This document shows, in pieces, positions 1-64,000 of a DNA stretch of 64,000 nt (its first letter is position 1; the number at the start of each line of letters is the position of its first letter). A model generated the notes under the pieces. That model made no database searches. It was not told where the DNA came from and saw only the letters and a list, made by a program, of their open reading frames with translations. Source of the DNA: Lachnospiraceae bacterium. GTDB lineage: Bacteria > Bacillota > Clostridia > Lachnospirales > Lachnospiraceae. The position numbers and the translations under genes were made by a program. The stretch covers positions 1 to 64,000 of the forward strand of contig JAGAPK010000062.1 in the NCBI GenBank assembly GCA_017623295.1, given 5' to 3'.

Positions 1-465
1 ATTGAAAGACAGGCGAAACAGGCATTAAAAGAAAGTGATAAGGATGAACTTTTAAAAGCTGCAGATAGATGTAAAGAAATCGAACGACGGTGTGAAGAAG
101 CAGATAAAAGGATAGAACGGTTGAAAGAAGAGTTAGGAACAGTTCAAAAGTATAAAAAGAAAACTTATGAGAATTTTGTAGATGGAATCCTCAGTAAGGA
201 AGAATATCTCTCTTACAAAGCAGAATATGAACAACAGGAGAAGAATGTGCGAAGTAAAATGGAGCAGGCAGAACTGGAAAAAGAAAGCTTTGGTGGTGCA
301 GAGGAAGAGCATGAACACTGGATGGAGAAGTTTATTAAGTATGGTTCGCTGGAAGAAGTGACAAGAGAGATTGTGGTGGAACTGATTGATAAAATTGTGA
401 TTTATAGTGATATGAGTATCGATATTAATTTCAAGTATCAGTCGCCTTATGTGGAAGCAGTTTAA
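1..465 (+). CDS. Large serine recombinase, C-terminal part (5' end outside window)
   Basis: The reading frame is open from the first base and gives the last 154 residues of a protein. It is rich in charged heptad-like sequence (coiled coil, about residues 1-100) and ends in a segment of the form VVELIDKIVIY followed by a beta-like DINFKYQ. This is how the zinc-ribbon/coiled-coil and DUF4368-type C-terminal region of large serine recombinases (TnpX and related integrases of Clostridia) ends. Such enzymes cut and rejoin DNA at attachment sites to move integrative elements. The catalytic serine domain would lie upstream, outside the window. The gene ends about 45 bp before a disrupted subtilase, the usual place for the recombinase at an element end. 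An internal start is unlikely because coding continues upstream of position 121. Confidence 0.8.
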   Translation: MERQAKQALKESDKDELLKAADRCKEIERRCEEADKRIERLKEELGTVQKYKKKTYENFVDGILSKEEYLSYKAEYEQQEKNVRSKMEQAELEKESFGGAEEEHEHWMEKFIKYGSLEEVTREIVVELIDKIVIYSDMSIDINFKYQSPYVEAV

Positions 466-509
466 CTGCATATTTTTTTGAGGAATCCTTCCCTTAGTTA
501 TAATGACCA
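1..509 (+). mobile_element. Right end of an integrative element carrying a large serine recombinase
   Basis: The recombinase stop codon is at 463-465. Coding homologous to the interior of a subtilase starts at about 510, in a frame that is closed by a TGA at 504-506. The 40 or so bases between are not part of either protein and should hold the element terminus and attachment junction. The other end lies outside the window, so the element size and type are unknown. Confidence 0.55.
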
Positions 510-1475
510 CATAATGGGACTTCCCTATTGGAGCGTTTCATTGATAATGTATCAGAAATCGGGCGTAGTGTTATCTGCGTGGGAAGCGGAAATGAAGGTG
601 CTTCCGGCGGACACTGCGGAGGAAGTGTGGGAGTAGTAGATTCTGCAACAGGGAGACCGGATGGAGAAAAAGTTTTGGTAGAACTTATCGTTGGAAACTA
701 TGAAACCGGACTGAATGTACAGTTGTGGAAAGATTATGTGGATCGCTACCGGATTGAAGTAATATCGCCTACGGGAGAGTCTTTCTTGGTAGATACGAAT
801 AAAGTAGGGAAACAGACATTTCAACTGGAGCAGACAACAGTGCTTCTTTATAATGGAGAACCGGCCCCATATCTTACCAGTCAGGAAATCTATTTTGATT
901 TATTACCTGCCGGAAATAATAGTTATATTAACAGTGGAGTCTGGGCATTTCGTTTAGAACCGGTGAAAACAATAACCGGGAACTATACTTTTTATCTGCC
1001 TTCGGGAGTTGTACGTTCCACACAAACTCGTTTTGTCAGACCAACTCCGGATGTAACGCTGACCATTCCCTCTACGGCATCCAAAGTTATAACGGTAGGA
1101 GCTTATCAGACAACATTAGAGGCTTATGCCGATTTTTCCGGAAGAGGGTATTTGTATCAAGATAGGCTGGGTGGACGAATCGAAGGTTCTTTTATTAAGC
1201 CGGATATTGTAGCTCCGGGAGTTGGTATATTAGCACCGGCAAGAGAGGGCGGTTATGAGGCGGTAACAGGTACTTCTTTTGCAACACCATTTGTTACTGG
1301 GGCGGCAGCACTGCTTATGCAATGGGGAATCATTGAAGGGAATGACAGGTATCTTTATGGAGAAAAGGTGAAAGCATATCTTCGTAAAGGGGCAACACCG
1401 ATTCGCGGAGAAAGCCAGTATCCGAATGCGAGAGTAGGCTATGGAGCACTTTGTTTAGAGGCAAGTTTGCCATAA
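510..1475 (+). pseudogene. Subtilase (S8) family serine protease, 5'-truncated
   Basis: The protein starts in the middle of a subtilisin-like domain. The residues HNGTSLLERF and VGSGNEG (with the oxyanion-hole Asn) come first, then a long insertion domain, then DIVAPG and the active-site GTSFATP near residue 250. The regions with the catalytic Asp and His are missing. Family members of this clostridial type (CspB-like) are about 550-600 residues long, while only about 320 residues remain here. In-frame similarity begins before the first possible start (TTG at 528), which shows that this is a gene fragment and not a short gene. The upstream neighbour is the end of a serine-recombinase element, so insertion of that element into the gene is the likely cause. 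It is probably inactive. Confidence 0.8.
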
Positions 1476-1515
1476 AACAAGCGTGAAATCGGCAGAAGAT
1501 ATGCTATTTTGCTAA

Positions 1516-1544
1516 TTGAACAGGACTTTTTGGCGTGATATAAT
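1516..1544 (+). promoter_or_regulatory. Sigma-A type promoter for the 1603 lipoprotein
   Basis: TTGAAC at 1516 and TATAAT at 1539 are separated by 17 bp, and a TG precedes the -10 box (extended -10). The start codon of the next gene lies 59 bp downstream of the -10. Confidence 0.75.
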
Positions 1545-1602
1545 AGCCAAGATACTATTTACATTTTTTTCTATTTATAATTTAGTGTAAGGGAGAAAAC
1601 AG

Positions 1603-2871
1603 ATGAAAAACAAAGTTATTGCAGCATTTTTAGCAGCATCTATGGTGTTTGGATTGACAGCATGCGGTTCTGCAACTCCTACTGCATCTGATGTTACAGG
1701 TGACAGAGAGAAAACAAAGGAAGAAGCAGAAGACGAGGAAGTAGAAGAGGAAACTGAGGAAGAAGCAGAAAAAACTGAGGAAGAAGAAACAGAAGAAGTG
1801 GAAGAAGAAACAAAATCTTCTGCAAAGGGAGTTGTTTTTGGTTCTAAAGAAGCATCAGGTTATACAGATTTTGCATATTTGATGGAAGCAATTATTGCAA
1901 CTTCTGAAACAAAATCAGGAGAGAAAGCAAGCTATTCTGTATATATTCCGGATGATGATTATTCATCCGTTTCCGGTTCCCGTGCAAGAAGTTCACGTAT
2001 GGGTGTAACCTTTGAAGTGGATATTGCACCATATTTACAGTATGAGGCAGAAGATTATACAGTAGCAGAAAATCTGGAAGAGTATGTAACAAGCACTATG
2101 GAATATGCATCCAGTTCATATTACGGAATTACCGTAGGAGAAGTTGAAGAATTATCAGATGGTTCCGCTGTTTGTGAAGTAAGTTATATGGATTATGATT
2201 CTTATGATGATGCATATTATCCATTTTATGAGCAGTATAATCTGAAAGAAATGGAAGACGGCATTTATTCACTTACAGTTGTTGAAATCAATGCAGATGA
2301 AACAACAGGTAAAACATCAGCGCTTGTAGAAGAACTTGAATCCTTCTATCAGATTGATATTAACTGGGATGAGAATTTTGCAGATGCTAAGAGAGCAGAA
2401 TTTGAAAATAGTGAAGAATTTAATCCGGATGCTTTCAATTTAGGATTTATGTCTTTCGAACTTCCGGAAGGATGGGAAAAAGATGAGGATGAAAGTTCTT
2501 ATGATGAATATGTATTCGCACCGGATGGAAATTACGCATTAGCAGATGTTGCAATTACTGTAACAAACGACTGGTCTTCAGATGATGTTGTTTCCATGTT
2601 ACTGTCTGATGAAGAATATACCAAAACTTACTTTGAGTCTTATTTTGAAGGAATGACAAATGATATTAAAGTAGAAGATATGGGTGAAACTTTCATGGGT
2701 AGAACTGCTAAAATTACAATTGAAGCATCTACAGATGATGGTGCAGCTACATTGACATACTATATGGGTCAGCAGGATTCAGATGTAAATATCATTTATG
2801 TTTATTCATGGGAAGGCGAAAGTGCAGACGAAGCTGTTAATATGATTTTTGAAACAGGTAGTTTGAAATAA
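1603..2871 (+). CDS. Secreted lipoprotein with acidic linker, function unknown
   Basis: This 422-residue protein starts with a lipoprotein signal (lipobox LTAC, Cys21), so it should be anchored to the outer face of the membrane. Residues about 35-75 are almost only Glu, Lys and Thr and form an acidic linker. The rest (about 80-420) is a soluble part with no family that I recognise. It is rich in Tyr, Ser and Asp, and its second half has alternating beta-like stretches such as LGFMSFELPEGWEKDED, reminiscent of PsbP/DUF-type surface lipoproteins. A good ribosome binding site (AGGGAG) lies 8 bp before the ATG. It is a single-gene unit with its own promoter and terminator. Confidence 0.75.
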   Translation: MKNKVIAAFLAASMVFGLTACGSATPTASDVTGDREKTKEEAEDEEVEEETEEEAEKTEEEETEEVEEETKSSAKGVVFGSKEASGYTDFAYLMEAIIATSETKSGEKASYSVYIPDDDYSSVSGSRARSSRMGVTFEVDIAPYLQYEAEDYTVAENLEEYVTSTMEYASSSYYGITVGEVEELSDGSAVCEVSYMDYDSYDDAYYPFYEQYNLKEMEDGIYSLTVVEINADETTGKTSALVEELESFYQIDINWDENFADAKRAEFENSEEFNPDAFNLGFMSFELPEGWEKDEDESSYDEYVFAPDGNYALADVAITVTNDWSSDDVVSMLLSDEEYTKTYFESYFEGMTNDIKVEDMGETFMGRTAKITIEASTDDGAATLTYYMGQQDSDVNIIYVYSWEGESADEAVNMIFETGSLK

Positions 2872-2880
2872 GAAATTCTC

Positions 2881-2920
2881 AGAGCACAGGCTGTATGAAG
2901 CTTGTGCTCTTTTTTGTTTT
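2881..2920 (+). terminator. Intrinsic terminator after the 1603 lipoprotein
   Basis: AGAGCACAGGCT pairs with AGCTTGTGCTCT (12 bp with one G-U pair), followed by a T-rich run. Confidence 0.85.
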
Positions 2921-3010
2921 TTAGGGAGATTTTTCAGAAAAACTTAAGAATATCCCAATGCGGTTTTTAAGAATCCGCTGATAAGATAAAAAGGTAAAAA
3001 TGGTGGAAAT

Positions 3011-4366
3011 ATGCATAAGATAAAAGTTTTGTTTATGACACTTCTTCTGGCTGCCAGTACCAACTGGATAGGTATTTTACAAGGGATTGCACTACACAAG
3101 AGTGCTGCCGTGTTGTTTGTTTTGGCAGCAGGCGCATTTTTTATTGGAATGAACATAATTCCTTATACCGGGAGCAGGAGAGAAGGAATAGCAGGAAAAC
3201 GATTACAACAGCTTCAAAAAGGCAGATATCTCGTTTTGTACACAGGATTGACTTTTGTAGTCAATCTGACGGTAAATATTATGCTGGGAATGCATTTGAA
3301 GTTTATAAATGCAGGAAGTATTGTACTTTTTGCGGTTGGTATTATTGTGTGGCTGATAAGCGAAGGAATCCTATTGCTGAACGGCTGTATTCGTTTGTTT
3401 GCAACTTCCGTTCAGATGGGAATTCGCTATCGAATTGCAATATTCTTTTTCTGGTGGATTCCGGTTCTTAACTTATTTTTCTTCTATAAATTATATCAGT
3501 TGGCAGGACAGGAGTATGAAATAGAATTAGAGAAAATGGAACTCAATGCGGTGCGGAAAGAAAACGAATGTTGTCATACAAAATATCCGCTTTTGATGGT
3601 ACACGGGGTCTTTTTCCGGGATGCACGTTTCTTTAATTATTGGGGCAGAATACCGAAAGAATTGATGCGTAATGGTGCAGAAATCTATTATGGTAATCAG
3701 CAGTCTGCGGCAACCGTTGCAAAATCCGGTCAGGAACTGGCAGAAAGAATCAAGCAAATTGTAGAAGAAACCGGCTGTGAGAAAGTAAATGTTATAGCAC
3801 ATTCCAAAGGTGGTCTGGATATCCGATATGCAATCAGTAAGGGCGGGGCAGCAGACTGCGTGGCATCACTTACGACGATTAACACACCGCACAGAGGATG
3901 TATGTTTGCGGATTTTCTTCTGGGAAAAGCACCGGAAGGACTACGTCAGTTTCTGGCAAAAAGGTACAATGGTGCACTTCGGAGGCTGGGAGATGCATCA
4001 CCGGATTTTCTGGGTGCAGTAACGGATTTGACGGCAGCAAGATGTCAGGAACTGAATAGAGAGATGCCGGATTGTGAACAGGTATATTACCAGAGTGTTG
4101 CTTCTTCCATGCCAAAAGCGCACAGCGGTAGATTTCCGTTAAACTTTTCTTATTATCTTGTGAAATATTTCGATGGTGAAAACGATGGTCTTGTATCGGT
4201 TGAATCTGCTTTGTGGGGAAATGTATATCAGGTGTTGAAACCGGAAGGTAAGCGTGGTATTTCTCATGGAGATATGATTGATTTGAATCGCGAGAACTTT
4301 TCAGATTTTGACGCGCGAGAATTTTATGTAAACCTAGTACAGACCCTGAAAGAAAGAGGTTTCTAA
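3011..4366 (+). CDS. Membrane-anchored lipase/esterase (alpha/beta hydrolase)
   Basis: The 451-residue protein has four or five hydrophobic segments in the first 170 residues and then a cytosolic or surface alpha/beta-hydrolase domain. The domain has the oxyanion loop LMVHGVFFRD (near residue 196), the nucleophile elbow AHSKGG with Ser265, an acid candidate in FDGENDGLVS and a His candidate in ISHGD near residue 420. This order fits lipase family I.4-like and PGAP1-like enzymes, which hydrolyse acyl esters. The natural substrate is not visible from sequence; a membrane lipid or acyl ester is plausible. The YdcF gene follows after 47 bp and is probably co-transcribed. Confidence 0.75.
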   Translation: MHKIKVLFMTLLLAASTNWIGILQGIALHKSAAVLFVLAAGAFFIGMNIIPYTGSRREGIAGKRLQQLQKGRYLVLYTGLTFVVNLTVNIMLGMHLKFINAGSIVLFAVGIIVWLISEGILLLNGCIRLFATSVQMGIRYRIAIFFFWWIPVLNLFFFYKLYQLAGQEYEIELEKMELNAVRKENECCHTKYPLLMVHGVFFRDARFFNYWGRIPKELMRNGAEIYYGNQQSAATVAKSGQELAERIKQIVEETGCEKVNVIAHSKGGLDIRYAISKGGAADCVASLTTINTPHRGCMFADFLLGKAPEGLRQFLAKRYNGALRRLGDASPDFLGAVTDLTAARCQELNREMPDCEQVYYQSVASSMPKAHSGRFPLNFSYYLVKYFDGENDGLVSVESALWGNVYQVLKPEGKRGISHGDMIDLNRENFSDFDAREFYVNLVQTLKERGF

Positions 4367-4413
4367 AAAATTAAAGAGATAGTTTTCTTGGAAACAATAA
4401 GAAGGGAGAATTC

Positions 4414-5172
4414 ATGAAAAAGGAAGTGATTGGTATTATATTAAGTGTATTGCTTAGTGTATTTTGTTTTGGATATTGCATTCTGATTTACAGCATTAAA
4501 TCGGGAACGAAGTTTTATCTGATTTGGGCGGCCGGTGGTTCCTTTTTTCTGGGGCTTGCTTTCTTTTTACATTTCCATATGTGGGCTAAATTGCCATCTG
4601 TCTTACAGAAGATAATAACGATAGGCGTGATTTTGGGAGTTCTTCTATTTGTGATTGTGGAAGGATTAATTATTAGCCATTACAATGAAAAGGGCGATGA
4701 AAATCTGGATTATATTATTGTACTTGGCGCACAGATTAAAGAAAAGGGACCTAGTGCAGCATTGAAGTTTCGCCTGGACGAAGCTTATGAATATCTGATA
4801 GAAAATGAAAATACCATTTGCATTGTTTCCGGTGGACAAGGGGCGAATGAACCTTGTACAGAAGCCCAGGGAATGTATGAATATCTAGTGAAAAAAGGGA
4901 TTGAACCGGAACGCATTATCATGGAAGATAAATCAACGGATACTTCAGAAAATATTTTGTTCAGTGCGCAGTTTCTGGATAAGGAGAAGGATAGTGTGGG
5001 AATTGTAACGAATAATTTTCATGTTTTTCGTGGCGTGCATCTGGCGAAACATCTTGGAATTGAAAATGTTTGCGGAATTTCAGCACGTTCTAATGTTTAT
5101 TTTCAGTTAAACAATATGGTGAGAGAGTTTTTCGGCATCATGAAAGATTTAGTATGCGGAAATCTGATTTAG
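4414..5172 (+). CDS. YdcF/SanA-like (DUF218) membrane protein
   Basis: The 252-residue protein has three hydrophobic segments (about 5-85) and a C-terminal DUF218 domain. Typical signatures are YIIVLGAQIKEKGPS, IVSGGQGANEP, the E-R-I-I-M-E-D-S-T-T-like stretch (here EDKSTDTSENI) and VTNNFHVFRG. Members of this family (YdcF, SanA, ElyC) are envelope proteins linked to cell-wall carrier lipid metabolism and vancomycin sensitivity. The biochemical role is mostly open. It has a strong ribosome binding site (GAAGGGAG). Confidence 0.8.
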   Translation: MKKEVIGIILSVLLSVFCFGYCILIYSIKSGTKFYLIWAAGGSFFLGLAFFLHFHMWAKLPSVLQKIITIGVILGVLLFVIVEGLIISHYNEKGDENLDYIIVLGAQIKEKGPSAALKFRLDEAYEYLIENENTICIVSGGQGANEPCTEAQGMYEYLVKKGIEPERIIMEDKSTDTSENILFSAQFLDKEKDSVGIVTNNFHVFRGVHLAKHLGIENVCGISARSNVYFQLNNMVREFFGIMKDLVCGNLI

Positions 5173-5309
5173 AAAGAAAATAGCAGACGTAGGATTTGGG
5201 AAATCTGATTTAAGCAGTTGGCTTGAAGTAATTCCTGTGGTAAGATAGAAATAAGATGTTTTTAACATATATAGATAGCATTGAAAATTAACAGATTAGG
5301 ATGAAATAG

Positions 5310-6353
5310 ATGAAAAAAAAGAAATTATTTGTCGCAAGTGCGATTGCTCTTTTGCTTTGTGCAGGATGCGGAGCAGAAGAAAAAACGGACAATATCAGTG
5401 TGGGAATGACTGCACTTGAAAATTTGCAGTATGAAGAAGCGATAGGATGTTTTGAGGCAGCGTTGGAAAATCAGGAGAATGAAAGACAACTGTATCGTGG
5501 TATGGGAATTGCATACATTGGTTTGACACAGTATGAAGATGCTATTGTCTATTTGGAGAAGGCATTGCAATTAAGCGATGGAACCCCGGAAGATATGGAT
5601 TATGACATCAATTATTATCTGGCAACCGCTTATTATAGAAGTGGACAGCCGGATAAGGCAATAAGTGCTTATGATGCGATTCTTGCTTTGCGGCCGAAGG
5701 ACATAGAAGCCTATTATTTAAGAGGTTGTGTAAAATTGTATGGTGGAGATTATGAAGGTGCGAAGTTAGATTTTGACCAGACAATTGCATTAAATCCGAA
5801 TGACTATGACAGAATGATTCAGATATACACCGCGTTGGTGGATAATGGATACAAAGATGCCGGGATTGAATATCTGCAGACCGCAGTAGCAAATAATGAG
5901 AAATCGATATCTGATTATGATTTAGGTCGTATTTATTATTATCTGGAAGATTATGAGAATGCAAAGCTTTGTTTATCAAAATTAAAAACATCTTCCGATT
6001 ATGGTGCAGCATTATTTCTTGGCAAAACCTATGAAGCACTGGGAGATTTCAATTACGCATCCAGCATTTATAGTGATTATGTAGAAAATGATCCAACGAA
6101 GCCGGAAATTTACAATCAGTTAGGATTGTGCAGAATGCAGATGGGTGAATATGAACTGGCATTAAGTGCTTTTCAGGCGGGGATGAGTATTGAAGATAAT
6201 GCGATGATGCAGACCTTGAAATTCAATGAAATAGTGGCATATGAATATATGCGGGACTATAAAACAGCAGCGGCGCTTATGAATGATTATTTGAAATCTT
6301 ATCCGGATGACACCGAAGCACAGAGAGAATATCAATTCCTGAAAACCAGATAA
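5310..6353 (+). CDS. TPR-repeat lipoprotein
   Basis: The 347-residue protein begins with a lipoprotein signal (CAGC lipobox, Cys about 20). About eight tetratricopeptide repeats follow and fill residues 30-345, with the usual pattern of Ala/Gly at position 8, Tyr at 11 and Ala at 20 (for example YEEAIGCFEAALE and YRSGQPDKAISAYDAIL). TPR solenoids bind peptides or other proteins, so this is probably a surface scaffold. No catalytic domain is seen. It stands alone between the ydcF-like gene and the Nudix-pyrF operon. Confidence 0.8.
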   Translation: MKKKKLFVASAIALLLCAGCGAEEKTDNISVGMTALENLQYEEAIGCFEAALENQENERQLYRGMGIAYIGLTQYEDAIVYLEKALQLSDGTPEDMDYDINYYLATAYYRSGQPDKAISAYDAILALRPKDIEAYYLRGCVKLYGGDYEGAKLDFDQTIALNPNDYDRMIQIYTALVDNGYKDAGIEYLQTAVANNEKSISDYDLGRIYYYLEDYENAKLCLSKLKTSSDYGAALFLGKTYEALGDFNYASSIYSDYVENDPTKPEIYNQLGLCRMQMGEYELALSAFQAGMSIEDNAMMQTLKFNEIVAYEYMRDYKTAAALMNDYLKSYPDDTEAQREYQFLKTR

Positions 6354-6383
6354 AATGCAGTAGAAATCTCAATTGGATGTTGG

Positions 6384-6412
6384 TTGACAAGCTAATGTGT
6401 CAATGGTACTAT
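6384..6412 (+). promoter_or_regulatory. Promoter of the Nudix-pyrF operon with overlapping dyad
   Basis: TTGACA (6384) and TACTAT (6407) are spaced by 17 bp. The -35 box is also the left arm of an inverted repeat, TTGACA-N8-TGTCAA, that ends at 6403, so a repressor bound there would cover the promoter. Confidence 0.7.
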
Positions 6413-6446
6413 TTTATTAGTTTTAGAAAGGAAATGGGGACAAGGT

Positions 6447-6851
6447 ATGGAGAACACTTTCTTACGAGTAAAAGGAATTATCAAGAAGGATGACAAATAT
6501 CTTTTGGCGAAAAGATGGGTGGATGATCGTATTCCGGACCCTTTTGTATGGGAGTTCGTGGATACAGAAGTAAATCATGGAGAAGCACCGGATGATGCGG
6601 TACTTCGTGCAATTAGCGAATTATTATCTATTGAAGGTAAAATTGAAAAAATTGAGTACACATGGTCAAGCATGTTAGGCGATACTCATTGTGTTGGTAT
6701 TGCATATATTTGTTCTATTCCGGAGGAAGAAGAATCTAATATTATATTGCCGGAAGAATATGGTGAGTATGAGTGGGTAACGAGAGCACAGTTCCCGGAA
6801 TATATTGAGAATCAGTATGTATTAAAAGACCTAGAAGGAAAGACATTATAA
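6447..6851 (+). CDS. Nudix-like hydrolase with degenerate Nudix box
   Basis: The 134-residue protein has the Nudix fold pattern: a first strand (VKGIIKKDDKYLLAKR), FVWEFVDTEVNHGE and a helix, then WVTRAQF near the end. The expected Nudix box GX5EX7REUXEEXGU is present only in part: HGEAPDDAVLRAISELLSIEG keeps the Gly-Glu and Arg but lacks the REXXEE metal ligands. It may therefore bind a nucleotide without hydrolysing it, or use other ligands. It lies 25 bp upstream of pyrF in the same operon, which suggests a link to nucleotide metabolism. The start has a good upstream GAAAGGAAA region. Confidence 0.6.
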   Translation: MENTFLRVKGIIKKDDKYLLAKRWVDDRIPDPFVWEFVDTEVNHGEAPDDAVLRAISELLSIEGKIEKIEYTWSSMLGDTHCVGIAYICSIPEEEESNIILPEEYGEYEWVTRAQFPEYIENQYVLKDLEGKTL

Positions 6852-6876
6852 AATTACTGTCAAGAGGAGAAAAGCA

Positions 6877-7803
6877 ATGATTAATAAGTTGGTAAGCAAC
6901 ATTCAGAAAACGGGAGCACCTATCGTAGTAGGTCTGGACCCAATGTTAAAATATGTACCGGAACATATTCAGAAAAAAGCTTTTGCAGAGCATGGAGAAA
7001 CTCTTAAAGGTGCAGCAGAAGCTATCTGGTTATACAACAAAGAAATCGTAGATAATGTATATGATTTGATTCCGGCAGTAAAACCACAGATTGCAATGTA
7101 TGAGCAGTTTGGTATTGAAGGTCTGATTGCTTTTAAGAAAACAGTAGATTATTGTAAAGAAAAAGGCTTAGTGGTTATCGGTGATATCAAACGTGGCGAT
7201 ATCGGTTCCACATCCGAAGCATATGCGGTAGGACATCTTGGAAAAGTACAGGTTGGAAACAATTCTTACTATGGCTTTGATGAAGATTTTGTAACTGTGA
7301 ACCCATATCTTGGTTCTGATGGTGTGAATCCATTCATTAAAGTTTGCAAAGAAGAGAATAAAGGTCTGTTTATTCTAGTAAAAACATCTAACCCAAGCAG
7401 TGGTGAATTCCAGGATAGACTGATTGATGGCAGACCGCTATATGAAATTGTTGGTGAGAAAGTTGCACAGTGGGGCGAAGACTGTATGGGAGATTCTTAC
7501 AGCTATATCGGGGCCGTAGTTGGTGCTACTTATCCGGAAATGGGTAAAGTTCTTCGTAAGATTATGCCGAAATCTTTCATTCTTGTACCGGGTTATGGTG
7601 CACAGGGTGGAAAAGGTGCTGATTTAGTACATTTCTTCAACGAGGATGGTTTAGGCGCGATTGTAAACTCATCCAGAGGTATTATTGCAGCATATCAGCA
7701 GGAAAAATATGCAAAATACGGTGCAGAGAACTTTGGAGAGGCTTCCAGAGCAGCCGTAGAAGATATGATTGCGGATATCAGCGGAGCATTGCAGAATCGA
7801 TAG
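6877..7803 (+). CDS. pyrF: Orotidine 5'-phosphate decarboxylase
   Basis: PyrF converts OMP to UMP, the last step of de novo pyrimidine synthesis. The 308-residue length and the motif VIGDIKRGDIGSTSEAYA (catalytic Lys105) place it in the longer type-2 family. VGLDP near the N-terminus and LVPGYGAQGG near residue 240 (phosphate-binding loop) also fit. Most Lachnospiraceae keep pyrF next to pyrK, pyrD and pyrE, but here pyrE is about 11 kb downstream and pyrK/pyrD are absent from the window. It is terminated by a strong hairpin. Confidence 0.95.
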   Translation: MINKLVSNIQKTGAPIVVGLDPMLKYVPEHIQKKAFAEHGETLKGAAEAIWLYNKEIVDNVYDLIPAVKPQIAMYEQFGIEGLIAFKKTVDYCKEKGLVVIGDIKRGDIGSTSEAYAVGHLGKVQVGNNSYYGFDEDFVTVNPYLGSDGVNPFIKVCKEENKGLFILVKTSNPSSGEFQDRLIDGRPLYEIVGEKVAQWGEDCMGDSYSYIGAVVGATYPEMGKVLRKIMPKSFILVPGYGAQGGKGADLVHFFNEDGLGAIVNSSRGIIAAYQQEKYAKYGAENFGEASRAAVEDMIADISGALQNR

Positions 7804-7834
7804 AATGTTTTGAATAAGGTTAATGGAATTATGT

Positions 7835-7864
7835 AAGGATGCACGGTGGAGTGCATCCTTTTTT
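7835..7864 (+). terminator. Intrinsic terminator after pyrF
   Basis: AAGGATGCAC pairs perfectly with GTGCATCCTT (10 bp, loop of 6), followed by TTTT. Confidence 0.9.
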
Positions 7865-7906
7865 GAGAAATGAACGGTGTTTATTGTGAGAGAAAGCGTG
7901 AGAAAT

Positions 7907-8485
7907 ATGGTCAAAAATGAAATTCAGATTCGTGTAGCAAAGGTAGAAGATGCAGAGGAGCTTGTTGAAATTTATGCTCCTTATGTTAAAGAAACAGCAA
8001 TAACTTTTGAATATGAGGTTCCTTCTGTGGAAGAATTTGCGGATAGAATTCGTAAGACCTTAACACAGTATCCGTATTTGGTAGCAGTTATAGACAGTGA
8101 AATCGTAGGATATGCATATGCAGGTGCGTTTAAAACGCGCCCGGCATATGATTGGGCAGTGGAGCTTTCTGTTTATGTGAAAAAGGATAAAAGGCATATG
8201 GGAGTCGGAAGACAATTATATGATGCATTGGAAGAATTGCTTAAGAAGCAGAATATATTGAATTTGAATGCTTGCATTGCATATCCGGAAAACGAGGACG
8301 AATATCTGACAAAAGACAGCGTTGCATTTCATCAAAGCATGGGATATCGGATGGTAGGACAGTTCCATCAATGTGGTTATAAATTCAATCGCTGGTATCA
8401 TATGGTCTGGATGGAAAAACTTATTGGAGAGCATATTGCGAACCAGCCGCAAGTGAAGAAGTTTTCTCCCTTGATTCGTCCTTAA
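7907..8485 (+). CDS. GNAT family N-acetyltransferase (phosphinothricin acetyltransferase-like)
   Basis: The protein is 192 residues from the ATG at 7907, where the family normally begins (IQIRVAKVEDAEELVEIYAPYV). A GTG at 7877 in the same frame would add ten residues without similarity and has no clear binding site. The GNAT fold is seen as VAVIDSEIVGYAYAGAF, then the acetyl-CoA loop RHMGVGRQLYDAL, then HQSMGYRMVGQFHQCGYKFNRWYHMVWMEK. The order and the Y-x-R/W end match the PAT/YwnH group, which acetylates small amines or amino-acid analogues. The real substrate is unknown. It stands alone after the pyrF terminator. Confidence 0.8.
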   Translation: MVKNEIQIRVAKVEDAEELVEIYAPYVKETAITFEYEVPSVEEFADRIRKTLTQYPYLVAVIDSEIVGYAYAGAFKTRPAYDWAVELSVYVKKDKRHMGVGRQLYDALEELLKKQNILNLNACIAYPENEDEYLTKDSVAFHQSMGYRMVGQFHQCGYKFNRWYHMVWMEKLIGEHIANQPQVKKFSPLIRP

Positions 8486-8554
8486 GAGAAAATACCCTGA
8501 GGGTGAATGAAGAACATAATAATTGTACGAACGACTGCAAGAAAAAACATACTT

Positions 8555-8594
8555 AAAGTATCGTGGCGGTTGACAAAAAATCGCGAAGTATCGT
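8555..8594 (+). promoter_or_regulatory. Direct repeats around a TTGACA box upstream of the XRE-CPBP pair
   Basis: AAGTATCGT occurs at 8556 and again at 8586, 30 bp apart, on either side of TTGACA at 8570. The spacing of about three helical turns is what a DNA-binding dimer or pair of dimers would use. No clear -10 box is visible at the right distance, so the promoter itself is uncertain. Confidence 0.4.
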
Positions 8595-8654
8595 CTGATT
8601 CCATTGAGTTATAACCTCTTTTTGGGTAGAATGTACCTAAAAGGGGGTATTTTT

Positions 8655-9779
8655 ATGCAATCCATTCATTTCGCGGACAATATAGCAAGACTGAGGAAAG
8701 AAAAGAAGATTACACAGGAGCAACTTGCGGATTTTGTAGGAGTAACCAAGGCTTCCGTGTCCAAATGGGAAACGGGACAAAGTTTGCCCGATGTGGTTCT
8801 TTTGCCGCAGCTTGCCGCTTACTTTGATGTAACAATTGATGAGATGCTTGGTTATGAGCCCTGGCTTAGCAAGGAACAGATACAGAAAATATATCTGGAA
8901 CTGGCAAAAGAGTTTGCAACCGAAGAATTTGAAAAAGTAATGAATAAGAGTAGGGAATTGGTGAAGAAATACTATTCCTGTTATGAGTTCTTAAGCCAGA
9001 TTGTCTGTCTGTGGATAAATCATTATATGCTGCCAGGTGGCACAAGAAGCATGGAAATTCTGGAAGATGCAGAGGCAGTTTGTGACCATATCCTGACAAA
9101 TAGTAAAGATATTGGGTTGTGTAGTGATGTGGTTTCGCTGAAAGCAACGATTGGGTTACGGATGGGCAAAGCGACAGAAGTAATTGAAACGTTGGAAGAA
9201 ATGTGTAACCCATATCGTCTGGAAACGCAGAATGTTGGAATTTTAATTGGTGCTTATCTTCAGGCGGGTGAACTTGAGAAAGCAAACAGCTTTACCCAGA
9301 TTAGTATGTATGATTATCTGGTATCTCTGGTGGGATGTGCTACGCAGTATATTTCGATACATAAGGATAATCTTGCTTTGTGTGAAGAAACTTTTGGCAG
9401 AATTCATAAAGTAGCAGATGCTTATGAATTGGAAAAATTGAATTTCAATGTGATGGTTTTATTTTATTACCAGATGGCAATAATTTTTTGTCAGCATGAG
9501 AAAAAGACAGAAGCGATTGCATTGTTGAAAAAGTTTATTTATCTGACTGATGCATTTTTACAAGGGGAAGAAGGACCGCTGAAGGGGGATTCTTATTTTG
9601 ATGCATTGGATGAGTGGTTTAATAAGCTTACACTTGGACAAAATGCGCCGCGAGATAAAAAAATTATATATGATAGCATGATATCAGTCTTTGCTACGCC
9701 CGCTTTTGCGGTATTGGAAGCGGAAGATGAATATCAGAAATTAAAAGAATTTGCACGAAAGAGAGGCAGTAATTTATGA
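8655..9779 (+). CDS. XRE-family transcriptional regulator with C-terminal TPR-like region
   Basis: The start is taken at the ATG at 8655, which has AAAGGGGG 9 bp upstream; an upstream start at 8604 would add 17 residues before the conserved N-terminus. The first 65 residues are a helix-turn-helix of the Cro/C1 type (IARLRKEKKITQEQLADFVGVTKASVSKWETGQ). The remaining 300 residues are all-helical and look like TPR-type repeats (for example ATEVIETLEEM and AYLQAGELEKANSF), as in RRNPP-like or MutR-like regulators that sense a peptide or protein. It overlaps the next gene by four bases (ATGA), so the two are translationally coupled and probably act together. Confidence 0.8.
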   Translation: MQSIHFADNIARLRKEKKITQEQLADFVGVTKASVSKWETGQSLPDVVLLPQLAAYFDVTIDEMLGYEPWLSKEQIQKIYLELAKEFATEEFEKVMNKSRELVKKYYSCYEFLSQIVCLWINHYMLPGGTRSMEILEDAEAVCDHILTNSKDIGLCSDVVSLKATIGLRMGKATEVIETLEEMCNPYRLETQNVGILIGAYLQAGELEKANSFTQISMYDYLVSLVGCATQYISIHKDNLALCEETFGRIHKVADAYELEKLNFNVMVLFYYQMAIIFCQHEKKTEAIALLKKFIYLTDAFLQGEEGPLKGDSYFDALDEWFNKLTLGQNAPRDKKIIYDSMISVFATPAFAVLEAEDEYQKLKEFARKRGSNL

Positions 9780-10561
9780 AGGAATCAACAAAAGAAACCT
9801 TGAAAAAAGCATTGAAGTTTACGGCAATTATAATTCCGATTGCAGCAATCGGCGGTTATTTCACAGGAAAGTATGCTTATGCTTCTTATACGGAAGATGT
9901 ACAGCAATTGATACTTAGTCAGGTGGGAAGTGTTCAGAATCTGGCATTGGTCAGTCTGGTACAAAGCGTTATGTATGCAGTATTCTGCGCGCTAATCGGC
10001 TATTTTCTGGCAGAGAATATCGGATTGATGAAGCCTTTAAAATATGAAAAAGAGACATTAAAAAAGACGGCCATCATAACCCTTTTTTGCGGTATTTTAT
10101 TTGGGCTGGATTATTGGACTTTTGGAAAAGCTTTACCGGAGGTCGCAGCAACCTACGAAAGTGAAATTACGATTCGCAGCTTTGATAACTGGATGGCATC
10201 GATTTTTTATGGTGGTGTGGTAGAAGAGCTCCTGCTTCGGTTATTCTTTATGTCACTTGTGGCATTCCTTATCTGGAAGCTGTTCTTTCGGAAATATGGA
10301 AAAAATGAGATACCGGAAGGTGTTTTCATAGCGGCAAATCTTATCAGTGCGATGACTTTTGCAGCTGGACATTTGCCGACGACAATTTCTATGTTTGGTG
10401 GTTTGACACCACTCATTGTATTTCGCTGCTTTTTGTTAAATGGCGGCTTGGGACTTGTCTTTGGCTGGTTGTACCGTAAATATGGTATTCAGTATTCCTT
10501 TATCGGACATATGGGCGCACATATTATTTCCAAAACAATCTGGCTGCTGTTCGCTCCATAA
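9776..10561 (+). CDS. CPBP-family intramembrane metalloprotease (Abi/CAAX-like)
   Basis: The 261-residue protein has about six or seven membrane segments and the CPBP motifs: EELLLR near residue 148 (EExxxR), FAAGHLP near 200 (FxxxH) and HMGAHIISK near 245. In other systems these glutamic-type or metal-dependent membrane proteases process prenylated proteins or peptides, or protect from bacteriocins. Its start overlaps the stop of the XRE-TPR regulator, which suggests a peptide-signal or self-immunity unit in which one protein controls the other. No small peptide gene is visible next to the pair. Confidence 0.8.
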   Translation: MKESTKETLKKALKFTAIIIPIAAIGGYFTGKYAYASYTEDVQQLILSQVGSVQNLALVSLVQSVMYAVFCALIGYFLAENIGLMKPLKYEKETLKKTAIITLFCGILFGLDYWTFGKALPEVAATYESEITIRSFDNWMASIFYGGVVEELLLRLFFMSLVAFLIWKLFFRKYGKNEIPEGVFIAANLISAMTFAAGHLPTTISMFGGLTPLIVFRCFLLNGGLGLVFGWLYRKYGIQYSFIGHMGAHIISKTIWLLFAP

Positions 10562-10611
10562 AGGACATGTGCAAGATGAGAAAAAATATCAATAGCAAGA
10601 AAACAGTAGAA

Positions 10612-10656
10612 CCTCCTTATTTTGCACGATATAATGGAAAAATAAGGAGGGTTTTT
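10612..10656 (+). promoter_or_regulatory. Inverted repeat that includes the ribosome binding site of the 10659 gene
   Basis: CCTCCTTATTTT (10612-10623) pairs perfectly over 12 bp with AAAATAAGGAGG (10639-10650), and GTTTTT follows. The right arm is the ribosome binding site of the 10659 gene. A TATAAT sits in the loop at 10630. A transcript that reads through from upstream would fold, terminate or hide the site, while one started at the loop promoter would lack the left arm and be translated. Confidence 0.65.
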
Positions 10657-10658
10657 AT

Positions 10659-10952
10659 ATGGTAAATTTATTGAAAATAGCGAATTTAAAGAAAACAGGT
10701 ATTTTTGCGGCAGGTGTTTTATTTGGTACTGCAGGTATTAAGGTTTTAGCAAGTAAGGATGCCAAAAAAGCATATACACATTGTACTGCAGCAGCACTTC
10801 GTGCAAAAGACTGTGTGATGAAGACTGTTACAAATATCCAGGAAAATGCAGAAGATATTTATGCAGAAGCACAGCAAATCAATGAAGAACGCGCACAGGC
10901 AGAACAGGAAAATGAAATTGTTTCTGATGATGCAGACAAAGCAGAAGCTTAA
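10659..10952 (+). CDS. DUF6110-like small membrane protein
   Basis: The 97-residue protein has one hydrophobic segment (about residues 14-32, TGIFAAGVLFGTAGIKVL) followed by KDAKKAYTHCTAAALRAKD and an acidic C-terminal tail. I recognise this as the DUF6110 type, whose members sit just before metal P-type ATPase genes in Clostridia. The gene ends 5 bp before the ATPase, so they share one transcript. Cys and His in the juxtamembrane helix could touch metal, but this is inference. It has a perfect AAGGAGG site that is held in an inverted repeat. Confidence 0.65.
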   Translation: MVNLLKIANLKKTGIFAAGVLFGTAGIKVLASKDAKKAYTHCTAAALRAKDCVMKTVTNIQENAEDIYAEAQQINEERAQAEQENEIVSDDADKAEA

Positions 10953-10957
10953 AGATT

Positions 10958-13033
10958 ATGAAATTTAAAATTCTACATGAAATACAGGGGCGTATGCGAA
11001 TTCATCTCAACCAGAAACAGATGACTGATTTGGAAGCAGATACCCTGCAATATTATTTGGAAAATTGTGATAATGTTTTAGAGGCGAAGGTGTACGAGCG
11101 AACCGGTGATGCTGTTATACGGTATCGGGGCGAAAGAAAAGAAATCATTTGCATTCTTCAAAATTTTTCTTATGATAAGGTTACTGTGCCGGATTCGGCT
11201 TTACAGTTGTCCGGAAGGAAAACAAACAGAATTTATCAGGAAAAACTTGTGAATAAAGTGATTATGCGGGTGGGCGGCAAACTTTTTGTTCCCTATCCGG
11301 TGCGATATGCCGTAATTACTTTGAAAGCGATGCGTTATATCTGGAAAGGCATTTGTTCGGTTGCAAGCGGTAAAATTGAAGTTGCCTTATTAGATGGTGT
11401 TGCGATTGCGGTTTCGGTTCTTCGGAGCGATATGAAGACAGCAAGTTCCGTTATGTTTTTGCTGGGAATCGGTGAAATTCTGGAAGAATGGACACATAAG
11501 AAATCAGTAGACGATTTGGCAAGAAGCATGTCATTGAATGTCAGCAAAGTATGGACTGTTGTAGATGGCAAGGAAATATTGGTTGACATAAATCGAGTTA
11601 TGGCAGATGACTTGATTGTGATTCATATGGGCAATGTCATTGCTTTTGATGGTGTTGTGGAAGAAGGAGAAGGCATGGTTAATCAGTCATCTCTGACGGG
11701 TGAGTCTCTTCCGGTAGAGAAAAAAGAGGGTGGCTATGTCTATGCCGGAACAGTTCTGGAAGAAGGCGAACTGTTGATTCGGGTGAAGGAAACCTCCGGT
11801 ACGACCAAATATGAGAAAATCGTAACCATGATAGAAGAAACCGAGAAACTGAAATCTGCGGTAGAAAGTAAAGCAGAACATCTGGCAGACAAGCTAGTGC
11901 CTTATACACTGACAGGTACAGGGCTTGTGTATTTGCTTACCAGAAATGTAACCAAAGCATTATCTGTTTTGATGGTGGATTTTTCCTGTGCACTGAAGCT
12001 GGCAATGCCGATTACCGTCTTATCTGCAATCCGTGAGGCGAATCGACATCATATCACGGTAAAGGGTGGAAAATATCTGGAAAAGATTGCAGAAGCTGAC
12101 ACCATTATTTTTGACAAGACAGGAACGATTACCAAAGCGCAACCGGTAGTGAACGAGGTCATTTCTTTTAACGGAGAAAGCCCGGATGAACTCCTTAGAA
12201 TTGCGGCTTGTCTGGAAGAACATTTTCCTCATTCGATGGCCAAAGCTGTTGTTAATGCGGCAAAAGAAAAAGGCTTGATTCATGAAGAAAATCACTCCAA
12301 AGTGGAATATATTGTAGCACATGGAATTTCTTCGATTGTAGATGGAAAAAAGGTTATCATCGGAAGCTATCATTTTGTATTTGAAGATGAAGGCTGTGAA
12401 ATTGCAGAAGAAATGAAAGCGAAGTTTGACAGTCTTTCAGGTGAGTATTCCCAATTATATCTTGCCATAGAAGGAAAGCTGGCAGCGGTTATCTGTATCA
12501 CAGATCCGGTTAGGGAGGAAGCAACACAAGTAATTGCTTTGCTCAAAGAGAACGGATTTTCCCAGATAGTCATGATGACAGGCGATAGTGAAAGAAGTGC
12601 GGCAACAGTAGCGAAAAAGGTCGGTATCGAAGAATATTATTCCGAAGTATTGCCGGAAGACAAAGCTTCTTTTGTAGAGAAGAAAAAGGCAGAAGGCAGA
12701 AAAGTTGTTATGATAGGTGACGGTGTCAATGATTCACCGGCTCTTTCGGCAGCAGATGTCGGAATCGCCATTAGTGATGGAGCACAAATCGCAAGGGAAA
12801 TTGCAGACATTACAATCGAAGCTGAGAATTTACAAGAATTGGTTACCTTGAAAATACTCAGCCGGAATATGGTAAAAAGAATACAGAAAAATTACCATCG
12901 GATTGTAGGTATCAATTCAGGACTTATTGTGCTTGGTGTAGGTGGTATTATTCAGCCCACAACATCGGCCTTGTTGCATAACACATCCACACTTGCTATT
13001 ACAATGGACAGTATGAATGGATGGAAAATATAA
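10958..13033 (+). CDS. Heavy-metal translocating P-type ATPase (P1B), SC-motif variant
   Basis: The 691-residue protein has an N-terminal HMA2-like region (MKFKILHEIQGRMRIHL), an actuator motif LTGES, the phosphorylation site FDKTGTIT (Asp386), an HP-like PHSMAKAV motif and the hinge MIGDGVNDSPAL. The metal-binding membrane helix reads VDFSCALKLAMPI, so the usual CPC is replaced by F-S-C. This is seen in the branch that includes mycobacterial CtpC-like manganese or zinc exporters, but the metal cannot be told from the sequence. There is no classical CxxC N-terminal domain. The protein is shorter at the N-terminus than classical CopA. It forms an operon with the DUF6110-like protein. Confidence 0.85.
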   Translation: MKFKILHEIQGRMRIHLNQKQMTDLEADTLQYYLENCDNVLEAKVYERTGDAVIRYRGERKEIICILQNFSYDKVTVPDSALQLSGRKTNRIYQEKLVNKVIMRVGGKLFVPYPVRYAVITLKAMRYIWKGICSVASGKIEVALLDGVAIAVSVLRSDMKTASSVMFLLGIGEILEEWTHKKSVDDLARSMSLNVSKVWTVVDGKEILVDINRVMADDLIVIHMGNVIAFDGVVEEGEGMVNQSSLTGESLPVEKKEGGYVYAGTVLEEGELLIRVKETSGTTKYEKIVTMIEETEKLKSAVESKAEHLADKLVPYTLTGTGLVYLLTRNVTKALSVLMVDFSCALKLAMPITVLSAIREANRHHITVKGGKYLEKIAEADTIIFDKTGTITKAQPVVNEVISFNGESPDELLRIAACLEEHFPHSMAKAVVNAAKEKGLIHEENHSKVEYIVAHGISSIVDGKKVIIGSYHFVFEDEGCEIAEEMKAKFDSLSGEYSQLYLAIEGKLAAVICITDPVREEATQVIALLKENGFSQIVMMTGDSERSAATVAKKVGIEEYYSEVLPEDKASFVEKKKAEGRKVVMIGDGVNDSPALSAADVGIAISDGAQIAREIADITIEAENLQELVTLKILSRNMVKRIQKNYHRIVGINSGLIVLGVGGIIQPTTSALLHNTSTLAITMDSMNGWKI

Positions 13034-13055
13034 GCGAGAAATAAAGATATATTAG

Positions 13056-13096
13056 CGGCAAATAGAAACTTTTTTTTATTTGCCGTTATTTTTTTT
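13056..13096 (+). terminator. Intrinsic terminator after the P-type ATPase
   Basis: CGGCAAATA pairs with TATTTGCCG (9 bp) and a run of T residues follows. Confidence 0.8.
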
Positions 13097-13186
13097 GCTG
13101 CATTTTTAGAAAAAATTTATAGGTTATTATTGCATTATGGGATATAATACTTTTGAGTATATTGTATAGAAACGAGGAAAATAATA

Positions 13187-14485
13187 TTGAAGAATTTTGT
13201 TTTGAAGGGCAATATTTGTTATAGCGTGAATAAATCGGAAATCAAAGTTTTCCCAGACAGTTATCTTGTGTGCATAGAGGGAAAAACAGTAGGTATTTTT
13301 GAAGAATTACCGCAGCAATATAAGGAGTTGTCTCTTGTAGATTATGGAGATAAACTGATTATTCCGGGCATGATAGATTTACACATCCATGCTCCACAGT
13401 ATGCGTTTCGTGGAATGGGAATGGATTTGGAATTGATGGAATGGCTGCAGCAGCAGGCTTTTGTGGAGGAAGCGAAATATTCTGATTTGGATTATGCTCG
13501 TGATGCCTATTCTATCTTTGCAAAACAGATGCAGAAAAGTGCGACAACAAGAGCCTGCATTTTTGCAACGAGACATCGAAAGGCGACTACTTTATTGATG
13601 GATTTGATGGAAGATACAGGGCTGATTACCTATGTGGGTAAGGTAAATATGGATAGGGAAGCACCCCAGAATCTTTGCGAGAAAGATGCGGATAGCTCTG
13701 CTACTGAGACGATGGAATGGCTGGAGGAAAATCGTAGCAGATATACACGCACCATGCCGATTCTGACACCGCGTTTTTTGCCAAGTTGTACGAATGAGTT
13801 ATTAGAAAAGTTGCAAGGCGTCAGAGAAGAATATCATTTGCCGGTGCAGTCTCATTTATCAGAAAATCCGGAAGAAATAACCTTTGTAAAAAGTCTTTTC
13901 CCAGATGCGGGTTTTTATGGCGATGGCTACGATAAATATGGCTTTTTCGGAAAAGAGGCAAAGACGATTATGGCACACTGCGTCTGGTCGGAAGAGGAAG
14001 AAGTGGTGCGTATGAAACAAAATGGTGTTTTTGTGGCGCATTGCCCAGCTTCAAATATGAATCTATCTTCCGGCATCGCACCAATCAAAAGATATTTGGA
14101 CGAGGGAATCAAGGTTGGACTTGGTAGTGATGTGGCGGCGGGACAGTCGGAATCTATTTTCCGTGCTATGACAGATGCCATTCAGGTTTCCAAACTGTAT
14201 TGGAGACATGTAGATTCTTCCTGCAAACCGTTAACCTTTGAAGAAGCTTTTTATATGGCAACAAAGGGCGGTGGTGAATTCTTCGGGAATGTCGGCAGCT
14301 TTGAAGAAGGATATGAACTGGATGCTATTGTGCTCGATGATACTTGTATTCCGTATCCGCAGGAGCTTTCTGTGCGGCAACGCCTGGAACGCGCGGTGTA
14401 TCTGTCACTGGATTTGATGGGAATTTGTGCAAAATATGTAGCTGGGGAAGAGGTAAAATGTTGTAGAACCCATGTGCTTACGTAA
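13187..14485 (+). CDS. guaD: Guanine deaminase
   Basis: This enzyme of the amidohydrolase superfamily turns guanine into xanthine and ammonia in purine salvage. The metal site is visible as IDLHIHAPQYAFRGMG (His66, His68), with later ligands in PVQSHLSENPEE, MAHCVWS and VGLGSDVAAG (Asp). The Pro-Gly-x-Ile-Asp start of the barrel and the length of 432 residues match guanine deaminases well. Start is a TTG at 13187 with GAGG 9 bp upstream; no in-frame ATG fits the conserved N-terminus. A -10 like TATAAT lies at 13143. It is a single-gene unit. Confidence 0.88.
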   Translation: MKNFVLKGNICYSVNKSEIKVFPDSYLVCIEGKTVGIFEELPQQYKELSLVDYGDKLIIPGMIDLHIHAPQYAFRGMGMDLELMEWLQQQAFVEEAKYSDLDYARDAYSIFAKQMQKSATTRACIFATRHRKATTLLMDLMEDTGLITYVGKVNMDREAPQNLCEKDADSSATETMEWLEENRSRYTRTMPILTPRFLPSCTNELLEKLQGVREEYHLPVQSHLSENPEEITFVKSLFPDAGFYGDGYDKYGFFGKEAKTIMAHCVWSEEEEVVRMKQNGVFVAHCPASNMNLSSGIAPIKRYLDEGIKVGLGSDVAAGQSESIFRAMTDAIQVSKLYWRHVDSSCKPLTFEEAFYMATKGGGEFFGNVGSFEEGYELDAIVLDDTCIPYPQELSVRQRLERAVYLSLDLMGICAKYVAGEEVKCCRTHVLT

Positions 14486-14508
14486 GATGTAAGTACACGG
14501 GTTTTTTT
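14468..14508 (+). terminator. Intrinsic terminator overlapping the guaD 3' end
   Basis: ACCCATGTGCTTAC pairs with GTAAGTACACGGGT (14 positions, one A-C mismatch and one G-U), followed by seven T residues. The stem starts inside the last guaD codons. Confidence 0.85.
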
Positions 14509-14549
14509 GTGTCTACTTTTCTTGACTGCTACAAAGAAAAGTATTTGGC

Positions 14550-14648
14550 GTTGAAATAATGATACTTTTTGCTACTTGGAGTGTTGAAAAAAATATATTT
14601 TATTACATTTTGCGTGTTGAAATAATTATACTTTTTCGTTAGAATGAA
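14550..14648 (+). repeat. Three 33-bp spaced direct repeats upstream of the AAA-DUF4143 gene
   Basis: GTTGAAA starts at 14550, 14583 and 14616, exactly 33 bp apart. Units 1 and 3 share 20 of 21 bases (GTTGAAATAAT then ATACTTTTT), while unit 2 keeps only the first seven and an AT-rich tail. The array lies directly before the coding region at 14698 and may be an operator or iteron-like site for autoregulation. Confidence 0.6.
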
Positions 14649-14697
14649 TAAAAAGAAGTATAATCATCAGAATATCAATAGATGGAAGGTAAAGATG

Positions 14698-16035
14698 ATG
14701 TTTAAAAGAAAAGTATATGATGAATTACTGGCATGGAAAAAGGAATGGGACGGGAAATATGCATGTTTGCTTGAAGGGGCAAGACGTGTAGGAAAGACAA
14801 CTATCGCAGAGGAATTTGCCCGAAATGAATATGACTCCTATATACTGATTGATTTTTCAAATATCAGTAAAGAAATGATGAATATATTTGATGACATTTC
14901 TAAACTGGACCGCTTCTTTTTAAGATTGCAGATGGAAGCCGGAGTAGAACTTTATGAAAGAAAATCAGTAATCATATTTGATGAGATTCAGTTGTTTCCA
15001 AAGGCGAGACAGGCAATCAAGCATCTTGTGAAAGATGGTAGATATGATTATATCGAAACAGGTTCTTTGATATCCATAAAGAAAAATGTGAAGAATATAT
15101 TGATTCCGTCCGAGGAACATAAGATTCATGTATATCCGATGGATTATGAAGAGTTTTTGTGGGCTACAGGGGGGAATCCAAATGTCCTGGATATGGCGTA
15201 TAGGAGTAATATAGAGCTTGGCAATACCGTGAATCGTAATGCCATGAGAGATTTTCGTATCTATATGGCTGTGGGAGGAATGCCACAAGCAGTAGAATGC
15301 TATATTTCCACAAATAGTTTTGAGTCTGTGGATAAAGTGAAACGTGAAATATTGGAACTGTATTATGATGATTTAAAAAAGATTGATGCATCAGGCAGAA
15401 TAACAGATATGTATAAATCTGTTCCTTGCCAGCTTGCGGCAAAGAAGAAACATTATGCGATTACAGCAGCTACTGGAAAACAAAAAACAAGAAAGGACGA
15501 GGAACGTCTTTTTGAGTTAATTGAGTCGGGATTGGTATTACCTTGCTATAATGTGTTAAATCCAAGTGTTTCATTAGCACAGACAAAGGATATGAACTGT
15601 TTTAAATTATATTTGTCGGACATAGGGCTTTTTACTACTATGCTTTTTAACGATGCACAAAATGGAATAGAAGACATTTATAAGAAATTGTTGAGTGATA
15701 CATTAACGGCAGATTTGGGCTATTTATACGAAAATGTAGTGGCGCAAGCGATAAAGGCAAATGGAAGAGATTTGTATTATCACACATGGAGAAAAGAAGG
15801 AAGCACGCATTCGTTTGAAATAGATTTCCTTGTTACTTCCAAGAATAAGGTGGTGCCGATAGAAGTTAAATCTGCGGCAATTAATAATCATAAATCGATT
15901 GATAACTTTGAAATCAAATACTCGAAGCAGGTGGGCGAACGTTTTCTTTTGTCGCAAAGGGATGTTGGAAAAATCGGTACATTAAAATTGAAGCCGATAT
16001 ATATGATATTGTTTTTACTAAAAGACTTGGAGTAA
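14698..16035 (+). CDS. AAA-family ATPase with C-terminal DUF4143 domain
   Basis: The start is placed at the second of two adjacent ATGs (14695, 14698) because GGAAGG lies 8 bp upstream; a further upstream ATG at 14644 falls in the repeat region. The 445-residue protein has an N-terminal ATPase of the AAA_14 type: Walker A EGARRVGKTT near residue 27, Walker B SVIIFDEIQLF near 90 and a sensor-like ETGS. The DUF4143 region (about 200-430) holds LYLSDIGLFTTML and the nuclease-like end FEIDFLVTSKNKVVPIEVKSA, which resembles a PD-(D/E)xK core. Such proteins are common and mobile in gut Firmicutes; the role is unknown. The next gene starts 4 bp after the stop. Confidence 0.8.
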   Translation: MFKRKVYDELLAWKKEWDGKYACLLEGARRVGKTTIAEEFARNEYDSYILIDFSNISKEMMNIFDDISKLDRFFLRLQMEAGVELYERKSVIIFDEIQLFPKARQAIKHLVKDGRYDYIETGSLISIKKNVKNILIPSEEHKIHVYPMDYEEFLWATGGNPNVLDMAYRSNIELGNTVNRNAMRDFRIYMAVGGMPQAVECYISTNSFESVDKVKREILELYYDDLKKIDASGRITDMYKSVPCQLAAKKKHYAITAATGKQKTRKDEERLFELIESGLVLPCYNVLNPSVSLAQTKDMNCFKLYLSDIGLFTTMLFNDAQNGIEDIYKKLLSDTLTADLGYLYENVVAQAIKANGRDLYYHTWRKEGSTHSFEIDFLVTSKNKVVPIEVKSAAINNHKSIDNFEIKYSKQVGERFLLSQRDVGKIGTLKLKPIYMILFLLKDLE

Positions 16036-16039
16036 AAAT

Positions 16040-16495
16040 ATGAATAATTTAAAATATGCAATGGAAAAGTCATATGATTATATGGTAGAAGAAATTAACA
16101 ATATTTTGGCTGGTACGGTTTATTCTGTAGAAGAAAGACAAAGATTATTTTATGCGTGTGGAACGTGTCTACATTGGATACTAGATTATGCGGAAAGAGT
16201 TGAAGTATCAGAAGAGAAAAAGAAGACTATTTCCGCATTCAAGTTTGCAAATAATGCGTTGAAGCATGATAATACATTAATTCAGATTGTGGAGCAAACT
16301 GGTGGATTCAGTTTTCCTTTTTCGTTTCCTATGGAAATTCCGTCAAAGAAAGTTTGTTGGAAAGATATAGAAGATAACGGGAAATTTGAAAACCAGCATA
16401 AGAATTATGTGCAGTGTTTGAGGAATGAGGATGTAATAATTACATGCAAAGAGGTTATAGAATTATTAGTAAAGTGTAAAGCAAAGTTAATATAA
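16040..16495 (+). CDS. Unrecognised helical protein in the AAA-DUF4143 operon
   Basis: The 151-residue protein starts 4 bp after the ATPase stop, so it is almost surely co-translated with it. I do not recognise its family. It is predicted mostly helical in its first half, has the stretch FANNALKHDNTLI near residue 75 and then GGFSFPFSFPMEIP, a hydrophobic beta-like segment. ANNALKH could be a weak form of the R-N-x-x-x-H signature of HEPN nucleases, with Arg replaced, but this is only a guess. It could equally be a partner or regulator of the ATPase. Confidence 0.6.
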   Translation: MNNLKYAMEKSYDYMVEEINNILAGTVYSVEERQRLFYACGTCLHWILDYAERVEVSEEKKKTISAFKFANNALKHDNTLIQIVEQTGGFSFPFSFPMEIPSKKVCWKDIEDNGKFENQHKNYVQCLRNEDVIITCKEVIELLVKCKAKLI

Positions 16496-16580
16496 ATATT
16501 GTTATCATATATTTGGCGGTATGTGGTAATGAAGCAATAAAAACAAAGAGAAGTATTAAGTAAGACTAACACATACAAAA

Positions 16581-16665
16581 CGTACGAAAAGTAAAAATAA
16601 TAAATTCAAAAAAGATGCATATAATAATATAAATACTTGACGTACGGAAAAACGTACGCTATAAT
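16581..16665 (+). promoter_or_regulatory. YefM-YoeB promoter with CGTACG operators
   Basis: TTGACG (16637) and TATAAT (16660) are separated by 17 bp. CGTACG palindromes at 16641 and 16653 are 12 bp apart and cover the spacer, and a third is at 16581, 60 bp upstream. The spacing equals the 12-bp spacing known for TGTACA cores in the E. coli yefM operator, so YefM should bind here and repress its own operon. Confidence 0.75.
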
Positions 16666-16690
16666 ATAATCAAAGGAAGGAGTTGATTAC

Positions 16691-16942
16691 ATGACTGCTA
16701 TTAGTGCTACAAAAGCAAGAGATAATATTTATCAGTTGATTTCTGATGTAAATGCAAACTGTCAACCAATTACTATTACCAATAACAAAGGTAGAAATGC
16801 GGTTCTGATAGGGGAAGAAGATTGGAGAGCAATTGAAGAAACATTGTTTTTGATGTCTATTCCTAATATGACTGAATCTATTATTAATGGTGGTAATACT
16901 CCATTAGAAGAATGTTTATCTGAAGATGAGGTGGAATGGTAA
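16691..16942 (+). CDS. yefM: YefM/Phd-family antitoxin
   Basis: The 83-residue protein starts MTAISATKARDNIYQLISDVN, the usual opening of YefM/Phd antitoxins, and continues with the strand-helix NAVLIGEEDWRAIEETL. The N-terminal part should dimerise and bind the CGTACG operators, and the acidic C-terminal tail (LEECLSEDEVEW) should wrap and block the toxin. The toxin starts at the base right after its stop codon. The family assignment is clear. Confidence 0.92.
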   Translation: MTAISATKARDNIYQLISDVNANCQPITITNNKGRNAVLIGEEDWRAIEETLFLMSIPNMTESIINGGNTPLEECLSEDEVEW

Positions 16943-17239
16943 GTGTACAGAATTGTATATGAAAAGCAATCAGTGAAAGATATAAAAAATCTTAAATCAG
17001 CTGGCTTGGATACAAAAGCAAAAGAACTGATTGAGATAATTAGAGCCAATCCATTTCAGACACCACCAACATATGAAGGTTTAGTTGGAAATCTGCATGG
17101 ATATTATTCAAGAAGAATCAATATTCAACACAGATTAGTATATCAAGTATATGCAGAGCCGATAAATATTGATGGGATAGAATATGAAGGAACGGTAAAA
17201 ATAATTCGTATGTGGACGCATTATGCTGGATTGAGATAA
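16943..17239 (+). CDS. yoeB: YoeB/Txe-type mRNA interferase toxin
   Basis: The 98-residue protein starts at a GTG directly after the antitoxin stop codon. It has the RelE fold pattern of YoeB: a helix pair (DIKNLKSAGLDTKAKELIEII), the Glu in PTYEGLVGNL, SRRINIQHRLVYQVY and the C-terminal RMWTHYAG with the conserved His and Tyr. YoeB binds the ribosome and cleaves mRNA in the A site. It is slightly longer than the E. coli form (84 residues) because of an insert around PINIDGIEYEGT. All key residues (Glu, Arg, His) are present, so it should be active. Confidence 0.9.
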   Translation: MYRIVYEKQSVKDIKNLKSAGLDTKAKELIEIIRANPFQTPPTYEGLVGNLHGYYSRRINIQHRLVYQVYAEPINIDGIEYEGTVKIIRMWTHYAGLR

Positions 17240-17244
17240 TAAGC

Positions 17245-17287
17245 AAAGCACCAACGGAAGAAATAATATTCTTCTGAAGGTGCTTTT
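17245..17287 (+). terminator. Intrinsic terminator after yoeB
   Basis: AAAGCACC pairs with GGTGCTTT, with GAAGAA and TTCTTC forming an inner stem, followed by T residues. Confidence 0.75.
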
Positions 17288-17445
17288 ACTTTTCATAAAA
17301 ATGCTAATGTTAGTTATATTATGAATAATTTCAGACCTGCTGACGGTTATTAATCATGATACAGGAGAATTTGATCAAATGATGTGGTGAGTTCAAAACT
17401 AGCGATATATGATTTACAAAATAATTGACCTAAAGTTTCGAAAGT

Positions 17446-17484
17446 GGCGGTGAAATGGAGTGTTTGCTATTTCACCGCCGTTTT
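17446..17484 (+). terminator. Terminator-like hairpin in the yoeB-HTH gap
   Basis: GGCGGTGAAAT pairs perfectly with ATTTCACCGCC (11 bp), followed by GTTTT. The rest of the gap between 17288 and 17574 is AT-rich and holds no gene that I can support; a very short frame at about 17322 looks like decayed sequence. Confidence 0.6.
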
Positions 17485-17574
17485 AGTATTTGGTATTTTT
17501 TTAAAATTGCACAAAGTATTAGTTTTTTGCAATAGATTGTGTAATTTTCGAAATGGCTTAATTCTTGAAATACC

Positions 17575-17603
17575 TTGCATGGCGGTAGGCAATGCCGTAT
17601 ACT
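17575..17603 (+). promoter_or_regulatory. Promoter of the HTH-Fic operon
   Basis: TTGCAT (17575) and TATACT (17598) are separated by 17 bp. The start codon is 32 bp downstream, with GGAGG at 17622. Confidence 0.65.
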
Positions 17604-17634
17604 ATATATAGAGAAATAAGTGGAGGTAATTATC

Positions 17635-17994
17635 ATGGAAGTAAGAGAATTGCGTTTACAAACAGGATTAAGTCAGAGTAAATTTGCCAAAATGTTTGAT
17701 ATTCCGGTTTCTACTTTGAAAGATTGGGAACAGGAAAGAAGAAATCCTCCGGCATACGTTATCAATATGATGAGAACCATTTTACAGTATAAAGGGATGC
17801 TTATTAGTCAAAGTTATGTGGAGGCATGTGAAGCGAGAAGAAAGAGCGTGGAAAATGCTATGGCTATTATGTTAAGTGCTACCAATGGTCCGGATGAATT
17901 GTTTATGGAGGTTTTGGACTCCTATATCTTTGGAAAAATAACGTTGGAAGAGATGGAAGTCAGAATTGACAGACTTGAGTATTTGGGGGCGTAA
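17635..17994 (+). CDS. HTH (XRE-like) regulator, likely partner of the Fic protein
   Basis: Start at the ATG at 17635, 8 bp after GGAGG; a GTG at 17620 would put the binding site inside the gene. The 119-residue protein opens with a helix-turn-helix of the HigA/MqsA-like type (LRLQTGLSQSKFAKMFDIPVSTLKDWEQ) and continues with a helical C-terminal half. It is 3 bp upstream of the Fic gene. In this position it could be the antitoxin or the repressor of the pair. No class-I antitoxin signature ([ST]xxxE[GN]) is visible, so an inhibitor role is not shown. Confidence 0.7.
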   Translation: MEVRELRLQTGLSQSKFAKMFDIPVSTLKDWEQERRNPPAYVINMMRTILQYKGMLISQSYVEACEARRKSVENAMAIMLSATNGPDELFMEVLDSYIFGKITLEEMEVRIDRLEYLGA

Positions 17995-17997
17995 TAT

Positions 17998-18708
17998 ATG
18001 AGTAGTGGAAAGAATTGTTATCCAGACAGTGATGTTCTTATCAATAAATATAACATTCGTGATAAGGAACTGTTGGAAAAATTTGAAATACAGAAGGTAT
18101 TTGCGAAGTTGTTAGGTTTGGATGTGAAGCCGACAAGGATTGCCTATACTTATGATGTGGAGCATATGGTATCCATCCATAAGTATTTATTTGGGGATAT
18201 TTATGAATGGGCAGGAACATTCCGAAAAGAGAACTTGTACAAGAGTGAGCGTGTTTTGTCCGGTGGTTCCGCAGAGTATGCAGATTATCATGAGATTGAG
18301 AATCGTTTAAAGAAATTATTGCAACAATATGCAGGTTTAGATTGGGCAAAGGTTACGAAAAAGGGAGATGTGATTTCTGATTTCTTGTTGGCATTATGGA
18401 GCATCCATCCTTTCAGAGAAGGAAATACCCGAACTTGCATTACGTTTCTGTGGCACTATTTAAAGGGAAAAGGTGTAGATTTTCAAGTGGCACTGCTGCG
18501 GAATAATCCGATGTATGTGAGGGATTCGTTGGTTATGGCGAATTATGACCAAAAAGAGTACTTGAAAAGGATTATATCAGATGCATCGCAAGGTGAGGCA
18601 CCGGGGTCAGAGTATTCCATGAATGAAGAACAATCTGGAGAGCAGTATAAAATTGCGAAAGCAGATTATGAAGCGTTTAGAGAGAAGTATTCAATAAAGA
18701 AGGATTAG
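17998..18708 (+). CDS. Fic/DOC-family protein
   Basis: The 236-residue protein has the Fic fold: YLFGDIYEWAGTFRKENLYKS near residue 60-85 and the catalytic loop HPFREGNTRTC near residue 140. The consensus HxFx(D/E)GNGRxxR is changed at two places: the second Gly is Thr, and the last Arg is Cys-Ile. Fic proteins attach AMP or phosphate to target proteins such as gyrase or EF-Tu. The changes could weaken or alter activity. No self-inhibiting (S/T)xxxE(G/N) helix is visible. It is in an operon with an HTH protein, so it is probably a toxin module or a domesticated relative. Confidence 0.75.
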   Translation: MSSGKNCYPDSDVLINKYNIRDKELLEKFEIQKVFAKLLGLDVKPTRIAYTYDVEHMVSIHKYLFGDIYEWAGTFRKENLYKSERVLSGGSAEYADYHEIENRLKKLLQQYAGLDWAKVTKKGDVISDFLLALWSIHPFREGNTRTCITFLWHYLKGKGVDFQVALLRNNPMYVRDSLVMANYDQKEYLKRIISDASQGEAPGSEYSMNEEQSGEQYKIAKADYEAFREKYSIKKD

Positions 18709-18710
18709 TA

Positions 18711-18749
18711 GGCGAACGTTTTCTTTTGTCGCAAAAGGATGCTGGATGA
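18711..18749 (+). pseudogene. Remnant of a DUF4143 gene 3' end
   Basis: 36 bp here (18711-18746) match 15934-15969 in the AAA-DUF4143 gene at 34 of 36 positions. In frame the remnant codes for GERFLLSQKDAG before a stop. It lies 3 bp after the Fic gene, outside any intact gene. It is a relic of a second ATPase copy or of a rearrangement that joined it to the Fic pair. Confidence 0.65.
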
Positions 18750-18764
18750 TAGATGCGTTATCGG

Positions 18765-18793
18765 TTGATAAATCAAGGGGTTTGTGATATGCT
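18765..18793 (+). promoter_or_regulatory. Promoter of pyrE
   Basis: TTGATA (18765) and TATGCT (18788) are separated by 17 bp, and a TG just upstream gives an extended -10. About 90 bp of leader follows before the pyrE start. I see no PyrR-type attenuator in it. Confidence 0.6.
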
Positions 18794-18883
18794 AGAAAAG
18801 TGTATTTATGCTTACTTTTTGATTTGCTGTATAAAGAATTACAAATGCTTAAGAATGGCTTAAAATAAGGAGGAAACAACAAG

Positions 18884-19561
18884 ATGGAGCAATATAAAAA
18901 AGAATTTATAGAATTTATGGTAGACAGTCAGGTTCTTAAATTTGGCGATTTTACATTAAAAAGCGGAAGAAAATCCCCTTTCTTCATGAATGCAGGAGCA
19001 TATGTAACAGGTACACAGCTTCGTAAACTGGGCGAATATTATGCGAAAGCAATTCATGATAATTATGGCTTGGATTTTGATGTACTTTTTGGACCGGCAT
19101 ACAAGGGTATTCCACTTTCCGTAGCAACTACTATGGCAATCAGTGAATTGTATGGTAAAGAAATCAGATATTGTTCCAATCGTAAGGAAGTAAAAGATCA
19201 CGGCGATACCGGTATTTTACTTGGAAGCAAATTAAAAGATGGCGATAAAGTGGTTATTATCGAAGATGTTACAACATCCGGTAAATCCATTGAAGAAACA
19301 TTCCCAATTATCAAGGCACAGGCAGATGTAGAAATCAAAGGTTTGATGGTATCCTTAAACCGTATGGAGAGAGGTCTTGACAGCGAGAAGAGTGCTTTGG
19401 AAGAAATCAAAGAAAAATATGGTTTTGATGCAAACGCAATTGTTTCTATGGAAGAAGTTGTGGAATGTTTATACAATAAGCCATACAAAGGAAATGTATA
19501 TATCGATGATACATTGAAAACTGCAATTGACGCATACTATGAACAGTATGGTGCAAAATAA
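18884..19561 (+). CDS. pyrE: Orotate phosphoribosyltransferase
   Basis: PyrE joins orotate and PRPP to make OMP, the substrate of PyrF. The 225-residue protein shows the PRPP loop VVIIEDVTTSGKSIEE near residue 125 and the orotate/PRPP residues FGPAYKGIPLS near residue 68, with the typical KFGDFTLKSGRKSPFF opening. It is a typical clostridial length. It has a strong AAGGAGG site and its own promoter, which makes sense given the distance from pyrF. The accessory patch just upstream has probably split an older pyrimidine operon. Confidence 0.93.
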   Translation: MEQYKKEFIEFMVDSQVLKFGDFTLKSGRKSPFFMNAGAYVTGTQLRKLGEYYAKAIHDNYGLDFDVLFGPAYKGIPLSVATTMAISELYGKEIRYCSNRKEVKDHGDTGILLGSKLKDGDKVVIIEDVTTSGKSIEETFPIIKAQADVEIKGLMVSLNRMERGLDSEKSALEEIKEKYGFDANAIVSMEEVVECLYNKPYKGNVYIDDTLKTAIDAYYEQYGAK

Positions 19562-19616
19562 AAAATGAATAGGTATGTGTAGTAAGCTATAAGTACCGGA
19601 AAGGGATGGTAACGGT

Positions 19617-19769
19617 ATGGAAGAAAAAACATATAAGACAATGGGCGGTGCCGGTGCAATGAACATTGCAATCGGAGTGGTTGCTTTGGTAGCAGGAGTT
19701 GCAAGTGGAGTTTTACTTATCATCAGTGGGGCAAAGCTTCTTGCCGGCAGAAGCAAAATACTATTCTAA
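19617..19769 (+). CDS. Small single-span membrane protein
   Basis: A 50-residue ORF starts at 19617 with AAGGGA 10 bp upstream. It is MEEKTYKTMGGAGAMNIA followed by one hydrophobic Gly/Ala/Val-rich helix (about residues 15-38) and a basic end (LLAGRSK). No family function is known to me. It follows pyrE after 55 bp. Codon use is normal and the composition is not random, so I call it a real gene of unknown function. Confidence 0.6.
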   Translation: MEEKTYKTMGGAGAMNIAIGVVALVAGVASGVLLIISGAKLLAGRSKILF

Positions 19770-19787
19770 AATTTTATTCAAGGAAGA

Positions 19788-19820
19788 TAAATGGGTGTTT
19801 CCGCAGGGAATGCCCATTTA
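19788..19820 (+). terminator. Hairpin between two small membrane-protein genes
   Basis: TAAATGGG pairs perfectly with CCCATTTA (8 bp), but only a short T stretch follows. It may be a weak terminator or an RNA-stability stem. Confidence 0.45.
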
Positions 19821-19840
19821 CAGGTTTAAAGGAGTTTTTT

Positions 19841-20173
19841 ATGAGCCGTAAAAACAGCTATATTTTTACCAATAAAAATCATTCACAAAAGGGAATTATG
19901 GCGACAATTCTGGGCGTTATATCTTTGGCTTCTCTTATTTATGCGATTGTTATGAGCTATAAAAAGGCTGGTGAGATACCGTTGCAGTATGGAGCAGCGG
20001 CACTTCTTGTTACAATTTTTTCGTTGACCGGAGTAGTCTTGGGCGTAATTTCCAAAACTGAGAGAGATAAATATTATATCTTTTCCTATCTGGGAATTAT
20101 ATTAAATGTATTGGCATTAGTTGTGGTGAGTGCCATTTTGTATGCAGGTGCCTATGGAATTGGCAGTTATTAG
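19841..20173 (+). CDS. DUF6142-like small membrane protein
   Basis: The 110-residue protein has three hydrophobic helices (about residues 20-40, 48-68 and 80-103) and an N-terminal stretch rich in Ser and Lys. It resembles DUF6142 proteins of Lachnospiraceae, which have no known function. The site AAAGGAG is 7 bp before the start. The preceding 50-residue membrane protein is a likely operon partner. Confidence 0.55.
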   Translation: MSRKNSYIFTNKNHSQKGIMATILGVISLASLIYAIVMSYKKAGEIPLQYGAAALLVTIFSLTGVVLGVISKTERDKYYIFSYLGIILNVLALVVVSAILYAGAYGIGSY

Positions 20174-20239
20174 AATGAATCAGAGAATTGCGGATTGAGT
20201 GGTTGACATAATATTGCAAAAAAGGAAGGCGATGAGCAG

Positions 20240-22336
20240 ATGCAGGAAATGATGACAGAAACAGAAAAAGCAGAATTGGAGAAGGAGCGTTTTATGCTGG
20301 CGTTAGAGCGTATTGCTCAGATTCCAAATGAGAAGAAGTGTGCAGAAAAGTATCAGAATTATTTTGAGAAAATGGCAGAATTTGTTCTGCTTATGAAAAA
20401 GACTTGGGATTTTGTAGCAGATGGAAGTTTATATAAGGCTTCTTTAGAAGAATTACAGAAACATAACCGGGAATTGTATGAAGATATTTTACCGGAGAAT
20501 TATGAGAAGAGTTATGCTAATCCAACCTATGCAGCAGAATGTTTTGGCAAGGAAATGGGGCAGCTTTTAGCGTTTATATATGCAGAATTACGGAGTATGA
20601 TTGCTGCTGCCTATGAACAATTTTTGACTGATATGGTCATTAGAGCGGAACTGTTGTTGGAAATTTATCAGGCATTTCTGTGTGTGGCGGAGGACTGTGA
20701 GAATTTACAAGAACTTCCGGAGTATGAAGAACTCAGACAGATTGCTTACTGGTATGTAAGTGACTATTATGAAACAGAGTCTTATGAACGGGTAGCGGGA
20801 TTACTTTTACCGCAGAAGGATTTTGCAACGAAGATTATTTTGGAGAGTGATTTGTCTGATATTCGCTATTTATATTATTATGGCGAATATGTGACAGAGA
20901 ATGAAATTCGAACAGCAAAGCATATGACAGAACTGTCAGCAGAAACGACACGTTTGATGGCAGATACTTATACGGAAGGATATCGAATCGGTTTTGAAGT
21001 AGGCAATAAAGATATTTCCATTAAGAAGACGGTTAATATTCGTTACTGTCTTGGCTTTGAACGCATGATAAAACAGGCGATTGAGAATTTTGACCGAATC
21101 GGTCTAAAGCCAACTATCTATCGTGCCGGAACGAATATTTTTCATGGCAGAAGTGTCAATAAGAATGGTTTCTTTGGTGGAAACCCCAATAAGCAGTTTG
21201 ATTATGACCACAAAGAGGATCAGGCACTGTTTTTGGACAGCGCATTAGTACAGCGTAAACTGGAATGTATGCAGAGTGCGTATGAACAGTTGAAGGAAGA
21301 AGCAGGTGTTATGGGTGGTCCTGCTGTTTTGGAGATTTTTGGAGAAACACCATTTGTTCCGCAGAATAAGGAAGCAGCGTGTAAACTGAGTGACAAGCAG
21401 CAGAAACTTTCTGTCGAATATGCTTCCAAAGCCGGTGCTATGCAGAATGAGTATATCAAAGGCGAAGAAAGAAGTTTCACGATTATTGCTTTTCCGGTGC
21501 CGGACATCGGAGAGCAGTATGAAGAAATTTTCGATGAAATCATTCGTATCAACACATTAGACTATAAACTGTATCAGTCAATCCAGCAGTCTATTATTGA
21601 TACTTTGGATAAAGGCGATTATATTCTGGTGAAAGGTATGGGCAGAAATCATACCAATTTGAAAATTCAGCTTCATACGTTACAGAATCCGGCGAAAGAA
21701 ACCAATTTTGAAAACTGTGTGGCAGATGTCAATATTCCGGTGGGAGAAGTATTTACTTCACCGAAGCTTGCCGGAACAGAAGGTGTCCTTCATGTTACCA
21801 GAGTTTTCTTAAATGAACTGGAATACAAAGATATTTCCATTCAGTTTGAAAATGGTATGATAACAGATTATACTTGTGCAAACTTTGAGAAAGAAGAGGA
21901 AAATAAGAAATATATTAAGGATAATGTATTATTCCATCATGATACTCTTCCTATCGGTGAATTTGCAATCGGAACGAATACCACTGCCTATGTGGTTGCA
22001 AGAAGATATGGTATCGAAGATAAAATGCCAATTCTGATAGCGGAGAAAACCGGACCGCATTTTGCTGTGGGTGATACCTGTTATTCTCATGCAGAAGAGG
22101 TAAAGGTTTATAATCCGGATGGCAAGGAAATTATTGCAAGAGATAATGAAGTATCTTTGTTAAGAAAAGAAGATATGAGTAAAGCCTATTTTAACTGTCA
22201 TACGGATATTACGATTCCTTATGATGAACTGGGCGAGTTGTCGGTTGTTACCGGAGAGAACGAAGTGATTCCAATTATCATAGAAGGAAGATTTGTATTA
22301 GAAGGCTGCGAAGAGTTAAATAAGGCGTTTGCGTAG
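20240..22336 (+). CDS. M29-like aminopeptidase with long N-terminal extension
   Basis: The C-terminal half (about residues 300-690) has the pattern of peptidase family M29 (thermophilic aminopeptidase T, AmpS): VNIPVGEVFTSPKLAGTEGV, IGEFAIGTNTTAY, EKTGPHFAVGDTCYSH and FNCHTDITIPYDEL, which give the two Glu, the His and the HxD metal ligands. The extra ~250 N-terminal residues are helical and have no match that I recognise. The whole is 698 residues, while standard M29 enzymes are about 410. It should release N-terminal amino acids from peptides in the cytoplasm. It is a single gene with a good AAGGAAGG site. Confidence 0.7.
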   Translation: MQEMMTETEKAELEKERFMLALERIAQIPNEKKCAEKYQNYFEKMAEFVLLMKKTWDFVADGSLYKASLEELQKHNRELYEDILPENYEKSYANPTYAAECFGKEMGQLLAFIYAELRSMIAAAYEQFLTDMVIRAELLLEIYQAFLCVAEDCENLQELPEYEELRQIAYWYVSDYYETESYERVAGLLLPQKDFATKIILESDLSDIRYLYYYGEYVTENEIRTAKHMTELSAETTRLMADTYTEGYRIGFEVGNKDISIKKTVNIRYCLGFERMIKQAIENFDRIGLKPTIYRAGTNIFHGRSVNKNGFFGGNPNKQFDYDHKEDQALFLDSALVQRKLECMQSAYEQLKEEAGVMGGPAVLEIFGETPFVPQNKEAACKLSDKQQKLSVEYASKAGAMQNEYIKGEERSFTIIAFPVPDIGEQYEEIFDEIIRINTLDYKLYQSIQQSIIDTLDKGDYILVKGMGRNHTNLKIQLHTLQNPAKETNFENCVADVNIPVGEVFTSPKLAGTEGVLHVTRVFLNELEYKDISIQFENGMITDYTCANFEKEEENKKYIKDNVLFHHDTLPIGEFAIGTNTTAYVVARRYGIEDKMPILIAEKTGPHFAVGDTCYSHAEEVKVYNPDGKEIIARDNEVSLLRKEDMSKAYFNCHTDITIPYDELGELSVVTGENEVIPIIIEGRFVLEGCEELNKAFA

Positions 22337-22490
22337 ATTTTGTATAATTTTACAGCAAAATCCTTGCGGAATAATTGAAATTCGTATTGCTTCTTACTAG
22401 AAAATTTAGTACACTGTATACAGAATAATGCCGTCATTCTACAAGATATTGTGGAAACGGTTGAAATAGAGAATGAGGAGGCATGGCAAC

Positions 22491-22991
22491 ATGGCACAGG
22501 TAGGTATTGTAATGGGCAGCGATTCCGATATGCCCGTAATGGCGAAAGCCGCTGACATTTTGGAAGAGTTAGGCATTTCCTATGAAATGACCATTATTTC
22601 TGCACACAGAGAACCGGATGTATTCTTTGAGTATGCGAAGAGTGCAGAGAGCAAAGGATTTAAAGTTATTATTGCAGGAGCAGGTAAGGCAGCACATCTG
22701 CCGGGTATGTGCGCAGCAATTTTTCCGATGCCGGTTATTGGTATCCCGATGAAAACTTCAGATTTGGGTGGTGTGGATTCCCTTTATTCTATCGTGCAGA
22801 TGCCATCCGGTATTCCGGTAGCCACTGTTGCGATTAACGGTGGACAGAATGCAGGAATTCTTGCAGCTAAGATTCTGGCTACATCCGATGCGGCTTTGTT
22901 GCAGAAACTAAAAGATTACACACAGAGCCTGAAAGAAAGCGTTCAGGAGAAGGATGCAAGATTGCAGGAAGTTGGATACAAAAATTATTAA
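22491..22991 (+). CDS. purE: 5-(carboxyamino)imidazole ribonucleotide mutase
   Basis: PurE rearranges N5-CAIR to CAIR in purine synthesis. The start is the ATG at 22491, 9 bp after GAGGAGG; an earlier ATG at 22473 lies upstream of that site. The 166-residue protein has the diagnostic [21 protein letters not shown] and [15 protein letters not shown], with the active-site His in the last of these. It is the first gene of a four-gene purine operon (purE, purM, purN, purD). Confidence 0.95.
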
Positions 22992-23062
22992 GAGAGTCCT
23001 GTTTGCAGACAGGCACAATCATATCAAATACAATCACAACAAACACTTTGGAGGATAAGAGA

Positions 23063-24088
23063 ATGGATTACAAGTCAGCGGGCGTTGATATTGAAGCAGG
23101 ATATAAGTCAGTAGAGCTTATGAAAAAGCATGTAAAAGAAACTATGAGACCGGAAGTTTTAGGCGGAATCGGTGGTTTTGCAGGGGCATTTAGTTTAAAT
23201 ACAATTAAAGATATGGAAGACCCTGTATTATTATCAGGAACAGACGGATGCGGAACCAAAGTGCAGTTAGCATTTGTTATGGATAAGCATGATACCATTG
23301 GTATTGACTGTGTTGCAATGTGTGTAAATGATATTGCATGTTCCGGTGGTGAACCGTTATTTTTCCTTGACTACATTGCATGCGGAAAGAACTATCCTGA
23401 GAAGATTGCTACGATTGTAAGTGGTGTGGCAGAAGGCTGTAAGCAGTCAGGTGCAGCACTTGTTGGTGGAGAAACAGCAGAACATCCGGGACTTATGCCG
23501 ATGGATGAATATGATCTTGCAGGCTTTGCAGTTGGCGTAGTTGACCGAAAAGATTTAATTACCGGTGAAAATATCAAACCGGGCGATGCTTTGATTGGTA
23601 TCGCATCAAGCGGTGTACATAGCAACGGCTTTTCTTTGGTAAGAAAGGTTTTTGACATTACAAAAGAATCTTTAGATACCTATTATGATGAATTAGGTAC
23701 AACACTGGGCGAAGCATTACTTGCGCCTACTAGAATCTATGTAAAAGCACTTAAGAGTGTCAAAGATGCCGGTGTTACTGTAAAAGGCTGCAGCCATATT
23801 ACAGGTGGTGGCTTCTATGAGAACATTCCGAGAATGCTTCCAGAGGGTGTCTGCGCAGAAGTGAAGAAAGACAGCTATCCTGTTCTTCCAATCTTTAAAT
23901 TGTTACAGAAGACAGGAAATTTGGAAGAAAAGATGATGTACAATACATATAACATGGGACTTGGCATGATTCTTGCCATTGATGCAGCAGATGTTGATAA
24001 GACAATGGAAGCGATTAAGGCAGCAGGCGACACACCTTATGTTGTAGGACAGATTGTTGCCGGTGAAAAAGGTGTGACATTATGTTAA
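23063..24088 (+). CDS. purM: Phosphoribosylformylglycinamidine cyclo-ligase (AIR synthase)
   Basis: PurM makes AIR from FGAM with ATP. The start is set at the ATG at 23063 ([20 protein letters not shown]), 8 bp after GGAGG, because the 20 residues upstream do not match the family. The 341-residue protein shows [33 protein letters not shown] and AHSNGF-like [14 protein letters not shown]. Its last 7 bases overlap purN. Confidence 0.95.
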
Positions 24089-24708
24089 GAATACTCGTAT
24101 GTGTGTCCGGTGGCGGCACAAATTTACAGGCAATTATCGATGGGATTGCAAACGGGACCATTACAAATACAGAGATTGTACGTGTCATCAGTAATAACAA
24201 AAAAGCATATGCATTAGAGCGTGCAAAAAATGCAGGAATTGATGCAGCGTGCGTATCTCCGAAGGATTATGCAGACAGAGAACAGTTTAATGAGGCGTTT
24301 TTGCAGGCTGTTACAGAGGCTGAGCCGGATTTGATTGTACTGGCAGGTTTTTTGGTTGTAATTCCGGAGAAAATGATAAAGGCATATCCGAATCAGATTA
24401 TCAATATTCATCCGTCTTTGATTCCATCCTTTTGTGGAACCGGCTATTATGGCTTGAAGGTACATGAAGGAGCACTGGAGCGAGGCGTGAAAGTAACCGG
24501 TGCAACCGTGCATTTTGTAGATGAAGGAACCGACACCGGTCCGATTATTTTGCAGAAAGCAGTTGCAGTAGAAGAAGGGGATACCCCTGAGATTTTGCAA
24601 AAGAGAGTGATGGAGCAGGCGGAATGGCAGATTATGCCCCGTGCCATTGATTTAATTGCAAATGGAAAAGTATCAGTGAAGAACGGAAAGGTATGGTTAT
24701 CAGAATGA
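24082..24708 (+). CDS. purN: Phosphoribosylglycinamide formyltransferase
   Basis: PurN transfers a formyl group from 10-formyl-THF to GAR. The 208-residue protein starts [16 protein letters not shown] (nucleotide-phosphate loop) and has the catalytic Asn-His-Asp set in [13 protein letters not shown] and DEGTDTGPI. It overlaps purM by 7 bp and purD by 4 bp (ATGA), so translation is coupled. Confidence 0.95.
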
Positions 24709-25976
24709 AAGTTTTAATCGTAGGAAGCGGCGGCAGAGAGCATGCAATCGCAACAAGTGTAGCAAAAAGTACGAAAGTAGATAAAATTTATTGCGCACCG
24801 GGCAATGCCGGTATCGGACAGATTGCAGAGTGTGTTCCGATTGGAGCAATGGAATTTGACAAACTGGTTGCTTTTGCAAAGGAAAATGCTATCGACCTTA
24901 CGATTGTAGGTATGGATGATCCATTAGTGGGTGGTCTGGTAGATGAAATGGAAGCAGCAGGACTTCGTGTTTTCGGACCAAGAAAAAATGCAGCCATTCT
25001 GGAAGGAAGCAAAGCTTTTTCCAAAGATTTAATGAAGAAATATAATATTCCGACAGCTGCTTACGAAACATTCGATGACCCACAGGCAGCACTTGCTTAT
25101 CTGGAAACGGTTGATATGCCTATCGTTCTGAAGGCTGATGGTCTTGCACTGGGTAAAGGCGTTCTGATTTGTAATACTTTAGAAGAAGCCAAAGCCGGTG
25201 TGAAAGAAATTATGGAAGATAAAAAATTCGGTACAGCGGGCAACCGTATGGTTATCGAAGAATTTATGACAGGAAGGGAAGTATCTGTTTTATCTTTTGT
25301 TGATGGTAAGACAATTCAGATTATGTCTTCTGCACAGGATCATAAGCGTGCAAAAGATGGTGATAAAGGACTCAATACCGGTGGTATGGGTAACTTCTCA
25401 CCAAGTCCTTTCTATACAGAAGAAGTAGATGAATTTTGTAAAAAATATATTTATCAGGCAACCGTAGATGCAATGGCAGCAGAAGGAAGACCATTTAAAG
25501 GGGTTATTTTCTTCGGACTTATGCTGACACCGAAGGGACCAAGAGTATTGGAATACAATGCACGTTTCGGCGACCCGGAAGCACAGGTTGTCCTGCCTCG
25601 TATGAAGAATGATATCATTGATGTAGTAGAGGCGTGTATTGATGGTACATTAGACCAGATTGATCTGCAGTTTGAAGATAATGCTGCAGTATGTGTTATT
25701 CTTGCATCGGACGGATATCCGGTTTCTTATGAAAAAGGATTCTTAATTGAAGGGTTAGAAAACTTTGATGGAAAAGATGGATATTATTGTTTCCATGCAG
25801 GCACAAAACAGACAGAAAAAGGCATTGTGACAAATGGCGGAAGAGTACTTGGTGTTACGGCGACGGGTACAAACTTAAAAGAAGCCAGAGCAAATGCTTA
25901 TGAAGCAACCAAGTGGGTTAACTTTGAAAATAAATATATGCGTACTGATATTGGTAAGGCAATTGATGAAGCATAG
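24705..25976 (+). CDS. purD: Phosphoribosylamine-glycine ligase
   Basis: PurD makes GAR from phosphoribosylamine and glycine, using ATP. The start is the ATG at 24705, which overlaps the purN stop codon; an ATG at 24693 lacks a site at proper distance. The 423-residue ATP-grasp enzyme shows VLIVGSGGREHAIA, LKADGLALGKGV, GGMGNFSPSPF and LEYNARFGDPEAQ, with the usual C-terminal end. It is the last gene of the operon. Confidence 0.95.
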   Translation: MKVLIVGSGGREHAIATSVAKSTKVDKIYCAPGNAGIGQIAECVPIGAMEFDKLVAFAKENAIDLTIVGMDDPLVGGLVDEMEAAGLRVFGPRKNAAILEGSKAFSKDLMKKYNIPTAAYETFDDPQAALAYLETVDMPIVLKADGLALGKGVLICNTLEEAKAGVKEIMEDKKFGTAGNRMVIEEFMTGREVSVLSFVDGKTIQIMSSAQDHKRAKDGDKGLNTGGMGNFSPSPFYTEEVDEFCKKYIYQATVDAMAAEGRPFKGVIFFGLMLTPKGPRVLEYNARFGDPEAQVVLPRMKNDIIDVVEACIDGTLDQIDLQFEDNAAVCVILASDGYPVSYEKGFLIEGLENFDGKDGYYCFHAGTKQTEKGIVTNGGRVLGVTATGTNLKEARANAYEATKWVNFENKYMRTDIGKAIDEA

Positions 25977-26039
25977 AAAAATGAAATAGCAAGTATTAGC
26001 AAAGCAATAAAACCTGAAGTGATAGGGGGAGAGTAAGGA

Positions 26040-26513
26040 ATGAGCAGTGTAAAAACATTAAAAGATTTTACGAATACCGATATATATAATCGTCCTACTA
26101 CATGTAAGGAATGTGAAGGTGTTATGGTTTTTAAGGGAGTCGGAGAATATCAGTGTGAAAAGTGCGGCTTCTTAGATTATGATGATTATGGCAAAGTGCG
26201 TAATTATATTGAAAAGCATCCGGGAGCAACATCTGCACAGGCAGCAGATGCAACTGGTGTAAAGCAGAAAACAATCCGTACTATGCTCAAAGAATCTCGT
26301 TTGGAAGTAGCCCCTAATTCTAAGGCATTTATTACATGTGAGATGTGTGGAATTAGTATTCGTTCCGGCAGATTGTGTTCGAAATGTGAAGTAAGTTATA
26401 ATAGAAACTATGAAGAAATGCTTCGAAGAGCACAGAATAAGATGTTAATGGGTTATAGCACGGAACGTCCGGTAGGCGAAGATGGTGCAAAACGATTTAT
26501 ACGTGAAAAATAG
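26040..26513 (+). CDS. YvyF-like zinc-ribbon/HTH protein
   Basis: The 157-residue protein has an N-terminal zinc ribbon (CKEC 18 residues before CEKC), a helix-turn-helix like section (AAQAADATGVKQKTIRTMLKESRL) and a second zinc ribbon (CEMCGISIRSGRLCSKC). This order matches the flagellar-operon protein YvyF (TIGR03826) of B. subtilis. No flagellar gene is near it. It may act as a regulator. It is followed after 43 bp by the SH3b membrane protein, so the two could share a transcript. Confidence 0.7.
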   Translation: MSSVKTLKDFTNTDIYNRPTTCKECEGVMVFKGVGEYQCEKCGFLDYDDYGKVRNYIEKHPGATSAQAADATGVKQKTIRTMLKESRLEVAPNSKAFITCEMCGISIRSGRLCSKCEVSYNRNYEEMLRRAQNKMLMGYSTERPVGEDGAKRFIREK

Positions 26514-26556
26514 CAAAATTCGAAAGACCAATGAAAAGTAAGGTAAGGGGACCAGA

Positions 26557-27864
26557 ATGAAGAAGTTATGGAGAAACGGTAACAGCAAAGCAGTAAGAGG
26601 CATTATGGTAGCAGCATGTGCAGTATTTTTCTTTATGACACAGAAGAGTGTCTGCTTTGCAGAAACAACAGGAACGGTAACAGCAGAAACTGCCAGAGTG
26701 CGTCAGGAAACCAGCATGGACAGTACTGTTGTAGGAAGTACGGCAAAAGGAGCAACGGTTACGATTACAGATGAAGTGACTGACTCATCAGGAACAATCT
26801 GGTATGAAGTGATTGTAGATGCGAATACCAAGGGATATATCCGTTCTGATTTAGTTGACAAAGATGGTTCTTCTGACAGCAGTACATCAGAAACAACACA
26901 GACATCGGCAACAACACAGTCAACAGATAATAATACAACAACTCAGACATCGGCATCCGGTGCGGAAAGTCAGCCGGATACAGGAATGGATGCACAATAT
27001 GCCACAATTTCTGTAGAGAGAGCCACGATCAGAAGTGGTGCATCGACTCAAAAAGGTGTTGTAGATAAGTTGCCACAGAACACTTCTGTTGTGGTAAGTG
27101 GTCAGACAGATGATCCAAGTAATGGGAAAACATGGTACTACATTACTTTTACCGGTACAGACGGTACAGAGAAAACAGGTTATATCCGTTCTGATTTAGT
27201 GGAACTTGGTGAAATGGTTCCGGTAGAAGAACCGGTAGAAGTAGAGGAAGCTCCGGTAGAAGAACAGCCGATAGAGGAAACGGTAGAAAACAAGGACTAT
27301 GAGGTTGTTTATACAACCAATGAAAATGGTGAATATGAATGGTATCTTTATAATAATCTGGAAGGCAACAGACAGAAGTTAGAAGAAGTATTGGCAGCAG
27401 CACATGCACAGAGTATTAATGATTCACTGGATGCTGCAACTGTTGCAAAACAGAGAATCGTTATCATCATCATGATTGCAGTTATTATTGTACTTGCTGT
27501 TGTTATGACGATTATGATTTTCAAATTGCGTGATGCATATTATGAAGAATACGAAGATGACGATGAGGATGAAGAAGACGAGGAAGAGGAGGAACCAATC
27601 AGACGACCTGCACCTCGTAAAGTAGTTGCTCAGAAAGAGGAAGAACCGGTTCGCAGAAGTCCGGTACAGGTAGAAAGACAGCCGGTTAGAAAAAGCGTTT
27701 CTCAGACAGAACGAGAAGTTTTGAGTAAGGAAATTACTTATGAAGAGGAACCGGCAGTAGAAGCACCGGTCAAAGCAGCACCGAAGAGAAAAGCGAAGAA
27801 CTTCTTGATTGATGATGATGATTTTGAATTCGAATTCTTAAATATGAATGAGAAGGATTTATAA
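26557..27864 (+). CDS. Membrane protein with two SH3b domains
   Basis: The 435-residue protein has a signal-like N-terminal helix (about 15-32), two bacterial SH3 domains (about 38-100 and 148-215, both with the pattern VRQETSMDSTVVGS or IRSGASTQKGVVDKL and ending in GYIRSDLV), an acidic linker, one membrane helix (about 306-328, IVIIIMIAVIIVLAVVMTIM) and a long cytoplasmic acidic/basic tail (EDDDEDEEDEEEEE, then PRKVV). SH3b domains bind peptidoglycan stem peptides, so it may sense or bind the wall outside and signal inside. It is not a recognised enzyme. Confidence 0.75.
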   Translation: MKKLWRNGNSKAVRGIMVAACAVFFFMTQKSVCFAETTGTVTAETARVRQETSMDSTVVGSTAKGATVTITDEVTDSSGTIWYEVIVDANTKGYIRSDLVDKDGSSDSSTSETTQTSATTQSTDNNTTTQTSASGAESQPDTGMDAQYATISVERATIRSGASTQKGVVDKLPQNTSVVVSGQTDDPSNGKTWYYITFTGTDGTEKTGYIRSDLVELGEMVPVEEPVEVEEAPVEEQPIEETVENKDYEVVYTTNENGEYEWYLYNNLEGNRQKLEEVLAAAHAQSINDSLDAATVAKQRIVIIIMIAVIIVLAVVMTIMIFKLRDAYYEEYEDDDEDEEDEEEEEPIRRPAPRKVVAQKEEEPVRRSPVQVERQPVRKSVSQTEREVLSKEITYEEEPAVEAPVKAAPKRKAKNFLIDDDDFEFEFLNMNEKDL

Positions 27865-27892
27865 AAAATATAGCACAAAGAAAGCGCAATGG

Positions 27893-27921
27893 GGCGGTTG
27901 AAAACAAACCGCCTCTTTGTT
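27893..27921 (+). terminator. Terminator-like hairpin after the SH3b gene
   Basis: GGCGGTT pairs with AACCGCC (7 bp), followed by a weak T stretch. A TATAAT at about 27921 overlaps its end and may be the -10 box of the gntR-clpC operon. Confidence 0.55.
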
Positions 27922-27969
27922 ATAATGTAGATATAACAGATGATAAAGTTTGATTGAAATGGAGAACTT

Positions 27970-28344
27970 ATGATAATAGAAATTGACTTTAACAGCGATG
28001 AAGCTTTATATCTACAGCTTAGAAATCAGATTGTTTTGGGAATCGCTACTTCAAGATTTCGAGAGGGCGATGCACTCCCGTCAGTGCGACAGCTGGCAGA
28101 TAGCATTGGGATTAATATGCATACTGTAAACAAAGCATACTCTGTATTGAAGCAGGATGGATTTGTTAAGGTCGACAGAAGAAAGGGAGCAGTTATTGCC
28201 ATTGATATTGATAAAATTCGTGCAATGGAAGAAATGAGGAAAGAAATGAGAGTGCTTCTGGCAGAAGCCAGTTGTAAGAATATTTCCAGAGAAGAAGTGC
28301 ATGCTCTTATAGACGAAATATATGAGGATTATGGAGGAGTATAA
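27970..28344 (+). CDS. GntR-family regulator (YhcF-like)
   Basis: The 124-residue protein has an N-terminal winged helix of the GntR type (YLQLRNQIVLGIATSRFREGDALPSVRQLADSIGINMHTVNKAYSVLKQDG) and only a short helical tail, as in the YtrA/YhcF subgroup. Such small GntR proteins usually repress their own operon. It ends 2 bp before the clpC start, so it is co-translated with the protease ATPase. This differs from the CtsR-McsA-McsB-ClpC arrangement of other Firmicutes. Confidence 0.85.
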   Translation: MIIEIDFNSDEALYLQLRNQIVLGIATSRFREGDALPSVRQLADSIGINMHTVNKAYSVLKQDGFVKVDRRKGAVIAIDIDKIRAMEEMRKEMRVLLAEASCKNISREEVHALIDEIYEDYGGV

Positions 28345-28346
28345 CC

Positions 28347-30797
28347 ATGCAGCCACAATTTACTGATAAGGCAAAAAAAGCATTGGCACTTGCTGAGAGA
28401 GCAGCTAGAAATTTACGACAGAGTTATGTGGGAACAGAACATATCCTTCTTGGTTTACTTCGGGAAGATACAGGTGTTGCTGCAACCGTTTTAGAGAATG
28501 GTGGAGTCAGTGAACAACAGCTGAAAGAAATGATACAGGATTTGCTTGCACCGGAGAGCAGCGTAATGTTGGCAGAACGTGATGGTTATTCTCCGAGAGC
28601 AGAGAAGGTGCTTGAAGAAGCGCATAAGCAGGCAGAGCGTTTTAAAAGTGAGAAGACCGGAACGGAGCACATTTTGCTGGCATTGTTAAAAGAGGGAGAA
28701 AATGTAGCGGTCAGACTCTTAAATACAATGGGGATTTCTATTCAGAAGCTTTATGTAGAAACACTGGCAGCTATGGGAGAAGATAAATCCCTTTATAAAG
28801 AAGATTTAGGAAAAAAACAGAATAAGAAAAAAGGCGGTGCTTCTACGTTAGAGCAATACAGTAGAGATTTGACAGCACTTGCCAGAGATGGAAAACTTGA
28901 CCCGGTTATTGGCAGAGAAGAAGAAATACGCCGGGTAGTTCAGATTCTAAGCAGAAGAACGAAGAACAATCCGTGCCTCATTGGTGAGCCGGGTGTAGGT
29001 AAGACAGCAGTTGTAGAAGGACTTGCAGCCAGAATTGTAACAGGAGATGTGCCTTTTACGGTGCAGAATAAACGTGTCCTCACACTGGATTTGTCCGGTA
29101 TGGTTGCGGGTAGTAAATATCGAGGCGAATTTGAAGAAAGAATTAAGAAAGTTATTAAGGAAGTTATCGAGGATGGCAATGTAATTCTTTTTCTGGATGA
29201 AATGCATACTATCATCGGCGCAGGTGGTGCAGAAGGAGCGATTGATGCATCCAATATTCTGAAACCGTCACTTGCCAGAGGCGAGATTCAGTTAATTGGT
29301 GCAACAACCATTGCGGAGTATCGTAAGTATATTGAGAAAGATGCTGCTTTGGAGAGAAGATTCCAGCCGGTAACAGTAGAAGAACCAACCATTGAAGAAG
29401 CGGAGAATATCTTAAAAGGTATTGCCCATAAATATGAAGAACACCATCATGTGACAATTACACCGGAAGCGATTTCAGCAGCAGTGGCATTGTCAGCACG
29501 TTATATCAATGACAGAAATTTGCCGGATAAAGCAATTGATTTAATTGACGAGGCGGCAGCAGCAGCAAGACTTGGTGGAGTGAAAAAGCCGGATAAACTT
29601 GCTGAAATGGCAGCAGAAATTGAAAAAATTGATTTGCAGATTGAACGTTCGATTCGTATAGAAGCCTTTACACAGGCAGGCGAACTTCGCAAGAAGCAGG
29701 AAGCTTTGATTAAGAAATATGAGCGCTTGCAGAAGCGGACAGAAAGTCAGGGTGAGAAGCATGATTACGTGATTGGTGAAAACGAAGTTGCCGAAGTGGT
29801 TGCACTCTGGACCAAAATTCCGGTAAAGAAACTGGCAGAGAAGGAAAGTGAACGACTTTTGAAGCTGGAGTCTATTTTGCACCAAAGAGTAATCGGACAG
29901 GAAGAAGCAGTAACGGCAGTTGCCAAAGCCATGCGAAGAGGTCGTGTTGGTTTACAGGACCCGAATCGCCCAATAGGTTCTTTCTTGTTCTTAGGACCTA
30001 CCGGTGTTGGTAAAACAGAACTTAGTAAGGCACTTGCAGAGGCAATGTTCGGTTCTGAAAATGCTTTGATTCGTGTTGATATGTCGGAATATATGGAAGG
30101 TCATTCCGTATCGAAGATGATAGGTTCACCACCGGGATATGTTGGCTTTGAAGAAGGCGGACAGTTGAGTGAGAAGATTCGAAGAAATCCGTATTCGGTT
30201 GTCCTTTTTGATGAAATTGAGACGGTACATCCGGATGTGTTCAATATTTTATTGCAGGTTCTGGATGACGGGCATATTACAGATTCCAAAGGCCGGAAGG
30301 TAAGCTTTAAGAATACAATTCTGATTATGACATCGAATGCCGGAGCGCAGAGAATTATGGAACCGAAGAATCTTGGTTTTTCATCCGGAGAGACAGAGCA
30401 ACAGAATTACGAAAAGATGAAATCCAATGTTATGGAAGAAGTGAAAAAGCTTTTCAAACCGGAGTTTATTAACCGAATTGATGAAATTATGGTATTCCAT
30501 CCATTGAACAAAGACAATATGAAAGAAATTGTGACTATGCTGTCCAAGAAGCTTACAAGTCGTTGCAGGAAGCAGATGGATTTGGATTTAACCATTGCAC
30601 CGGCGCTGAAAGAGTATATTGTGGATAAGTATACAGATATCAAGATGGGAGCACGACCAATGAAGCGTGCAATCCAAACAGAGATAGAAGACACTCTGGC
30701 AGAAGAAATTTTAGCTGGTAAGGTAAAAAGTGGCGATAAGGTATCTGCCACAATAAAGAACAAAAAAGTAGTTTATAAGGTAAGTACACAGCGATAA
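28347..30797 (+). CDS. clpC: ClpC-type AAA+ unfoldase
   Basis: ClpC unfolds proteins for degradation by ClpP. The 816-residue protein has two Clp N repeats (about 1-145), a first AAA domain with Walker A GEPGVGKT near residue 213 and FLDEMHTI, a middle domain (UVR-like, about 420-490), and a second AAA domain with GPTGVGKT near 550. The second Walker B region reads FDEIETVHPDVFN, where most family members have EKAH. The tail is the ClpB-D2-small domain. The gene sits in an operon with a GntR regulator; McsA and McsB are not present here. Confidence 0.92.
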   Translation: MQPQFTDKAKKALALAERAARNLRQSYVGTEHILLGLLREDTGVAATVLENGGVSEQQLKEMIQDLLAPESSVMLAERDGYSPRAEKVLEEAHKQAERFKSEKTGTEHILLALLKEGENVAVRLLNTMGISIQKLYVETLAAMGEDKSLYKEDLGKKQNKKKGGASTLEQYSRDLTALARDGKLDPVIGREEEIRRVVQILSRRTKNNPCLIGEPGVGKTAVVEGLAARIVTGDVPFTVQNKRVLTLDLSGMVAGSKYRGEFEERIKKVIKEVIEDGNVILFLDEMHTIIGAGGAEGAIDASNILKPSLARGEIQLIGATTIAEYRKYIEKDAALERRFQPVTVEEPTIEEAENILKGIAHKYEEHHHVTITPEAISAAVALSARYINDRNLPDKAIDLIDEAAAAARLGGVKKPDKLAEMAAEIEKIDLQIERSIRIEAFTQAGELRKKQEALIKKYERLQKRTESQGEKHDYVIGENEVAEVVALWTKIPVKKLAEKESERLLKLESILHQRVIGQEEAVTAVAKAMRRGRVGLQDPNRPIGSFLFLGPTGVGKTELSKALAEAMFGSENALIRVDMSEYMEGHSVSKMIGSPPGYVGFEEGGQLSEKIRRNPYSVVLFDEIETVHPDVFNILLQVLDDGHITDSKGRKVSFKNTILIMTSNAGAQRIMEPKNLGFSSGETEQQNYEKMKSNVMEEVKKLFKPEFINRIDEIMVFHPLNKDNMKEIVTMLSKKLTSRCRKQMDLDLTIAPALKEYIVDKYTDIKMGARPMKRAIQTEIEDTLAEEILAGKVKSGDKVSATIKNKKVVYKVSTQR

Positions 30798-30826
30798 AAA
30801 ATACAAAAAACTTAGGAGGAAGAACA

Positions 30827-31237
30827 ATGGCTGTAGTAGAGGAATTACTTCGCACAGAAGCAGACGGAGCAATCAGTTTTGGTAATCATAAACTGGATGC
30901 AAAAGCAAAACTGGAGGATTATGAGCATGCTGGAGATTTACTAAAGGTAAAAACCTTTAAGAGCATGACAAAGCTTGAGAAGAATGGAATGTTTGCTTAT
31001 GAATCTGTACCGGGTACCAGTGTAAATCATTTTGTAGAGACAGAAAATGGTGTTGCATTCGTGGTAGAAGGTGACGAAGATGCACAGATTACTGTAGGAT
31101 TAGAAGATGAAACGGAATATGAGGTTTTTGTCAATGATGCAAGCATTGGTAAAATGAAAACCAATCTGGGCGGTAAGCTGAATATCAGTGTTGAACTTGA
31201 AGGTGCCGGAGAAATTGCAGTTAAAATTGTGAAATAA
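30827..31237 (+). CDS. Conserved 136-residue protein upstream of radA
   Basis: The 136-residue protein is acidic and beta-rich, with repeats of the kind EVFVNDASIGKMKTNLGGKLNISVEL and an N-terminal region MAVVEELLRTEADGAISFG. I recall short Lachnospiraceae proteins of this form annotated as endosialidase-like, but I see no catalytic motif and would not claim that activity. It lies 29 bp after clpC and 8 bp before radA, with a strong AGGAGG site. Confidence 0.65.
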   Translation: MAVVEELLRTEADGAISFGNHKLDAKAKLEDYEHAGDLLKVKTFKSMTKLEKNGMFAYESVPGTSVNHFVETENGVAFVVEGDEDAQITVGLEDETEYEVFVNDASIGKMKTNLGGKLNISVELEGAGEIAVKIVK

Positions 31238-31245
31238 GAGGTTTT

Positions 31246-32616
31246 ATGGCAAAAGGAAAAGTAACAACAGTGTTCTATTGCCAGAACTGTGGCTACGAGT
31301 CCTCAAAATGGATGGGACAGTGTCCGGGTTGTAAAGAATGGAATACTTTTGTAGAAGAAAAAGTAAATACAAAAACATCCGGAGCAGGTGTAACCAGTAA
31401 AATAAGACGGGAAGAAGCAAAACCTTCCCGTCTTTCTGAAATTACGCTGCAGGATGATGAAAGAATGTCTACCCACATGAAGGAGCTGGATCGTGTATTG
31501 GGAGGCGGTATTGTTCCGGGTTCTCTTACATTGGTTGGCGGTGATCCGGGTATCGGAAAATCGACTCTGCTTTTGCAGGTGTGTCAGCATATGGCAGCAG
31601 ATAAACGAAAGGTATTGTATATTTCAGGAGAGGAATCATTGAAACAGATTAAAATCAGAGCAAATCGTATCGGTGAGTTTGCAGATAATCTTTTTCTTTT
31701 GTGTGAAACCAATCTTGGTATCATTGAAGAAACCATTCGTCATATCATGCCGGATATAACGATTATTGACTCTATACAGACGATGTACCAGGAAGAAATT
31801 TCGGCAGCACCGGGAAGTATATCACAGGTAAGGGAGGCTACCAATGTCTTTTTGCAGCTTGCCAAAGGCATGGGAAGTTCTATTTTTATTGTAGGGCATG
31901 TTACAAAAGAAGGAACAGTAGCCGGACCGAGAGTTTTAGAGCATATGGTTGATACCGTGCTTTATTTCGAAGGTGACAGACATGCTTCTTACCGTATTTT
32001 GCGAGGTGTAAAAAATCGATTTGGTTCCACGAACGAAATCGGAGTTTTCGAGATGCAGAAAGAAGGTTTGGTAGAGGTTTCCAATCCTTCTGAGTTTATG
32101 TTAAACGGCAAACCGGAGGGCGCAAGTGGTTCGATTGTGTCCTGTTCTATGGAAGGAACCAGACCAATTCTGTTTGAAATACAGGCGCTTGTATGTCGCA
32201 GTAACTTTGGTTTTCCAAGAAGACAGGCAATCGGAACTGATTTTAACCGCGTGAATCTCTTAATGGCAGTTTTGGAGAAACGTGTAGGGCTTCAGATGTC
32301 AGATTGTGATGCATATGTGAATCTGGCCGGTGGTATGCGTATTTTGGAGCCGGCAATCGATTTAGGCATTGCTATGGCGGTTGCTTCCAGTTTTAAAAAC
32401 AGACCGATTGATGATAAAATGGCTGCTTTTGGAGAAATCGGATTAAGCGGTGAAGTGCGTGGTGTAAGCATGATAGAACAACGTATTGCCGAAGCCGTGA
32501 AGCTGGGGTTTACCACCTGTGTGATTCCGGAAGTATGTATGAAGCAGGTACAAAATATGAAAAACGTGAAATTGATTGGAGTATCTTCCGTTCAGGATGC
32601 AATCGATTTAATTTAA
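31246..32616 (+). CDS. radA: DNA repair protein RadA (branch migration helicase)
   Basis: The 456-residue protein has an N-terminal C4 zinc finger (FYCQNCGYESSKWMGQCPGC), the Walker A GGDPGIGKST near residue 96, the RadA-specific KNRFGSTNE motif near 258 and a Lon-like C-terminal domain. RadA helps branch migration and processing of recombination intermediates. It follows the 136-residue gene by 8 bp and is probably in the same transcript as clpC. Confidence 0.95.
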   Translation: MAKGKVTTVFYCQNCGYESSKWMGQCPGCKEWNTFVEEKVNTKTSGAGVTSKIRREEAKPSRLSEITLQDDERMSTHMKELDRVLGGGIVPGSLTLVGGDPGIGKSTLLLQVCQHMAADKRKVLYISGEESLKQIKIRANRIGEFADNLFLLCETNLGIIEETIRHIMPDITIIDSIQTMYQEEISAAPGSISQVREATNVFLQLAKGMGSSIFIVGHVTKEGTVAGPRVLEHMVDTVLYFEGDRHASYRILRGVKNRFGSTNEIGVFEMQKEGLVEVSNPSEFMLNGKPEGASGSIVSCSMEGTRPILFEIQALVCRSNFGFPRRQAIGTDFNRVNLLMAVLEKRVGLQMSDCDAYVNLAGGMRILEPAIDLGIAMAVASSFKNRPIDDKMAAFGEIGLSGEVRGVSMIEQRIAEAVKLGFTTCVIPEVCMKQVQNMKNVKLIGVSSVQDAIDLI

Positions 32617-32743
32617 AAATATTTCAAAATTGTAACATTTTTTAAGAAAATGTTAAAAATATCTTGATTTATATGTTCAAAACGTTTCTTTTATGGTAAA
32701 ATAAACGAAGTGCATTGTTGAATATGCCAAAAAGGAGTTACAT

Positions 32744-33814
32744 ATGGAAGAAACAGTTCCTACTAATAAAAATAAACGAAAGTTAAATGGCCCACTTCTG
32801 GTTATTGAGTTTATCGTTTTGCTGATAGCAATTGGGGTGTTGTATGTTGTTACGACAACAACAAAAGAAATAGAACGTACCGATATTAATCATGAAATCA
32901 TTACCATTAATGAGCAGGTTGCGGAAACGATGGAAGAAGAGGGAGAAACGTTAGGATATCGGAATATAGCATTGTTTGGTGTGGATGCCAGAGATGGAGA
33001 ACTTGGCAAGGGAACCAGAAGCGATAGTATCATTATAGCAAGTATCAATATGGATACGCGTGAAATTAAATTGATTTCTGTTTATCGTGATACTTATCTG
33101 AATCTGAGTAATGATAGTTATAATAAATGTAATACCGCTTATGCTCAGGGGGGACCGGAACAGGCAATCAATATGTTGAATACGAATCTGGATTTAAATA
33201 TTACAGATTATGCGACAGTTGGTTTTAGCGGATTGATTGAAGCAATTGATGTACTTGGCGGTATTGAGATGGAGATTACTGAGGCTGAAATCAATCACTT
33301 GAATAATTATCAGCTATGTATGGCAGAGGAATTGGGCGTGGATTACATACCGGTAACAAAAGCGGGAAAGCAGACATTGAATGGTATGCAGGCAACTGCT
33401 TATTGCCGTATTCGTTATACGAAAGGTGACGATTTCAGACGTGCAGAACGTCAGAGAGATGTATTGGCAGCTATGATGGAGAAAGCCAAGACAGCCTCTT
33501 TATCAACTTTGAACGAAGCGGTTTCTGCGGTGCTTCCGAATATCAATACTTCTTTGAATGTGAATGAAATTATCAGTGTGCTTGGTACCGTTGCAGAATA
33601 CAATGTGGTAGCCAGCGAAGGTTTTCCATTTGAAGAAAGTCGTGCAGGCGCCAATGTAGGAAGCAAAGGCAGCTGTATTATTCCTACTTCTCTGGAAGAT
33701 AATGTAGTAGAATTACATAAGATTTTATATGAAGAAGAGCAATATACTCCTTCAAAAGAAGTAATTAGTATCAGTGAAGAGATTGCAGCTCAAACGAATG
33801 AATATTTGCAGTAA
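32744..33814 (+). CDS. LytR-CpsA-Psr (LCP) family protein
   Basis: The 356-residue protein has one N-terminal membrane helix (about residues 19-38) and an LCP domain with NIALFGVDARDGE, GTRSDSIIIASINMDTREIKLISVYRDTYL and YCRIRYTKGDDFRRAERQRDVL. LCP enzymes attach wall teichoic acids or polysaccharides to peptidoglycan from the outer face. The key Arg and Asp residues for the polyprenyl phosphate are present. The C-terminal part is short. It has its own terminator. Confidence 0.9.
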   Translation: MEETVPTNKNKRKLNGPLLVIEFIVLLIAIGVLYVVTTTTKEIERTDINHEIITINEQVAETMEEEGETLGYRNIALFGVDARDGELGKGTRSDSIIIASINMDTREIKLISVYRDTYLNLSNDSYNKCNTAYAQGGPEQAINMLNTNLDLNITDYATVGFSGLIEAIDVLGGIEMEITEAEINHLNNYQLCMAEELGVDYIPVTKAGKQTLNGMQATAYCRIRYTKGDDFRRAERQRDVLAAMMEKAKTASLSTLNEAVSAVLPNINTSLNVNEIISVLGTVAEYNVVASEGFPFEESRAGANVGSKGSCIIPTSLEDNVVELHKILYEEEQYTPSKEVISISEEIAAQTNEYLQ

Positions 33815-33824
33815 AAGAAAAATT

Positions 33825-33857
33825 ACAGCAGTTCGATATAGATTGAACTGCTGTTTT
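33825..33857 (+). terminator. Intrinsic terminator after the LCP gene
   Basis: ACAGCAGTTC pairs perfectly with GAACTGCTGT (10 bp), followed by TTTT. Confidence 0.85.
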
Positions 33858-33945
33858 GTTGTATAAATATATATGAGGAAATTAGAAGTAACTAAAAGTA
33901 ATAAAAAGCAAGGTATTGTTGTAACATATTTTTCAGGAGATTAAG

Positions 33946-35718
33946 ATGAAAAAATTATTGATTTATTTAAAAGACTATAAAAAGGAAACAGTTCTGGCAC
34001 CTCTTTTTAAGATGCTGGAAGCTTGTTTTGAATTATTTGTTCCGCTTGTTATGGCGGCAATCATAGACAATGGTATTGATAATGAAGATGTATCTTATGT
34101 GTTAAAAATGGGCATGGTATTAGTCGTACTTGGCATTATAGGATTGGTTTGTTCTATTACAGCACAATTTTTTGCAGCAAAAGCAGCAGTTGGATTTTCC
34201 ACACAGTTAAAGCATTCACTTTTTAAACATATTCAGAGTTTATCTTTTACGGAGATGGATACGCTTGGAACTTCAACCATGATTACCCGTATGACTTCCG
34301 ACGTGAATCAGGTACAGAACGGTGTTAACATGGTGCTTCGCTTATTCCTGCGTTCCCCATTTATTGTGTTTGGCGCAATGATTATGGCATTTACTATTGA
34401 TGTGAAGGCGGCACTTATTTTTGTCGTGACAATACCACTGCTTTCAATTGTTGTGTTCGGCATTATGATGATTACCATGCCGTTGTACAAGAAAGTACAG
34501 GCAGGACTGGACAAGGTGCTTGGAAAAACAAGAGAAAATCTGACCGGTGTCAGAGTGATTCGTGCTTTCCATAAAGAAGAACAGGAAATCGAAGAATTTG
34601 AAGAAAGCAATCAGACATTGACTCACATGCAGCTATTTGTTGGTAAAATATCGGCATTGACTAATCCAGTCACTTTTATCATTGTGAATGTAGCAACGAT
34701 TGCTTTGATTTATACCGGTGCTGTACGGGTAGACAATGGTTTCATTACGCAGGGTGAAGTAGTTGCCTTAGTTAATTATATGTCGCAGATTCTGGTGGAG
34801 CTTGTGAAGTTAGCTAATCTGATTATTACGATTACGAAAGCACTTGCCTGTGCAAATCGTATTGAGAGTATTTTTGAAATGCACTCCAGTATGGAATGGG
34901 CAGAAGATAATGAAAGTCAGGTGGAGTGCAAGAAGGAAACATCAGAAAGTAATGCAGTAGCAAATAATGATGCAGAGACACAAAAGGGTGCCGAATATGC
35001 CGTAGAGTTTGACCATGTATCGTTAACGTATCAGGGTGCCGGTGACGAATCTCTGACAGATATTGATTTTCGGGCGAAAAAGGGAGAAACGATAGGTATT
35101 ATTGGCGGCACCGGTTCGGGTAAATCTTCGCTGGTGCATTTGATACCACGTTTCTATGATGCTACAAAGGGATGTGTCAGAATTGATGGAAAGAATGTAA
35201 AAGAATACGGTATGGAAGAATTGCGTGAGAAAATTGGTATGGTAATGCAGAAAGCAGTTCTTTTTCAAGGAAGCATCCGGGATAATCTACGTTGGGGAAA
35301 TGGCGATGCGACAACGGAAGAAATGAACAGAGCATTGGAAATCTCTCAGGCCAAAGAATTTGTGGAAAGTAAGCCGGGGGGTCTGGATGCCCAGATTGCA
35401 CAAGGTGGTAAGAATCTGTCCGGTGGACAAAGACAGAGACTTACGATTGCAAGAGCTGTGGTAAGGCAACCGGAGATTTTAATTCTGGATGATAGTGCTT
35501 CGGCACTGGATTATGCTACAGATGCCAAGCTACGTAAAGCAATCCGCGAAATGGATGGAAAGACAACGGTATTTATTGTGTCACAGAGAACATCCTCCAT
35601 TCAGCACGCAGATCAGATTATTGTGTTGGAAGATGGACAGGTAGTTGGAATCGGAACGCACGAAAGTCTGCTGGAGAGTTGTGAAGTATATCAGGAAATT
35701 CATTATTCACAAGCTTAA
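33946..35718 (+). CDS. ABC exporter half-transporter with degenerate ATP site (subunit A)
   Basis: The 590-residue protein has a six-helix transmembrane domain (about 1-300), a charged linker (about 325-345) and an ATP-binding domain with Walker A GGTGSGKSS, signature NLSGGQRQR and Walker B ILILDDSASALD. The catalytic Glu after Walker B is an Asp, and the H-loop is VSQRTSS with Gln in place of His. This pattern marks the non-catalytic half of a heterodimeric exporter such as TM287/288 or BmrCD. The partner follows after 66 bp. The substrate may be a drug, lipid or peptide. Confidence 0.9.
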   Translation: MKKLLIYLKDYKKETVLAPLFKMLEACFELFVPLVMAAIIDNGIDNEDVSYVLKMGMVLVVLGIIGLVCSITAQFFAAKAAVGFSTQLKHSLFKHIQSLSFTEMDTLGTSTMITRMTSDVNQVQNGVNMVLRLFLRSPFIVFGAMIMAFTIDVKAALIFVVTIPLLSIVVFGIMMITMPLYKKVQAGLDKVLGKTRENLTGVRVIRAFHKEEQEIEEFEESNQTLTHMQLFVGKISALTNPVTFIIVNVATIALIYTGAVRVDNGFITQGEVVALVNYMSQILVELVKLANLIITITKALACANRIESIFEMHSSMEWAEDNESQVECKKETSESNAVANNDAETQKGAEYAVEFDHVSLTYQGAGDESLTDIDFRAKKGETIGIIGGTGSGKSSLVHLIPRFYDATKGCVRIDGKNVKEYGMEELREKIGMVMQKAVLFQGSIRDNLRWGNGDATTEEMNRALEISQAKEFVESKPGGLDAQIAQGGKNLSGGQRQRLTIARAVVRQPEILILDDSASALDYATDAKLRKAIREMDGKTTVFIVSQRTSSIQHADQIIVLEDGQVVGIGTHESLLESCEVYQEIHYSQA

Positions 35719-35784
35719 CAGCAAAAAGAAATATGAGTATTGGAATGATCTAAGGAATTAAGTAGCGGAAAGGAAAGAAACAGA

Positions 35785-37536
35785 GTGGAACCTAAGAAAG
35801 TAAAACAAAAAGATACTTTGAAAAAGGTACTTCGTTATATAAAAAAGTATTGGATATATCTGGCAATTTCTATTATTGCAGCGGCAGTTACGGTGGCATT
35901 TACCTTATATCTGCCGATTTTAACCGGTGATGCAATTGACTTGATTCTGGAAAAAGGAAAAGTAGATTTTGCAGGTATTTTTGCAATTTTAAAAGAAATG
36001 GCAGCGATTATTATGCTGACAGCATTTGCCCAGTGGCTTATGAATGTATGTAATAATAAACTGACCTATCGCATTGTACAGGATGTGAGAAATGAGGCTT
36101 TTCATAAAATAGAAATTTTACCGTTGAAATACATTGACGGTCATTCTTATGGTGAAGTGGTCAGCCGCGTTATTGCGGATGTAGACCAGTTCGCGGATGG
36201 TCTTTTGATGGGATTTACCCAGTTTTTCACGGGTGTTATTACCATTATTGGAACACTTGGATTTATGCTTAGTGTCAATATTGGAATTACTGGTGTGGTA
36301 GTATTGATTACCCCGCTGTCTTTCCTGGTTGCAAGTTTTATTGCAAAAAAGACTTTTTCCATGTTTAAGCTGCAGTCCGAAACAAGGGGAGAGCAGACTG
36401 CTTTCATTGATGAAATGATTGGAAATCAGAAAATTGTACAGGCTTTTTCTTATGAAGAGGAAGCGATGGAGAAATTTGATGAAATCAATGGCAGATTGCA
36501 GAAAGCATCTTTAAAAGCGATTTTCTTCTCATCAACTACCAATCCATCTACCCGTTTTGTCAACAATCTGGTATATGCAGGTGTGGCAATTACCGGCGCG
36601 GTTCTGGCGATTCGAGGCGGTATCAGTGTTGGACAGCTTTCCTGCTTTTTAAGCTATGCGAATCAATATACAAAGCCTTTTAATGAGATTTCTGGCGTAG
36701 TTACAGAATTACAGAACGCACTGGCGTGTGCGGCAAGAATTTTTGAATTGATAGAAGAACAACCACAGACAGAAGAACCTGAGAATGCAGTAGTATTAGA
36801 AGAGGTAGATGGCAGTGTAACGTTGGAAGATGTTTCTTTTTCCTATGTACCTGAGAAAAAGCTGATTCAACATTTTAATCTGGCAGTAAAACCCGGACAG
36901 AGAGTTGCGATTGTTGGACCTACCGGATGTGGTAAAACAACGGTTATCAATCTGCTAATGCGTTTCTATGATGTAGATGAGGGCAAAATAAGTGTAAGTG
37001 GTCATGATATCCGGGAAGTTACCAGAAAGAGCCTTCGTGGAAATTATGGTATGGTGTTGCAGGAGACATGGTTGAAGACAGGAACAATTCGGGAAAATAT
37101 TGTGATGGGAAAACCGGATGCAACAGAGGAAGAAATTATTGCAGCAGCTAAAGCGTCCCATGCCCACAGCTTTATTAAAAGACTGCCAAATGGTTATGAT
37201 ACGGTAATTACAGAAGATGGAGGAAATCTTTCACAGGGACAGAAACAGCTTCTTTGCATTACAAGAGTTATGCTTTGTCTGCCACCGATGTTAATTCTGG
37301 ATGAAGCGACTTCTTCGATTGATACAAGAACAGAAATTAAGATTCAACAGGCCTTTGCCACAATGATGAAAGGAAGAACCAGTTTTATTGTAGCGCATAG
37401 GCTGTCTACCATCCGGGAAGCTGATGTGATTCTGGTTATGAAGGATGGTAATATTATTGAACAGGGAAATCATGAAACACTGCTTGCATTAAACGGCTTT
37501 TATGCAAATCTGTATCAGAGTCAGTTCGCAAGATAG
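35785..37536 (+). CDS. ABC exporter half-transporter with intact ATP site (subunit B)
   Basis: Start is a GTG at 35785 with AAAGGAAA upstream. The 583-residue protein has six membrane helices (about 20-320) and an ATP-binding domain with Walker A GPTGCGKTT, signature LSQGQ, Walker B MLILDEATSS (catalytic Glu present) and H-loop VAHRLST. It complements the degenerate site of the preceding subunit, so the two should form a heterodimeric exporter with one working and one degenerate site. Substrate unknown. Confidence 0.9.
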   Translation: MEPKKVKQKDTLKKVLRYIKKYWIYLAISIIAAAVTVAFTLYLPILTGDAIDLILEKGKVDFAGIFAILKEMAAIIMLTAFAQWLMNVCNNKLTYRIVQDVRNEAFHKIEILPLKYIDGHSYGEVVSRVIADVDQFADGLLMGFTQFFTGVITIIGTLGFMLSVNIGITGVVVLITPLSFLVASFIAKKTFSMFKLQSETRGEQTAFIDEMIGNQKIVQAFSYEEEAMEKFDEINGRLQKASLKAIFFSSTTNPSTRFVNNLVYAGVAITGAVLAIRGGISVGQLSCFLSYANQYTKPFNEISGVVTELQNALACAARIFELIEEQPQTEEPENAVVLEEVDGSVTLEDVSFSYVPEKKLIQHFNLAVKPGQRVAIVGPTGCGKTTVINLLMRFYDVDEGKISVSGHDIREVTRKSLRGNYGMVLQETWLKTGTIRENIVMGKPDATEEEIIAAAKASHAHSFIKRLPNGYDTVITEDGGNLSQGQKQLLCITRVMLCLPPMLILDEATSSIDTRTEIKIQQAFATMMKGRTSFIVAHRLSTIREADVILVMKDGNIIEQGNHETLLALNGFYANLYQSQFAR

Positions 37537-37538
37537 AA

Positions 37539-37582
37539 AAAAGCGCATGCCTTACAATTTTATGGATAAGGAGTGCGCTTTT
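37539..37582. terminator. Bidirectional terminator between convergent genes
   Basis: AAAAGCGC pairs with GCGCTTTT, with CCTTA/TAAGG forming the inner part. It lies between the forward ABC exporter and the reverse lipoprotein and can serve both. Confidence 0.75.
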
Positions 37583-37614
37583 AGCATTTACTATTTTGTT
37601 ATTTTCGATATTAA

Positions 37615-38121
37615 CTAATGTGCCAAATCTTCATAATATGCGGAGTCTTTGTTGTAATCCATATATTCCGAATGAATGTCGGTAATAGCACCGTTTTCCC
37701 AAGTGAAAACCAAATAGTAGTAAAGTACGGTGTGCCCTTTTAAGTATTCATCTGAACTTAAGAATGCAAGAAGGTCTACACGTTCCACTTCGTTTTCTTT
37801 ACAGATTTGTTCAATGGAAACAGGATTACCATCGATGAAAAACGTTGGAAGGATGGTCTGAATCGATTCCTCAAAAGGAATTTCTTCTATCGGTAATGAC
37901 TGATAAGGTCCGCCGTTTACGCAGGTTTCAATATCATATTCACCATAAGCCTCTAGAAAGGCTTCTTTGGTGTCGCCGATTGTGATTCCTTTATATGTAG
38001 TATTATTTTCTAAATCTAATTCATAATCCAAAGCAGTCAGCATAGGAGCTTCCTGACCACAGGCTGTTATAGACAATGCAAGAAGTAATGCTGTGATGGA
38101 TGTCATTATTTTCTTTTTCAT
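37615..38121 (-). CDS. Small secreted lipoprotein, function unknown
   Basis: The 168-residue protein has a lipoprotein signal with lipobox ITAC (Cys21). The mature part reads YKGITIGDTKEAFLEAYGEYDIE, an SmpA/OmlA-like opening, and then IQTILPTFFIDGNPVSIEQ and a tail without a known motif. It might be a small envelope binding protein. It is the first gene on the reverse strand and is convergent with the exporter. Confidence 0.7.
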   Translation of the reverse strand: MKKKIMTSITALLLALSITACGQEAPMLTALDYELDLENNTTYKGITIGDTKEAFLEAYGEYDIETCVNGGPYQSLPIEEIPFEESIQTILPTFFIDGNPVSIEQICKENEVERVDLLAFLSSDEYLKGHTVLYYYLVFTWENGAITDIHSEYMDYNKDSAYYEDLAH

Positions 38122-38160
38122 AAGTAATATCCCTCATTTACTATATAATTTATGATATAG

Positions 38161-38191
38161 AAATACCCGTAAGGAAATCTTACGGGTATTT
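38161..38191 (-). terminator. Terminator of the tRNA-Trp transcript
   Basis: AAATACCCGTAAG pairs perfectly with CTTACGGGTATTT (13 bp, loop of 5). It lies just 3' of the reverse-strand tRNA, with a T-rich stretch next on that strand. Confidence 0.8.
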
Positions 38192-38193
38192 GA

Positions 38194-38264
38194 CAGGGGC
38201 AGTAGGAATCGAACCCACATCGACGGTTTTGGAGACCGCTGTTCTACCTTTGAACTATGCCCCT
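38194..38264 (-). tRNA. trnW: tRNA-Trp (anticodon CCA)
   Basis: The reverse strand folds into a full cloverleaf. The acceptor arms are AGGGGCA and TGCCCCT, the D stem is GTTC/GAAC, the anticodon stem is GCGGT/ACCGT with loop CTCCAAA (anticodon CCA), and the T stem is GTGGG/CCTAC with loop TTCGATT. The discriminator base is G, as expected for bacterial tRNA-Trp. The 3' CCA is not encoded. Confidence 0.95.
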
Positions 38265-38311
38265 ATGTTATGTGCTCAGTGAAAAGAGGCTCTCTCGAAT
38301 CACCGAATTGT

Positions 38312-38341
38312 ATTATAGCATAGGTGAGTAATGTTTAGCAA
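38312..38341 (-). promoter_or_regulatory. Promoter of tRNA-Trp
   Basis: On the reverse strand TTGCTA (38336-38341) and TATAAT (38312-38317) are separated by 18 bp, about 48 bp upstream of the tRNA 5' end. Confidence 0.6.
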
Positions 38342-38428
38342 GAGTTTTTTTGTTTTAAAATGGAAAAATGGAAAGCTGGAAAGATGTTTCTGGACGAAAC
38401 CTTCTTTGATATGATAAACTGAATATAG

Positions 38429-40687
<2,259 letters not shown>

Positions 40688-40752
40688 AATAGAGTAACTT
40701 AATTTCCAAAGAAATTTATTGGTTAAAGAGATTAGTAAAGGGTAGTGAGCCG

Positions 40753-41496
40753 TTATTTTGATGATATATCCCGATAATGCTTTCTGCGATAATCGATAGG
40801 CGTAGAGTGTGTGTGTTTGTGGAAAACCTCTGTAAAATAACTTTGGCTTGGAAATGCCAGAATTTCTGAAATTTCTGCAATAGAAAAATCAGAATATTGA
40901 AGCATTGATTTGGCTGTATCGATTTTTTTATCCCTTATATAGTCAGTGATAGACATAGAGGTTTCCTTTTTAAATAGGCGAGATAAATAAGAATGAGAAA
41001 GATTCACATGTTTTGCTAGAACGTCAATGGTAATTCGTGTATGTAGATTTTCATATATGTAATCAATACATTCTGCAATTGGTTTTGAACAAACATGTTT
41101 TTTCTTAAGTTGTTTCATCTTGTCTGTATAATCTAAACACATTTTTAGATGTAACTCGGAGAGTTCTTCCATAGTATTTGCTTCATCAGCTGTGAGAATA
41201 TAGTAATCGCTTAGCGTATATGCTTCTTTGAAATCCATACCACCTTCGATACAGTAACGGGTGGCAAGTGCTGCAGTAATTGTAAAATGATATTTCATAT
41301 TTTGTAATGCATTATTGGACAAAATACCAAGCCCTTTCTTTTCAGAGAGGGCTTCTTTACAGAAGAAACGGACTTTTTTAGTATCTCCTGATTTGATTGC
41401 AGTATAAAAATCCAGTTCGGGTAAGTAGTCGGCATGCGTTGTATCGGATTCTCGATTGACAAATTCTTTGTATAAAAGTTTGTTGGAAATCTGCAT
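40753..41496 (-). CDS. AraC-family transcriptional regulator
   Basis: The 247-residue protein has a C-terminal AraC DNA-binding domain (about 150-245, two HTH units: DVLAKHVNLSHSYLSRLFKKETSMSITDYI and ISEILAFPSQSYFTEVFHKH). The N-terminal 140 residues are not a cupin sugar-binding domain that I recognise; they look helical (EANTMEELSELHLKMCLDY). It is divergent from the GH5 gene, so it probably controls that gene or the galactan genes around it. Confidence 0.85.
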   Translation of the reverse strand: MQISNKLLYKEFVNRESDTTHADYLPELDFYTAIKSGDTKKVRFFCKEALSEKKGLGILSNNALQNMKYHFTITAALATRYCIEGGMDFKEAYTLSDYYILTADEANTMEELSELHLKMCLDYTDKMKQLKKKHVCSKPIAECIDYIYENLHTRITIDVLAKHVNLSHSYLSRLFKKETSMSITDYIRDKKIDTAKSMLQYSDFSIAEISEILAFPSQSYFTEVFHKHTHSTPIDYRRKHYRDISSK

Positions 41497-41654
41497 AGTT
41501 ATGCTCCTTATTTTTCGCTTTATAAAGACAATATTATTATATCATGAAAACGACAAAAAAGAAATGAAACCATAAGAAAGAAATAAGAAAAAGAAGTAGT
41601 ATTGTTGTAAGAAAAGCGAATCGGTAGATTCAAATATTGAAGGAGGATACGTGA

Positions 41655-42677
41655 ATGAAATTAAAAAGAGGAATTAACTTAGGTGGATTTTTATCACAGT
41701 GTTGTCATAAGGAAACACATTATGACACTTTTATTGTAAAAACAGATATAGAGAAAATTGCAAATATGGGCTTTGACCATGTGAGATTACCAATTGATTA
41801 TGAAGTACTTGAAAAAAAGTCAGGAGAAGTAATCGAAGCCGGATATGTGAGAGTTGAGCAGGTTATTTTATGGTGTAAAGAGTATCATTTGGATATTATA
41901 TTGGATTTACACAAAGCTTATGGATATGATTTTAATGATGCGGGAGATGATAATAAGAACAATTTGTTTGCTTCGGATGAATTACAAAATCGCTTTGTAT
42001 CCTTGTGGGTAAAAATGGTACAAACTTTTGGAAAGTATGATAATGTTGCGTTTGAATTATTAAATGAAGTGGTAGAAAAGGAAAATGCCGAAAGCTGGAA
42101 TCATTTGATAAAAAAGACAGTTGAAAAGATTCGTAAAATTGCACCGGTCGCACCAATCATTTATGGAGGAATTCAGTGGAATAGTGTGAAAACATTGAAG
42201 CTTTTGGATATTCCTCAGGATGATAACATTATTTTTACATTTCATTTTTATGAACCACTTTTATTCACACACCAGAAAGCGCCCTGGGTAGTAAACATGG
42301 ATCCGAATCAAACAGTATATTATCCGGAAACTATGGACTATTATCGGGAACATTCCAAAAAATTAGGATATCAAGGAGAAGTTGTTACTTTAGCTCAGGC
42401 TGAGAAAATGGGTATAGAATTTATAGAAGAAATGATTAACGAAGCCATTGATGCTGCGCAAAATGCAGGTGTGTCCTTGTATTGTGGAGAATTTGGTGTG
42501 ATTGACAGGGCTCCGGTGGAGGATACATTAAAATGGTTTCAAGATGTGGATGCGGTATTTAAAAAATATGATATTGGATGCGCAGTATGGTCTTATAAAG
42601 AAATGGATTTTGGTTTGATTGGAAGTCATTATGCTGGTATTAAAGAGGAACTGATAAAGCTCTGGTGTGATAAGTAA
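41655..42677 (+). CDS. Cytoplasmic GH5 glycoside hydrolase
   Basis: The 340-residue protein has the GH5 barrel: RGINLGGFLSQ, DHVRLPIDYEVL, VAFELLNEV with acid/base Glu138, FTFHFYEPLLF and CGEFGV with nucleophile Glu279. There is no signal peptide, so it works on imported oligosaccharides. GH5 covers beta-1,4- and beta-1,3-glucans and mannans; the subfamily and substrate cannot be told. It is divergent from the AraC gene and has a strong AAGGAGG site. Confidence 0.85.
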   Translation: MKLKRGINLGGFLSQCCHKETHYDTFIVKTDIEKIANMGFDHVRLPIDYEVLEKKSGEVIEAGYVRVEQVILWCKEYHLDIILDLHKAYGYDFNDAGDDNKNNLFASDELQNRFVSLWVKMVQTFGKYDNVAFELLNEVVEKENAESWNHLIKKTVEKIRKIAPVAPIIYGGIQWNSVKTLKLLDIPQDDNIIFTFHFYEPLLFTHQKAPWVVNMDPNQTVYYPETMDYYREHSKKLGYQGEVVTLAQAEKMGIEFIEEMINEAIDAAQNAGVSLYCGEFGVIDRAPVEDTLKWFQDVDAVFKKYDIGCAVWSYKEMDFGLIGSHYAGIKEELIKLWCDK

Positions 42678-42692
42678 ATATGTTAGAAAAGC

Positions 42693-42729
42693 AACTCCCA
42701 TCTATAAAAATAGACGGGAGTTCTTCTTT
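42693..42729. terminator. Bidirectional terminator between GH5 and GH42
   Basis: AACTCCC pairs with GGGAGTT, with TCTAT/ATAGA continuing the stem past one A-C mismatch. Both genes converge on it. Confidence 0.8.
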
Positions 42730-42742
42730 AAAACGATTCTTT

Positions 42743-44797
42743 TTAGCAGGATTCCAAAATTACAAAATCCCATCCGTTTATGGTAAGCTCATCCCCATTT
42801 TGAATGGTTTTGTTTTGCATAAGCAAGTTCCATTCGTTATCTGAGGTGCTTTGGTGAACAATTGTCTGCGCATCATCAGAGTAATTGAAATAGTAAGTGA
42901 TTTCTTTGCCAAAATCATTGATTCCCTTCTTGATAATTACAGGGAATTGTACTTCTGGCACTTCAACATCAGCTTCTGTGCATAAGAAACGAAGCATTTC
43001 CTTTAAAATAGCCTGTTCAAAATAGCATCCCAGATAAGTTGCAGTTCCTTTGCCATACTGATTATGAGTAATAGCAGCATAGCTGCCCCATTGACGATGG
43101 TCGTAAGAGGCGAGAACTTTGGCGGTAGTAGGCTGCAACAATTCCATCCAGTAATGTACACAATCTTTTGTAATATCATCAGATGCATTGTCAGAAATAT
43201 CGTTTGCTATCTGTGAAATAGCAAAACTTGTCAGACCAACATGAATCGCATCGGTAAACTGGTCATAGGTCATACCGAAACATTCGGTCAATCCATGAGG
43301 TTGGTCATCGGCATAAATTTTTAACATAGAATCGGAAAAAGCAGTTTTAAAGGTAGAAAGTAAATGTCCACCTTCTTTTACATAATTTTTCAAAGCATTT
43401 ATCAGTGCATCAGAGGCGCTGTAAAGAGCCGGAGTGATAATTATTTTGTATTGACTAAATAAGTCAGTATCGTATTCGGATAAAATATCACACTCAATAT
43501 TCAACTGATAAAGGGCATCATAAAGCCATCTAACGACATCGTTGTAATCGAAGTTGGAGTTTTCTTTTATTTTAAACCACTGTAATCCGGTTAAAGCTTC
43601 GTTTGATAAAAGCATGGCAACCGGAGCTTTTTTCTGAAGATTTTTCAAGTGACTGCCATAGTCAACGAAATCTTTACCAATCTGGCAAGCTTCTTTGTAG
43701 GTTGCATTTTCTTTCAGATTGTGGCTTAATACACCTTTCCAGTAGGATTCAATCGCATTGTGAATGGAGTGCCAGTGCCAGTACATCACAGAGTTGGAGC
43801 CGGAAGCCAGATGGCTGAATGCCTGCATGCGAAGTTGTCCCGGATAATGCAGCCAGCCGTGATTTCCCTGTGCTTCGGTTTCCAGAATTAAGTAGTTGTC
43901 TTTCTTGATAGAACGGGCAATCGCACCGCCTAAACTGATTTCAGCACCGGTCAAATCCTGAGCCGATGGATGGTAAACATCAAATCCTGCTACGGTCAAT
44001 GGCTTTGCTGCTTCCCATTGATTCACTTCGGACTGTAAGCCGTAGGAATAGCCACGCCAGCTATAATCGAAGTTCTGTGTGATGAACTGATCCGGACGAG
44101 CATATTCTTTTACAATTGCACATTGCCATGCAAGAAAATCGGTCACTAATTTACGTTGAAACTTCTGATATTCGGCACCCAGAGAGCCATTTATCGTACC
44201 GCGTACATCTGGGAAATCTTCCCAGGCATTGATGCGGTTACTCCAATAATCCAGACCAAATTCATGATTCAAGGCATCCAAATCGTTGTGGAAAATCTCT
44301 TTTAAGTATTCTACGAATTTTGCTTGTGCGTAGGAACTGCAGGTATCGTAGGATTTGGTTTCGTTATCAAGCTGGAAACCAATGATATGCTTATATGGTT
44401 TTACTTCTTCCATCAGTTTTCGAATGATGATTTCTGCATGTTTCAAATACATCGGGTGTGTAATGTCCATATTCTGACGATGTCCGTAAATGCTTTCACC
44501 ATCGTGTGTTAAAGCAAGAATATCCGGATATTTAGCAACGAGCCAGGTCGGGACCGCATAAGTCGGTGTTCCCACAATTACCTGAATGCCATGTTTCTCG
44601 GATGCTTTTAACATTCGGTGCAGATGTGTGAAATCAAAAACACCTTCCTGTGGTTCCCAGGTACTCCAGGTGGATTCTGCGATGCGGATAACATTCATAT
44701 TCGCTTTTTTCATCATTTCCATGTCTGTTTCGATTCTGTCATACGGCAGATATTCATCATAATATGCAGCCCCGAATAATAACTTATCAGTTTTCAT
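42743..44797 (-). CDS. GH42 beta-galactosidase
   Basis: The 684-residue protein has the GH42 barrel in its first 380 residues. LLFGAAYYDEYLPYDRIETD opens it, the acid/base Glu146 lies in FQLDNET, and the nucleophile candidate Glu306 in LILETEAQ. The trimerisation domain (VAMLLSNE, GHLLSTFKTA) and the C-terminal beta domain follow. There is no signal peptide. It removes terminal beta-galactose from galacto-oligosaccharides in the cytoplasm. It is divergent from the LacI gene, and a LacI-type operator lies 106 bp upstream of its start. Confidence 0.92.
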   Translation of the reverse strand: MKTDKLLFGAAYYDEYLPYDRIETDMEMMKKANMNVIRIAESTWSTWEPQEGVFDFTHLHRMLKASEKHGIQVIVGTPTYAVPTWLVAKYPDILALTHDGESIYGHRQNMDITHPMYLKHAEIIIRKLMEEVKPYKHIIGFQLDNETKSYDTCSSYAQAKFVEYLKEIFHNDLDALNHEFGLDYWSNRINAWEDFPDVRGTINGSLGAEYQKFQRKLVTDFLAWQCAIVKEYARPDQFITQNFDYSWRGYSYGLQSEVNQWEAAKPLTVAGFDVYHPSAQDLTGAEISLGGAIARSIKKDNYLILETEAQGNHGWLHYPGQLRMQAFSHLASGSNSVMYWHWHSIHNAIESYWKGVLSHNLKENATYKEACQIGKDFVDYGSHLKNLQKKAPVAMLLSNEALTGLQWFKIKENSNFDYNDVVRWLYDALYQLNIECDILSEYDTDLFSQYKIIITPALYSASDALINALKNYVKEGGHLLSTFKTAFSDSMLKIYADDQPHGLTECFGMTYDQFTDAIHVGLTSFAISQIANDISDNASDDITKDCVHYWMELLQPTTAKVLASYDHRQWGSYAAITHNQYGKGTATYLGCYFEQAILKEMLRFLCTEADVEVPEVQFPVIIKKGINDFGKEITYYFNYSDDAQTIVHQSTSDNEWNLLMQNKTIQNGDELTINGWDFVILESC

Positions 44798-44902
44798 AAC
44801 CCCATTCCTTTCTTTTATCCATCTTGAATAAAATCCCCAATTCCAAATTGTTTATATTTCCTATTGAAATCCATCTGCGCAACTGTTACTCTAATATCAG
44901 AG

Positions 44903-44959
44903 CAACCGCTTGCGCAATCGTGTTAAAAAGATTATAACATGAAAAAACAAATTGGTAAA
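44903..44959. promoter_or_regulatory. GH42 promoter and LacI operator
   Basis: On the reverse strand TTTACC (44954-44959) and TATAAT (44931-44936) form a promoter with a 17-bp spacer. The operator CAACCGCTTGCGCAAT (44903-44918) follows about 12 bp downstream of the -10 box. The same word recurs before the 613-residue enzyme gene, so one LacI regulator may control both operons. Confidence 0.75.
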
Positions 44960-45014
44960 GAGATAGATTTGTTACGCGCAAAGAAGCGTGCGGTGTGCAG
45001 AAATGAGGAATGAG

Positions 45015-46037
45015 ATGGATGAGAAAAATCTGACAATCGGGGATATTGCGAGAGAATTAGGGGTGTCGAAGACCACCGTTTCCAGAGCGATTTCAGGAAA
45101 AGGAAGAATTGGAGCAGAAACAAGAGAAAAAGTTCTGCAATATATTGAAGAACACAATTACAGACCGAATGTAATTGCCAAAGGTCTTGCTCAGTCCAGA
45201 ACTTTTAATATCGGATTGGTTATGCCGGGCGACTATAATGTGGTAGAGCTTCCCTTTTTCCAGAACTGTATGTTAGGAATTAGTAAAGTGGCTTCCTCAA
45301 TGGATTATGATGTGCTGATTTCTGTTGTAACAGCGGAAGATATTTCCCAGTTACAGCGTGCGGTTATCAATCACAAGATAGATGGTGTAATTTTGACAAG
45401 AACGTTAGTAGAAGATGCACCGGCGAAATATTTGAAAGAAATGCAGATTCCTTTTGTGGCAATCGGTAGTACTGAAGACCGTTCTATTATTCAGATTGAT
45501 AACGACCATCGCAGTGCCTGTCGGGAACTTACGGAGAAGTTGCTTACACAGGGCATCAGAAAAATTGCTTTGATTGGTGGAAACCAGAGTTATATGGTTA
45601 CCAAAAACCGACTGGGCGGTTTTATGGAGGCTTATACAAGGCAGGGACTTGAGCTGGAGAAAGAACATATTTATTTGGATGTGGAAGATGGTGCAATGGT
45701 AAAAGAATTGGTGCAACGCATGATTAAGGAAGGCATAGAGTGCATCATTACAATGGATGATTACCTGTGCAGCTGTGTTTTAAATACATTACAGCAGTTA
45801 CAGATTCATGTGCCGGAGCAGGTAAAGGTTGCTTCATTCTATGACAGTTCTTTTCTGGAAAATCATGTGCCATCAATTACTTCTATTCAGTTTGATGTAG
45901 AGGAACTTGGCAGAATGACTTGCAAAACATTGCTCGGCATGATTGAAGGAGAAGCAGTACCGGAGAAATCTTTATTAGGGTATGAGATTTCTTTGCGAAA
46001 TTCAACCGAAAAAACAGTTCTTGTGCAAAATAGATAA
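45015..46037 (+). CDS. LacI-family regulator of the galactan genes
   Basis: Start at the ATG at 45015, after GAGG; GTG at 44988 and ATG at 45003 are in frame but fit the family less well. The 340-residue protein opens with a LacI helix-turn-helix (TIGDIARELGVSKTTVSRAISG) and the hinge helix NVIAKGLAQSRT, then a type-1 periplasmic-binding core (VMPGDYNVVELPFFQNCMLGI). It is divergent from the GH42 gene and next to the operators. I infer that it senses galactose or a galacto-oligosaccharide. Confidence 0.85.
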   Translation: MDEKNLTIGDIARELGVSKTTVSRAISGKGRIGAETREKVLQYIEEHNYRPNVIAKGLAQSRTFNIGLVMPGDYNVVELPFFQNCMLGISKVASSMDYDVLISVVTAEDISQLQRAVINHKIDGVILTRTLVEDAPAKYLKEMQIPFVAIGSTEDRSIIQIDNDHRSACRELTEKLLTQGIRKIALIGGNQSYMVTKNRLGGFMEAYTRQGLELEKEHIYLDVEDGAMVKELVQRMIKEGIECIITMDDYLCSCVLNTLQQLQIHVPEQVKVASFYDSSFLENHVPSITSIQFDVEELGRMTCKTLLGMIEGEAVPEKSLLGYEISLRNSTEKTVLVQNR

Positions 46038-46070
46038 TTTTGAAATAGATAAATAGTCAAATATTACTCA

Positions 46071-46184
46071 TTGACAATTAGGGTACTGTTTGGTATTCTA
46101 AATACATGAACAACCGATTGCGCAAAACGTAACACAAAAAGTTGTCGAAACGTAGCGATATAAAAGCTCAACCGTTTGCGCATT
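46071..46184 (+). promoter_or_regulatory. Promoter and two LacI operators before the 613-residue gene
   Basis: TTGACA (46071) and TATTCT (46094) are separated by 17 bp. CAACCGATTGCGCAAA (46111-46126) and CAACCGTTTGCGCATT (46169-46184) follow downstream of the start point, so a bound repressor could block or loop. The operators are 58 bp apart. Confidence 0.75.
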
Positions 46185-46236
46185 TGGAATAGAAAACGAC
46201 ACAAAAATAGAAAAATAAATTAAAATGGAGGGTATC

Positions 46237-48078
46237 ATGGAGAACAAGTTTATTGTCAACATCATCCATCGTCCGGAAATGGTTCCTGAGTATGCAGAGA
46301 AAGTAACCGGACACGGCAAAGAAGAGGATATCGGAAGAAAAGCACTGCTGACCGAATCACTCGACATTTTCAAAACACAGCAGGAAATCGCACATAAGAA
46401 TGGACTCAAAACTACCATTCAGATGACTTATGCTTCCTTGTTTAATGACGAAGCAGTTGAACTTGCAAAAGCAGATCATGAGAAATACGGAGATGAAATC
46501 GCTTTATCTTTGCTTGGATTACCATGTGAAGAGTTCCGTGCAAAGTATAAAACAAAAGATTTCTGTATCTGGATGTTCTCTATGGAAGATAAAAAAGCCA
46601 TCGTAGATGACGTTTTTGGTAAATTCTATGATCGTTTTGGCTTCTATCCGGAATCAACAGGTTCCTATTATATGGATGCAGAATTGATTAACTATATTAA
46701 AGAAAAATATCCAATGGTAAAATGTGCAGTAGCAACCTGTTGGGAAGAAGGTCCGAAAGCATACCATACATGTAACAATTCATGGTATACATTCATGGAT
46801 GGTGGCCCTTGGGCTCCTTGGATTCCAAGTAAACAGAACGTACATGCACCGGCAGCAAATGAAGCAGAAGACAGTGGTATTGTAGCAATCCCTCATTTGT
46901 CCCGTGACTTACTTGCATGTTACGATGGAAATGGTTCTAACTTCGGAACACATCCACAGAATGTACTTCGTAGTATGAGCTATGATTCCAAGACTTGGGA
47001 ATATCCATATTTATACAACCTGATTGACCAGTATCGTGACCTTGCAAAATACAACAACGGTTATGCTTACAATATGATGTTTGTTGGACCAGGCTGGATG
47101 AACAAGATGGGACGTTGGGAAGCTCCATATGAATTACTTCTGAAATCTTATGAAGATGGTATGGCTTACTACGGACAGTTGAAAAAAGAAGGCAAACTGG
47201 ATGATATGACAATGGCTGAGTTCGCTGATTACTATCGCCAGAAAAAGACATTAACTGAGCCGGAATGTGCTCTTTGGAGAGATATTTTATACGGATCTGA
47301 CAAACAGTTATTCTGGTACTGTGACCCATTCATGCGAGTTTGTGCAAACATGGATCAGGGTGGTGCAATCGTTGATCTTAGACCATATGCAGCTAAACTG
47401 GAATGGCCGGTTGGTATCGGTACAAAACATGTAACAGATGCTTCTTATCCTTTCCTGATTCAGGAAAAATACAGAGCAGGTTACTTCACTCACTATGCAG
47501 GCGAAGGTACTGTAAGAAGTGCGAAGTTAACTTACAAGGGCGAAGAGGTTGACTTGTGTCTGTGCAGAACAAAAGCACACTTCTCACAGGAAGGAAATAC
47601 AAGAATCTTAACACTTGACCCGGTAGATATCGAATTCTATGATTTGACTGTAAAATTACAGACAAAGATGTATTTCGAAGAAGGAAGCTCCAATATTAAG
47701 ATTGAAAGAACTATTTTAGAAATGAGCGACCCTACTGCAGAAGTAGAAATCAATGAATATATGGTAGCTTGCTACGGTACAACAGAATACTCTGAAGACA
47801 TGAGTAATATCACATTGACATGTACCGATGGTACAAACAGCAAAGAAATCAAATACGCATACAAATGTCGTGAAGAACAGATGGAAGGCGCAACAGAAGT
47901 TATCTCTGTTATCCCTGAAATCGAAACAAGAGTTTCTTTAAGCTGTGAGAAGAAGGATGCAGTTGGTTACATTAAAGAAGGTTATGCATTCTCACCTATG
48001 TTTACATTAGGCTACACAACCAAGTTGAAAGATAAGGAGGTATTTGCAACATGGCTCAATCTGGCAAAGGCAAATTAA
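46237..48078 (+). CDS. Uncharacterised enzyme (613 residues) in the galactan operon
   Basis: Start is the ATG at 46237, 4 bp after GGAGGG; an ATG at 46225 lies before this site. The family is not recognised. The N-terminal ~380 residues have the look of a (beta/alpha)7 barrel like GH57, GH38 or polysaccharide deacetylases: FIVNIIHRPEM, FCIWMFSMED, GFYPESTGSYYMDAELINYIKEKY, a Trp- and Tyr-rich MDGGPWAPWIPSK and PHLSRDLLACYDG. Several Asp, Glu and His are candidates for the active site. The rest (about 400-610) is beta-rich, as in the C-terminal domains of such hydrolases. It is not secreted. Because it is under LacI control with GH53 and overlaps the zinc-ribbon gene, I infer a role in sugar breakdown. 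Confidence 0.6.
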   Translation: MENKFIVNIIHRPEMVPEYAEKVTGHGKEEDIGRKALLTESLDIFKTQQEIAHKNGLKTTIQMTYASLFNDEAVELAKADHEKYGDEIALSLLGLPCEEFRAKYKTKDFCIWMFSMEDKKAIVDDVFGKFYDRFGFYPESTGSYYMDAELINYIKEKYPMVKCAVATCWEEGPKAYHTCNNSWYTFMDGGPWAPWIPSKQNVHAPAANEAEDSGIVAIPHLSRDLLACYDGNGSNFGTHPQNVLRSMSYDSKTWEYPYLYNLIDQYRDLAKYNNGYAYNMMFVGPGWMNKMGRWEAPYELLLKSYEDGMAYYGQLKKEGKLDDMTMAEFADYYRQKKTLTEPECALWRDILYGSDKQLFWYCDPFMRVCANMDQGGAIVDLRPYAAKLEWPVGIGTKHVTDASYPFLIQEKYRAGYFTHYAGEGTVRSAKLTYKGEEVDLCLCRTKAHFSQEGNTRILTLDPVDIEFYDLTVKLQTKMYFEEGSSNIKIERTILEMSDPTAEVEINEYMVACYGTTEYSEDMSNITLTCTDGTNSKEIKYAYKCREEQMEGATEVISVIPEIETRVSLSCEKKDAVGYIKEGYAFSPMFTLGYTTKLKDKEVFATWLNLAKAN

Positions 48079-48269
48079 ATTATAGATGTCCCTCCTGTTT
48101 TATGAGAGATTTGGATATCGATATGTTTTATGATAAAGAGAAAAAGGAATATCACTGTATCCGTTGTCAGTATGTTGGAACAGAAGAAGATGTTCTGGAG
48201 AAAAATGAATTAGTAAGATTTCGTTATAAAGACGCTATGAAACGTTTTACGAAGTTTGACTTTGACTAA
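48051..48269 (+). CDS. Small zinc-ribbon protein
   Basis: The 72-residue protein starts 28 bp before the end of the 613-residue gene, with AAGGAGG 10 bp upstream. It has CPSC and CIRC spaced by 22 residues (zinc ribbon) and a basic C-terminal end (RFRYKDAMKRFTKFDFD). It may bind nucleic acid or be a partner of an enzyme. It lies between two sugar-enzyme genes, which is unusual. No known family is seen. Confidence 0.65.
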   Translation: MAQSGKGKLNYRCPSCFMRDLDIDMFYDKEKKEYHCIRCQYVGTEEDVLEKNELVRFRYKDAMKRFTKFDFD

Positions 48270-48297
48270 GCAGCAGAAATTGTTTTGGAGAAGGTAT

Positions 48298-49410
48298 ATG
48301 GAATATATTAAAGGAATGGATATTTCAACCCTGAAAGAAGTAGAAACTCTCGGTGGAAAGTTCTATGACAAGGGTGAAGAAAAAGATGTTCTTGATATTT
48401 TAAAAAGCTATGATGTCAATTATGTACGGCTTCGTCTTTGGAATGACCCTTATTCCGAAGACGGGAAACCGTATGGTGCCGGCACAAACGACCTGCCTGT
48501 TACAATAGAGCTTGCCAAAAGAGCTCTGGCAAAAGGCATGGGATTTCTACTTGATTTGCATTACAGTGATTTCTGGGCAGATCCGGGTAAACAGCGTGTG
48601 CCGAAGGCATGGAGAGGCATGAATGAAGAACAGCTTGAACAGGCGGTCTATGATTTTACCAAAGAAACATTGGAAGCGTTGAAGGCAGCAGATGCGTATC
48701 CAACTATGATTCAGGTTGGTAATGAAGTGACAAATGGTCTGCTCTGGCCTTATGGTAAGGTGCCGAATTACGATAATATTGCAAGATTTATCAGTTCCGG
48801 TATCCGGGCAGTCAGAGCGGTAGATAAAGAAATGCCGATTATGATTCATCTGGATAATGGTGGAAATAATGCATTGTATCGTGAGTGGTTCGATCACTTT
48901 ATAGAAAAAGGTGATGACTTCCAGATTATCGGATTATCCTATTATCCGTTCTGGCATGGTTCTTTGGATGACCTCAGCAATAACATGAATGATATTGCAG
49001 TTCGCTACGGTAAAGAACTTGTAGTGGCAGAAGTTTCTATGGGATATACTATGGAAGATTATGCTTCTTATGAAAAATTAGAGCCGCATGAACGCAAAGG
49101 TATGGCAACCAAACCGGAGCTGGTAGAGAAGATTGAATATCCGATGACCAAGGAAGGCCAAAAGGCATTCTTAGAAGACTTCTTTAGCAGAATCGAAGCT
49201 GTTCCGGAAGGAAAAGGCAGAGGCTATTTCTACTGGGAAGCAGCATGGATTCCGGTAGCAGGTTCCGGCTGGGCAACGGATGAAGCACTTACTTTTATAG
49301 AAGAAAAAGGCCCATGCGGTAACGAATGGGCAAATCAGGCATTGTTTGATTATGATGGTAATGCACTTCCTGCACTTGAAGCAGTCAGAGATTATATGCC
49401 AAAAGCATAA
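48298..49410 (+). CDS. Cytoplasmic GH53 endo-galactanase
   Basis: Start at the ATG at 48298, 7 bp after GGAG; upstream in-frame starts (48256) lie inside the previous gene. The 370-residue protein is a bare GH53 domain: YVRLRLWNDPYSEDG, acid/base Glu143 in QVGNE, nucleophile Glu245 in VVAEVS, and the C-terminal FYWEAAWIPVAGSGW. There is no signal peptide, so it should act on imported galacto-oligosaccharides. The locus therefore has one outer and one inner GH53. It is the last gene of this operon and faces a LacI gene. Confidence 0.88.
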   Translation: MEYIKGMDISTLKEVETLGGKFYDKGEEKDVLDILKSYDVNYVRLRLWNDPYSEDGKPYGAGTNDLPVTIELAKRALAKGMGFLLDLHYSDFWADPGKQRVPKAWRGMNEEQLEQAVYDFTKETLEALKAADAYPTMIQVGNEVTNGLLWPYGKVPNYDNIARFISSGIRAVRAVDKEMPIMIHLDNGGNNALYREWFDHFIEKGDDFQIIGLSYYPFWHGSLDDLSNNMNDIAVRYGKELVVAEVSMGYTMEDYASYEKLEPHERKGMATKPELVEKIEYPMTKEGQKAFLEDFFSRIEAVPEGKGRGYFYWEAAWIPVAGSGWATDEALTFIEEKGPCGNEWANQALFDYDGNALPALEAVRDYMPKA

Positions 49411-49430
49411 TACCTTAAAAAGGTTATGTG

Positions 49431-50435
49431 TTAACGGCTTATATCTCTGACAGTAGCAGTAGAGCTTCTTAAAATAAGCTGCGGGCGCAGCATGGTTTTA
49501 CAGATAGATGTGTGATTGATTAAGGAATGAAGGGTGAAATAACCACTTCTTCCAAGTTCAATTCTATCTTGTCTTATGGTTGATAAAGGTGGTGTCAGTT
49601 TGGCGGAGATGGGAATATCATCGAAGCCAACGACACTGATATCTTCCGGAACGCGGAATCCGCGTGTCTGACATTCGGCAATGACACCGGAAGCAATTAA
49701 ATCATTACCACATAAGATAGCGGTAGCACCTTGGGCAAGAAGGCTTCCAAGGTATTCTTTGGCACAGTCTGCTGCATAATAACCATATGGCATCAATTCT
49801 TCTTTTACCGGAAGATTATGAGCGGTCAGACTGTCTATATAAGCTTGTCTGCGTTGCTCAGATATCATGGAATGAGCGGAACCATTTAGGAAGGCAATGG
49901 TTTTATGACCCAGTGCGGCCAGATGATCAATAGCATCATCGATACCTTCGAAACTGTCTGTTCCGACATAGCATACGTTAGGATTTTTTTTAACATAATT
50001 GTCAAGCAAAGTAGTCGGTATTGTTGTTGTATTTAATTGTGCAATCCAGTCATCCTGTAATGCAAAGCCGACGAAGAAAGCACCCACATAACCGTGCTTT
50101 AACATATAGGTATCATATTTCTGGGTGGACTGAAATAAAGGCGTGACAGGTGTAATGGTAACATCATACTGCTCTTTGAATGCAGACTGTTTGAAACCGA
50201 GTACAATGTCATAACCAAATTGATCTGGATTTTCATATTCCATATTTTCAATAAAAAGGCAAAGCTTTCGATTGGTTTTGGAGCGCATCTGCTTGGTGGT
50301 ATATCCCATTTCTACGGCAGTATCCAGAACGGTTTGACGAAGTTGTTCACTAATGTCACTGGCACCATTTAATCCTTTGGAAACGGTGCTGACAGAAATG
50401 CCGAGTCGATTTGCAATATCTTTAATAGTAGCCAT
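49431..50435 (-). CDS. LacI-family regulator of the maltodextrin locus
   Basis: Start at the ATG at 50435, 9 bp after AAGGA on this strand; an upstream ATG at 50471 would add 12 residues. The 334-residue protein has the LacI headpiece ATIKDIANRLGISVSTVSKGLNGASDIS, then a core with LCLFIENMEYENPDQFGYDIVLGF and VVGFDDIPISAKLTPPLSTI. It is divergent from malQ and the operators at 50737 and 50763 are likely its targets. It probably senses maltose or maltodextrin, as MalR does. Confidence 0.85.
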   Translation of the reverse strand: MATIKDIANRLGISVSTVSKGLNGASDISEQLRQTVLDTAVEMGYTTKQMRSKTNRKLCLFIENMEYENPDQFGYDIVLGFKQSAFKEQYDVTITPVTPLFQSTQKYDTYMLKHGYVGAFFVGFALQDDWIAQLNTTTIPTTLLDNYVKKNPNVCYVGTDSFEGIDDAIDHLAALGHKTIAFLNGSAHSMISEQRRQAYIDSLTAHNLPVKEELMPYGYYAADCAKEYLGSLLAQGATAILCGNDLIASGVIAECQTRGFRVPEDISVVGFDDIPISAKLTPPLSTIRQDRIELGRSGYFTLHSLINHTSICKTMLRPQLILRSSTATVRDISR

Positions 50436-50692
50436 TGTTTTATTCCTTATCCTATTTTTTTGTGGGGACATATAAATAATAAGATAGTAGCAAGAATTAT
50501 AAGTAATTTAATTATCATTTAATTATTTAAGTATAGCTTAAAGTATAGCGAATTGAAAATGATTTTTCAAGAAGAAGGAAACAAACAAAATTTATTTCAT
50601 AATTTGTTTCATAATAATTGTTTGAAATATACAAAAAGATATTATATTATATGGCTATTTTGGCAAAAATAAGTTCAAAATTAAAGCAACAG

Positions 50693-50778
50693 TTGACAAA
50701 ATGGTGTCAAAAGTGTTAAATTTAACTCAGATACGAAAGTTTACGAAAACTTAATCGCTATAAAATTTTCGTAAAAGG
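50693..50778 (+). promoter_or_regulatory. Promoter and LacI-type operators before malQ
   Basis: TTGACA (50693) and TTAAAT (50716) are separated by 17 bp, and TTGACA-N6-TGTCAA forms a dyad. AAGTTTACGAAAACTT (50737-50752) is a LacI-type palindrome with arms AAGTTT/AAACTT. A weaker relative, AAATTTTCGTAAAAGG, lies at 50763-50778. The rest of the gene-free stretch 50436-50784 is AT-rich. Confidence 0.7.
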
Positions 50779-50784
50779 TTCGCA

Positions 50785-52290
50785 ATGGGGGACATAAAAG
50801 TGGGAGCAAAACCATTAACCAGAGGAGCAGGCATATTATTATCTATTTCAAGTTTGCCATCATCTTATGGAATTGGCACATTTGGAAACGCCGCTTTCAG
50901 GTTTGTAGATTTACTGGCTGATTTAAAACAGAAATATTGGCAGATTTTGCCGATGGGACCAACCAGTATTGGTGATAGTCCATTTCAGTCACTATCTGCA
51001 TTCGCCGGGAATCCATATTTTATTGATTTGGACGACCTGATAGCAGAAGGGTTATTACAGCAGGAAGAAGTTGCTGCTTATAACTGGGGAAGCAATGATG
51101 CGAATGTAGATTATAGTATTTTGTATGAAAACAGATTTTCTGTTTTGAAATTGGCATTCGAACGGTTTAAACGGGAAGATGCCGCATATAAAGAGTTCTG
51201 TGAACAGGAACAAGATTGGTTAGAAGATTATAGTTTATTTATGGCGCTGAAGGAATTCTTTGGAAACAAGGCATGGGACCAGTGGGATAAGGCTTTGAAA
51301 GACAGAGAAGAAACAGCACTGCAGGAATATAGTGAAATTCTGAATGAACAGAGAACTTTCTGGAAGTTCTGTCAATATGAATTTTTCAAGCAGTGGAATG
51401 CACTTAAGAAATATGCAAACCGTAAAGGGGTGCAGATGATCGGCGATATGCCTTTCTATACCGCATATGATAGTGCAGATGTATGGGCACATAGAGAAAA
51501 CTTTCAATTAGATAAAGAAGGTGCAATGCACCGGGTAGCAGCAGCTCCGCCGGATGCTTTTTCCATGAAAGGACAGGTATGGGGCAATCCATTGTATGAC
51601 TGGAATCATATGGAACAGGATAAATTCTCCTGGTGGCAGAAAAGAATGGAACAATATGCTGCAATGTATGATGTAATTAAACTGGATCATTTTAATGGTA
51701 TTGTGAAATATTACAGTATGCCAGTTGGAAAAAATGATGCCAGAGATGGCAAGTGGGTAAAAGGGCCGGGCAAAAAACTGGCAGATGTACTTGTTAAAGC
51801 TGCAGATAATAAACAGATTATTGCAGAAGATATTGGAGCCGTAATACCAGCAGTCAAGAAGCTGGAACAAAAATATGACTGGTATGGCATGAAAGTAATG
51901 CTATTTGCTTTTGATGGTGATGCGGGCAATGAACATCTTCCACATAATTATACAGACACACAACTTGTTGTTTATGCCGGAACACATGACAATGATACGA
52001 TTGTTGGATATTATCGTGATAAGACAGAATATGAACTGGCATACATGTATTCTTATTTGGATGTGAATAAGAAAGAAGATATCGCAGATGCTGTTATCAG
52101 AGAAGCTTATTCCTGTATTGCAGATGTTGTTATTTTACAGATGCAGGATATTTTAGAACTTGGTAACGAAGCAAGAATGAATCAACCATCTACGGTAGGG
52201 ACAAACTGGAAATGGCGTATTTTAAATAATTCGCTTACCGAAGAAAGAAGAAACTGGATTAGGACATTGACAGCGCTTTATAAGCGGTAA
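50785..52290 (+). CDS. malQ: 4-alpha-glucanotransferase (amylomaltase)
   Basis: MalQ (GH77) moves maltodextrin segments between chains. The 501-residue protein shows RGAGILLSISSLPSSYGIGTFG, YWQILPMGPTSIGDSPFQS, IGDMPFYTAYDSADVWAH, IKLDHFNGIVKYYSMP (catalytic Asp), IIAEDIGAV (catalytic Glu) and AGTHDNDTIVGYY (Asp). A GTG at 50800 with GGGGGA upstream is another possible start, and would cut five residues. It leads the maltodextrin operon. Confidence 0.92.
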   Translation: MGDIKVGAKPLTRGAGILLSISSLPSSYGIGTFGNAAFRFVDLLADLKQKYWQILPMGPTSIGDSPFQSLSAFAGNPYFIDLDDLIAEGLLQQEEVAAYNWGSNDANVDYSILYENRFSVLKLAFERFKREDAAYKEFCEQEQDWLEDYSLFMALKEFFGNKAWDQWDKALKDREETALQEYSEILNEQRTFWKFCQYEFFKQWNALKKYANRKGVQMIGDMPFYTAYDSADVWAHRENFQLDKEGAMHRVAAAPPDAFSMKGQVWGNPLYDWNHMEQDKFSWWQKRMEQYAAMYDVIKLDHFNGIVKYYSMPVGKNDARDGKWVKGPGKKLADVLVKAADNKQIIAEDIGAVIPAVKKLEQKYDWYGMKVMLFAFDGDAGNEHLPHNYTDTQLVVYAGTHDNDTIVGYYRDKTEYELAYMYSYLDVNKKEDIADAVIREAYSCIADVVILQMQDILELGNEARMNQPSTVGTNWKWRILNNSLTEERRNWIRTLTALYKR

Positions 52291-52364
52291 TGATGGTATA
52301 AGATGCGGCAACGCATTTTATATAGAAACAAATTAAGTAACAAAGAAAGAGAGAGGAAAAAGTT

Positions 52365-53717
52365 ATGAAGAAGAAAGTATTAGCAGCATTACTTACAACA
52401 GCAATGGTTGCTACAACTCTTGTTGGATGTGGTTCTGAAACAGCAGAAACTCCAGCAGCAGAAACAACAGAAGAAGCAGCTCCTGCAGAAGAAGAAGCTC
52501 CAGCAGAAGATGCAGCAGCAGAAGAAACAACAGAAGCAGCTACAGAAGATGCAGCAGCTGATCCAGTTGCTAACTTAATCGCAGCAACAACAGATACTGT
52601 AGTTCTTACAGTATGGGCATCTGAAGAAGATCAGGAACTTACAACTACTTTGATTGAAAACTTCAAAGCAGCTTATCCAGATGTAACATTCGAAATTACA
52701 TTAGGTGCTGAATCTGAATCTACAGCAAAAGATACTATTTTAACAGACGTTGAAGCAGCAGCAGACGTATTCGCATTTGCTGATGACCAGATTAACGACT
52801 TAGTTAAAGCTGGCGCACTTCAGCCTGTATCTGCTACTTACACATATGATGTAGCAGCAGCAAACGTAGCAGGTTCTGTAGAAGCAGCAACTGTAGATGG
52901 TACTTTATATGCTTATCCTATGACAGCTGATAACGGATACTTCATGTTCTATGATGCATCTGTATTCACAGAAGATGATGTTAAAACATTAGATGGTATG
53001 TTAGCAGCAGCAGAAGCAGCTGGTAAGAAAGTAGCTATGGATATCTCCAATGGTTGGTATATCTACTCCTTCTTCCAGGGCGGTGGCTATGAATTAACAT
53101 TGAACGAAGATGGTTCTAACACATGTACATGGAATGCAGAAGGTGCAACAGATGTAGCTCAGGCTATCATGGATGCATGTGCAACAGGTACATTAGTTGA
53201 TATGAGTGATGAAGAAATGGCAACAGCTATCGCAGAAGGTACTGTAGCAGCAGCTGTAAACGGTACTTGGAGAGCAGAAACAGCTCAGGATGCTTGGGGC
53301 GAGAACTACGCTGCAACAAAACTTCCTACATTTAACGTAGCTGGTACAGAATGCCAGATGTCTTCTTACTCAGGATACAAATTAGTAGGTGTTAACCCAT
53401 ATTCTCAGAATGTAGGTTGGGCTATGTTACTTGCTGAGTACTTAACAAATGAAGAATCTCAGGCAGCTAGATTTGAAGCTAGAGGACTTGGACCTGCTAA
53501 TACAGCAGCAGCAGCTTCTGATGCAGTTCAGGCTAACCCAGCAATCGCAGCTCTTGCAGAGCAGGCAGCTTACGCTACACCTCAGCGTGTTGGTGGTAAC
53601 TTCTGGACTCCAGCAGAAACATTAGGACAGATTTTAGCTTCCGGTAATCCAGATGGAACAGACCTTCAGACAGTACTTGATACTACAGTAGAAGGTATCA
53701 CTGCTCCAATCGAATAA
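52365..53717 (+). CDS. malE: Maltodextrin ABC transporter substrate-binding lipoprotein
   Basis: The 450-residue protein has a lipobox LVGC (Cys22), an Ala/Glu/Thr-rich linker (about 25-70) and a type-I extracellular binding-protein domain with VVLTVWASEEDQELTTTLIENF, VFAFADDQINDLVKAGAL, AYPMTADNGYFMFYD and YAGYKL-like MSSYSGYKLVG. It catches maltodextrin for MalF and MalG. A strong hairpin follows before malF, which would raise its level above the permease genes. Confidence 0.88.
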   Translation: MKKKVLAALLTTAMVATTLVGCGSETAETPAAETTEEAAPAEEEAPAEDAAAEETTEAATEDAAADPVANLIAATTDTVVLTVWASEEDQELTTTLIENFKAAYPDVTFEITLGAESESTAKDTILTDVEAAADVFAFADDQINDLVKAGALQPVSATYTYDVAAANVAGSVEAATVDGTLYAYPMTADNGYFMFYDASVFTEDDVKTLDGMLAAAEAAGKKVAMDISNGWYIYSFFQGGGYELTLNEDGSNTCTWNAEGATDVAQAIMDACATGTLVDMSDEEMATAIAEGTVAAAVNGTWRAETAQDAWGENYAATKLPTFNVAGTECQMSSYSGYKLVGVNPYSQNVGWAMLLAEYLTNEESQAARFEARGLGPANTAAAASDAVQANPAIAALAEQAAYATPQRVGGNFWTPAETLGQILASGNPDGTDLQTVLDTTVEGITAPIE

Positions 53718-53749
53718 TTCATTGGACTGACGGTAGTAAATAGTTAACT

Positions 53750-53788
53750 AAATACCCCACATCCACAAGAATGTGGGGTATTTTTTTA
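53750..53788 (+). terminator. Hairpin between malE and malF
   Basis: AAATACCCCACAT pairs perfectly with ATGTGGGGTATTT (13 bp), followed by T residues. It looks like a full terminator, so malF and malG should be made from read-through. Confidence 0.85.
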
Positions 53789-53847
53789 AAAAAAGTGGCG
53801 CATAATAAGTGGGTATCACGCAAAAATAACTCTGAGAGGAGTTTTAT

Positions 53848-55275
53848 ATGATGAATAAACTTAAATCATTTGGAAATTATTTTAAAGATTTTGGAACAGC
53901 AGTAGTAAAAGGTGATATTTGGGTTAAGTTATCTCTTTTTATCATGGGCGCAGGTTACATAGCCAGAAAACAGGTTATTAACGGCTTAATCATGATTGCA
54001 TTAGAAGCTGTTTTTGCTGTCATGTGTGTATTCTATGCAGCACCAAATTTAGCCAAATTTGGCACGTTGGGAACCGTTCAGTTTGAGCAGGTTTTTGACC
54101 CATTAACGTTGACCAGTACAGTAAATGATTATGATAACTCATTCTTGATTCTATTGAATTCCATTATTTCGTTATTCATAATCCTTGCTTTTATCTTAGT
54201 ATATATTGCAAACATCAAAGCAGTGTATCGTTTGCAGAAACGCAAAGAAGAATGTCATCACATCAATACCTTCAGAGAAGACATCAAAGCGTTATTTAAT
54301 GAAAAATTTCATATTACTTTATTAACATTACCATGTATCGGTGTTGTTCTTATGAATATTATCCCGATTCTGGTATTGATTGCGATTGCATTTACAAATT
54401 ATGACCAGAATCATATGCCACCAAGTGCATTGTTTACATGGGTGGGCTGGAAGAACTTTAAGTCGCTTTTCACAAACTCCACAACAGTAACCTTTGGTTA
54501 TTCCTTTGGTAAGGTTCTTGTATGGACATTGGAATGGGCGTTCCTTGCAACCTTCACAACCTTTATTGGTGGTATTTTGATGGCACAGTTCATCAATAGC
54601 AAAAATACAAAATGGCCTAAAATGTGGAGAACATTATTCATGGTTGCGATTGCAGTACCACAGTTCGTAACATTACTGCTTGTTCGTAACTTCTTCGCAG
54701 ATACAGGTATCGTAAATACAATCTGTTCTAATATTGGATTAACAGATTTCTTGAAAGATATTGGTCTGGTAAGTAGTCATCTGACTTATATACCATTCCT
54801 GACAAGTCCTGGATGGGCTAAAGTTATGATTGTAATTATCAATATCTGGGTTGGTATTCCTTATCAGATGTTGGTTGCAACCGGTGTGTTAATGAATATC
54901 CCGACAGACCAGATTGAAAGTGCAAGAATCGATGGTGCAAACAGATTTCAGATTTTTGTTAAGATTACAATGCCATACGTGCTCTTCATTACAGGTCCAA
55001 GTTTGATTACGGACTTTGTAAAGAATATTAATAACTTTAACGTTATTTATCTGTTAACACAGGATGTTTATGTTACATCTGACCAGTTGCTTGCAAACTC
55101 CAATGCAAAAGAAGTTGACTTGCTTGTTACATGGTTGTTCCGCTTGACAAATGAATATTACAACTACAAGATGGCATCTGTTATCGGTATTATTGTATTT
55201 ATTATCTGTGCAGCGTTTACTTTAATAACCTTTACACAGATGATTAAAGGCAACAGAGAGGAGGATTTCCAATAA
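53848..55275 (+). CDS. malF: Maltodextrin ABC permease MalF
   Basis: The 475-residue protein has about eight membrane segments, of which the first two, with a loop of about 60 residues, come before the core. The core ends with the permease EAA motif IESARIDGANRFQIFVKITMP, which contacts the ATPase. The length and the extra N-terminal helices match MalF. malG begins at the last base of its stop codon (TAATG), so translation is coupled. No ATPase gene is in the operon; MsiK or MalK must come from elsewhere. Confidence 0.9.
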   Translation: MMNKLKSFGNYFKDFGTAVVKGDIWVKLSLFIMGAGYIARKQVINGLIMIALEAVFAVMCVFYAAPNLAKFGTLGTVQFEQVFDPLTLTSTVNDYDNSFLILLNSIISLFIILAFILVYIANIKAVYRLQKRKEECHHINTFREDIKALFNEKFHITLLTLPCIGVVLMNIIPILVLIAIAFTNYDQNHMPPSALFTWVGWKNFKSLFTNSTTVTFGYSFGKVLVWTLEWAFLATFTTFIGGILMAQFINSKNTKWPKMWRTLFMVAIAVPQFVTLLLVRNFFADTGIVNTICSNIGLTDFLKDIGLVSSHLTYIPFLTSPGWAKVMIVIINIWVGIPYQMLVATGVLMNIPTDQIESARIDGANRFQIFVKITMPYVLFITGPSLITDFVKNINNFNVIYLLTQDVYVTSDQLLANSNAKEVDLLVTWLFRLTNEYYNYKMASVIGIIVFIICAAFTLITFTQMIKGNREEDFQ

Positions 55276-56117
55276 TGAAAAAGACAGTAGGATTTGTTAC
55301 AAGACATTTATTTTTGGCGTTCCTCGTAGTGATATGGTTGATTCCGATTCTTTGGTTAGTAGTTACATCCTTCAGTGGATATAGAGGAATTAATACAGCA
55401 CACTTCTTCCCAGAGACATGGTCCTTAGATAATTACAAGGCATTGTTCTTTGAACCGGATTCTGTTGTGCAGTATGTAGCATGGTTTAAAAATACTTTGA
55501 TTATTGCGATTTTTACCTGTATTATTTCTACTATTTTCGTATTGATGGTAAGTTATACAATGAGCTGTCTGCGATTCAAAGGTAGAAAAGGATTAATGAG
55601 CTTTGGTATCATTTTAAACATGTTCCCTGGCGTATTATCCATGATTGCGGTATATTTCGTAATGAAATCTTTAGGACTTACAAACAGTCACTTAGGTATG
55701 ATTATTGTATATTCCGCCGGTTCCGGTCTGGGATACCTGATTACCAAAGGTTTCATGGATACAATTTCGGTATCTCTTCGTGAAGCTGCAAGACTTGAAG
55801 GTGCTTCCGAAGCAACCATTTTCTTACGGATTATTATTCCGTTATCAAGACCAATGATTGTTTATACCGTTATTAACTCTTTCCTGGTACCTTGGGGTGA
55901 CTTCGTACTTGCGAAATTGATGTTAAACTCCGGTATTTCAACAGACTGGACAATTGCAATCGGTCTTTTCAATATGTTAGGTAGATCCTTGATTAACAAA
56001 TACTTCTCAATCTTCTGTGCGGGCGGTGTTATCGTTTCTATTCCGATTTCTATCTTGTTCGTATTGATGCAGAAGTTCTATGTAGAAGGTGTAACCGGTG
56101 GTTCTGTAAAAGGTTAA
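55275..56117 (+). CDS. malG: Maltodextrin ABC permease MalG
   Basis: The 280-residue protein has six membrane segments and the EAA motif SLREAARLEGASEATIFLRII, plus the C-terminal IVSIPISILFVLMQKFYVEGVTGGSVKG that is typical of MalG. It starts at the last base of the malF stop. It should pair with MalF. Confidence 0.93.
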   Translation: MKKTVGFVTRHLFLAFLVVIWLIPILWLVVTSFSGYRGINTAHFFPETWSLDNYKALFFEPDSVVQYVAWFKNTLIIAIFTCIISTIFVLMVSYTMSCLRFKGRKGLMSFGIILNMFPGVLSMIAVYFVMKSLGLTNSHLGMIIVYSAGSGLGYLITKGFMDTISVSLREAARLEGASEATIFLRIIIPLSRPMIVYTVINSFLVPWGDFVLAKLMLNSGISTDWTIAIGLFNMLGRSLINKYFSIFCAGGVIVSIPISILFVLMQKFYVEGVTGGSVKG

Positions 56118-56143
56118 TGATTGCATCTTAAAGGTAAAAATAG

Positions 56144-56178
56144 AATGCAGGCTGTCTTAGGGCGGTCTGCATTTTTTG
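56144..56178 (+). terminator. Terminator-like hairpin before the amylase gene
   Basis: AATGCAG pairs with CTGCATT (7 bp), followed by TTTTT. It lies within the gap between malG and the amylase gene and could lower amylase expression. Confidence 0.6.
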
Positions 56179-56198
56179 AATCAAAGGGAGAGTGTGAA

Positions 56199-57917
56199 AT
56201 GATGAAGAAAAAAATGGCAGGGCTTTTGTGTGCCTGTATGATACTTCCGACATTCCTTACGTCATGTGGAAAGGAAACCGGAACAGAAAGCACGGCAGAT
56301 GCGGTGGCAGCTGAGGATGGAGCAGAAGATACGGCAGATGCGGTGGTAGCTGAGGATGCCGCTGAAAGCGTAGACATAACGGATACAATTCCGCTGAATA
56401 TAGTAGATGATAATTATCGTACCTATTATGAGGTTTTTGTGTATTCCTTCTGTGATAGCGATGGAGACGGTATTGGAGATATTCAGGGGCTTATTTCCAA
56501 ACTGGATTATATCAATGACGGTGACGATACAACAGATAGCGATTTGGGATTTAATGGTATCTGGCTGATGCCGATAAATCCATCCCCTACATATCATAAG
56601 TATGATGTGATGGATTATTATGAGATTGATCCGGCATATGGTACATTAGATGATTTCAAACAACTTATAGAAGAGTGTGATAAACGTGGAATCAAAGTCA
56701 TTATGGATTTGGTGCTGAATCATTCTTCTTCTCAGAACCCTTGGTTTTTAGAGGCTTACAGTTATTTGCAGGAGCTTGGTGATGGCGAACCGAATGTGGA
56801 AGAGTGTCCGTATTTTGAATATTATCATTTTTCTAAGGAAAAAGGTGCAGGCTGTTATGAAGTGGCAGGAACAGACTGGTATTATGAAGCACAGTTCTGG
56901 AGTGAAATGCCTGATTTAAATCTGGATTGCGAACCCCTTCGGACAGAAATTCAAAGTATAGCGGAATACTGGCTGGATATGGGCGTAGGAGGCTTTAGAC
57001 TGGATGCAGTGAAAGAATATTACACCGGAAGTCCACAGGCGAATATAGACTTCTTAAACTGGTTTCAGGGCATTGTAAGAGCAAAGGATGAAGATGCGTA
57101 TCTGGTTGGCGAAGCATGGCTTGCTATGACCGATTATGCGCAGTATTACAGCAGTGGCATTGATAGTGTATTCAATTTTGCGTTCGCAGACAAAGAAGGA
57201 ATTATTTCTAAGGTTGTCAGAGGGGGCTCGGCAAGCAGTTATGGAGAAGCTGTTGCATCCTTAGAGGATACTTTTGGAAAATACAATGAAAATTATATTG
57301 ATGCACCATTCTATACTAATCACGATATGGGAAGAAGTGCCGGATATTATGCAGGTGATAATTCGGAATATCAGACCAAAATAGCAGGTGCCATGAACTT
57401 ATTTATGAATGGCTCAGCATTTGTATATTACGGTGAGGAGTTGGGAATGAAGGGCTCCGGTAAAGATGAAAATAAGCGTGCACCAATGTATTGGAGTATG
57501 AATGCAGATGCGGAAGGTATGTGTGATGGACCGACGGACATGGATAATGTCAAAATGAAGTTTGAGAGTCTGGAAGAACAGCAGCAGGATGAAGGTTCTA
57601 TCTATAATTACTATAAAAAAGCAATTAAGATCAGAAATCAGAATCCGGAAATTGCAAGAGGCGATGTAGAGTATATGGAAGAATTATCCGGTGAAACATT
57701 CTGTGTTCTGAAAAAGACTTATGAAGAGTCTGAAATTATATTACTTTTCCATCTGGGTGCTGAAACAGAAGAAATTGATTTGTCTGGTGTTACTGTGAAT
57801 GGAAAAGAAATTTCGTCAGAGAGTATTCGTGGCACATTAGAAAGCGGCGAAGAGAAAATAGCTATGACAGAAACAAAAGTAAGTATGCCGGGATATTCCG
57901 TGCTTGTATTGAAATAA
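56199..57917 (+). CDS. GH13 alpha-amylase-type lipoprotein
   Basis: Start at the ATG at 56199, 8 bp after GGGAG; an upstream TTG at 56121 lies in the gap. The 572-residue protein has a lipobox TSCG, a linker with a tandem repeat of about 13 residues (TADAV-AED-AED) and a GH13 barrel: YEVFVYSFCDSDGDGIGDI, VIMDLVLNHSSSQ, GFRLDAV with nucleophile Asp269, VGEAW with Glu305 and TNHDMGRS with Asp376. It should cut starch or maltodextrin at the cell surface. The C-terminal beta domain closes it. It ends the operon. Confidence 0.9.
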   Translation: MMKKKMAGLLCACMILPTFLTSCGKETGTESTADAVAAEDGAEDTADAVVAEDAAESVDITDTIPLNIVDDNYRTYYEVFVYSFCDSDGDGIGDIQGLISKLDYINDGDDTTDSDLGFNGIWLMPINPSPTYHKYDVMDYYEIDPAYGTLDDFKQLIEECDKRGIKVIMDLVLNHSSSQNPWFLEAYSYLQELGDGEPNVEECPYFEYYHFSKEKGAGCYEVAGTDWYYEAQFWSEMPDLNLDCEPLRTEIQSIAEYWLDMGVGGFRLDAVKEYYTGSPQANIDFLNWFQGIVRAKDEDAYLVGEAWLAMTDYAQYYSSGIDSVFNFAFADKEGIISKVVRGGSASSYGEAVASLEDTFGKYNENYIDAPFYTNHDMGRSAGYYAGDNSEYQTKIAGAMNLFMNGSAFVYYGEELGMKGSGKDENKRAPMYWSMNADAEGMCDGPTDMDNVKMKFESLEEQQQDEGSIYNYYKKAIKIRNQNPEIARGDVEYMEELSGETFCVLKKTYEESEIILLFHLGAETEEIDLSGVTVNGKEISSESIRGTLESGEEKIAMTETKVSMPGYSVLVLK

Positions 57918-57949
57918 AGAATAAGGACAGCCTGGCTGTCCTTATTCTT
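57917..57949. terminator. Terminator after the amylase gene
   Basis: AAGAATAAGGACAG pairs perfectly with CTGTCCTTATTCTT (14 bp, loop of 5). The stem overlaps the last base of the stop codon. Confidence 0.8.
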
Positions 57950-57960
57950 ATGGCAAAACA

Positions 57961-57995
57961 AAATCCCCGAAGTTTTCTTCGGGGATTTCGTTTTG
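57961..57995 (+). terminator. Second terminator after the amylase gene
   Basis: AAATCCCCGAAG pairs perfectly with CTTCGGGGATTT (12 bp, TTTT loop), followed by CGTTTTG. Two strong hairpins in a row make transcription stop almost complete. Confidence 0.85.
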
Positions 57996-58030
57996 TGTAA
58001 AAGGGGAATTCTTCCGGAATTGCTATTACC

Positions 58031-58053
58031 GACTTGACTTCCGTAATCAAGTC
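58031..58053. promoter_or_regulatory. Dyad in the 58-kb intergenic region upstream of focA
   Basis: GACTTGA pairs with TCAAGTC across nine bases. The remaining part of the gap 57996-58301 is AT-rich, without a gene that I can support and without a clear promoter. The dyad could be an operator or small RNA hairpin. Confidence 0.35.
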
Positions 58054-58301
58054 TATAAATAATATACTTTTTTATTGCCTTTTAGTCTACGAATATATTG
58101 CGAAAATCTAACACTATATTAGCATAACGTGTAAAAAAAGAGGGAATTTGCTCGTAAACGGAGTAAAAAACTAACAATATAATGCATTTTGTTGTATATA
58201 TTTGGAATATAGTGTCAAACGTAATATAAAATTTGATTTTTTAGTCTGATTATGATAGCATAAAAAATTGGGGAGTTTACTAAGAAAGAGAGGCATTTAA
58301 G

Positions 58302-59153
58302 ATGAACAACAATAGTATAAACAGCCCGGCAGAGGCGATAGAAGCAAATATTAATGGTGGTGTCGTAAAAGCAAATTTGCCACTGGGAAAAATGATTTTG
58401 TTAGGTATTCTGGCAGGTGCATTTATTGCGATTGGTGGTGCCAGTAGTAATGTGGCAGTACACAGTATCAGTGATGTGGGACTTGCAAGAACTTTGGCAG
58501 GTGCTATTTTCCCGGTAGGACTTATGATGATTGTGTTGGTTGGTGGCGAACTTTTTACCGGTAACTGTCTACTTATCATGGGTGTGCTTGATAAAAAGGT
58601 GACATGGCTTCAGATGGCGAGAAATCTTTGTGTTGTCTATCTGAGTAATCTGGTTGGTTCATTGATTATTGATGCACTTGTTTTTTACAGCGGACAGTAT
58701 GATTACACAGGAGGTCTGCTTGGTGCCTATACGATTAAAGTAGCTTTGGCGAAAGCAACCATTTCTCCGTTAAAAGGTTTTACATCCGGTATTATGTGTA
58801 ACATTCTGGTATGTGTAGCGATTTTAGCAGCGGCGGCAGCAAAAGATGCAACCGGTAAAATCTGGGCAATCTTTTTCCCGATTCTTGCATTCGTAGCATC
58901 CGGTTATGAGCACTGTGTAGCAAATATGTATTATATTCCGGCAGGTATGTTTGCTGCATCCAATCCGGATTATGTAGCAAAAGCAGAAGAGGTTTATGGA
59001 ATTACGGCACAACAGATAGAATCATTGAACGTAGGTGGAATGATTCAGAACTTGATTCCTGTTACGCTTGGTAATATTGTAGGCGGTTCGGTATGTCTTG
59101 GTATTTTATGCTTCTGCATTTATCGTATTAACTGGAATAAGAAAGCAAAATAA
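58302..59153 (+). CDS. focA: FocA/NirC-type formate or nitrite channel
   Basis: The 283-residue protein has six membrane segments and the family signatures GGELFTGNCL, SGIMCNILVCVAI and ASGYEHCVANMYYIPAGMF with the central His. Members conduct formate, nitrite or hydrosulfide. The organism is probably an anaerobic fermenter, so formate is most likely. It is convergent with the CNB-domain gene; a shared terminator separates them. Confidence 0.88.
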   Translation: MNNNSINSPAEAIEANINGGVVKANLPLGKMILLGILAGAFIAIGGASSNVAVHSISDVGLARTLAGAIFPVGLMMIVLVGGELFTGNCLLIMGVLDKKVTWLQMARNLCVVYLSNLVGSLIIDALVFYSGQYDYTGGLLGAYTIKVALAKATISPLKGFTSGIMCNILVCVAILAAAAAKDATGKIWAIFFPILAFVASGYEHCVANMYYIPAGMFAASNPDYVAKAEEVYGITAQQIESLNVGGMIQNLIPVTLGNIVGGSVCLGILCFCIYRINWNKKAK

Positions 59154-59198
59154 GATAAAAACTTATAGAAATAAGTTGTAGAAAAGAAGATTGAACAT

Positions 59199-59229
59199 AA
59201 AAAGAGGAAACAAAGCGTTTCCTCTTTTT
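59199..59229. terminator. Bidirectional terminator between focA and the CNB-domain gene
   Basis: AAAAAGAGGAAAC pairs perfectly with GTTTCCTCTTTTT (13 bp, loop of 5). Both strands give a T run after the stem. Confidence 0.9.
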
Positions 59230-59254
59230 GCATTTCTGAAAAATTGTAAATTCA

Positions 59255-61525
59255 TTATAAATCCAGATAATTTCTTTGTTTCTGAATGTCTTCCGGAATA
59301 TCAGCACCGAGATTTTTAATCTTCTGGAACAAGTTGTTCATATGATGTATCTTCTGTCCAAGTTTAATATCATAACGATCCATCATGTCTTTGTATAATG
59401 GGTTGGCTTTCAGCTTGTTACGAATTTCTTTTGCAAACGGACAGTAAGTAAACAGAATCGTACGAGCTACCTTGTTCAAACGAGGAGAACCGGCTCCTTC
59501 GTAAATAATCCAGGAACAGTAGTCACGAATGAACATTTCTTTGAAGCTGTTCTTTGCTTTCTGCATACTGAGTTTAACTTTATCCTTGGCATCTGCAGAC
59601 AAATCTCTGTTTTTCTTATAGAACTGAATGTAATCAAAGTATTCGCTGGTAAGGGAAGCATCGGAAACGTCGTTCCAACGTGCACCCTGAATACGTTTAC
59701 ACATTTCCCAACGATACTCGCCGGTCATACGGACAATCAGATTGTTTAAGTCTTCCATCTGGAAAATAGAAACCATCATACGGGATGGAGTAGTACGTTT
59801 TCTACCTTCAATTTCCTGCCACATTACGCCTCTGATACCAATGTTTGGCATAAGGATTACATCCGGAAGAACTTCAACGCTGATATATTCTTTACCAATT
59901 CCTAAATCTGGATTGGTATAAATTGTGTCACGATAGAAAGCACTGAAATCCGTTGAACGGATGTGGTCAAGGCTTTCTTTGACTTTGGCAGCGGTTACCA
60001 GAGAAGTCGGAAGCTCCTTCAAAATATTATGCTCTGAGAAAATCGGGCTGAATGTACTGATACGGCCGAAGGTCATTTTGTTTACGCTGGTAAACATGTT
60101 GTCAATTTCAAAAGTAGCACGCTGTTTTTTATCATTCAGCATAGTAGTTTCTTCACCGGCAGATATTTTACCGGTTACTTTTAATTCATGTACATATGCT
60201 GTATAGTCGTTATCAAATTCGTTACGGCTCGGTGCTTTGCGACCATCATAAACTGCTCTCAACCATTCATAAATGGTATATACGTTTTCATCCGGATTAC
60301 TTGGCAGTTTGTCTACAATGGAGTACAGGTAAGCAGCATTATCCATTCCGGCAAGTTGTTCGTCGATGTAACCGAAGTTGAAGAACATTAGAATGATTTT
60401 TGGCACGCTGTAATCGCTGACACTCTTGAAAAAGACCTGTTTGTAAACCTGATAAAAGAGTTTTGTCATACCAAGACGAAGTTTTCTTGAAGAATCGTCT
60501 GTACTGTTTTTATCCTGCAATTTACGATATTGATTAACGGCATTTTTAAATTTCGTGGTAAGTTCTTCATCACATTCTGCATAAGCGAGAATGGTATTTA
60601 AGGAATCTACGATTTCCGGTGTATCGTCGGTAGAAGTTGTTCCTTCGCTGTCCGGATGATCTTCTATGTACTGACTGACAGAATTTAACTTATTACGATA
60701 TTCCTGAACTCTGTTCTGGTACATTGTCTGGTCGATGAAGGATTGTCCTTCCAACTGAATCATCATTGTGCTGATAGCAGCAATAATGGTAGAAGAATCA
60801 TCTGCATTTGGACCGATTCTGTAAATGATACTTGCATATAAGTCAAAGAAGTCCAGATGATTTTCGTTCATTAATAAGCTGGCAATTTCTGCTTTGTAAT
60901 CATATAAAGCACGACAGACAGAAATGATATTATGTACATCCTCGCTACCTCTTAAAAGGAGTCCCAAAAGGAAATCTGTACTCTTGGATGAAGCAGCATT
61001 GCCTGCCAGCAATTTCTGGAACTGGTCATAGTATCCGTTGAGCCAGCTATGAATATCTTCTTCCAATACCAGTTCTGTTAAATTTTCAAGTCCCGGCAAA
61101 GCTCTTGGTGAAAGACCGTGTTTGTTACAAAAATCAATGTATTCAGAATAGCTATCGGTCAGATAGTGGTAGAAATTATCACAGTCAAATTTGGTTACTT
61201 CATATTGGTCAAGTATTTCATGTATCTGTCTGAAGAAAGAAGATACAATAAAGTTTGTTAAGTCTTTGTTTGCACGCAGAAGAGTAGTTAGTGAATTGCC
61301 GTTGCACGGATAAGAGGCAATTACTGCATCCTCTACTACGCTGTAAGAAATGAAATGTGAATCGGAGAAAACTTCACATACGCCGATAACATCTCCTTTG
61401 GAGAGGTAGTATTCGCCGCCTGGAAAAGTTGCACGGATGGATCCCTTCGCGATAACGTGCAGGGCAGTAAGTGCCTGTTCTTCCTGGATTAGTAAAGTTC
61501 CTGCCTTATATTCTTTTGCTGCCAT
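59255..61525 (-). CDS. Cyclic-nucleotide-binding-domain protein, 756 residues
   Basis: Start is the ATG at 61525 with GGGAG 5 bp upstream; a start at 61537 would add four residues and hides that site. The first ~110 residues form a CNB (cNMP-binding) beta-barrel (IQEEQALTALHVIAKGSIRATFPGGEYYLSKGDVIGVCEVF). The remaining ~640 residues are mostly helical, with no membrane segment, DNA-binding motif or enzyme motif that I recognise. It is not a CRP-type regulator because there is no C-terminal HTH. It probably changes state with a nucleotide or other small ligand. The mRNA leader is structured. Confidence 0.7.
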   Translation of the reverse strand: MAAKEYKAGTLLIQEEQALTALHVIAKGSIRATFPGGEYYLSKGDVIGVCEVFSDSHFISYSVVEDAVIASYPCNGNSLTTLLRANKDLTNFIVSSFFRQIHEILDQYEVTKFDCDNFYHYLTDSYSEYIDFCNKHGLSPRALPGLENLTELVLEEDIHSWLNGYYDQFQKLLAGNAASSKSTDFLLGLLLRGSEDVHNIISVCRALYDYKAEIASLLMNENHLDFFDLYASIIYRIGPNADDSSTIIAAISTMMIQLEGQSFIDQTMYQNRVQEYRNKLNSVSQYIEDHPDSEGTTSTDDTPEIVDSLNTILAYAECDEELTTKFKNAVNQYRKLQDKNSTDDSSRKLRLGMTKLFYQVYKQVFFKSVSDYSVPKIILMFFNFGYIDEQLAGMDNAAYLYSIVDKLPSNPDENVYTIYEWLRAVYDGRKAPSRNEFDNDYTAYVHELKVTGKISAGEETTMLNDKKQRATFEIDNMFTSVNKMTFGRISTFSPIFSEHNILKELPTSLVTAAKVKESLDHIRSTDFSAFYRDTIYTNPDLGIGKEYISVEVLPDVILMPNIGIRGVMWQEIEGRKRTTPSRMMVSIFQMEDLNNLIVRMTGEYRWEMCKRIQGARWNDVSDASLTSEYFDYIQFYKKNRDLSADAKDKVKLSMQKAKNSFKEMFIRDYCSWIIYEGAGSPRLNKVARTILFTYCPFAKEIRNKLKANPLYKDMMDRYDIKLGQKIHHMNNLFQKIKNLGADIPEDIQKQRNYLDL

Positions 61526-61538
61526 ATATACTCCCATC

Positions 61539-61607
61539 TAAACACTTCGTGTTTATCATTATTCTAAACGGAAAATCAAATGTCTGCGGTGCAACCGCTT
61601 GATTTTC
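61539..61607 (-). promoter_or_regulatory. Structured leader of the CNB-domain gene
   Basis: Two hairpins lie upstream of the start codon. The first has TAAACAC/GTGTTTA (61539-61555) and touches the ribosome site. The second has GAAAATCAA/TTGATTTTC (61571-61607) with an inner GCGGT/ACCGC stem. They could control translation or transcription. Confidence 0.5.
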
Positions 61608-61803
61608 TACTGATAAATTACATTATAGAACTATTGGCAAATAAAGACAAGGAATTATGACAATAATGTCAAGCGATTCGGCAATTTGCACAAGAACGGA
61701 TGTGTGATTTTGTGCTGTACAATTAAAAAAAATATGATAGAATATTTTATGACATTCATGACGTTTTGAGGGAATTGGTTCGGAGAAGGAAAGGGTAGCT
61801 TAT

Positions 61804-62271
61804 ATGACAGCAGGAAAAGAAGACATTGCATATAGAAAGCAGGTTGTAAATGAATATAAGCCGGATGTGGAGAGATTGATTCGGTATCTTCCCTGGTTGG
61901 AAGAGAAAGCAGGCAGTGAAGTATCTGCAAACTTTACCGATTCTGGTATCGGGGAGAATTCCATTGCTTTTCCAGTGTATGATAGCACTTTGATGAGTTT
62001 TATCAAAGAAGTGCAGCGGACAAAGCTGTTAGACCGGAATTATCCATACATCTATTCCCGTTATCGCATCCGTACTGTGCAGGATGAATTGCGTGTAATT
62101 GTGAGCGCGGATATTACACAGATGGATGTTTTGAAGGGTATTTTGTCCAAATATGTTATGGGTGGTATGACCAAAGGTAAATTATGGACAGAAGCAGTAC
62201 ATAACCGGGTTTTCTGGTATGTAATCCGGAAGATGAAGGAAAATCTGGAATACTGGGATGTTCCAATGTAA
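61804..62271 (+). CDS. DUF6508-like small protein
   Basis: The 155-residue protein has the pattern YKPDVERLIRYLPWLEEKAG, ENSIAFPVYDSTLMSFIKEVQ and the C-terminal WTEAVHNRVFWYVIRKMKENLEYW, which I take as DUF6508-like with modest confidence. Function unknown. It is 22 bp before the TetR gene start, so the TetR protein is probably made from the same transcript and may regulate it. Confidence 0.55.
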   Translation: MTAGKEDIAYRKQVVNEYKPDVERLIRYLPWLEEKAGSEVSANFTDSGIGENSIAFPVYDSTLMSFIKEVQRTKLLDRNYPYIYSRYRIRTVQDELRVIVSADITQMDVLKGILSKYVMGGMTKGKLWTEAVHNRVFWYVIRKMKENLEYWDVPM

Positions 62272-62293
62272 TAGAGAAGTTTTGGGAGAGCGT

Positions 62294-62878
62294 ATGGGAG
62301 AGAAATCAGTACAGAAGAAACAATATATTTTGGAGAAAGCGCGAGATGTTTTCATGGAAAAAGGATTTAAGAGCGTTACCATGAAAGACATTGTAGAAGC
62401 TTGTGAAATCAGTCGTGGTGGTTTATATCTTTATTTTGGAAGCACAGAAGAAATTCTGTTGGAAGTGCTTAAGGCAGATGCAGATGAAGATGATGATGTT
62501 TTCACAAACCGTATTACAGAAGATGATACAGCGGCGGATATTTTAACTTTATTCTTAAAAGAGCAGAAGAAAGAACTTTTGCGGAAAAAGAACAGTCTGA
62601 CAGTAGCAATTTACGAATATTTTTTTATACATAAAGCTGACAAAAATAATATGCTGCGGAAACAGTTTGACTCGGGTGTGAAAGTCATTGAGAAACTGAT
62701 TGGAGCAGGAATTGCATCCGGTGAATTTTATTGTGAGAATCCCAAAGGTGCTGCTAGCAATATTATGTATGTGTTGGAAGGATTGAAAATTAATTCACAG
62801 ACAATGGGAATTACGGAAGAAATGGTAGACGAACAGCTTTTGTATATTATGGAAGGACTTATCATAGATATAGAATAG
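62294..62878 (+). CDS. TetR-family transcriptional regulator
   Basis: Start at the ATG at 62294, after GGGAGAG; an upstream start at 62258 would overlap the previous gene. The 194-residue protein has a TetR helix-turn-helix (YILEKARDVFMEKGFKSVTMKDIVEACEISRGGLYLYFGSTEEI) and a helical ligand-binding half (about 60-190). It likely represses its own operon and perhaps transporter genes. A terminator follows. Confidence 0.88.
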   Translation: MGEKSVQKKQYILEKARDVFMEKGFKSVTMKDIVEACEISRGGLYLYFGSTEEILLEVLKADADEDDDVFTNRITEDDTAADILTLFLKEQKKELLRKKNSLTVAIYEYFFIHKADKNNMLRKQFDSGVKVIEKLIGAGIASGEFYCENPKGAASNIMYVLEGLKINSQTMGITEEMVDEQLLYIMEGLIIDIE

Positions 62879-62909
62879 GTTGCATAGCAATATAAATCAG
62901 AAATCAGGT

Positions 62910-62946
62910 GAAGATGCTTTCGGAATGTCGGAAGCATCTTTCTTTG
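62910..62946 (+). terminator. Intrinsic terminator after tetR
   Basis: AAGATGCTT pairs with AAGCATCTT (9 bp, loop with a short CGG/TCGG step), followed by TCTTTG. Confidence 0.75.
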
Positions 62947-62988
62947 TGTATATCGAGAATTTGATAACAGAAAGTGAAATTGCGTACC

Positions 62989-63161
62989 GGCTGATACGAC
63001 GATTGCATGCGTAGCATGAAGAATAAATGTTGTTTGCTTATTTTTAAATTACTATTGTGTATCAGCCATTAAAGGTGTAATATTAGTAATAGTGCACGAG
63101 TAATATTTATAAAATTAGGTTATTATACTATCTATAAAAAGAATATGAAAGATGGTATAAT
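62989..63161 (+). promoter_or_regulatory. Gene-free stretch with inverted repeat and promoter of the 63213 pair
   Basis: GGCTGATAC (62989-62997) and GTATCAGCC (63059-63067) are perfect inverted repeats 61 bp apart. AATATTA and TAATATT flank GTGCAC around 63094 and could be an operator. TATAAT at 63156 is a likely -10 box for the 63213 gene. No gene is supported between 62947 and 63212. Confidence 0.4.
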
Positions 63162-63212
63162 ATGTATAAGAAAGAGAAAATTGTTACGGCTGATGAAAAG
63201 GAGGTTAGTGAT

Positions 63213-63389
63213 ATGAATACAAATGCTATGTCGTGTAGAAGACTAGATTTCTCTAAGATTAATAATCGTATTGTTGGAAATATTTCTTCAGAAGAAGCAT
63301 TAAAAAATGTTACTCCGATTCAGTGGTCTGATGAAATTGTATCGGGAAAGAGGAAAGTAATTATAACGAAGGATAAAGGTATGGAGTAA
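63213..63389 (+). CDS. Small protein, likely antitoxin of the following MazF-like gene
   Basis: Start at the ATG at 63213, 8 bp after AAGGAGG; an upstream ATG at 63162 would add 17 residues. The 58-residue protein MNTNAMSCRRLDFSKINNR ends with KRKVIITKDKGME and has no recognised family. Its position 6 bp before a MazF/PemK-like gene, and small size, make it a likely antitoxin. Confidence 0.5.
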   Translation: MNTNAMSCRRLDFSKINNRIVGNISSEEALKNVTPIQWSDEIVSGKRKVIITKDKGME

Positions 63390-63395
63390 ATAGTA

Positions 63396-63734
63396 ATGTG
63401 CAAGGTTGGAGATATTATTCTTGTTAATAGTTATGAAGATAGAAATAAAGTATTAAAAAGACATTCATTTATAGTGATTGATGATAAAGATGGTACTGTG
63501 GAAGGTTTGCCATATGATGTTGTATGCAATGTTTTGTCTTCATTTAAAAATGAGAAACAAAAGGAACGCAAACTTTTTTATCCGGGAAATTTTCCTATTG
63601 CAAATGATGATACTGTTACCGTTCCAGATAATGGGTTAGATGGATTTGTAAAAACAGATCAATTGTATTACTTTAAAAAAGATAAAATCAGTTATGATGT
63701 AATTGGATATATCAATCCTGAGGTATTGAATTGA
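63396..63734 (+). CDS. MazF/PemK-like protein, possible toxin
   Basis: The 112-residue protein opens CKVGDIILVNSYEDRN, then RHSFIVIDDKDG, LPYDVVCNVLSSFK and TDQLYYFKKDKI. This is the SH3-like barrel pattern of PemK/MazF-type mRNA interferases, but the typical catalytic residues are not fully clear. GGAG lies upstream of the start. It follows a small gene by 6 bp, like a toxin-antitoxin pair. It could also be a related protein without toxicity. Confidence 0.55.
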   Translation: MCKVGDIILVNSYEDRNKVLKRHSFIVIDDKDGTVEGLPYDVVCNVLSSFKNEKQKERKLFYPGNFPIANDDTVTVPDNGLDGFVKTDQLYYFKKDKISYDVIGYINPEVLN

Positions 63735-63810
63735 TATTTCAATTTATTGAAGAATCTGATTTTGAAATTGTGAATATTATAGATAATTTGTAGTGTATAG
63801 ACCTACCTTA

Positions 63811-63846
63811 AAGTGTAGCAACTATTGTTTGCTACGCTTTTTTGTT
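63811..63846 (+). terminator. Intrinsic terminator after the MazF-like gene
   Basis: AAGTGTAGCAA pairs with TTGCTACGCTT (11 bp with one G-U), followed by a T run. Confidence 0.8.
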
Positions 63847-63884
63847 AATAAGATTAAGAATCAGAAAATAAGGAGAAAAGATTT

Positions 63885-64000
63885 ATGAAGGGGTTTAAGA
63901 TTGCACCAGTTGCAGGTGTTATTTCTATTATTTTAGGGATTATTGGAATAGCCACAGGTATATATATTATTGGAACAATATTCGGTACTATTGGGGTAAT
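63885..64000 (+). CDS. Membrane protein, N-terminal part (3' end outside window)
   Basis: An ATG at 63885 with AAGGAG upstream opens a reading frame that runs off the window end. The first 38 residues are MKGFKIAPVAGVIS followed by a hydrophobic Ile/Gly-rich segment, so it is probably a membrane protein. No family can be assigned. Confidence 0.5.
   Translation, partial: MKGFKIAPVAGVISIILGIIGIATGIYIIGTIFGTIGV

What the first reader, a model, noticed from the sequence alone, without database searches (positions are those of the whole stretch)
46237..48078. Unrecognised 613-residue enzyme in the galactan operon
The protein has a GH57/deacetylase-like look with many aromatic residues, is not secreted, and is under two LacI operators together with GH53. 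It may be a new glycoside hydrolase, phosphorylase or epimerase of galacto-oligosaccharides. This is the best candidate for a new activity in the window.
Basis: inference. Interest (0 to 1): 0.7.

Follow-up and report, generated by a model that had tools for sequence, protein, structure and literature searches.

The report
Unnamed galactan-operon enzyme with zinc-ribbon partner
A protein of no named family, more conserved than the two housekeeping proteins tested and encoded together with a small zinc-ribbon protein beside plant-galactan-degrading genes in gut bacteria, likely finishes the breakdown of galactan fragments inside the cell, so a common gut pathway probably has an enzyme nobody has named.

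Summary
The 613-residue ORF is real, predicted cytoplasmic, and matches nothing in Pfam, NCBIfam or PDB by sequence. AlphaFold2 gives a confident two-domain model (pLDDT 91.6): an N-terminal barrel of the CE4-deacetylase/GH57 type and a C-terminal mutarotase-like beta-sandwich. The closest structure is 3LM3, an uncharacterised structural-genomics protein.

New here: (1) a 72-residue zinc-ribbon gene overlaps its 3' end (28 nt in most), in one phase, in 116 of 118 loci, including relatives of 32-36% identity; both misses lie at contig ends. (2) The exact LacI-type operator occurs three times in the draft genome, all here. (3) GH53 lies within 1.5 kb in 74 of 80 loci. (4) In 20 congeneric genomes its median identity is 93%, against 81% for RadA and 74% for its GH53 neighbour (17 genomes), at similarly saturated synonymous sites.

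Best reading: a cytoplasmic enzyme that likely releases galactose from short beta-1,4-galacto-oligosaccharides, with a new active site (predicted E170/E171 and D224) and a zinc-ribbon partner. The reaction is untested; phosphorylase and isomerase remain open.

The parts
46237..48078 (+). 613-residue protein (Q613): (beta/alpha)7-type barrel, about residues 1-340, plus mutarotase-like beta-supersandwich, about 351-613; stop codon included
   Evidence: ORF; AF2 model pLDDT 91.6, pTM 0.92; fold matches
48051..48269 (+). 72-residue zinc-ribbon protein (ZR), four invariant Cys (C13, C16, C36, C39), overlapping Q613 by 28 nt in another frame
   Evidence: alignment of 16; 116 of 118 Q613 loci carry it, all overlaps equal 1 mod 3, and 5 of 5 further loci; weak zinc-ribbon family hits below cut-offs
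48035..48040 (+). Shine-Dalgarno AGGAGG of ZR, embedded in Q613 codons
   Evidence: sequence; an SD-like string upstream of ZR in 114 of 116 loci, AGGAGG itself in 102 of 116
46111..46124 (+). LacI-type operator 1 (CAACCGATTGCGCA)
46169..46182 (+). LacI-type operator 2 (CAACCGTTTGCGCA)
44903..44916 (+). LacI-type operator 3, in the divergent GH42/lacI intergenic region
44988..46037 (+). LacI-family regulator, presumed to bind the three operators
   Evidence: PF00356 E 8e-17 and PF00532/PF13377; binding inferred
48298..49410 (+). GH53 endo-beta-1,4-galactanase without an evident secretion signal; the ORF as listed starts at a TTG at 48256
   Evidence: PF07745 E 5e-119; absence of a signal judged by eye
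42743..44797 (-). GH42 beta-galactosidase, divergent, sharing operator 3
   Evidence: PF02449 E 1.7e-71
38441..40687 (+). GH53 with lipoprotein-like N terminus and Big_4 domain, the presumed outer-surface galactanase
   Evidence: PF07745 E 2.5e-122, PF07532 E 3.4e-10; surface location inferred

Best explanation
Q613 is the large member of a conserved two-gene unit with an overlapping zinc-ribbon gene, and it is likely a cytoplasmic exo-acting glycosidase that releases galactose from the short beta-1,4-galacto-oligosaccharides left by GH53. Predicted steps: oligosaccharides made by surface GH53 are imported by an ABC transporter; cytoplasmic GH53 shortens them; Q613 binds the ends in a pocket formed by its CE4/GH57-type barrel and its mutarotase-like domain and cleaves galactose with acidic residues at the ends of strands 5 and 6 (E170 or E171, and D224); GH42 or GH2 clears the rest and galactose enters the GalK/GalT route. 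The zinc-ribbon protein is predicted to be a subunit or assembly factor of Q613, made from its own ribosome-binding site. LacI would repress the unit until a galactan-derived sugar appears. Shown here: the two-gene unit, its conservation, the operators, the neighbours, and a confident predicted fold. Inferred: catalysis, substrate, catalytic residues, complex formation, regulation.
For: Fold: carbohydrate-enzyme barrel plus sugar-enzyme beta-sandwich; Foldseek's second match is GH57 4-alpha-glucanotransferase 1K1X, which aligns across both domains, though with poor rmsd. Context: GH53 on the same strand within 1.5 kb in 74 of 80 loci, and 3 of the 6 misses end at a contig end; GH42 or GH2 somewhere in 40 of 80. 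Co-occurrence in 200 genomes of the family: 21 of 24 Q613 genomes have GH53 against 19 of 176 others (Fisher p 1.4e-14). Operator: three exact sites in the draft genome; within 350 bp upstream of Q613 in 55 of 78 loci examined. Product: galK and galT follow GH53 in L055 and both occur in L061; galT directly follows ZR in L182. A distant relative (about 20% identity) is followed by galactokinase in L152 and L154, two genomes of one genus. Active site: C168, E170, E171, H220, R223, D224 invariant in 135 sequences; D224 and C168 invariant also in the wider 15-sequence alignment, with E170 kept as E or D. Expression: no ATA codon and 0.52 C-ending Phe/Tyr/Asn codons against 0.27 in GH53.
Against: No activity is known. 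GH42 already hydrolyses such links in principle (recalled), so a second galactosidase looks redundant. Relatives of 32-36% identity sit by PL8, by GH31, GH78 and a GH42-cluster gene, or by a raffinose-synthase-like gene, and one (L140) beside no glycosidase that I recognised, so beta-1,4-galactan is not the substrate of the whole family. Three of 24 family genomes with Q613 have no strong GH53 hit; of these G932 has a melibiase-like gene next to it (L181), G854 a GH42 (L180), G822 a 2,209-residue protein without a catalytic Pfam domain (L179). galK and galT are rare neighbours: 2 and 3 of 80 loci. Positions of the GH57 catalytic residues carry no acids in a forced alignment, but that alignment has about 1% probability. 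E170 is not kept in 3LM3 as aligned. The codon signal is not unique: GH42 0.45, a permease 0.60 and the 760-residue ORF 0.54.
Confidence: 0.42

Rival explanations
1. Q613 is a phosphorylase: it splits beta-1,4-galacto-oligosaccharides with phosphate to give galactose-1-phosphate, which GalT uses directly.
For: Invariant basic residues beside the acids (H220, R223, H239, R245), as an anion site would need; in L182 galT follows ZR directly and galK was not found in that 17-kb stretch; predicted cytoplasmic location.
Against: galK accompanies galT in L055 and L061, and galK follows the distant relative in L152/L154, which points to free galactose. No phosphorylase family matched.
Confidence: 0.16
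2. Q613 does other chemistry on galactose or a galactose-containing product: isomerase, epimerase, or removal of an acyl group.
Against: No Asp after strand 1 and no His pair after strand 3 as CE4 needs (model; alignment). A supersandwich domain is common as a non-catalytic part of glycosidases (recalled).
Confidence: 0.2
3. Q613 with ZR is not an enzyme but a sugar-sensing or assembly complex of the pathway; ZR contacts nucleic acid.
For: ZR resembles nucleic-acid-type zinc ribbons weakly, none significant. Extreme constraint fits a multi-contact protein.
Against: The constraint includes polar barrel-end residues typical of a catalytic site. The fold is an enzyme fold. A LacI regulator is already present.
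Confidence: 0.1

Closest known systems
3LM3 (BDI_3119, Parabacteroides distasonis), titled putative glycoside hydrolase/deacetylase; DUF3863/DUF3864 by recall
   Different: 16% identity; lacks the CxEEG and PHLSRD motifs as aligned; function unknown; Q613 does not match any Pfam model, DUF3863 included
GH57 (4-alpha-glucanotransferase 1K1X, amylopullulanases, branching enzymes)
   Different: No Pfam GH57 hit; profile comparison 0.7-1.4% probability; GH57 nucleophile and acid not evident; GH57 acts on alpha-glucans (recalled)
CE4 polysaccharide deacetylases (3QBU, 1Z7A)
   Different: Catalytic Asp and His-His metal set absent by inspection; extra C-terminal domain
500-800-residue relatives found here (L119, L122, L124, L125, L128, L150, L151)
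   Same: About 20% identity, shared C168, P197, D224, W287, E328; galactokinase directly downstream in L152/L154
   Different: No ZR homologue found in the short loci searched; different C-terminal half; lack EEG and PHLSRD

Membership tests
GH57 | Sequence match to PF03065 | tested here: not met
   0 Pfam families at E<=1 for Q613; two relatives gave sub-threshold GH57 hits over about 30 residues at E 0.06-0.08
GH57 | (beta/alpha)7 barrel fold | tested here: met
GH57 | Catalytic Glu after strand 4 and Asp after strand 7 (recalled) | tested here: inconclusive
   Forced profile alignment puts no acid there, but its probability is about 1%
CE4 polysaccharide deacetylase | Catalytic Asp and Asp-His-His metal set (recalled) | tested here: not met
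   No Asp after strand 1 (NIIHRPE) and no His pair after strand 3 among conserved columns, by inspection
DUF3863 (PF12979) | Pfam match | tested here: not met
   Q613 none; four of 120 listed relatives carried a precomputed PF12979 label but a rescan of those four gave none
3LM3-like fold | Same overall fold | tested here: met
Aldose 1-epimerase/mutarotase | Catalytic His/Glu set in the beta-sandwich | not tested
   Only fold similarity of residues about 341-613 seen
Beta-galactosidase (as an activity) | Release of galactose from beta-galactosides | not testable with these tools
   Needs an assay

The most novel reading that the evidence does not exclude
Q613-ZR is the first two-component glycan-cleaving enzyme in which a CE4/GH57-type barrel with a new catalytic site works with a dedicated zinc-ribbon subunit, and it, rather than GH42, carries the main cytoplasmic flux of beta-1,4-galactan in gut Lachnospiraceae; the wider family does the same job on other galactose-containing glycans.
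Probability: 0.3. Interest if true: 0.82.

Novelty: new variant of a known kind. Interest (0 to 1): 0.63.

Why it matters
Pectic galactan is a dietary fibre, and Lachnospiraceae are major gut and rumen fermenters (recalled). This unit is found at hundreds of genome loci (585 stretches in a capped scan), bears the name hypothetical protein wherever a source named it in the listing, and is more conserved than ClpC or RadA in the same genus, so a step of fibre use is probably missing from current pathway maps. A family with a new active site on a well-studied barrel would be a testable case of how that barrel gains new chemistry, and a zinc-ribbon partner would be unusual for a sugar enzyme.

Tried and rejected
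GH57 membership: rejected on Pfam and profile comparison. CE4 deacetylase: rejected on missing metal residues. Secreted enzyme: rejected. Recent horizontal transfer as the general reason for high conservation: rejected, because over 20 genomes the median four-fold divergence equals that of RadA (0.68 against 0.69); the closest genome, G024, is an exception (0.23 in Q613 against 0.49 in RadA and 0.47 in GH53). Programmed frameshift fusing Q613 and ZR: considered because the overlaps are all 1 mod 3, set aside because ZR has its own ATG in 116 of 116 and an SD-like string in 114 of 116; no slippery site was seen by eye. A sub-threshold Pfam hit of one relative to PRiA4_ORF3 (L126, E 0.0007, below its cut-off) was not followed. 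Literature: no paper in the held library contains DUF3863, DUF3864, PF12979 or PF12980; the two papers found for 3LM3/BDI_3119 look irrelevant in the listing; searches found nothing; in the listings of searches no title or abstract start points to this protein, but those papers were not read. Passages were read in PMC5320581 and PMC4230839; they describe GH53 loci and growth on galactan, with hypothetical genes drawn but not named. Supplementary tables could not be read. Structure of ZR: modest (pLDDT 74.9), no fold match at E<=0.001. PF12979 in 148 genomes and 14 controls rang nowhere, so it says nothing. Phylum sample: only the own genome of 398. Congeneric genomes without a match: G009, G015, G022, G023. 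CAZy is not among the libraries here.

Full report
What is there. The ORF at 46237-48078 encodes 613 residues (70.4 kDa, pI 5.0) with no secretion signal. Pfam (E<=1), NCBIfam (E<=10) and a PDB sequence search (E<=10) give nothing. A search of 5.8 billion proteins scored 7,997 candidates and 2,467 matched at E<=1e-3; the best 120, the only ones listed, are 82-94% identical, and each name that a source gives there is hypothetical protein.

A second gene. Between this gene and GH53 lies a 72-residue ORF (48051-48269) with four invariant cysteines in a zinc-ribbon pattern (16 sequences). It starts inside the 613-residue gene. I located both genes by profile in loci L001-L128: 118 loci carry Q613 (150 bits or more) and 116 carry the small gene overlapping it; the two misses, L013 and L020, have only 56 and 42 nt left before the contig ends. 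The overlap is 28 nt in 108, 34 in 4, 31 in 3 and 19 in 1, each 1 mod 3. The start is ATG in 116 of 116, and an SD-like string sits inside Q613 codons in 114 of 116. Five further loci (L179-L183) all carry both genes. Two of the 118 loci are the window itself and several others are from the same genomes, so the counts are not independent. The pairing holds in eight relatives of about 32-36% identity (L111-L117, L126). In the short loci of more distant 500-800-residue relatives no ZR homologue was found. L118, a broken C-terminal fragment, matched neither profile and is not counted.

Regulation. The palindrome CAACCGNTTGCGCA occurs exactly at 44903, 46111 and 46169 and nowhere else in the 2.78-Mb draft genome (87.75% complete); four more sites have one mismatch; the reversed control pattern gives none. 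Of 78 loci with enough sequence upstream, 55 have it within 350 bp of Q613. In several of the 23 without it (L049, L050, L054, L055, L059, L066, L070, L071) Q613 lies behind transporter genes, so the site may be further upstream; this was not tested. A relative of the window's lacI is in 60 of the 80 loci.

Context. In 80 loci a GH53 gene on the same strand lies within 1.5 kb in 74 (66 downstream, 9 upstream, one locus both); of the six without, three end within 312 nt of Q613. GH42 is in 29 and GH2 in 14 of the 80 loci, one or the other in 40; galK is in 2 and galT in 3. Among 200 genomes of the family, 26 matched Q613; I dropped two weak N-terminal matches (G812, G849) and kept 24. GH53 matched in 45; I dropped five weak ones (G350, G368, G870, G874, G970) and kept 40. 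Both are present in 21, Q613 alone in 3, GH53 alone in 19, neither in 157 (Fisher p 1.4e-14). With only GH53 frames of 350-410 residues (a cut chosen after seeing the list) the table is 20, 4, 1, 175 (p 1.4e-22). Related genomes are not independent, so these p-values overstate the case. By coordinates, 19 of the 24 have GH53 within 3 kb. Elsewhere, galT follows ZR directly in L182, and galK and galT follow GH53 in L055. In the three genomes without a strong GH53 hit, Q613 follows two permease genes in each; a GH42 is nearby in L180, a melibiase-like gene in L181 and a 2,209-residue protein without a catalytic Pfam domain in L179. The divergent members sit beside PL8 (L136), GH31, GH78 and a GH42-cluster gene (L139), a raffinose-synthase-like gene (L142), or regulators and transporters; L140 has AMP-binding enzymes, a P-type ATPase and a DUF6259 protein.

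Conservation anomaly. In the 20 congeneric genomes with Q613 its median identity to the window is 93.2%, ZR 97.2%, GH53 74.3% (17 genomes) and RadA 81.0%, while four-fold degenerate sites differ by 0.68, 0.47, 0.72 and 0.69 (ZR has only 15-17 such sites, some of them in the overlap). ClpC in the same genus is 83-94% identical. So for most pairs the protein, not the DNA, is held constant: strong purifying selection rather than recent transfer. The nearest genome, G024, departs from this: 0.23 in Q613 against 0.49 in RadA. The codon use of Q613 (no ATA; 0.52 C-ending Phe/Tyr/Asn codons) is closer to the solute-binding protein (0.64) than to GH53 (0.27), though a permease (0.60), the 760-residue ORF (0.54) and GH42 (0.45) are similar; it suggests high expression, no more.

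Distribution. 20 of 24 congeneric genomes and none of 16 genomes of other families of the order have it; 24 of 391 in the class, counting weak and partial matches, 9 of them at E<=1e-270; only the own genome of 398 in a phylum sample. Some records titled outside Clostridia may be binning errors; not tested.

Mechanism. The most economical reading is a cytoplasmic exo-acting galactosidase of galacto-oligosaccharides, with GH53 feeding it. It explains location, regulation, partners and fold. It does not explain why GH42 is also there, nor the zinc-ribbon partner. A phosphorylase is the main rival in detail because of the conserved basic residues and the galT neighbour in L182; the galK neighbours, though few, argue for free galactose.

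Novelty. The fold is known; I found no description of the family, its motifs (CxEEG, PHLSRD), its zinc-ribbon partner or its role in the libraries and paper searches listed here. CAZy could not be searched.

Noticed in passing
48051-48269: Overlapping 72-residue zinc-ribbon gene with an SD inside the upstream coding region, found in 116 of 118 loci
   Followed up: yes
46237-48078: More conserved than RadA and ClpC in the same genus at saturated synonymous sites; unusual for an accessory sugar gene
   Followed up: partly
L152:6171-8944, L154:8136-10909: Distant 510-residue relatives directly followed by a galactokinase gene (family scan of the L152 copy); another unnamed family
   Followed up: partly
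L182:7141-10677: Q613, ZR and galT in a row without GH53 nearby
   Followed up: partly
L136:2891-10465: Relative of about 35% identity beside a PL8 lyase and an AraC-type regulator, so the family may act on other glycans too
   Followed up: no
26040-26513: ORF with several CxxC pairs, zinc-ribbon-like by eye
   Followed up: no
50785-57917: malQ, solute-binding protein, two permeases and a GH13 enzyme follow on the same strand; in L001-L048 the MalF-like permease here is either of 81% or more or of about 45% identity, as if two transporter types alternate
   Followed up: no
L001, L079 and P0232: Records titled Muribaculaceae or Alistipes carry close copies (97 and 85%) and one titled Anaeromyxobacteraceae a relative, possibly mis-binned contigs
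   Followed up: no
G830:C60:21450-22097 and G830:C96:3-1295: In one genome the gene is split over two contigs (residues 2-201 and 165-593 of the profile); assembly break or a second copy
   Followed up: no
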